Source: a virus. From it: a stretch of DNA of 20,453 nt. This document shows positions 1-20,453 of the stretch, in pieces. The position numbers and the translations under genes are program-made. Under the pieces are notes generated by a model that was given only the letters and a program-made list of their open reading frames with translations, did not search any database and was not told the origin of the DNA. Position 1 is the first letter of the stretch; each line of letters begins with the position of its first letter. The stretch lies in IMG/VR virus record IMGVR_UViG_3300044825_002320, positions 1 to 20,453 of that record. One strand, 5' to 3'.

Positions 1-1
1 C

Positions 2-151
2 TATGGAACCCTGCTGCAGGCCATGCCTTTCCTTAAAAACGACGAGCGCATCCCGATGTGGCAGGCTCAGTACAGCCAAATCATGCAGGTGCTGAAAAAC
101 GAGGACGTCACTCGGATTGCTGATCGTCAAGCTACTGTACTGGATTCATGA
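2..151 (+). CDS. C-terminal end of an unknown phage gene (partial)
   Basis: An open frame enters from the left edge (codons in phase with base 2) and stops with TGA at 149-151, giving the last 49 residues of a protein. The end is hydrophilic and probably helical, with Met/Gln-rich stretches, and has no motif I recognise. The next gene starts inside the stop codon (ATGA at 148-151), so the two are probably translationally coupled. Position at the head of the structural genes suggests a virion or assembly protein, but that is inferred from location only. Confidence 0.6.
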   Translation, partial: YGTLLQAMPFLKNDERIPMWQAQYSQIMQVLKNEDVTRIADRQATVLDS

Positions 152-1392
152 TGAGCTATAACTCGCCTTTTACCGGAAACGTAATCCAGCCCACCGACGT
201 CGCCTACCGGGCGATCACCCTATCTGCTAACACGCAGCTTCAGTGGCCGATTAACGGTAACGCGACAGACGACTACGCCGCCCGGATCATGGAGGTCACG
301 GCGACCGCCGGCGGGCTTCGCCTGGATATGCCGCCGGCTAACCAAGCCTCAGTCGGAAACGATGCCCTAATCCGAAACGTCGGGGCGACAACCTTCACGG
401 TCGCTGATTTCGATGGAAACACGATCGTATCGATCGCTGCCGGTGAGGCTAAGTACATCTACATTGAGACCAACCCGGATGAAGCTGGGACTTGGGGGAT
501 TATCGCCTTTGGGGTGGGCACATCGAACGTAGATGCCTCAACCCTTGCTGGATACGGACTTTTAGCCCTAGGGAACACCCTAAATCAGTCCCATCCGGTT
601 AGCACGGTTAATTCAAACTACACGATTGTGGTTGCCGATCGGGCTCAAACTCTCGTGTGGACCGGTGGGAATGGCACCTTCACCCTGCCATCAGTTGGCG
701 CCTTGGGTAATAACTGGTTCGTTCTCATCCGTAACGGCGGCACCGGAAACCTGTCTTTGTCCCCAAGCGGTGGGGATCTGATCAACGGGGCGGCCTCAAT
801 CAACCTTCAGCCGGCTGACTCCTGTATTGTCGTCTGCTCAGGAACGGCCTTTTACACGGTTGGAATCGGACAAAGTACCGAATTTAACTTCACCCAGTTG
901 ACCAAGGCGGTCACAGCGGGAACCTACACCCTGACGGCGGCGGAGGCCTCAAACGTCATTCAGAAGTACACCGGAACCCTGACTAACAATGTCACCGTGG
1001 TCCTCCCACCGACGATTCAGGTGTACTACATCGCTAACCAAACCGATGGAACCCTAGCTAACTACACGATTACCTTTCAGACAAGCGCAGTCGGTGCGAC
1101 TGCGGCGATCGTGCCGGCCGGTCAGCAGGTGACCTTAGTCTGCGATTCGGTCAATCTGTATAACGCTAACACCATCCAAGCGGGCATTATTAGCGCCCTG
1201 CTTGCCGATGGTTCTGCCGCCGTCCCATCGCTAGCCTTTGCTACGGAGCCGAGTACGGGTCTATTTAGGCCGGCCGGTGGTCAGTTGGGCATCTCAATCC
1301 TTGGAACTCAAGAGGTTACCTTCAGTGCGGCCGGTATGACTGTGGCGGGCACGGGAACCTTTACCGGCGGTGTACTTGGCGGGACGTTCTAA
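148..1392 (+). CDS. Beta-rich virion protein, fibre/appendage-like
   Basis: This is a 414-residue protein with a virion-appendage look: rich in Thr, Ala, Gly, Asn and Val, almost no Cys, and no catalytic motif. Three degenerate copies of a roughly 90-residue beta-domain can be seen at about residues 22-122, 151-241 and 253-342. Each follows the order Tyr/Ile-Thr strand, Thr-Leu-Pro, Ile-x-Asn-x-Gly, Leu-x-Pro-x-x, then a Val/Cys strand. Residues 352-405 hold the DGSAAVPSLAF / TGLFRP / LGI module that ends many phage fibre proteins just before a chaperone or adhesin part, yet this protein stops soon after it. The start is the first ATG of the ATGA overlap; a second ATG follows directly. The stop overlaps the next start as TAATG. 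Family-level assignment rests on the C-terminal module; a baseplate or capsid-decoration role is also possible. Confidence 0.6.
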   Translation: MMSYNSPFTGNVIQPTDVAYRAITLSANTQLQWPINGNATDDYAARIMEVTATAGGLRLDMPPANQASVGNDALIRNVGATTFTVADFDGNTIVSIAAGEAKYIYIETNPDEAGTWGIIAFGVGTSNVDASTLAGYGLLALGNTLNQSHPVSTVNSNYTIVVADRAQTLVWTGGNGTFTLPSVGALGNNWFVLIRNGGTGNLSLSPSGGDLINGAASINLQPADSCIVVCSGTAFYTVGIGQSTEFNFTQLTKAVTAGTYTLTAAEASNVIQKYTGTLTNNVTVVLPPTIQVYYIANQTDGTLANYTITFQTSAVGATAAIVPAGQQVTLVCDSVNLYNANTIQAGIISALLADGSAAVPSLAFATEPSTGLFRPAGGQLGISILGTQEVTFSAAGMTVAGTGTFTGGVLGGTF

Positions 1393-3626
1393 TGACCGCA
1401 AAAGTATTTGCCCTCGATACTCTCGCCGGTATCCAGCGGGACGGTACTGTATTTGATAAGCAGTATTACAACGACGGCCGGTGGGTAAGGTTTCAGCGTG
1501 GCCGCCCCCGTAAGATCGGTGGATATCGGGTTATCTCTCAAAACCTGACCGGCCCTTCCCGAGGCATTTGGGTAAACGCTCAGAATGCCTTTAACTACAT
1601 CTTTTCCGGATACTCAGACGGCCTTCAAGAGCTCACCATCGACGATAACGGGGTGGGTGCCGGGTTTTTAGAGCTCACGCTTTCAAACTTCACCGCCTCC
1701 CCCTTAAATCTGTGGCAGTTCGACGGCTTTTACGATGTCGGTGGAGCTGGTGTAAATACGATCGTCGCGCACCCAGGTCAGAACCTGGCGGCAATCGATA
1801 ACACCACGAACACCCCGGTCCTAATCGGGGACATCAACGGCACATCTTTAAGTCAAATCGGTGTTTTCACTGACACAGTTTCGACCACAAACGGCGTTCC
1901 GACAGTCACTTTAGCGGTTGCCAATCCGCTGATCGCGGCCGGTCAAACCATCACAGGGGCCGGGATTCAGGCGAATACGACGATTGTCTCGGTCGTGGGG
2001 ACAACGATCACGATGAGCCAAAACGCTACGGCTACGGCGAGCATAACTGCGACCTTTAATAACAATGTCTCTGTCTCCGGGGGTGTGGTTGTCCTTCACC
2101 CCTATGTGTTCGTCTATGGAAATAACGGCCTGATCAGGAACTGCTCGGCAGGAAACGCCCAAGACTGGGTTTCTGCAGATGCTAACGAGGTCAATGTGGC
2201 CACCGGAAAGATTGTCCAGGGGCTACCAGTGCGTGGCGGCTCAAACTCCCCTTCGGGCCTCTTTTGGTCCCTGGACTCCCTAGTTCGGGTGTCTTATGCA
2301 CCTCAATCCTTAGGTGTAGCTGGAACCGGGAACTTTGCTCCCCCTACCTTTTGGCGGTACGACATTATTTCGTCACAGACCTCAATCATGTCTTCTCAGT
2401 GTGTGATTGAGTATGACGGGGTCTATTACTGGTGCGGTGTCGATCGATTCATGCTCTATAACGGTGTCGTTAAAGAGATCCCGAATGCGATGAATCAGAA
2501 CTACTTTTTCGACAATCTGAACTACTCTCAGCGTCAAAAGGTATGGGTCACAAAGGTTCCCCGTTTTGGTGAGGTATGGTGGTTTTACCCCCGCGGAACC
2601 TCGGAAGAGTGTAATGACGCCATCATCTACAACATCCGGGAGAATACTTGGTATGACGCCGGGACGGCTTTAGGGGCCCGTAGATCCGCCGGGTACTTCT
2701 CTCAGGTCTTTGCCTACCCGGTTGAAGCAGACTGGGAGATTATCCCGCAGGTCACGAAGCTGATCGCCTCTGTAAGTTTTTTCAACGGCATCGACCAAAT
2801 CGGCTTGGATACTTATTACACCGAGCTCGCCCTGCCGGATGTTGTAGAGGGGTCAAATATCCCGACAGGGACATTTTTGACCAACATCCAGTCAAGCGGG
2901 ATTAAGACTTTAGGAACAATCACCGGGGGTGCGGGTTACTTGGATAACACCTACACCGATGTCCCCTTAACCGGCGGCACGGGTTTAGGGGCGACTGCTG
3001 ACATCACGGTCGCAGGCGGCACGGTAACGGCCGTGACCATCATTCTGCCCGGGGCGACCTATTTAGTAGGCGATGTCCTATCCGCTGATGCCGCAGATCT
3101 TGGGGGCGTGGGGGCAGGATTTTCGGTCCCGGTGGCCACCCTCTTCCCCATGGTGATTACCCTATCTAATGCCCCGACGGCCACAGACACCCAAAATCTG
3201 ACCTTTAAGACGCCTGCCAATAAGATTGATGTCTATCAACATGAGATCGGTACAGACGCCGTAAACGGCCAAAATGTCTTCGCTATTGAGTCTTATTTTG
3301 AGACCAATGACTTGGGTTGGGTCTCAGGAGGTCCGTCTGCCCCGTCGCCTGAGGGGGCGAACCGGTGGTTAAGGCTTGAGCGGGTGGAGCCTGACTTCCT
3401 GCAAAACGGTCAGATGAGCTTGGTCATCACCGGTAGACCTTACGCCCAGGTAGCGGATCAGCCGTCTAGCCCTTATTTCTTCGACTCCAACACGGGCAAG
3501 ATCGATATGAAAGAGCAACGGCGCGAGCTGCGGCTTAAATTCATCTCAAACATAGTGGGGGGTAACTACCAGCTCGGCCGGGTCATCCTGAGCGCAGACG
3601 TTGGTGATGTGAGAGGCTACTCATGA
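1392..3626 (+). CDS. Stabilisation/tail-hub-like structural protein with inserted modules
   Basis: A 744-residue protein beginning with DTLAGIQRDGTVFDKQYYND, then RWVRFQRGRPRKIGGYR. That opening (request for a 'given' sequence, then Arg-rich GG-Y-R) is common in packaged-DNA-stabilisation or tail-type proteins of podoviruses. The body has regularly spaced Trp/Tyr-containing strands (WVSADANEV, YYWCGVDRFMLYNG, EVWWFYPRG, NTWYDAGT), which would suit a beta-propeller such as P22 gp10; I infer that fold, I do not see it. Two sequence modules are inserted: residues 160-222 (GAGIQANTTIVSVVGTTITMSQ) and residues 480-605, the latter itself interrupted at 508-587. It overlaps the upstream stop (TAATG) and the downstream start (ATGA at 3623). 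Structural role is fairly safe; the exact equivalent of P22 gp4/gp10/gp26 is not. Confidence 0.6.
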   Translation: MTAKVFALDTLAGIQRDGTVFDKQYYNDGRWVRFQRGRPRKIGGYRVISQNLTGPSRGIWVNAQNAFNYIFSGYSDGLQELTIDDNGVGAGFLELTLSNFTASPLNLWQFDGFYDVGGAGVNTIVAHPGQNLAAIDNTTNTPVLIGDINGTSLSQIGVFTDTVSTTNGVPTVTLAVANPLIAAGQTITGAGIQANTTIVSVVGTTITMSQNATATASITATFNNNVSVSGGVVVLHPYVFVYGNNGLIRNCSAGNAQDWVSADANEVNVATGKIVQGLPVRGGSNSPSGLFWSLDSLVRVSYAPQSLGVAGTGNFAPPTFWRYDIISSQTSIMSSQCVIEYDGVYYWCGVDRFMLYNGVVKEIPNAMNQNYFFDNLNYSQRQKVWVTKVPRFGEVWWFYPRGTSEECNDAIIYNIRENTWYDAGTALGARRSAGYFSQVFAYPVEADWEIIPQVTKLIASVSFFNGIDQIGLDTYYTELALPDVVEGSNIPTGTFLTNIQSSGIKTLGTITGGAGYLDNTYTDVPLTGGTGLGATADITVAGGTVTAVTIILPGATYLVGDVLSADAADLGGVGAGFSVPVATLFPMVITLSNAPTATDTQNLTFKTPANKIDVYQHEIGTDAVNGQNVFAIESYFETNDLGWVSGGPSAPSPEGANRWLRLERVEPDFLQNGQMSLVITGRPYAQVADQPSSPYFFDSNTGKIDMKEQRRELRLKFISNIVGGNYQLGRVILSADVGDVRGYS
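1869..2057 (+). repeat. Phage structural module 1 (GxGI...TTI...ITMS) in the 744-aa protein
   Basis: Residues 160-222 of the 744-residue protein form a self-contained stretch with the order Val-Thr-Leu, ITGAGIQANTTIVSV, then TITMSQNATATA. The same pattern recurs as a partner of many phage structural proteins and, in weaker form, within residues 480-605 of this same protein. It looks like an inserted beta-module and interrupts a region that otherwise reads continuously from NTPVLIGDING to VVVLHPYVFVYG. Confidence 0.5.
2829..3206 (+). repeat. Nested modules 2 and 3 in the 744-aa protein
   Basis: Residues 480-507 (VVEGSNIPTGTFLTNIQSSG) and residues 588-605 (ITLSNAPTATDTQNLTF) together make one module of the same type as that at residues 160-222. 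They are separated by residues 508-587, a second module type: GGAGYLDNTYTDVPLTGGTG, ATADITVAGGTVTAVTI, GATYLVGDVLSADAADLGG. That second type is a recurrent Gly-rich module in phage structural proteins. Seen directly is the split; the order of the insertions is inferred. Confidence 0.5.
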
Positions 3627-3895
3627 CGACCCCGATTACTCCTGTCGGTGGCCAGCCTTTGGTTTACGACCCGAGGTTTCAGACTTTTGAGACTTGGGCG
3701 GCTTTGATGTGTGAGCAGTACGCCGGACAACAATTAGAGATCCCCGGACCGCTCACCGATTGGAGGCTTTGGGGTAATGGGTTAAAGGCCATCGATATCT
3801 TTTCTAATGAAGCCATTCCGGGCACAGAAGACTTTGATGATTGGTCGGAGTGGGCTCAAGCTTTACTTGCAGCAGTTAATCCGAGGGTAGCGTGA
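3623..3895 (+). CDS. Small acidic conserved phage protein, unknown role
   Basis: A 90-residue acidic protein with many aromatic residues: FQTFETWAALMCEQYAGQQ in the first half, DWRLWGNGLKAID in the middle, and an acidic EDFDDWSEWAQALL helix near the end. No enzyme motif or membrane segment is visible. It starts within the stop of the 744-residue gene (ATGA) and its own stop overlaps the next start (GTGA at 3892-3895). Small acidic proteins in this position are often head-tail joining or virion assembly proteins, but I do not recognise this one. Composition matches the upstream structural genes, not the AT-rich genes that follow, so it marks the last gene before the composition break. Confidence 0.65.
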   Translation: MTTPITPVGGQPLVYDPRFQTFETWAALMCEQYAGQQLEIPGPLTDWRLWGNGLKAIDIFSNEAIPGTEDFDDWSEWAQALLAAVNPRVA

Positions 3896-4584
3896 AGTAT
3901 TGGTGCGAAAACGATCCAGTAAGAACGCATTTTTGGGATGCATGGAGCATTTTGTTTCCTGCTTGGGAACGCGCATTTGTGTGTGTTGCATCGCACTATA
4001 AAGGCAAGATAAATGATCAAGACCTGTTAGCGCGGATCGATCAATTCTGCCGTCAGGAAACCGCCCATGCTAACGCCCATTCCGCTCACAACAAAAAGCA
4101 CTTGCTGACACCTTTTGAAATTGAAGAGACTCATAAAGCAAAATTAGTGTTCAGAAAGCCAAATCACAAGATGTGGCTTGCAACGATGGTGTCGATTGAG
4201 CACATGGCCGCTTGTTTATCAAGAGTTTTTTTAAATAGATACGAATGTCATTCAAGTAAAGAATTAAATCTCTACAAGTGGCATTGCAGGGAAGAGCTTG
4301 AGCATAAAAGCTTAGCTTTGGATTTATGGTCGCATTTTGATCATTCAAAAAAAGAACTTAAAAAAATTGCCGTTTTAAATATGTTTTATGTTTTAAAACG
4401 GGTATTGCGACACACAATAAATCAATGCAAAAAAGAAAAGATTCTTTGGAAATTTAAAACTTTAAAATCTTTTTTAATTTTAGGAACAGAGATTATTTTT
4501 AAATGTTTGATGCCTTATGCAGAGATTTTTACTGATCGGTTCCACCCTAACAATCACGACGATTCCAAATGGATAACAGCGTAA
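3892..4584 (+). CDS. Ferritin-like di-metal protein, PF10118 'predicted metal-dependent hydrolase' family
   Basis: A 230-residue protein with the layout of the PF10118/COG3687 family and a complete set of ferritin-like di-metal ligands: Glu26 (FPAWERAF), Glu56 and His59 (RQETAHANAH), Glu103 (SIEHMAA), Glu135 and His138 (REELEHKSLAL). This is the E, ExxH, E, ExxH order of a four-helix bundle holding two metals. Two hydrophobic helices follow at about 157-171 and 190-210, so membrane association is possible. The start is GTG in a GTGA overlap with the previous stop, preceded by a GAGGG ribosome site. Family members are otherwise cellular proteins of unknown substrate; I do not know a phage role. 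The gene is strikingly AT-rich (15 of 60 bases G/C at 4321-4380, 10 of 60 at 4441-4500), unlike its upstream neighbours, which points to recent acquisition. Family call is good; 'hydrolase' is only the family's name, not shown here. Confidence 0.75.
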   Translation: MKYWCENDPVRTHFWDAWSILFPAWERAFVCVASHYKGKINDQDLLARIDQFCRQETAHANAHSAHNKKHLLTPFEIEETHKAKLVFRKPNHKMWLATMVSIEHMAACLSRVFLNRYECHSSKELNLYKWHCREELEHKSLALDLWSHFDHSKKELKKIAVLNMFYVLKRVLRHTINQCKKEKILWKFKTLKSFLILGTEIIFKCLMPYAEIFTDRFHPNNHDDSKWITA

Positions 4585-5054
4585 GTTCGTATCGTGATGC
4601 TTTCGGAAAAATGAGCGCGGAGGACATTATTCGCGCAGATTGGGCTCGTAATTACGAATCAGAGGGTGTTCCGTTAAATTTAGCTAGAGCGGCAGTCAAA
4701 GTTCATACGGATGATGGATTGCCGATTGCAAGGCTTGGAAACACTTTAATTTTAATTACTCCAAAAGATGATTTCAAAACAGTTAAGTTTCACACATTAA
4801 CGGCTGATGATTTTGAATCTTACTTTTCAATAATATTAAAATTTTTGATTGCACTAAATCAAAAACGCGGCACTCAAATTGCTTACACCTATTTAGACGA
4901 CAAAAGAATTTTTGATGTAATCAAACGAAATTTGAGCTCATACATATTTTTAGAGCCCAACGAAGATGAACCTCAAAAGGGTAAGTTCAAACTAATATTT
5001 GAAATAGGTCAATTTGTCTCTGACATGGAAAACCGCAGGGAGGTTTTGGGATAA
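4569..5054 (+). CDS. Unknown 161-aa protein preceding the giant virion protein
   Basis: A 161-residue, AT-rich gene overlapping the end of the ferritin-like gene by 16 bases and abutting the next start directly (TAA then ATG). Its middle reads as a mixed alpha/beta domain: GLPIARLGNTLILITPKDDF, VKFHTLTADDF, a hydrophobic helix SIILKFLIALNQ, AYTYLDDKRIFDVIK, then KFKLIFEI. This layout, and its place just before the internal virion genes, recalls the acetyltransferase-fold internal protein gp13 of T7-like phages, but I see no acetyl-CoA loop and treat that as a weak guess. There is no good ribosome site before ATG 4569; ATG 4611 is an alternative start. Translation is probably coupled to the upstream gene. 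Confidence 0.6.
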   Translation: MDNSVSSYRDAFGKMSAEDIIRADWARNYESEGVPLNLARAAVKVHTDDGLPIARLGNTLILITPKDDFKTVKFHTLTADDFESYFSIILKFLIALNQKRGTQIAYTYLDDKRIFDVIKRNLSSYIFLEPNEDEPQKGKFKLIFEIGQFVSDMENRREVLG

Positions 5055-8000
5055 ATGGGTTGGGTAAGAGACAGGCTAGACGATGCTGAAGATGCAGTTT
5101 CCGACGCCGTTGAATGGGTCGCCGATGAGGTTATTGAACCGGCAGTTGAGCTTGTTGGCGATGTAATCCAAAGTGCTTTAGACAATCCGGTAAAAACGGT
5201 AGCGCAAATCTATGCCATTGTTACGCCCGGAATGCAGTGGTTATTGCCCGTAATTGAGGGTGTAGATGTTGCGGCAAAAGGCGGGGATCTTGAAGATGTA
5301 GCAAAAGCAGTTGCAATCTCCGTCATCGCCCAAGAGGCTGGATCAAGGGTCGGACAATCGGTCAGTGCAAGCACCTCGAACGCTGCTACTGCGGCTAACT
5401 ATGGCACTAATTACGCTTCTCAGCAGACGGCAGCTTTAGCTGCTCAAGAGGCAGGTATGCAGACCGCCGGTCAGATTGCCGGCAATATTGCTGGATCGGC
5501 TGCGGCATCAGGAACGGTGGCTGTCGTTACCGGTCAAGATCCAGTTAAAGCCATGGTTGCCGGTGGCGTGAATGCTGCGGTGCCTGCCGTATTGGGCCAG
5601 GTTGAAGGATTCCGAAATCTAACTCCAAGCACCCAAAAAATCATTGAAACGGCGGTCAAAACCCAGCTCGCCGGTGGAGATGTGGGAGCTGCAGTCATTC
5701 GTTCGGCAATTGTAAGCTCACAGCTTGCCACGGATACCATCAGAAAACTTGACCCAAATAACACTTTAAGCCGTGGTCAGCAGTCAATCCTTGCTGATGT
5801 TGTAACTGCAGCATCTGTGGCTGCTTTCACAAATGGCAATGTTAATAGCGCAATTCAGAAAGAATTGTTTAATGCTGGAGCTAAAGTCCTAGGCGACATG
5901 GCTAAGGGCAAATTTACTGAATTGACCACCGGCACTCAAAAATCAAGTGAAAAAATTAGCAACCTTGCTAGTCAAATTGAAGCAAATGAGGCAAAACAAA
6001 ATTTAATTGTAAATGATTACAAAGTCGTTGCAGATCAACTTAACACAAGAATTGCAGAACAAGATAGATTAAAAAAGTTGATGGACGATGAAGTCTTTTA
6101 TGCTAATTCGTATGTCAAAGAATATAACGCCGGCAATTACACCGATAGAGATGGTGTTCAGAAATTTATTGATCGAGCTAATAAAGCAGTTGAAAATTAC
6201 AATGCCTATGTCACATCATTAAACACCGATTACGAAAAATATTTTAAGCCAACACTTGATAAGGCCGCCAGCGATCTCAACAGTCTAAAAATTCCGCATG
6301 AACAGCTTGTGGCTGATTTTGGCAAAGAACAAGAAAATCTCAAAAATCTAGCAAGTCAGTTAGGTAAAGAGGTTGAAACCATACAGCGCGGGGTTGAAAG
6401 GTCATTTGTTGGTGTCATGGATACCAACTTTAATCCCGATGAATACAGAAAAATCAATAAACTTGACGCAAGTGTAGATCCTTACAGTCATTGGCTATCA
6501 ACCGGTCAATATCAGAATCTTCCGACGAACTATAAGGCTGCTGAGTCAGCTACATATGATGAGCAAGCAAGACTCTTAACTGAGTCGTTAGCAGCTAGAG
6601 ATTTAAAGCTAACCAATCTCACCAAAGAAGATCGGAATAGATTTTACGAAACGATTGAGAAAAAATACGGCAGTGACTATAGCGCACTACGCAACGCGAC
6701 TATTGCTGATTTGGATATTGACAATATTTTCAAGACATCCTCATCGCTGACTGTTAATCAAGACTTTTCAAAAGAAGCTTATTCAGAAGGAAATCGGCCC
6801 TCTCCAACAACTTACTCGGCCCCGGACGGCTACAAGCTGGCATCGCAAGACGACATTTATAACGACCGTGCAATTCTTACACCGACAAGTAACGGTAGCT
6901 TTGCGTGGCTGACAGAAGACCCAACTACTCGGACAGATGGTTACTTTTGGGACCCTCAGCGCGGTGAAAAGGTTCTGCGAATCAGCATTACTGGGGTTGG
7001 ATCACAAGAAGACACGGGCGGTGTTAATAACACCTTATCTCAGCTTCGGGATAATGATCCTCTTGGATGGTTTGAGATGTTCCAAGATTTTCTTCCAGAC
7101 GATAAACAAAAAGCAGGTTTGGGGGAGGATGTTTATAACTTTATTAAAGACGCCTATAGCAACTTTAAGGGAAGTTTAGACCCTGGGACCCAGCAAGCGT
7201 TGGCTAAATTTGCGGCTGCAGCAAAACCAGAAAGCACAACAATTGATTTGCTCTCTGGGGTTCTAAATGGATTTAAAGCAATTACGGATGCATTTGGTGC
7301 CGATAACTCGGTGTCAAAAGCAATTGGTAATGCTCGTGGATATCTTCAGTCCTTATACAGCGCAGAGGCGATTGGAGATAAGAGACTTCAGTCTCAAATC
7401 ATTGCAGAGGCAAGAGACAAAGGCGTATTAGATCAAGTTATTGCGGCGGTAGAGGCAATCGCTGCATATCCTGGGGTCATGGTTGAGGCCGCAGGAACAA
7501 TCGTTCCGACCGTAATGACGGCAATGGCCAGCTCAGTCATGGGCGCCGCCCCGGTCGTTGCCAGACTGTCTCAGTACGGGGTTGGCGCAGTATCAGGCGC
7601 CGGAATTATCAAAGGCACCATATATGAGGAAACTAAGGCGGCATTGATTGCTGCCGGGGTTGATCGTGGCACAGCAGAGTTAAAGGCTCAGCAAGCCCAG
7701 GCTTACAACGGCAAAAATCTTGATTCAATAGTGGCAGGTGCCTTGTTGGGGGTCGTTGCCGGAGGAACGGGTGTTGAAAAAGCAGTGGTTGCCCAAGTTG
7801 CCGGCGACATAGCTGATAGAGTTGCGGCAAAAACCCTTGCTAAACAATTTGTTGTTGGTGGCCTGAAAGAGGGCATTCCAGAGGCAGCCCAAGGCGGTCA
7901 AGAAAAACTAGCAGAGAACATCGCGTTACAACGTGAAGGTTTTGCGGTTCCCACATGGCGAGGTGTGGCTGTAGCTGGAACATTGGAAGGTCTTGCCGGC

Positions 8001-10298
8001 GCTCCGATTGGAGGCGCTACCGATGTGGCCAGTAAGCTTGATGTATACGATAAAGCGTATACCTCGGTTGATGAATTAAAAGCAAAGGCTGCTGAAGAAA
8101 ACTTTCCAATCGGTTCAAACACATCATCGCTATTTTCCAAATACTCAGGCTATAAAGACGAAGCTTCTACGCTTGAGTCATTTCAAAAATATGCAGATCC
8201 ATTAGCTACTACAGTCCAAGAAGCTAGAGAATTTCTTGCTGCAAACGGTTACACAAACCCAACTGATGCAGACATACAAAATGTTATCAATGAAGTAGTT
8301 AGAACAAGTACAACCATCAGAGGTCCGTTTGGATCATCATTTAGAGTTCCATTAACGGAAGTTAGGGTTCGCCCTGAATCATCTGCGATAACTCAAGCAG
8401 AAGCAGTAGCAGATCCAAATGTATTTGATATTAACGAAGTCAAAGCTGCTGCAGCCGCTGAAGGGTATGCGCTTACTGATGAGCAAGCTAAACAAATTGT
8501 AAAAGAAGCAAACGAACAGGAGGCAACTGCTGCCTATAGGGCATCGATTGATCCGCTAGCCGTTACTCAAGCTGAAGCAGCAGACTTTTTTAATCGTTAT
8601 GGTTATGTGCCAAACGATGATCAGCTCAGGTTGTTTATAGCATCAAAGCCCGAACAAGAAGTTTTGGCAGATGTTGATCGGTATGTCAATCCAAGACAGA
8701 TGACACTTGCTGAACTTGAGTCGCTTGCTGCTGCTCAGGGTTACAAGCTGTCATCGGATGATATTAAGAATTTTGTTTCGCAAGGATTGTTGCCAACTTT
8801 TGAAGCAGAACAAGCTGAAAAGTTTAATAAGTACGCCGATCCTCTCGCCACAATCGAAAGCGAAGCCCGCGAGTTCTTGGCTAATCAGGGGTACAGAAAC
8901 CCGACTCAAGCCGATGTTAATAAAATCGTTGGTCAAATTCTTGAATCAAAAGCTCAGCAAGAAGCAATTGGGATTGCCGATCCAAATGTATTCGATATAG
9001 GTGAGGTCAAGGCTGCTGCGGCTGCTGAAAACTTTAACCTTACTGATGAGCAGGCTGCCGCTTTAGCAAGGGAAGTAAACGAACAAGAGGCGACAAGACT
9101 TTATCGGTCAGAAATTGACCCATTTGCGGTAACTCAACAAGAAGCTCAGGAGTTTTTCGACACATTCGGATATAAGCCTGAGACAGATGAGTTAATTCAA
9201 TTTAGTGTTTCTCGACCGGAAGCGGAAGTAAAGCCCGAAGTTGGTCAGTACGTCGATCCTCGGCAGATGACACAACAAGAGGCGGAAGCTTTATTCGGAA
9301 AAGAGGAATATAAATTAGATCCGGATGAGGTTTTGCAGTTTGTCCGCCAGGGCAAAGACATTCAGCAGGCTCAGGTTGAAGCAGATATCCGTAAATATAT
9401 CGATGAGCAGACCATCAAGGTTCCTGAGCTCATGGAATACTATCGAAGCCTTGGCATCGATGTGCCCGCTCCTGAAGATGTCACTCCGTATATTGGTCAG
9501 TTTGTAGAGGCAGATGTATTTAAAGACTTAGCCGCGAAGTCAGATGCCCTCAAATTAAATGCACTGAAGTACAAAATAGCCCAAGATCAAGAGGCGGCCC
9601 GCCGCAGAAGTCTTGGTCAGGCAGGGCTAGCTCTAGTCACGGGATCGGGTGTAACACCAGAGGAAACCGCCAGCGCTCCGTTGGGGCCTTTTATTACCTC
9701 ACGAATCAAACAGCAAGAATTTGTCAGCCCCCTTGAGGAGTTCATGAAGGAGGCTAAAACCGGTGATTTCACCGAAACCGAGCTAATTCAGCCCTCGGTG
9801 GAACCCGCGCCAGAACTGGCCGAAAATACGCAACAAGGAGGAATCATGCCCAGTTATTTCACCTATGGGGAGCCGACTGATATCGACCAGCTTTTCAGTC
9901 CACCCACAGGTTTCGCAACCAACTTCAACCCCTTTGGTAACTTTATGGCTGCCCAAGGGGGCCTGGCCGTCCCTCCGATGGCCACCGGGGGGTTGCCGGT
10001 TGTGCATCATTCCGGGAAGCTGCGGCGTGACTATCGGCAGGGGGATGCGGTGTCCGGCCCCGGAGATGGGCAGTCAGACGACATCCCTGCCATGCTGGCC
10101 GACGGGGAGTTCGTGATCCCCGCTGATGTGGTCGCAGCCTTAGGGAACGGATCAACCAAGGCAGGCTCTGACAAGCTATATGACATGATGCATTCGATCC
10201 GGGCGCACCACCGCTCTGCTAGACCTAAAGACCTACCCCCGCCGGCAAAATCAAGCCCGCTGGATTATTTAAGTTCCCGGAAAAAGGCCAGGAGATAA
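5055..10298 (+). CDS. Giant internal virion / ejection-type protein (1747 aa)
   Basis: The largest gene in the window. Regions in order: an acidic amphipathic N-terminus with ALDNPVKTVAQIYAIVTPGMQWLL; an Ala/Gly-rich region to about 290; a Lys/Asn/Gln-rich coiled-coil-like region, about 295-450; a DPxEYR...DPYSHWLSTGQY motif at 455-490; a hydrophobic, glycine-rich region about 795-990 containing PEAAQGGQEKLAENIALQ (942-959), a motif I associate with giant phage virion proteins; an array of 45-50-residue repeats, 998-1491; and a GC-rich C-terminus with SGPGDGQSDDIPAMLADGEF, a motif frequent at the ends of large phage virion proteins. Likely role: stored in the head and ejected with DNA to help cross the envelope, as T7 gp15/gp16 are; that is by analogy. 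An AGGGAGG site lies upstream of ATG 5055. A strong in-frame internal start occurs at 9846. Lower G/C from the start to about 9590, then much higher (42 of 60 at 10021-10080). Confidence 0.7.
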   Translation: MGWVRDRLDDAEDAVSDAVEWVADEVIEPAVELVGDVIQSALDNPVKTVAQIYAIVTPGMQWLLPVIEGVDVAAKGGDLEDVAKAVAISVIAQEAGSRVGQSVSASTSNAATAANYGTNYASQQTAALAAQEAGMQTAGQIAGNIAGSAAASGTVAVVTGQDPVKAMVAGGVNAAVPAVLGQVEGFRNLTPSTQKIIETAVKTQLAGGDVGAAVIRSAIVSSQLATDTIRKLDPNNTLSRGQQSILADVVTAASVAAFTNGNVNSAIQKELFNAGAKVLGDMAKGKFTELTTGTQKSSEKISNLASQIEANEAKQNLIVNDYKVVADQLNTRIAEQDRLKKLMDDEVFYANSYVKEYNAGNYTDRDGVQKFIDRANKAVENYNAYVTSLNTDYEKYFKPTLDKAASDLNSLKIPHEQLVADFGKEQENLKNLASQLGKEVETIQRGVERSFVGVMDTNFNPDEYRKINKLDASVDPYSHWLSTGQYQNLPTNYKAAESATYDEQARLLTESLAARDLKLTNLTKEDRNRFYETIEKKYGSDYSALRNATIADLDIDNIFKTSSSLTVNQDFSKEAYSEGNRPSPTTYSAPDGYKLASQDDIYNDRAILTPTSNGSFAWLTEDPTTRTDGYFWDPQRGEKVLRISITGVGSQEDTGGVNNTLSQLRDNDPLGWFEMFQDFLPDDKQKAGLGEDVYNFIKDAYSNFKGSLDPGTQQALAKFAAAAKPESTTIDLLSGVLNGFKAITDAFGADNSVSKAIGNARGYLQSLYSAEAIGDKRLQSQIIAEARDKGVLDQVIAAVEAIAAYPGVMVEAAGTIVPTVMTAMASSVMGAAPVVARLSQYGVGAVSGAGIIKGTIYEETKAALIAAGVDRGTAELKAQQAQAYNGKNLDSIVAGALLGVVAGGTGVEKAVVAQVAGDIADRVAAKTLAKQFVVGGLKEGIPEAAQGGQEKLAENIALQREGFAVPTWRGVAVAGTLEGLAGAPIGGATDVASKLDVYDKAYTSVDELKAKAAEENFPIGSNTSSLFSKYSGYKDEASTLESFQKYADPLATTVQEAREFLAANGYTNPTDADIQNVINEVVRTSTTIRGPFGSSFRVPLTEVRVRPESSAITQAEAVADPNVFDINEVKAAAAAEGYALTDEQAKQIVKEANEQEATAAYRASIDPLAVTQAEAADFFNRYGYVPNDDQLRLFIASKPEQEVLADVDRYVNPRQMTLAELESLAAAQGYKLSSDDIKNFVSQGLLPTFEAEQAEKFNKYADPLATIESEAREFLANQGYRNPTQADVNKIVGQILESKAQQEAIGIADPNVFDIGEVKAAAAAENFNLTDEQAAALAREVNEQEATRLYRSEIDPFAVTQQEAQEFFDTFGYKPETDELIQFSVSRPEAEVKPEVGQYVDPRQMTQQEAEALFGKEEYKLDPDEVLQFVRQGKDIQQAQVEADIRKYIDEQTIKVPELMEYYRSLGIDVPAPEDVTPYIGQFVEADVFKDLAAKSDALKLNALKYKIAQDQEAARRRSLGQAGLALVTGSGVTPEETASAPLGPFITSRIKQQEFVSPLEEFMKEAKTGDFTETELIQPSVEPAPELAENTQQGGIMPSYFTYGEPTDIDQLFSPPTGFATNFNPFGNFMAAQGGLAVPPMATGGLPVVHHSGKLRRDYRQGDAVSGPGDGQSDDIPAMLADGEFVIPADVVAALGNGSTKAGSDKLYDMMHSIRAHHRSARPKDLPPPAKSSPLDYLSSRKKARR
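8046..9527 (+). repeat. Degenerate 45-50-aa repeat array with 189-aa super-repeat
   Basis: Residues 998-1491 of the 1747-residue protein are tandem units of the form DP-x-x-x-T-x-x-EA-x-x-F/A-x-x-x-GY-x-x-x-x-D-x-x-x-x-x-V. Unit starts at about Y998, Y1046, D1120, I1165, Y1210, Y1260, D1309, I1354, Y1399 and Y1448. Units 2-5 (call them A, B, C, D) recur as units 6-9: DPNVFDI at 1120 and 1309, IDPLAVTQ/IDPFAVTQ at 1165 and 1354, and YVNPRQMT/YVDPRQMT at 1210 and 1399. Each pair is exactly 189 residues (567 bases) apart. The first A unit has about 25 extra residues. Repeat identity is still visible in the DNA (TCCAAATGTATT at 8414 and, with the same spacing, at 8981). Confidence 0.85.
9835..9848 (+). 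promoter_or_regulatory. Strong internal ribosome site and in-frame ATG inside the giant gene
   Basis: AAGGAGG at 9835-9841 is followed four bases later by ATG at 9846-9848, in frame with the 1747-residue protein at Met1598. Initiation there would yield a separate 150-residue protein ending at 10298, beginning MPSYFTYGEPTDIDQLF and carrying the SGPGDGQSDDIPAMLADGEF motif. It is a better ribosome site than that of most genes in the window. It could be chance in a GGAGGA (Gly-Gly) context. Confidence 0.5.
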
Positions 10299-10301
10299 GA
10301 A

Positions 10302-11330
10302 ATGTCGATTACCCAAGGCGCACCCTTACCCGATATAACGACGACCGAAACCAAAGCGCAGGCGGTCCCAAGTTATTACACCGATTATCTCCAAGACATC
10401 TCTCAGGCCGGTCAGACGGCTATGGGCAGATCGGCAGCCGAAGGAATCGCTGCCTATGACCCGCTACAGACTTTAGGTTACGGACAAGTTGAGACTGCCG
10501 CCGGGGCCTACCGACCCGGGCTAACTGCCGCCGGGCAGACGGCAGCCGCCGCTGCAGGGGGTATTGATCCCACTCGAATCAGCGCCCTGATGGACCCCTA
10601 CCAGCAGGCCGTGGTTGATGAGATGGCCAGGCTTCAGCAAAGGAACATCCAACAGTCGGTGCTCCCCTCTTTAAAAGGCGCTTTTGTGGGCTCCGGCGGT
10701 CTCGGTGGCCAAAGATATGCCGCAGCCACTGGGCAGACCTTAGCCGAGATGCAGCGAAACCTGATGGGCCAGCAGACGGGAGCCCTTTCCTCCGGATACC
10801 AAAACGCCCTGAAGGCTGCCTTAGATGAGCTGCAGATACGGAATCAGGCCGCTCAAACCCAAGCCAAGATCGCCCAGCAAGAGCAGGAGTTAGGTTTGAC
10901 CGGAGCTGGAGCTTTAACCAAGGCCGGAGCTGAGCGGCAGGCTTACGAGCAGAGCATCCTAGACTACCCCTTAAAGCAGGCTACAGCAGCGGCCGGTTTG
11001 ATGCGCGGTTATCAAGTGCCGATTAGCACCACGGAGACCTTCAAAGGACCGAAGGCCGGGGTGTATCAGCAATCACCGCTAGCAAATATTCTCGGTGTAC
11101 TTTCAACCCTTGGATCAATTCGCCCAGGTTCGGTGACTTATGACAAAGACGGCAAACCAATTGCTAGCGATAGTCTTTTGAAAATGGGTATGGATTACTT
11201 AAAAAATTTAAATTTCCCCGTATTTGGTTCTAGTGGAGAGCCATTGAGCGCTGAAGAAGCTGCTGATTGGTGGGGCGGATTCGACATTACAGGGAAAAGA
11301 GGCGGTCTTGCTTCAATCCGCAGGAGATAG
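10302..11330 (+). CDS. Internal virion protein-like, Ala/Gln-rich (342 aa)
   Basis: A 342-residue protein rich in Ala, Gln and Gly. Its core, about residues 95-200, is helical with MDPYQQAVVDEMARLQQRNI, LPSLKGAFVGSGGLGGQRYA and repeated Gln/Ala heptad-like segments; I associate this pattern with podovirus internal virion or ejection proteins lying next to the giant one. The C-terminus carries a short AT-rich segment (about 11080-11330) ending RGGLASIRRR. AGGAG lies just before ATG 10302, three bases after the previous stop, and the gene is followed three bases later by the next. The C-terminal change in composition (38 of 60 G/C at 10681-10740 against 19 of 60 at 11161-11220) suggests that the end was exchanged. 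No enzymatic motif seen. Confidence 0.6.
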   Translation: MSITQGAPLPDITTTETKAQAVPSYYTDYLQDISQAGQTAMGRSAAEGIAAYDPLQTLGYGQVETAAGAYRPGLTAAGQTAAAAAGGIDPTRISALMDPYQQAVVDEMARLQQRNIQQSVLPSLKGAFVGSGGLGGQRYAAATGQTLAEMQRNLMGQQTGALSSGYQNALKAALDELQIRNQAAQTQAKIAQQEQELGLTGAGALTKAGAERQAYEQSILDYPLKQATAAAGLMRGYQVPISTTETFKGPKAGVYQQSPLANILGVLSTLGSIRPGSVTYDKDGKPIASDSLLKMGMDYLKNLNFPVFGSSGEPLSAEEAADWWGGFDITGKRGGLASIRRR

Positions 11331-11333
11331 GTC

Positions 11334-13082
11334 ATGGCCGAAAAAACAGTAGGCGGTTACCTTCCGGGACAAGACCCGGAATCGGTGATGGCGAATATGA
11401 GATATCAGCAGGCCCAAGATCGGATGCGGGCGGCTCTTGAGGCCAGGCAGAATCGATTCTTCGATCCCCAAATGTTGGCTCTTGCCCAAGGATTCTTGGC
11501 CCCAACTCAGACCGGCGGTTTCGGTGAGTCTTTAGGGATGGCCGCTAAAAACCTCCGCGAGGCTCAGGCCCAAGAGGAAAAAGAAGAGCGAGCAATTGCT
11601 GAGGCTCAACTAGGTCTTGCCGGACAAGAATTAGAGGTAGAGCGTCGCAGACAAAGGGAAAAAGAATTTCAGCGGATGTTAGGCCCTCAAGGAATGGGTC
11701 CGCAGGCAATGGGTCCATCCGGTGCGCCGACCGGGGCTTTGCCAGGTGCTCCCCGGGGTGCATTAGAGGCTCCTTCAGGCCCACAGGCCGGTGGTGCGTT
11801 GCCATCTCGCGGGCCAATCATTACCAATGAATTCGTAGCCATTCCTGTAGCTCAGCCTAATCCAAGCATTCAAACCGGCCTTGACTACCTAAGAGCCGCC
11901 TACCGAGAGGGAACGATCTCCCCGGCTGAGGCGATCAAGGCGATGAACGAGATTGAAAGGAAGAGATACATTGAGTCCCCAGGACAGTTCGTTGACCTGA
12001 AGACCGGAATGAAGCACGTCTATCGCTCCGGATCACCGGTTGATGTCCAGCTCTTCGATCCCGAGACCGGCGAGCCCACGGGTCGGACCTACAAGGTTGA
12101 TCCCGGTACGGCCGCAGCTCTTGCCCACTATCAAGCGGTCGGTGATGCAGAGAACTATCGCAAGATCGCTAAAACTGTCCTCGAAGGACCGTTGCGTCAG
12201 CGGGTTGAAGCTCCGAAACCCGCCGCGGGTGAGCCACCGAAACCTGAGGGTGCGCCGGCCGAAGTTACCAGGCCCGGAGAGCCTCCGAAGCCGCCGGAGA
12301 CAACCCCGGCCGGTGCGCCGAGAACCCGACTCTTCTCCACAGAAGAGCTTGCCGCTCGGGCTGCGGGAATGGAAGAGGAGGCCAAGCTCGAAGCTAAACG
12401 AACCGTTGGTGAGAAGTCGGAATACATTGAGGCGGGACGCAGTGTCACCCCGAGATTGGCCACGATCAATAGCCTTTACCCGATCGCCTCAGGTCAGAAT
12501 GCAAAGCAAATCTTCGGTGTGTTTGAGCGCCCGGATGTGGCCAGTGCAATCAAGACCCTCATTGAGGGTGGCATCGGAAGCAGAAACTTCCAGCTCACGC
12601 TACCCGCCTTCCGTAAGGCATTGACCAACGCAGGACTACCGCAAGAGCTCATCAACCAAGCTCAGATGGCCTATTCCCTGATGGCTCAGGTTCAGCTTGA
12701 GACCGCCAAGTTAGGTCAAGGCCAAGGTGCTGTGTCGAACTTTGAGCGTGACTTGTTTGCCCAAGCGTCTATTGCCGCAACCGACAATCCAGCCGTTATT
12801 TTGGCTAAGCTCGATATGCTGAAAGCCCGGGCTGAGCTTGACCGTGAGCGCAGCAAGATGGTCAGGCAGTACAAAGGAAGCATCGACGACTTAGTTGAGA
12901 GCGCTGAGTGGACACGGGCGACCACTGATTATCTAAACAAGATTAGTCAGATCTTTGGCCAACGTCTAGCCGGTGCCCCTGTCTCTCAAAATCCCCAGCC
13001 GAACATCCCGGGGGCAGCCCCAAAGGCTTCCGGTCGGGATAATCAAGGCGCTGCATCCAGACTTCCGGAGGGTGTGAGGTAA
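11334..13082 (+). CDS. Internal virion-type structural protein with coiled coil and Pro-rich linkers (582 aa)
   Basis: Residues 15-115 are a long charged helix or coiled coil (FFDPQMLALAQGFLAPTQTG, then Arg/Glu/Gln-rich repeats). Residues 116-160 are Gly/Pro/Met-rich (GPQGMGPQAMGPSGAPTG). Residues 295-332 are a Lys/Pro/Glu linker (KPEGAPAEVTRPGEPPKPP). Residues 335-540 are again helical, with GIGSRNFQLTLPAFRKALTN. The order helix, flexible linker, helix suits a protein that must unfold and pass through a narrow portal, but I can name no family. AGGAG precedes ATG 11334. Between two other internal virion-type genes, so a virion role is likely. Confidence 0.6.
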   Translation: MAEKTVGGYLPGQDPESVMANMRYQQAQDRMRAALEARQNRFFDPQMLALAQGFLAPTQTGGFGESLGMAAKNLREAQAQEEKEERAIAEAQLGLAGQELEVERRRQREKEFQRMLGPQGMGPQAMGPSGAPTGALPGAPRGALEAPSGPQAGGALPSRGPIITNEFVAIPVAQPNPSIQTGLDYLRAAYREGTISPAEAIKAMNEIERKRYIESPGQFVDLKTGMKHVYRSGSPVDVQLFDPETGEPTGRTYKVDPGTAAALAHYQAVGDAENYRKIAKTVLEGPLRQRVEAPKPAAGEPPKPEGAPAEVTRPGEPPKPPETTPAGAPRTRLFSTEELAARAAGMEEEAKLEAKRTVGEKSEYIEAGRSVTPRLATINSLYPIASGQNAKQIFGVFERPDVASAIKTLIEGGIGSRNFQLTLPAFRKALTNAGLPQELINQAQMAYSLMAQVQLETAKLGQGQGAVSNFERDLFAQASIAATDNPAVILAKLDMLKARAELDRERSKMVRQYKGSIDDLVESAEWTRATTDYLNKISQIFGQRLAGAPVSQNPQPNIPGAAPKASGRDNQGAASRLPEGVR

Positions 13083-13084
13083 CT

Positions 13085-14452
13085 ATGGAAGACTTGCCGT
13101 TTTACTCTTCGCTAAACGAAACCCAAAAGGTCTACGCCGATAAGATCGCGGCTGAGGCCCGCCGGATGGGTATCTCTCCTAAGCTTGCGGTATCGATTGC
13201 CTATCAGGAAAGCCGCCTAAATCCTCGGGTGAGCGCCGGATCTGCCGGTGAGATTGGGATCATGCAGGTCAAACCCACCACCGCAAAAGAGGTGGGCATC
13301 GATGAGAAAGATCTCGCCAACCCGGATAAGAACATTGAGGCCGGTCTCAGATATCTGAAGAAATCTTTAGATTTGAGCGAAGGCGATGAGCGCTTAGCGG
13401 CTGCGGGGTATAACGCCGGTATCAATCATTCCTTCTTTTCTCCCCAAGGCACGACCCTCCCGGATACGACCATCCGATATTTGGCTGACCTAAAGGGTTA
13501 TAACGCCTTCTCTCCGAAGCCGGAGCCGGCGCCTGGTCCGAGCGAAGAGGATATCGGTCAGTCGAAAGCTGAAACCATCGGTGGAGCTGCCGGGGCTATT
13601 TTAGGCAGTGGAGTGACAACAAAACGTGCCGCTATGGATCTATTGACCGCCGGGGGTAAGAAGGCCGCGAGTGTGTTGGGGCAACCCCCCGCAGCACCTA
13701 CCCCATCTGCACCACCGGGAGCCGCGCCGGGAATGCCGGGAGCAGCACCTGCAGCCGCGCCTGGGGCACCAGCTCCGGGAGCACCTGCCGGCCCAAGAGC
13801 CACCGGCCCGGGAAGCGCGACCTTTAACTACGCTAAAGCCTTTGGGCTACCTGACATTGAGGCGCAACGTGCTCTCGGTTTAGGGAAAGAATCCGGCGAG
13901 GTTTGGGATCTGATGAGTAAGCGTCAGCAGGCCCTAACCGACATCGGACAAAGGTTCCCGACTGAGCGGTATATCGAAAATCCACGCTTTGGTGGCCTGA
14001 TGACTCCGGATCAAGGTCCGGGGCCGCGGGCATCCTTTGTAAGCCAACCTGGGGGTCTACAGCCCCTCCCACCGCGGGCGCCGATACCGGTCACTCCCCC
14101 ATCGAAAGGAGCCCTGGAGCGGGTTACCAGCCTTTTTGAAAGCATGATTGAACCAGGATCGCCCACAAGAACCCTAGGTAGGGCAGCAATTCGATATGCA
14201 GCCCCGCCGCTTGCCCTGTATCAGACCGGCACCGAGCTGGGATCGCTTGTGTCTGAAAGCGAGAGGGAGAAGCCGGATTACGCCAAGATGGCGCTTTCCG
14301 GGATCGGAGCCTTGGGAGCGCTTGGTTCGATGTTCCCGGCCACTGCCCCCATTGGAATCCCGCTAGCGATCGGTGCCCCGGCTATTCAATATTTGCGGGA
14401 AAGAAAGCCAGAGCCGCCACCTTCTGGCTTACCTGAATTCACCGCACCCTAG
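13085..14452 (+). CDS. Virion lytic transglycosylase (SLT domain, GH23-like)
   Basis: A 455-residue protein whose first 115 residues are a soluble lytic transglycosylase domain: IAYQESRLNP with the catalytic Glu42, GEIGIMQVKP (55-64), NIEAGLRYL (83-91) and AAGYNAG (106-112) are the four hallmark motifs. Such enzymes cleave the glycan strands of peptidoglycan at the start of infection so that DNA and internal proteins can pass. A flexible Ala/Pro/Gly-rich linker follows at 201-242, then a helical part and a glycine-rich hydrophobic segment at about 400-440 (SGIGALGALGSMFPATAPIG) that might insert in membrane. There is no signal peptide, which fits a virion protein rather than the lysis endolysin. 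It ends the rightward operon. GGAGGG is upstream and the gene starts two bases after the previous stop. Confidence 0.9.
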   Translation: MEDLPFYSSLNETQKVYADKIAAEARRMGISPKLAVSIAYQESRLNPRVSAGSAGEIGIMQVKPTTAKEVGIDEKDLANPDKNIEAGLRYLKKSLDLSEGDERLAAAGYNAGINHSFFSPQGTTLPDTTIRYLADLKGYNAFSPKPEPAPGPSEEDIGQSKAETIGGAAGAILGSGVTTKRAAMDLLTAGGKKAASVLGQPPAAPTPSAPPGAAPGMPGAAPAAAPGAPAPGAPAGPRATGPGSATFNYAKAFGLPDIEAQRALGLGKESGEVWDLMSKRQQALTDIGQRFPTERYIENPRFGGLMTPDQGPGPRASFVSQPGGLQPLPPRAPIPVTPPSKGALERVTSLFESMIEPGSPTRTLGRAAIRYAAPPLALYQTGTELGSLVSESEREKPDYAKMALSGIGALGALGSMFPATAPIGIPLAIGAPAIQYLRERKPEPPPSGLPEFTAP

Positions 14453-14498
14453 TGTCTCCTCGGAAGGTGTGCGGATTCCTTCCCGCCCCTTCTGTTTT

Positions 14499-14523
14499 GC
14501 CCAGGTCCGCCTGGGCTTTTTTT
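14499..14523 (+). terminator. Intrinsic terminator of the rightward late operon
   Basis: A 7-bp perfect stem GCCCAGG / CCTGGGC with a TCCG loop (14499-14516) is followed by seven T (14517-14523). It ends the + transcript 46 bases after the transglycosylase stop. On the - strand the hairpin is followed by A and C rather than a U tract, so it does not obviously end the leftward transcript, whose last stop codon (14522-14524) overlaps the T run. Confidence 0.9.
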
Positions 14524-14782
14524 AGGTAATGCGGTGAAACTTCTCAACAGTCCGGACTAGGGTCTTTACGCGGTCAAGTAAGGCATCCCCGTTCTCAGTA
14601 AGATTGATCCCAAGCATGAAGTCCAAGACCTCATCTTCAGTCATGGGTTTGCGTTGAGCTAAAGCGAAGGCTGCGACCTTCTGCCCGAACTCTAGGACAT
14701 CCACATCGTTCGCGTAAAAGCCGGCCGGATCTTTGAAATTGCAGTGAAAGAAGACCTGCTTTATGTCCTCAGGATTTAGCAT
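14522..14782 (-). CDS. Unknown 86-aa protein, end of the leftward operon
   Basis: Last gene of the leftward operon: an 86-residue, acidic protein, probably all-helical, with Phe-rich N-terminal part (VFFHCNFKDPAGFYAND) and a second half reading MTEDEVLDFMLGINLTENGD. I do not recognise a family and see no enzyme or DNA-binding motif. ATG 14782 overlaps the stop of the preceding gene by 14 bases. Its stop overlaps the terminator of the opposing late operon, so transcripts from both directions meet here. Confidence 0.6.
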   Translation of the reverse strand: MLNPEDIKQVFFHCNFKDPAGFYANDVDVLEFGQKVAAFALAQRKPMTEDEVLDFMLGINLTENGDALLDRVKTLVRTVEKFHRIT

Positions 14783-15008
14783 TTTCTCTTGCCTCTAACA
14801 TTGCATCTGCCCATTCGTAAGAGGCATTGGCTACTACTTCAATCTTTATGTCTTTTTTGCCAATTGCTACTTGAATTTCCGTCATGGACATTAAACTTTG
14901 CATCGCCTTAGCCGCAAAGTAATCACGCAGGGTCATGCCACCTTTAGTCGCATTGCCCCATTCATTCGTAGAGCCATCCGGAAACGCTGGTCCACCTGTT
15001 TTATTCAT
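14769..15008 (-). CDS. Conserved phage protein with GGPAFP and GMTLRDYFAAKAM motifs (79 aa)
   Basis: A 79-residue protein beginning MNKTGGPAFPDG and containing GMTLRDYFAAKAMQSLMS and YEWADAMLEARENA. This motif order is shared by a very common family of small phage and prophage proteins of unknown function, and it is almost full length here. A longer frame reaches 15083, but the start at ATG 15008 is chosen because AAGGAG lies nine bases upstream and the family begins here. That ATG overlaps the previous stop by eight bases. Family good; role unknown. Confidence 0.75.
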   Translation of the reverse strand: MNKTGGPAFPDGSTNEWGNATKGGMTLRDYFAAKAMQSLMSMTEIQVAIGKKDIKIEVVANASYEWADAMLEARENAKS

Positions 15009-15219
15009 TTTTTGAATTCTCCTTTTTCCATAGCTCCCAGTTGATGATGGACTGGCGGGCGATACTTTTCTGAGGCAAGGCAATGTAAGGATTCATGATC
15101 CCGTTTAGGAACTCCTCGATCACATCGTTTTTGCTCAGAAACATCTCGTGCTGCTTGGCCTCCTCTTCGGAGGCGAAGACCTTCCCGTCCTTGGTTTGAT
15201 ATGCCTGTATTGGTTTCAT
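15001..15219 (-). CDS. Small phage protein, 72 aa, unknown
   Basis: A 72-residue protein starting MKPIQAYQTKDGKVFASEEE, an opening shared by small phage proteins in which a short beta-hairpin ('sequence of a field in a record, -xTxDGKxF') is followed by a helix rich in Glu and Ala. I know no function. The open frame extends to a TTG at 15243, but ATG 15219 lies in a tight ATGA overlap (15216-15219) with the exonuclease stop, so translation coupling makes it the better start. There is no strong ribosome site. The C-terminal half is Lys/Glu/Asn-rich. Confidence 0.65.
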   Translation of the reverse strand: MKPIQAYQTKDGKVFASEEEAKQHEMFLSKNDVIEEFLNGIMNPYIALPQKSIARQSIINWELWKKENSKNE

Positions 15220-15989
15220 CTGTAGTTGTTTTTCAGTTGCCAAAACTCTAAAAGCCTACGGAACATCTCCCAGCCTAAATCGATCTCAGGCTGCTCCCAT
15301 TCCTTAATCACGACCAGTCCGGGAACATTACGGGAGACAAATACGTTTGCACACCGAGCCTTTGGCATCTTTAGACCCACCCGGTAGGCCGCGAGCTGCA
15401 TCAGGTGTTCGTCATACCCTTCAACCTTCTCGGGGTCTGTGAACTCCTTGGTTTTGATATCCAAAACGATACCCACCTCAGGATCAGTCTCGCTTCTTGT
15501 GTGCATATCGCACTTCCCACCGAAGCCTGACTCATGGGCGAAAGCTTCTTCGCAGGCCCATAGGTGCTCTCCAAATTTAGCGCGGATAGTCTCATCACAC
15601 CCCGACACATACTCGGCGTACGACTCAATCTTGCGCTTCTCGTAATGCTGCTGGATGGCCGCATGGATTTGAGTACCCACGTCTGCCGCGGCTCGACCCT
15701 GCTCTTTTGAATCGTGAACGATCCGATCAAGGTAATCTTCTTCGGATTCTTCGTCCCGCTTCGGCAGGGTCAGGGCGGCAAACAACACCTGCTGCATCTT
15801 CCACTTCTCGAGCCCCGGCTTGGCTGCAATATTCAGGATCGTGGTCACCGAGGGGACCAGGTTGTGAGCCCGGGCGTCTCTCAGTGTGGTGTTACGTTCC
15901 TTACCGTTTTTTCCAACGACGGTGTACATCGGGTCACCCTCGCGGGTGTACCAGTGGCCAGCTTCAGATGTGTACGAAGATACTTTCAT
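15216..15989 (-). CDS. PD-(D/E)XK exonuclease (RecB/Cas4-like family), phage recombination nuclease
   Basis: A 257-residue nuclease with all the expected landmarks: a GTQIHAAI motif with His109, GFGGKCDMH with Asp161, the core GIVLDIKTKEF with Asp177 and Lys179, and the QLAAY motif (198-202) typical of RecB-family nucleases. The reaction expected is processive digestion of one strand of double-stranded DNA, giving single strands for annealing or replication. In the leftward operon with an SSB-like protein, the context suggests an exonuclease/ssDNA-binding pair working in phage recombination, much as lambda Exo does. GAGGAG precedes ATG 15989, directly after the previous stop. Family call is strong; 5'-3' polarity and role are inferred. 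Confidence 0.85.
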   Translation of the reverse strand: MKVSSYTSEAGHWYTREGDPMYTVVGKNGKERNTTLRDARAHNLVPSVTTILNIAAKPGLEKWKMQQVLFAALTLPKRDEESEEDYLDRIVHDSKEQGRAAADVGTQIHAAIQQHYEKRKIESYAEYVSGCDETIRAKFGEHLWACEEAFAHESGFGGKCDMHTRSETDPEVGIVLDIKTKEFTDPEKVEGYDEHLMQLAAYRVGLKMPKARCANVFVSRNVPGLVVIKEWEQPEIDLGWEMFRRLLEFWQLKNNYR

Positions 15990-16235
15990 TTACTCCTCTT
16001 TCTCGGGAGGATTTAGGAGCGCAAAGTGTTTCCCGAGGTTATGTTGATTGATGTATGCCCCAAAATCTACGGGAGACTTTGCCAGCAAACCATTCATAAA
16101 CATCACCATTAAACGTGCAACTTCGTTACCAGTGATGTCGTCCGTGGGCTTGAAAACGATCGCTTGGTCGTTCATCTGAATACGGATTTCGCCAATCGGG
16201 TTTACTTCGCCTGCTGTTTTTGCTTCTTCGGTCAT
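15990..16235 (-). CDS. Unknown 81-aa protein between the nuclease and the GGTHASPR protein
   Basis: An 81-residue protein with a short Lys/Glu N-terminus, a probable beta-hairpin (IGEIRIQMNDQAIVFKPTDDI) and two helices (EVARLMVMFMNGLL, DFGAYINQHNLGKHF). Family unknown. ATG 16235 sits in an ATGA overlap with the upstream stop; AAGGAG lies eight bases before it. The gene ends directly before the exonuclease start, so the two are likely made together; a partner role for the nuclease is conceivable but not shown. Confidence 0.65.
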   Translation of the reverse strand: MTEEAKTAGEVNPIGEIRIQMNDQAIVFKPTDDITGNEVARLMVMFMNGLLAKSPVDFGAYINQHNLGKHFALLNPPEKEE

Positions 16236-16984
16236 ACGCGCTGCTCCTTAAATTTATAGTCGTGAAAAATAATACCCTTCAGTGGATCGCCAACCTTACA
16301 GTCTTTGACCCATACTTTCTTGCCAGATTTTTTCATATATCTCCAATGGCCCCGTCGGTCATGAAGCCTTGGACTTGCATGTGTTCCTCCTAAATGTTCA
16401 CGTTTTGGTTTTGATGGTTCTATGGTCACGGTTTTCCAATCAAACAATGGAACCTTGCCATGACGAAGGCGTTTTATATGATTGGCCCTTTTTGTCGGAG
16501 CATAATAATTAGTGCCTTTGTTTAAAGAATCTAAGAAAGCAGCAATCAGTGCCACCGTGGTGCGGTTGGTATCTCGATCCTGTTCACTCACCTCGTCACT
16601 CGGAAGCTCGTTAATTTTATTTCCTTCGATCTCAAAGTACGTCACCATAATTTGGCCGTCTTCAATCTTGTAATAAAAATTTATAAGCCTCACTGTTCCA
16701 TTGGTCTCGGGATTTTTTACCCAAGCATGACAAACAGTACCGTCAACCTTGATTGGCGGGTTATTGCTTAACATCACCAACACTTTGCACACTGGCTCAA
16801 CAATTGTTTTGCAGACAAATGCCGTGTATTTAAATGGCAAAGGAGTCTCTAAAACGTCAGCCGACAAATCGATGGTTTCCGGTACAACATCGCTTGCATC
16901 AAACCACATTAAATCTGCGGGATCGAGCGATCCGTCGTTGTCCCGGTAAATATCAGATATGAATTCCAAAATTAGCGGAGTCAT
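16232..16984 (-). CDS. Phage protein with C-terminal GGTHASPR-RRGHWR domain (250 aa)
   Basis: A 250-residue protein. About 190 residues have no recognised motif and contain a mixed beta/alpha domain (VDGTVCHAWVKN, RLINFYYKIEDGQIMVTYFEI) plus a helix at about residues 140-160. The last 60 residues hold a distinct motif set: HLGGTHASPRLHDRRGHWRY, then SGKKVWVKDCKVGDPLKG and IIFHDY. I have seen this tail as a recurrent C-terminal domain in phage proteins but know no function; the His/Arg cluster would suit nucleic acid binding. ATG 16984 is chosen because the preceding membrane gene ends at 16986, immediately before it; a TTG at 16999 is possible. Only a weak GGTGGTG precedes ATG. Confidence 0.6.
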   Translation of the reverse strand: MTPLILEFISDIYRDNDGSLDPADLMWFDASDVVPETIDLSADVLETPLPFKYTAFVCKTIVEPVCKVLVMLSNNPPIKVDGTVCHAWVKNPETNGTVRLINFYYKIEDGQIMVTYFEIEGNKINELPSDEVSEQDRDTNRTTVALIAAFLDSLNKGTNYYAPTKRANHIKRLRHGKVPLFDWKTVTIEPSKPKREHLGGTHASPRLHDRRGHWRYMKKSGKKVWVKDCKVGDPLKGIIFHDYKFKEQRV

Positions 16985-16985
16985 A

Positions 16986-17153
16986 TCACCACCATCCAAA
17001 CCATATGCCGGTGCCGTGAACCCAAGCTATTGGAAAGAATAAAGCGCCTGCAATCAAAAAGCCCCAGGACGAGGCCTTGATGCAAACAACGATGTGGGTG
17101 ATCCAAGAGGCGATCATCCAAAATACTGCCGATAGAGCCCAAAAAGAATTCAT
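16986..17153 (-). CDS. Conserved small membrane protein (55 aa)
   Basis: A 55-residue frame too short for ordinary ORF calling. It begins at ATG 17153 in an ATGA overlap with the HTH_39 gene stop and ends in TGA at 16986-16988, two bases before the next ATG, so it fills what would otherwise be a 165-base gap. AAAGGA lies six bases before the start. The product is strongly hydrophobic with two probable helices, residues 3-25 (FWALSAVFWMIASWITHIVV) and 31-51 (GFLIAGALFFPIAWVHGTGI), separated by a short charged turn (CIKASSW). Small phage membrane proteins with a WITHxxVCIK ... GALFFPI ... HGxGIW pattern are familiar to me, but not their function. An early operon position argues against the lysis holin, and for a role in host membrane or exclusion. 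Confidence 0.75.
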   Translation of the reverse strand: MNSFWALSAVFWMIASWITHIVVCIKASSWGFLIAGALFFPIAWVHGTGIWFGWW

Positions 17154-17350
17154 TGTTTTTCCTTTATTAAGTGGTATTGGGCATACTTTTTATTGTTTCG
17201 GTGAACCATCTTGGTGTTGATAATGTGCCCAAGATTGCGTAGATCCCGAATCCTCGCAGCCAATCGAAAACAACCATAGAGACCCAGGGCCTCCATAGCT
17301 GTAATTGGCTTGCGTTTTAAATGAGTCAAGATGTCGTTAGCGTGGCTCAT
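17150..17350 (-). CDS. Helix-turn-helix protein, HTH_39-like (66 aa)
   Basis: A 66-residue basic protein that reads as one winged-helix-type domain: DILTHLKRKPITAMEALGLY, GCFRLAARIRDLRNLGHIIN and KYAQYHLIKEK. This is the pattern of PF14090 (HTH_39), small phage DNA-binding proteins of unknown target. It may control early or late phage promoters. It starts at ATG 17350, two bases after the SSB-like stop, without a clear ribosome site, and its stop overlaps the start of the small membrane gene (ATGA). The pairing with a membrane protein is purely positional. Confidence 0.8.
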   Translation of the reverse strand: MSHANDILTHLKRKPITAMEALGLYGCFRLAARIRDLRNLGHIINTKMVHRNNKKYAQYHLIKEKQ

Positions 17351-17352
17351 GA

Positions 17353-17988
17353 TTAGAAGGGAATGTCGTCGTCAAGTTTTGCAATCGCCGACATAGCTGA
17401 CGGCCCCTCTGCTACACCCCGATTTTTGTCCTGCCACTCCGGAGACTCCATGATTCGCTTTTTGAGGTTGTCAGACAGCGAATTGAAAACTTCCTTGTCG
17501 TCCTCAAGAATCGTGTACATCTGAACAGGATTGACCGGCTCAGGCATCCCGGCTTTTTTGATGTTGGCCGGCACGGGCATAATCGCCGCGATGTTGGTGT
17601 AGGTCTTGCCTTTGGACTCTTTGTGGGTTACCGAAACCATCGCCCACGCACCAAGAACATTTTTGAGCTCAAAGCCCTTGAGTTCCTGAGCGGTAAAGTC
17701 TCGGCCACGCCAAGTCTGCAGATCCTTCCTAAGGGTGGATTTATCACTCAGGGTGAGCGTAAAGCTCTTGGTGATCGATAGAGGTCTGCCATCTCCGGTC
17801 TGTAGGGGATTTCCCTGATCATCATCTCCATGAACCTCAAACTGCATCGTGACTTTGGGTAGGTACTTAACCTCTCCCATAAAGTCAGACTTTTGGGTTC
17901 CTAAGTCTATGATTCGATAGCACCGAGCCAAATGCATTCCCGTCGGTACAGTCATGAAATTGCCTTCACTTTTCGCAACTAAGCTCAT
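17353..17988 (-). CDS. Phage ssDNA-binding-like protein with DDDIPF tail
   Basis: A 211-residue protein of a family often found with phage exonucleases: GMHLARCYRIIDLGTQ near the start, KSFTLTLSDKSTLRKDLQTW (about 74-93), FTAQELKGFELKNVLGAW, then GKTYTNIAAI. It probably forms a single-stranded-DNA-binding (OB-fold-like) protein. The last residues are KLDDDIPF: the acidic-plus-Pro-Phe tip that in bacterial SSB docks exonucleases, primase, RecO and other partners. This strengthens the call and suggests it recruits host or phage enzymes. Start ATG 17988 overlaps the 50-residue gene stop (ATGA) and has AAAGGA upstream. The gene would serve the recombination nuclease further down the operon. Confidence 0.75.
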   Translation of the reverse strand: MSLVAKSEGNFMTVPTGMHLARCYRIIDLGTQKSDFMGEVKYLPKVTMQFEVHGDDDQGNPLQTGDGRPLSITKSFTLTLSDKSTLRKDLQTWRGRDFTAQELKGFELKNVLGAWAMVSVTHKESKGKTYTNIAAIMPVPANIKKAGMPEPVNPVQMYTILEDDKEVFNSLSDNLKKRIMESPEWQDKNRGVAEGPSAMSAIAKLDDDIPF

Positions 17989-18137
17989 TTTTCTTTCCTT
18001 TCACGGATACCACATTCAAAATAAATCACGGACCAATCCTCTGCGGTTGCCACGCCAGCTTTAGCCCTTTCCAGAGCCTCCTCACAGCGTTGCTGCCGCT
18101 CAAGCATTGCCTGATGCCATAACTCACGGTCGTCCAT
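17985..18137 (-). CDS. Small phage protein, first gene of the leftward operon (50 aa)
   Basis: A 50-residue protein starting MDDRELWHQAMLERQQRCEE and continuing as one charged helix, then AGVATAEDWSVIYFECGIRE. I recall similar short phage proteins (EALxxAKAG...EDWxxIYFECG) but no function. ATG 18137 is chosen over a longer frame to 18194: AAAGGAA lies upstream at a suitable distance, and the longer version would run over the leftward promoter. It is the first gene after the leftward promoter and overlaps the SSB-like gene by ATGA. Unlikely to be an enzyme; possibly a host takeover or regulatory protein. Confidence 0.65.
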   Translation of the reverse strand: MDDRELWHQAMLERQQRCEEALERAKAGVATAEDWSVIYFECGIRERKEK

Positions 18138-18165
18138 CACGGTTCCTTTCACGTTAAGAACCCAC

Positions 18166-18194
18166 AGAATAGCAAATGCAAGTGCAAGATACAA
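18166..18194 (-). promoter_or_regulatory. Leftward early promoter (PL-like)
   Basis: On the - strand a -35 box TTGTAT (18189-18194), a 17-base spacer and a -10 box TATTCT (18166-18171) preceded by TGC, an extended -10 form. It lies 28 bases before ATG 18137 and would start the whole leftward operon. Confidence 0.6.
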
Positions 18195-18204
18195 GAACCT
18201 CTTG
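18192..18204. promoter_or_regulatory. Candidate operator between the divergent promoters
   Basis: CAAGA-ACC-TCTTG is a perfect 5-bp inverted repeat with a 3-base centre. It overlaps the -35 boxes of both the leftward (18189-18194) and the rightward promoter (18202-18207), so one protein bound there could shut both. The adjacent YdaS/Cro-like gene is the obvious candidate for binding. Inferred from sequence only. Confidence 0.5.
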
Positions 18205-18228
18205 ACTTTGCTTAATTTGATGTATTAT
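18202..18228 (+). promoter_or_regulatory. Rightward early promoter (PR-like)
   Basis: TTGACT (18202-18207) is a good -35 box and TATTAT (18223-18228) a good -10 box; the 15-base spacer is short of the ideal 17. The start of transcription would fall about 18235, leaving a short leader containing AGAGGAG (18241-18247) before ATG 18254. Confidence 0.6.
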
Positions 18229-18253
18229 CCGCTTACATTTAGAGGAGCAAACA

Positions 18254-18463
18254 ATGACCTTAAAGCAGTATTTCGCCCGCAAAAAGCGGGGGGCGAAGGC
18301 CGAAATGGCCGAACGGCTAGGCATTACAAGGACTTGGATGAGTCAGCTGATTAGTGGCCGGGTGATCTGCTCACCTGAACTTGCCGTAGAGGTTGAAAGG
18401 CTCACCGAAGGCATGGTTACCCGCAAATCGCTTCGACCGGACTTGTTCGGAGAGGTTAAATGA
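18254..18463 (+). CDS. YdaS/Cro-like transcriptional regulator
   Basis: A 69-residue helix-turn-helix protein beginning MTLKQYFARKKRGAKAEMAE, with AERLGITRTWMSQLISGRVI as the recognition part and a C-terminus LRPDLFGEVK. This is the pattern of the YdaS family (PF15943), Cro-like prophage regulators that replace a conventional Cro. It is the first gene of the rightward transcript, next to the inverted repeat at 18192-18204, and would repress its own and the leftward promoter. The TGA stop overlaps the next start (ATGA). No cI-type repressor faces it, and no YdaT-like partner is present, so a toxin-antitoxin reading is not supported here. Confidence 0.85.
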   Translation: MTLKQYFARKKRGAKAEMAERLGITRTWMSQLISGRVICSPELAVEVERLTEGMVTRKSLRPDLFGEVK

Positions 18464-19110
18464 TTTGGTACAAGTTTTTCCTCGCCGATTACATTAAGGA
18501 TACGCACCATTTAGATGATGCGGAGGATCTTTGCTATCGCCGGTTGATTGATCTCTACTACCTGACTGAGAAACCGATCCCCTTGGATTTGGGGTCGGTA
18601 GCCCGAAAGGTTCGGCTTGACTTGGATATTGTTGAGGCAGTTCTGAATGAGTTTTTTGACCGTACCGAAGATGGGTATAGCCATAGCCGTTGCGAGCGAG
18701 AAATAAAGAAATATCAGCATCAGGCTAGTATTAACCGCAAGCTCGCCAAGCGAAGCGTAGCAAGCCGCTCAAACCAATCGTTGAACCAATCGGCAACCAA
18801 TGGTTCACCTAATCAGATATCAGATATCAGAGAAAAAAATAAAAACACTTCGTCGGCAGAGCCGACCCGGTTCGGAGAGTTTTGGTCGCTATGGCCGGCA
18901 AGTAAGCGCAAGGTCGGAAAAGCCGTCTGCGAGAAGAAGTGGGCCGCCCGGGACCTTGATTCCTTGGCTGACCAAATCCTTTCCCATGTCCGGACAATGA
19001 AGGAAACGGACCAATGGAAGGAGGGGTTTGAACCCGCTCCCGTGACCTACCTGAACCAGTCGAGATGGCAGGATGATTTACCCCAAGTCGTGATCCGGAG
19101 GGGAAAGTGA
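18460..19110 (+). CDS. DUF1376 replication initiator, O-like
   Basis: A 216-residue replication protein in two parts. Residues 1-90 are a DUF1376 domain (PF07120): MIWYKFFLADYIKDTHHLDD, CYRRLIDLYYLTEKPIPLDL, typical of phage replication initiators. Residues 140-210 match the C-terminal part of phage O-like/helicase-loader proteins: FWSLWPASKRKVGKA, then EGFEPAPVTYLNQSRWQDDL. In between is a low-complexity Asn/Gln/Ser-rich linker that coincides with a set of DNA repeats. It should bind the origin and bring in the helicase encoded two genes downstream. It overlaps the regulator gene (ATGA) and the next gene (GTGA at 19107). Confidence 0.8.
   Translation: MIWYKFFLADYIKDTHHLDDAEDLCYRRLIDLYYLTEKPIPLDLGSVARKVRLDLDIVEAVLNEFFDRTEDGYSHSRCEREIKKYQHQASINRKLAKRSVASRSNQSLNQSATNGSPNQISDIREKNKNTSSAEPTRFGEFWSLWPASKRKVGKAVCEKKWAARDLDSLADQILSHVRTMKETDQWKEGFEPAPVTYLNQSRWQDDLPQVVIRRGK
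18771..18850. other. Candidate replication origin inside the O-like gene
   Basis: AACCAATCG at 18772-18780 and 18784-18792 and AACCAATGG at 18795-18803 form three iteron-like repeats, 11-12 bases apart; the third is part of an inverted repeat AACCA-A-TGGTT (18795-18805). Then comes ATCAGATATCAGATATCAG (a 7-base repeat, two and a half copies) and an A-rich run (18832-18846). Iterons followed by an easily melted stretch within the coding region of the initiator is the arrangement of the lambda origin in gene O. Low-complexity coding could also produce this. Confidence 0.4.
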
Positions 19111-19445
19111 TCGGCCATATGCCTCTAATTCGCATTAGATTGGCCCGTAAGCGGCCCAAAGCGGTTTGGGTATACCTAGGTAGCGACCCCCTAGATCAGG
19201 CGGCCTTGTGGGACAAATCTGAGGATTCGTTAGGACACGCTCACATTGTCATTGAAGACACCGACAAGATCCCTTTCTTGGATCTCCGGTTTGCCGCCGG
19301 GATGCAGGTCCACATTGATGGGAAGGATTACAACCGTTTGCTTCAGGCCCATCTAGCTTTCCTGAAGGCCGGAGCATCAGAGGTCTTCACCCTAGCTAAC
19401 AACGAGCTGATCTATGACCGCGGGGAAGACTATGCACCTCATTGA
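19107..19445 (+). CDS. Unknown 112-aa protein in the replication operon
   Basis: A 112-residue alpha/beta protein with a strand-rich N-terminus (LIRIRLARKRPKAVWVYLGS), HIVIEDTDKIPFLDLRFAAG in the middle and a helix YNRLLQAHLAFLKAGASE. I do not recognise the family. GTG 19107 is chosen as the start: it overlaps the previous TGA (GTGA) and follows GGAGG at the right distance, while ATG 19119 is too far from it. It ends inside the beginning of the helicase gene. Between an O-like initiator and a helicase, a replication accessory role is reasonable but not shown. Confidence 0.6.
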   Translation: MIGHMPLIRIRLARKRPKAVWVYLGSDPLDQAALWDKSEDSLGHAHIVIEDTDKIPFLDLRFAAGMQVHIDGKDYNRLLQAHLAFLKAGASEVFTLANNELIYDRGEDYAPH

Positions 19446-20376
19446 CGATTCGATCGATTTTTCTGCCTACCTGAAAAACACCGAGGCCGACTACAAGGTC
19501 CGGGAGGCCGCAATCTACCTTGATGAGGTGGTGGAGGATGTCTCAAACCCCCATCAGGAGTCACCGATCCACCTACCGTGGAATAAAACCCGGGGGGAGT
19601 TTGCCTTCAGGCCCGGGGAGGTGACCCTCTACGCAGGGTCTAACGGGGGTGGTAAGTCTTTAGTTACCGGGCAGATCGCGTTGAGCCTGATCCAACAACA
19701 GCAGAAAGTGTGCATTGCATCATTTGAGATGAAGCCCAAGAAGTCTGTGGAGCGGATGCTCAGGCAGTTTTCAGGCGAGAACTGGCACAAGCCGCACTTT
19801 CAGGATCGGGCCGGCCATGTCAAGGGTTTAGTGTCCAGGCTTAAAACCTTCTCATTCCAAAAGCTTTGGTTTTACGACCAACAGGGCACGACCTCAGCTC
19901 AGCAGGTAATCGCGGTTACTAGGTATTGCGCCGTTAAATTAAAAATCAATCACATCTTTATCGACTCCCTGATGAAGTGCGTTCAGGGGGAGGACGATTA
20001 CAACGGGCAGAAATATTTCATTGATGAGCTCTGCTCAATCGCCCGGGATCATCAGGTCCACATCCACTTGGTCCACCACATCAGGAAACTCTCAAACGAA
20101 GAGGCAACCCCGAATAAACACGATGTCAAAGGCACCGGAGCGATTGCGGATCAGGTCGATAACGTCTTCATGGTTTGGAGAAACAAGAAAAAGGAGCACT
20201 TAGCCGCAGCCGGTAACTCAATCGACCCTATGGAAAAAGACGCCATGCTGATGTTAGAAAAGCAGCGTAATGGGGAAGTTGAGGATTGGTACCAGCTTTG
20301 GTTTCACCGAGACTCCCAACAGTTTGTTGAGACTTGGGATGGTTTACCGATTGTGTTTGACAATGGGCAATTCTAA
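19432..20376 (+). CDS. Replicative DNA helicase, DnaB/Twinkle-like (RecA fold)
   Basis: A 314-residue ATPase of the DnaB/T7 gp4 helicase class. Walker A AGSNGGGKS (68-76, Lys75), SFEM with the likely catalytic Glu99, Walker B HIFIDSL (Asp178), LVHHIRK (213-219), and KGTGAIADQVDNVFMVWR (233-250) with a likely arginine finger. The EKQRNGEVEDW tail matches the T7 gp4/Twinkle type. The protein should form a ring that unwinds DNA 5'-3' at the replication fork. There is no primase domain, so a host or other primase is needed. ATG 19432, near a GGGGAAG site, is preferred to ATG 19414; both are in frame and overlap the previous gene. No cysteine-rich or zinc region. Confidence 0.85.
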   Translation: MHLIDDSIDFSAYLKNTEADYKVREAAIYLDEVVEDVSNPHQESPIHLPWNKTRGEFAFRPGEVTLYAGSNGGGKSLVTGQIALSLIQQQQKVCIASFEMKPKKSVERMLRQFSGENWHKPHFQDRAGHVKGLVSRLKTFSFQKLWFYDQQGTTSAQQVIAVTRYCAVKLKINHIFIDSLMKCVQGEDDYNGQKYFIDELCSIARDHQVHIHLVHHIRKLSNEEATPNKHDVKGTGAIADQVDNVFMVWRNKKKEHLAAAGNSIDPMEKDAMLMLEKQRNGEVEDWYQLWFHRDSQQFVETWDGLPIVFDNGQF

Positions 20377-20453
20377 AAATGAAAAGTGGCAAGAAGGTAA
20401 AGGCGAAGATGAGTCCCGACACCGGCACCTCGTCCGGTGGGTTATTAGGAAAC
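20363..20453 (+). CDS. Start of a small phage protein (partial, runs off the edge)
   Basis: From ATG 20363 a frame reads MGNSKNEKWQEGKGEDESR and then RHRHLVRWVIRK, open to the end of the window. The RH-x-x-x-V-R-W-V-x-R signature resembles a widespread small phage protein family whose members have CEVRWVLR here. It overlaps the helicase end by 14 bases, as is usual in this operon. A second open frame from ATG 20379 (MKSGKKVKAKMSPD) is also possible, and neither ATG has a good ribosome site. I favour the first because of the signature. Confidence 0.45.
   Translation, partial: MGNSKNEKWQEGKGEDESRHRHLVRWVIRK

Follow-up and report, generated by a model that had tools for sequence, protein, structure and literature searches.

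A gene for a predicted ferritin-like di-metal protein of family PF10118 is exchangeable cargo in a phage virion operon and may serve acyl or lipid chemistry

The window, a stretch of 20,453 nucleotides of viral DNA (IMG/VR record IMGVR_UViG_3300044825_002320), contains an operon of virion genes in which a 230-residue protein is encoded between a small conserved gene and a gene for a GNAT-fold protein (Table 1). In a profile search, residues 2-223 of this protein were aligned to positions 15-247 of the PF10118 profile (profile length 247) with 145.1 bits and an E value of 4e-42, the Pfam cut-off being 33.2. An intact member of this family had been proposed here by a sequence-only reading, and the profile match bears this out. 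The overlaps of the gene with its neighbours, GTGA upstream and 16 bases downstream, were found as described in that reading, and the position inside the virion operon was also retained. The flanks had to be corrected: the immediate neighbours are the 90-aa and 161-aa genes, the head/tail-type (tail/stabilisation-type) gene lies one gene further upstream and the giant gene follows the 161-aa gene, so that neither of the two genes named as flanks is adjacent. As a second IMG/VR contig is identical to positions 1-10581 of the window at 99.98%, the locus is not an accident of assembly.

Table 1. Features of the window around the PF10118 gene.
Feature	Coordinates	Strand	Remarks
744-aa head/tail structural protein	1392..3626	+	PHROG 3287 virion structural protein; annotated as phage stabilisation protein in relatives
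90-aa conserved gene, upstream edge of the slot	3623..3895	+	4-base GTGA overlap with the PF10118 gene
PF10118 (Metal_hydrol) ferritin-like di-metal protein gene	3892..4584	+	GTG start, 230 aa; Pfam, ligands, AF2 model
161-aa GNAT-fold protein gene	4569..5054	+	16-base overlap (4569-4584) with the PF10118 gene; fold from predicted structure
1747-aa giant protein, probable internal virion protein; downstream edge of the slot	5055..10298	+	degenerate internal repeats
342-aa protein	10302..11330	+	weak similarity to DNA ejection protein PHROG 4287
455-aa protein with SLT transglycosylase domain	13085..14452	+	internal virion/ejection type

The six metal ligands of PF10118 (Glu26, Glu56, His59, Glu103, Glu135 and His138) are all kept in the window protein. 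They were without variation in 54 aligned rows of phage and cellular proteins and in all 69 covering sequences of the phage clade (68/68 for the last two ligands); His63, His104 and His131 were likewise invariant in the 69 divergent phage sequences. The sequence-only reading had listed the same ligands and deduced selection from them. Going beyond this deduction, pairwise dN/dS values of about 0.04-0.11 were obtained for the phage PF10118 genes from unsaturated pairs only, and the gene is under strong purifying selection. No match to the protein was given by PHROGs, sequence searches of the PDB with the phage protein and with the profile returned zero matches, and no significant match was found in BFVD. 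The GC content of the window's copy is 0.37, versus 0.50. A recent foreign origin was considered on this ground and rejected, because the copies of relatives broadly track the GC content of their own phage (0.32-0.58) and the adjoining 161-aa gene is just as AT-rich.

Structure prediction (AF2) gave a confident model (pLDDT 96, pTM 0.91) that is helical throughout and places the ligands on four core helices, as had been anticipated: a Glu on helix 9-37, an ExxH pair on 43-69, a Glu on 93-117 and a second ExxH pair on 123-148. The 50 VIA rows for the model comprised ribonucleotide reductase R2, aldehyde-deformylating oxygenase (ADO), R2-like ligand-binding oxidase (R2lox), CmlI, a phenylacetate-degradation-like protein and uncharacterised ferritin-like proteins. 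The top match had a Z score of 12.3 at 4.0 Å, which is below the caution level of the tool for helical bundles, and Foldseek gave a weak match (E 0.14). Since these structural matches are weak (Z of about 12), the assignment of the fold also rests on the ligand pattern. Together, model and ligands point to a four-helix ferritin-like di-metal fold with a predicted metal site. ADO and R2lox have the fold that is predicted here, and ADO is close to the phage protein in length (191 residues could be aligned to a chain of 220 residues, Z 12.0); however, identity to them is about 10%. Judged from the ligand pattern and the fold, the product is probably an O2-activating, oxygenase- or desaturase-like enzyme and not a hydrolase. 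Desaturases are di-metal enzymes too. No description of an activity was found, in the literature searched, for any PF10118/COG3687 member, and we know of no member of this bacterial family with a tested function.

The distribution of the family among viruses was established by a profile scan. PF10118 proteins were encoded by 81 IMG/VR contigs, at least 65 of which form a close group with at least 39% identity, whereas the identity between this group and cellular PF10118 proteins does not exceed 32%. In a tree of 65 rows, the 36 phage rows were united in a single clade (SH-aLRT 100), whose branch has a length of about 1.0 changes per site. By its sequence, the window gene is thus part of one phage-only PF10118 clade with at least 65 IMG/VR contigs. 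Its carriers are podovirus-like, largely freshwater phages, and the gene was found in two phage backbones, in both cases within the tail/ejection block. The 'predicted metal-dependent hydrolases' (PF10118/COG3687) of Pseudomonas, Marinobacter and Limnohabitans belong to the same family and have the same six ligands and conserved core. In contrast to these proteobacterial proteins, the phage clade is separate, shorter (230 aa) and sited in a virion operon.

The virion-slot clade was not found in isolated phages. Two INPHARED matches were rejected: Acinetobacter 'phage MD-2021a' looks like bulk bacterial sequence, with several PF10118 copies and contigs of up to 254 kb, and in Pseudomonas record OQ658364 the match lies past the annotated attR, in apparent host flank. 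Separate, more cell-like PF10118 copies occur in a few other viral contigs outside the clade (numbered L076-L082 in our contig series); the records among L076, L078, L079, L080 and L082 include ones of 108 kb and 322 kb.

Only one entry in the phage clade comes from a 'cellular' source: a 27-kb contig, mostly of phage sequence, that was binned in a Limnohabitans MAG. The same MAG also has a cellular PF10118 copy, which adjoins a 4HBT thioesterase, an SDR and ETF-QO, and the family is carried by 28/30 genomes of the genus. The host is possibly a Limnohabitans-type bacterium; this link is weak, its basis being a single phage contig within the bin of a MAG. The neighbours of cellular PF10118 genes, tallied with 24 GC-rich loci left out, were mostly AraC regulators and alpha/beta hydrolases and were weakly informative.

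When relatives were retrieved through the 90-aa gene, PF10118 was often missing. Contigs L172 and L177, which carry it, have upstream flanks 97-98% identical to those of L175, which lacks it; the downstream flanks are 90% (L172) and 76% (L177) identical to L175. The net difference between L172 and L175 is 680 bp, that is, one coding sequence, and ATGA stop/start overlaps lie at both junctions of the insert. The ATGA of the 90-aa gene thus leads into PF10118 or directly into the 161-aa-type gene. L170 is 79% identical over positions 1-3893 of the window and diverges exactly where the 90-aa gene ends; both the PF10118 gene and the 161-aa gene are absent from it. Alleles are exchanged as well: L042 and L012 share about 90% identity across 15 kb and their PF10118 alleles are divergent, the drop in identity being limited to the gene. 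Furthermore, the gene is present in a second phage backbone (L023-L034), where it adjoins a DNA-ejection-type gene.

A survey of 57 non-redundant slots, assembled without regard to PF10118, gave PF10118 in 8, the synthase described below in 1, and a glycosyltransferase in 5; in a further 15 a GNAT-fold gene stood by itself, and the remaining 28 had none of the four. The slot of the cultured Caulobacter phage GB2A is empty. As PF10118 is missing from most relatives in which these virion genes flank the slot, the gene does not behave as a core virion gene; these comparisons show it to be dispensable, gene-precise accessory cargo and not an obligatory virion gene.

The main alternative occupant of the slot is an ACP-like gene followed by a ketoacyl synthase gene. 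In the relative MW202545, a '3-oxoacyl-ACP synthase' is annotated in the slot, and Pfam confirms a ketoacyl synthase. In a profile scan this enzyme was encoded by at least 245 viral contigs, of which 80 were inspected. In nearly all of these 80 the order was stabilisation-type gene, small gene, ACP-like gene, ketoacyl synthase, GNAT-fold gene and giant gene. An LDSLD-type site was present in 71/72 ACP-like proteins and Cys-His-His motifs in 73/79 synthases. Given its LDSLD site and its location next to the synthase, the ACP-like protein is a putative ACP. When searched each way, PF10118 and the synthase were found together in 0/12 and 0/12 contigs.

The cassette, with its divergent ketoacyl synthase, was seen in L263 (8435-10974), in L283-L362 and in MW202545 (L206; 21995-23815). 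The synthase corresponds to PHROG 35856, which has no assigned function there. In L263, the ketoacyl synthase and GNAT-fold genes are separated by a gene (9869-10525) for a 218-aa protein in which an H-x-D stretch is reminiscent of an iron oxygenase; Pfam gave no match for this protein or for the ACP-like protein of the same contig.

In other phages, the slot after the small gene is taken by a glycosyltransferase of GlcNAc type, about 316 aa long, or by proteins that seem to be related to it. Slots of this kind were noted in L254, L256, L258, L259, L260, L266, L270 and L272, the assignment to PF11397 coming from L258. Since a glycosyltransferase is also accepted, the cargo of the slot is not restricted to lipid genes. 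Where scored, a GNAT-fold neighbour accompanied 0/5 of these glycosyltransferases.

The model of the 161-aa protein (pLDDT 91) has a predicted GNAT fold, the entries in the PDB lists being acyltransferases of GNAT type or related to it (best Z 10.0). A gene of this type directly follows PF10118 in 56/56 loci and the synthase in 71/73, versus 15/48 of the other slot states (Fisher p 1.5e-4, with shared ancestry ignored). The acyl-CoA loop R/Q-x-x-G-x-G/A is missing in 16/17 members of the 161-aa family, and acyltransferase activity is therefore only putative. A T7 gp13 homologue was also considered as the identity of this protein and rejected, as no relatedness was detectable.

Late co-expression of the PF10118 gene with the virion genes, proposed earlier from its position, is likely, because the cargo consists of nothing but a coding sequence, which overlaps its neighbours by ATGA on either side and leaves no space for its own promoter or terminator; signals for either were no better than chance. 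The gene would thus be transcribed and translated with the tail and ejection proteins. In the infected cell, the di-metal enzyme would then most likely act on acyl or lipid substrates. Such substrates are suggested because the slot of relatives holds the ACP-like and ketoacyl synthase genes, the two kinds of cargo exclude each other in the contigs tested and a GNAT-fold gene is common to both downstream. To an auxiliary metabolic gene of this kind, made with the virion proteins and encoding a di-metal oxygenase-like enzyme for acyl or lipid substrates, we give about an even chance. The idea of an auxiliary metabolic gene, one of two put forward in the sequence-only reading, has gained from the near-identical phages without the gene and from the ACP-like and synthase genes in the same slot. 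On this evidence the gene looks like optional cargo for changing acyl or lipid chemistry during infection, and not like a part of the particle.

The other idea in that reading, a metal enzyme carried in the virion, has lost ground: a structural or essential role is disfavoured because the gene is dispensable and swappable. In the form of an optional enzyme that the virion core contains and that leaves it together with the DNA, to act at entry on, for example, membrane lipids or oxygen species, it is rather unlikely. The location within the tail/ejection block in two different backbones would agree with it, as would the strict pairing with the 161-aa gene, which occupies the position of internal virion gene 13 of T7. 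However, the 161-aa protein has no detectable kinship to T7 gp13, phages with 97%-identical flanks do without PF10118, and the gene is replaced as a unit by ACP-like and ketoacyl synthase genes, which encode soluble metabolic proteins. It is very improbable that the product is a catalytically dead structural protein retaining the ferritin-like helix bundle, since the six ligands and His63, His104 and His131, needless for a scaffold, are invariant in 69 sequences and sister phages dispense with the gene; its location among structural genes is what speaks for such a scaffold.

A moron for host takeover or stress, with a non-lipid task such as radical or oxygen handling or counter-defence, is unlikely but has a real chance. 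Presence/absence and turnover of alleles are typical of such genes, and a glycosyltransferase is among the slot occupants; on the other hand, the best-represented alternative occupant is the ACP-like and ketoacyl synthase pair, and the glycosyltransferase cargo is not paired with a GNAT-fold gene. That an R2-like radical protein of ribonucleotide reductase supplies nucleotides is hardly credible. R2 proteins are among the best structural neighbours, but Pfam clearly assigns PF10118, and no R1 partner was noticed by eye among the open reading frames of a 56,983-bp relative.

A more specific and quite doubtful scheme can be drawn by analogy with ACP-dependent protein acyltransferases. In a swappable acyl-modification cassette, either the ACP-like protein and ketoacyl synthase or the PF10118 enzyme would work with the GNAT-fold protein of the adjoining gene and would lipidate a phage protein (e.g. 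the giant internal virion protein from the neighbouring gene) or alter the host membrane in favour of DNA entry or of assembly. The exchange with the ACP-like and synthase genes provides a testable substrate hypothesis, acyl chains, for both phage and cellular PF10118 proteins. Moreover, metabolic genes placed in a gene-precise slot of a virion operon would be made late, with the particle proteins.

Phage-borne fatty-acid genes have precedents. Roseobacter prophages carry acpP-fabF-fabG (PMC8224337), cyanophage desaturases are cited in the same paper, and fabG/fabF/fabZ and desC have been found in viromes (PMC10653327); the kind of gene is therefore already known. An ACP-like gene and a FabF-type synthase also occur in the present slot. 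In contrast to the roseobacter and cyanophage lipid genes, PF10118 is a different family, and here there is a gene-precise late-virion slot whose occupants exclude one another and whose GNAT-fold neighbour is constant. In the literature searched, neither the PF10118 family in phages nor its slot and alternation with the synthase was found described.

The order of genes around the slot is similar to that of the T7 gene 12-13-14-15-16 block (tail protein, small protein, internal virion proteins, SLT protein); unlike the window-type phages, T7 has neither a PF10118 nor an ACP/synthase insert in this block. Repeats were observed within the 1747-aa giant gene (for example, 8409-8527 and 8976-9094 are 73% alike), and a C-terminal stretch of its product is about 52% alike over 60 aa to Caulobacter phage proteins annotated as tape measure.
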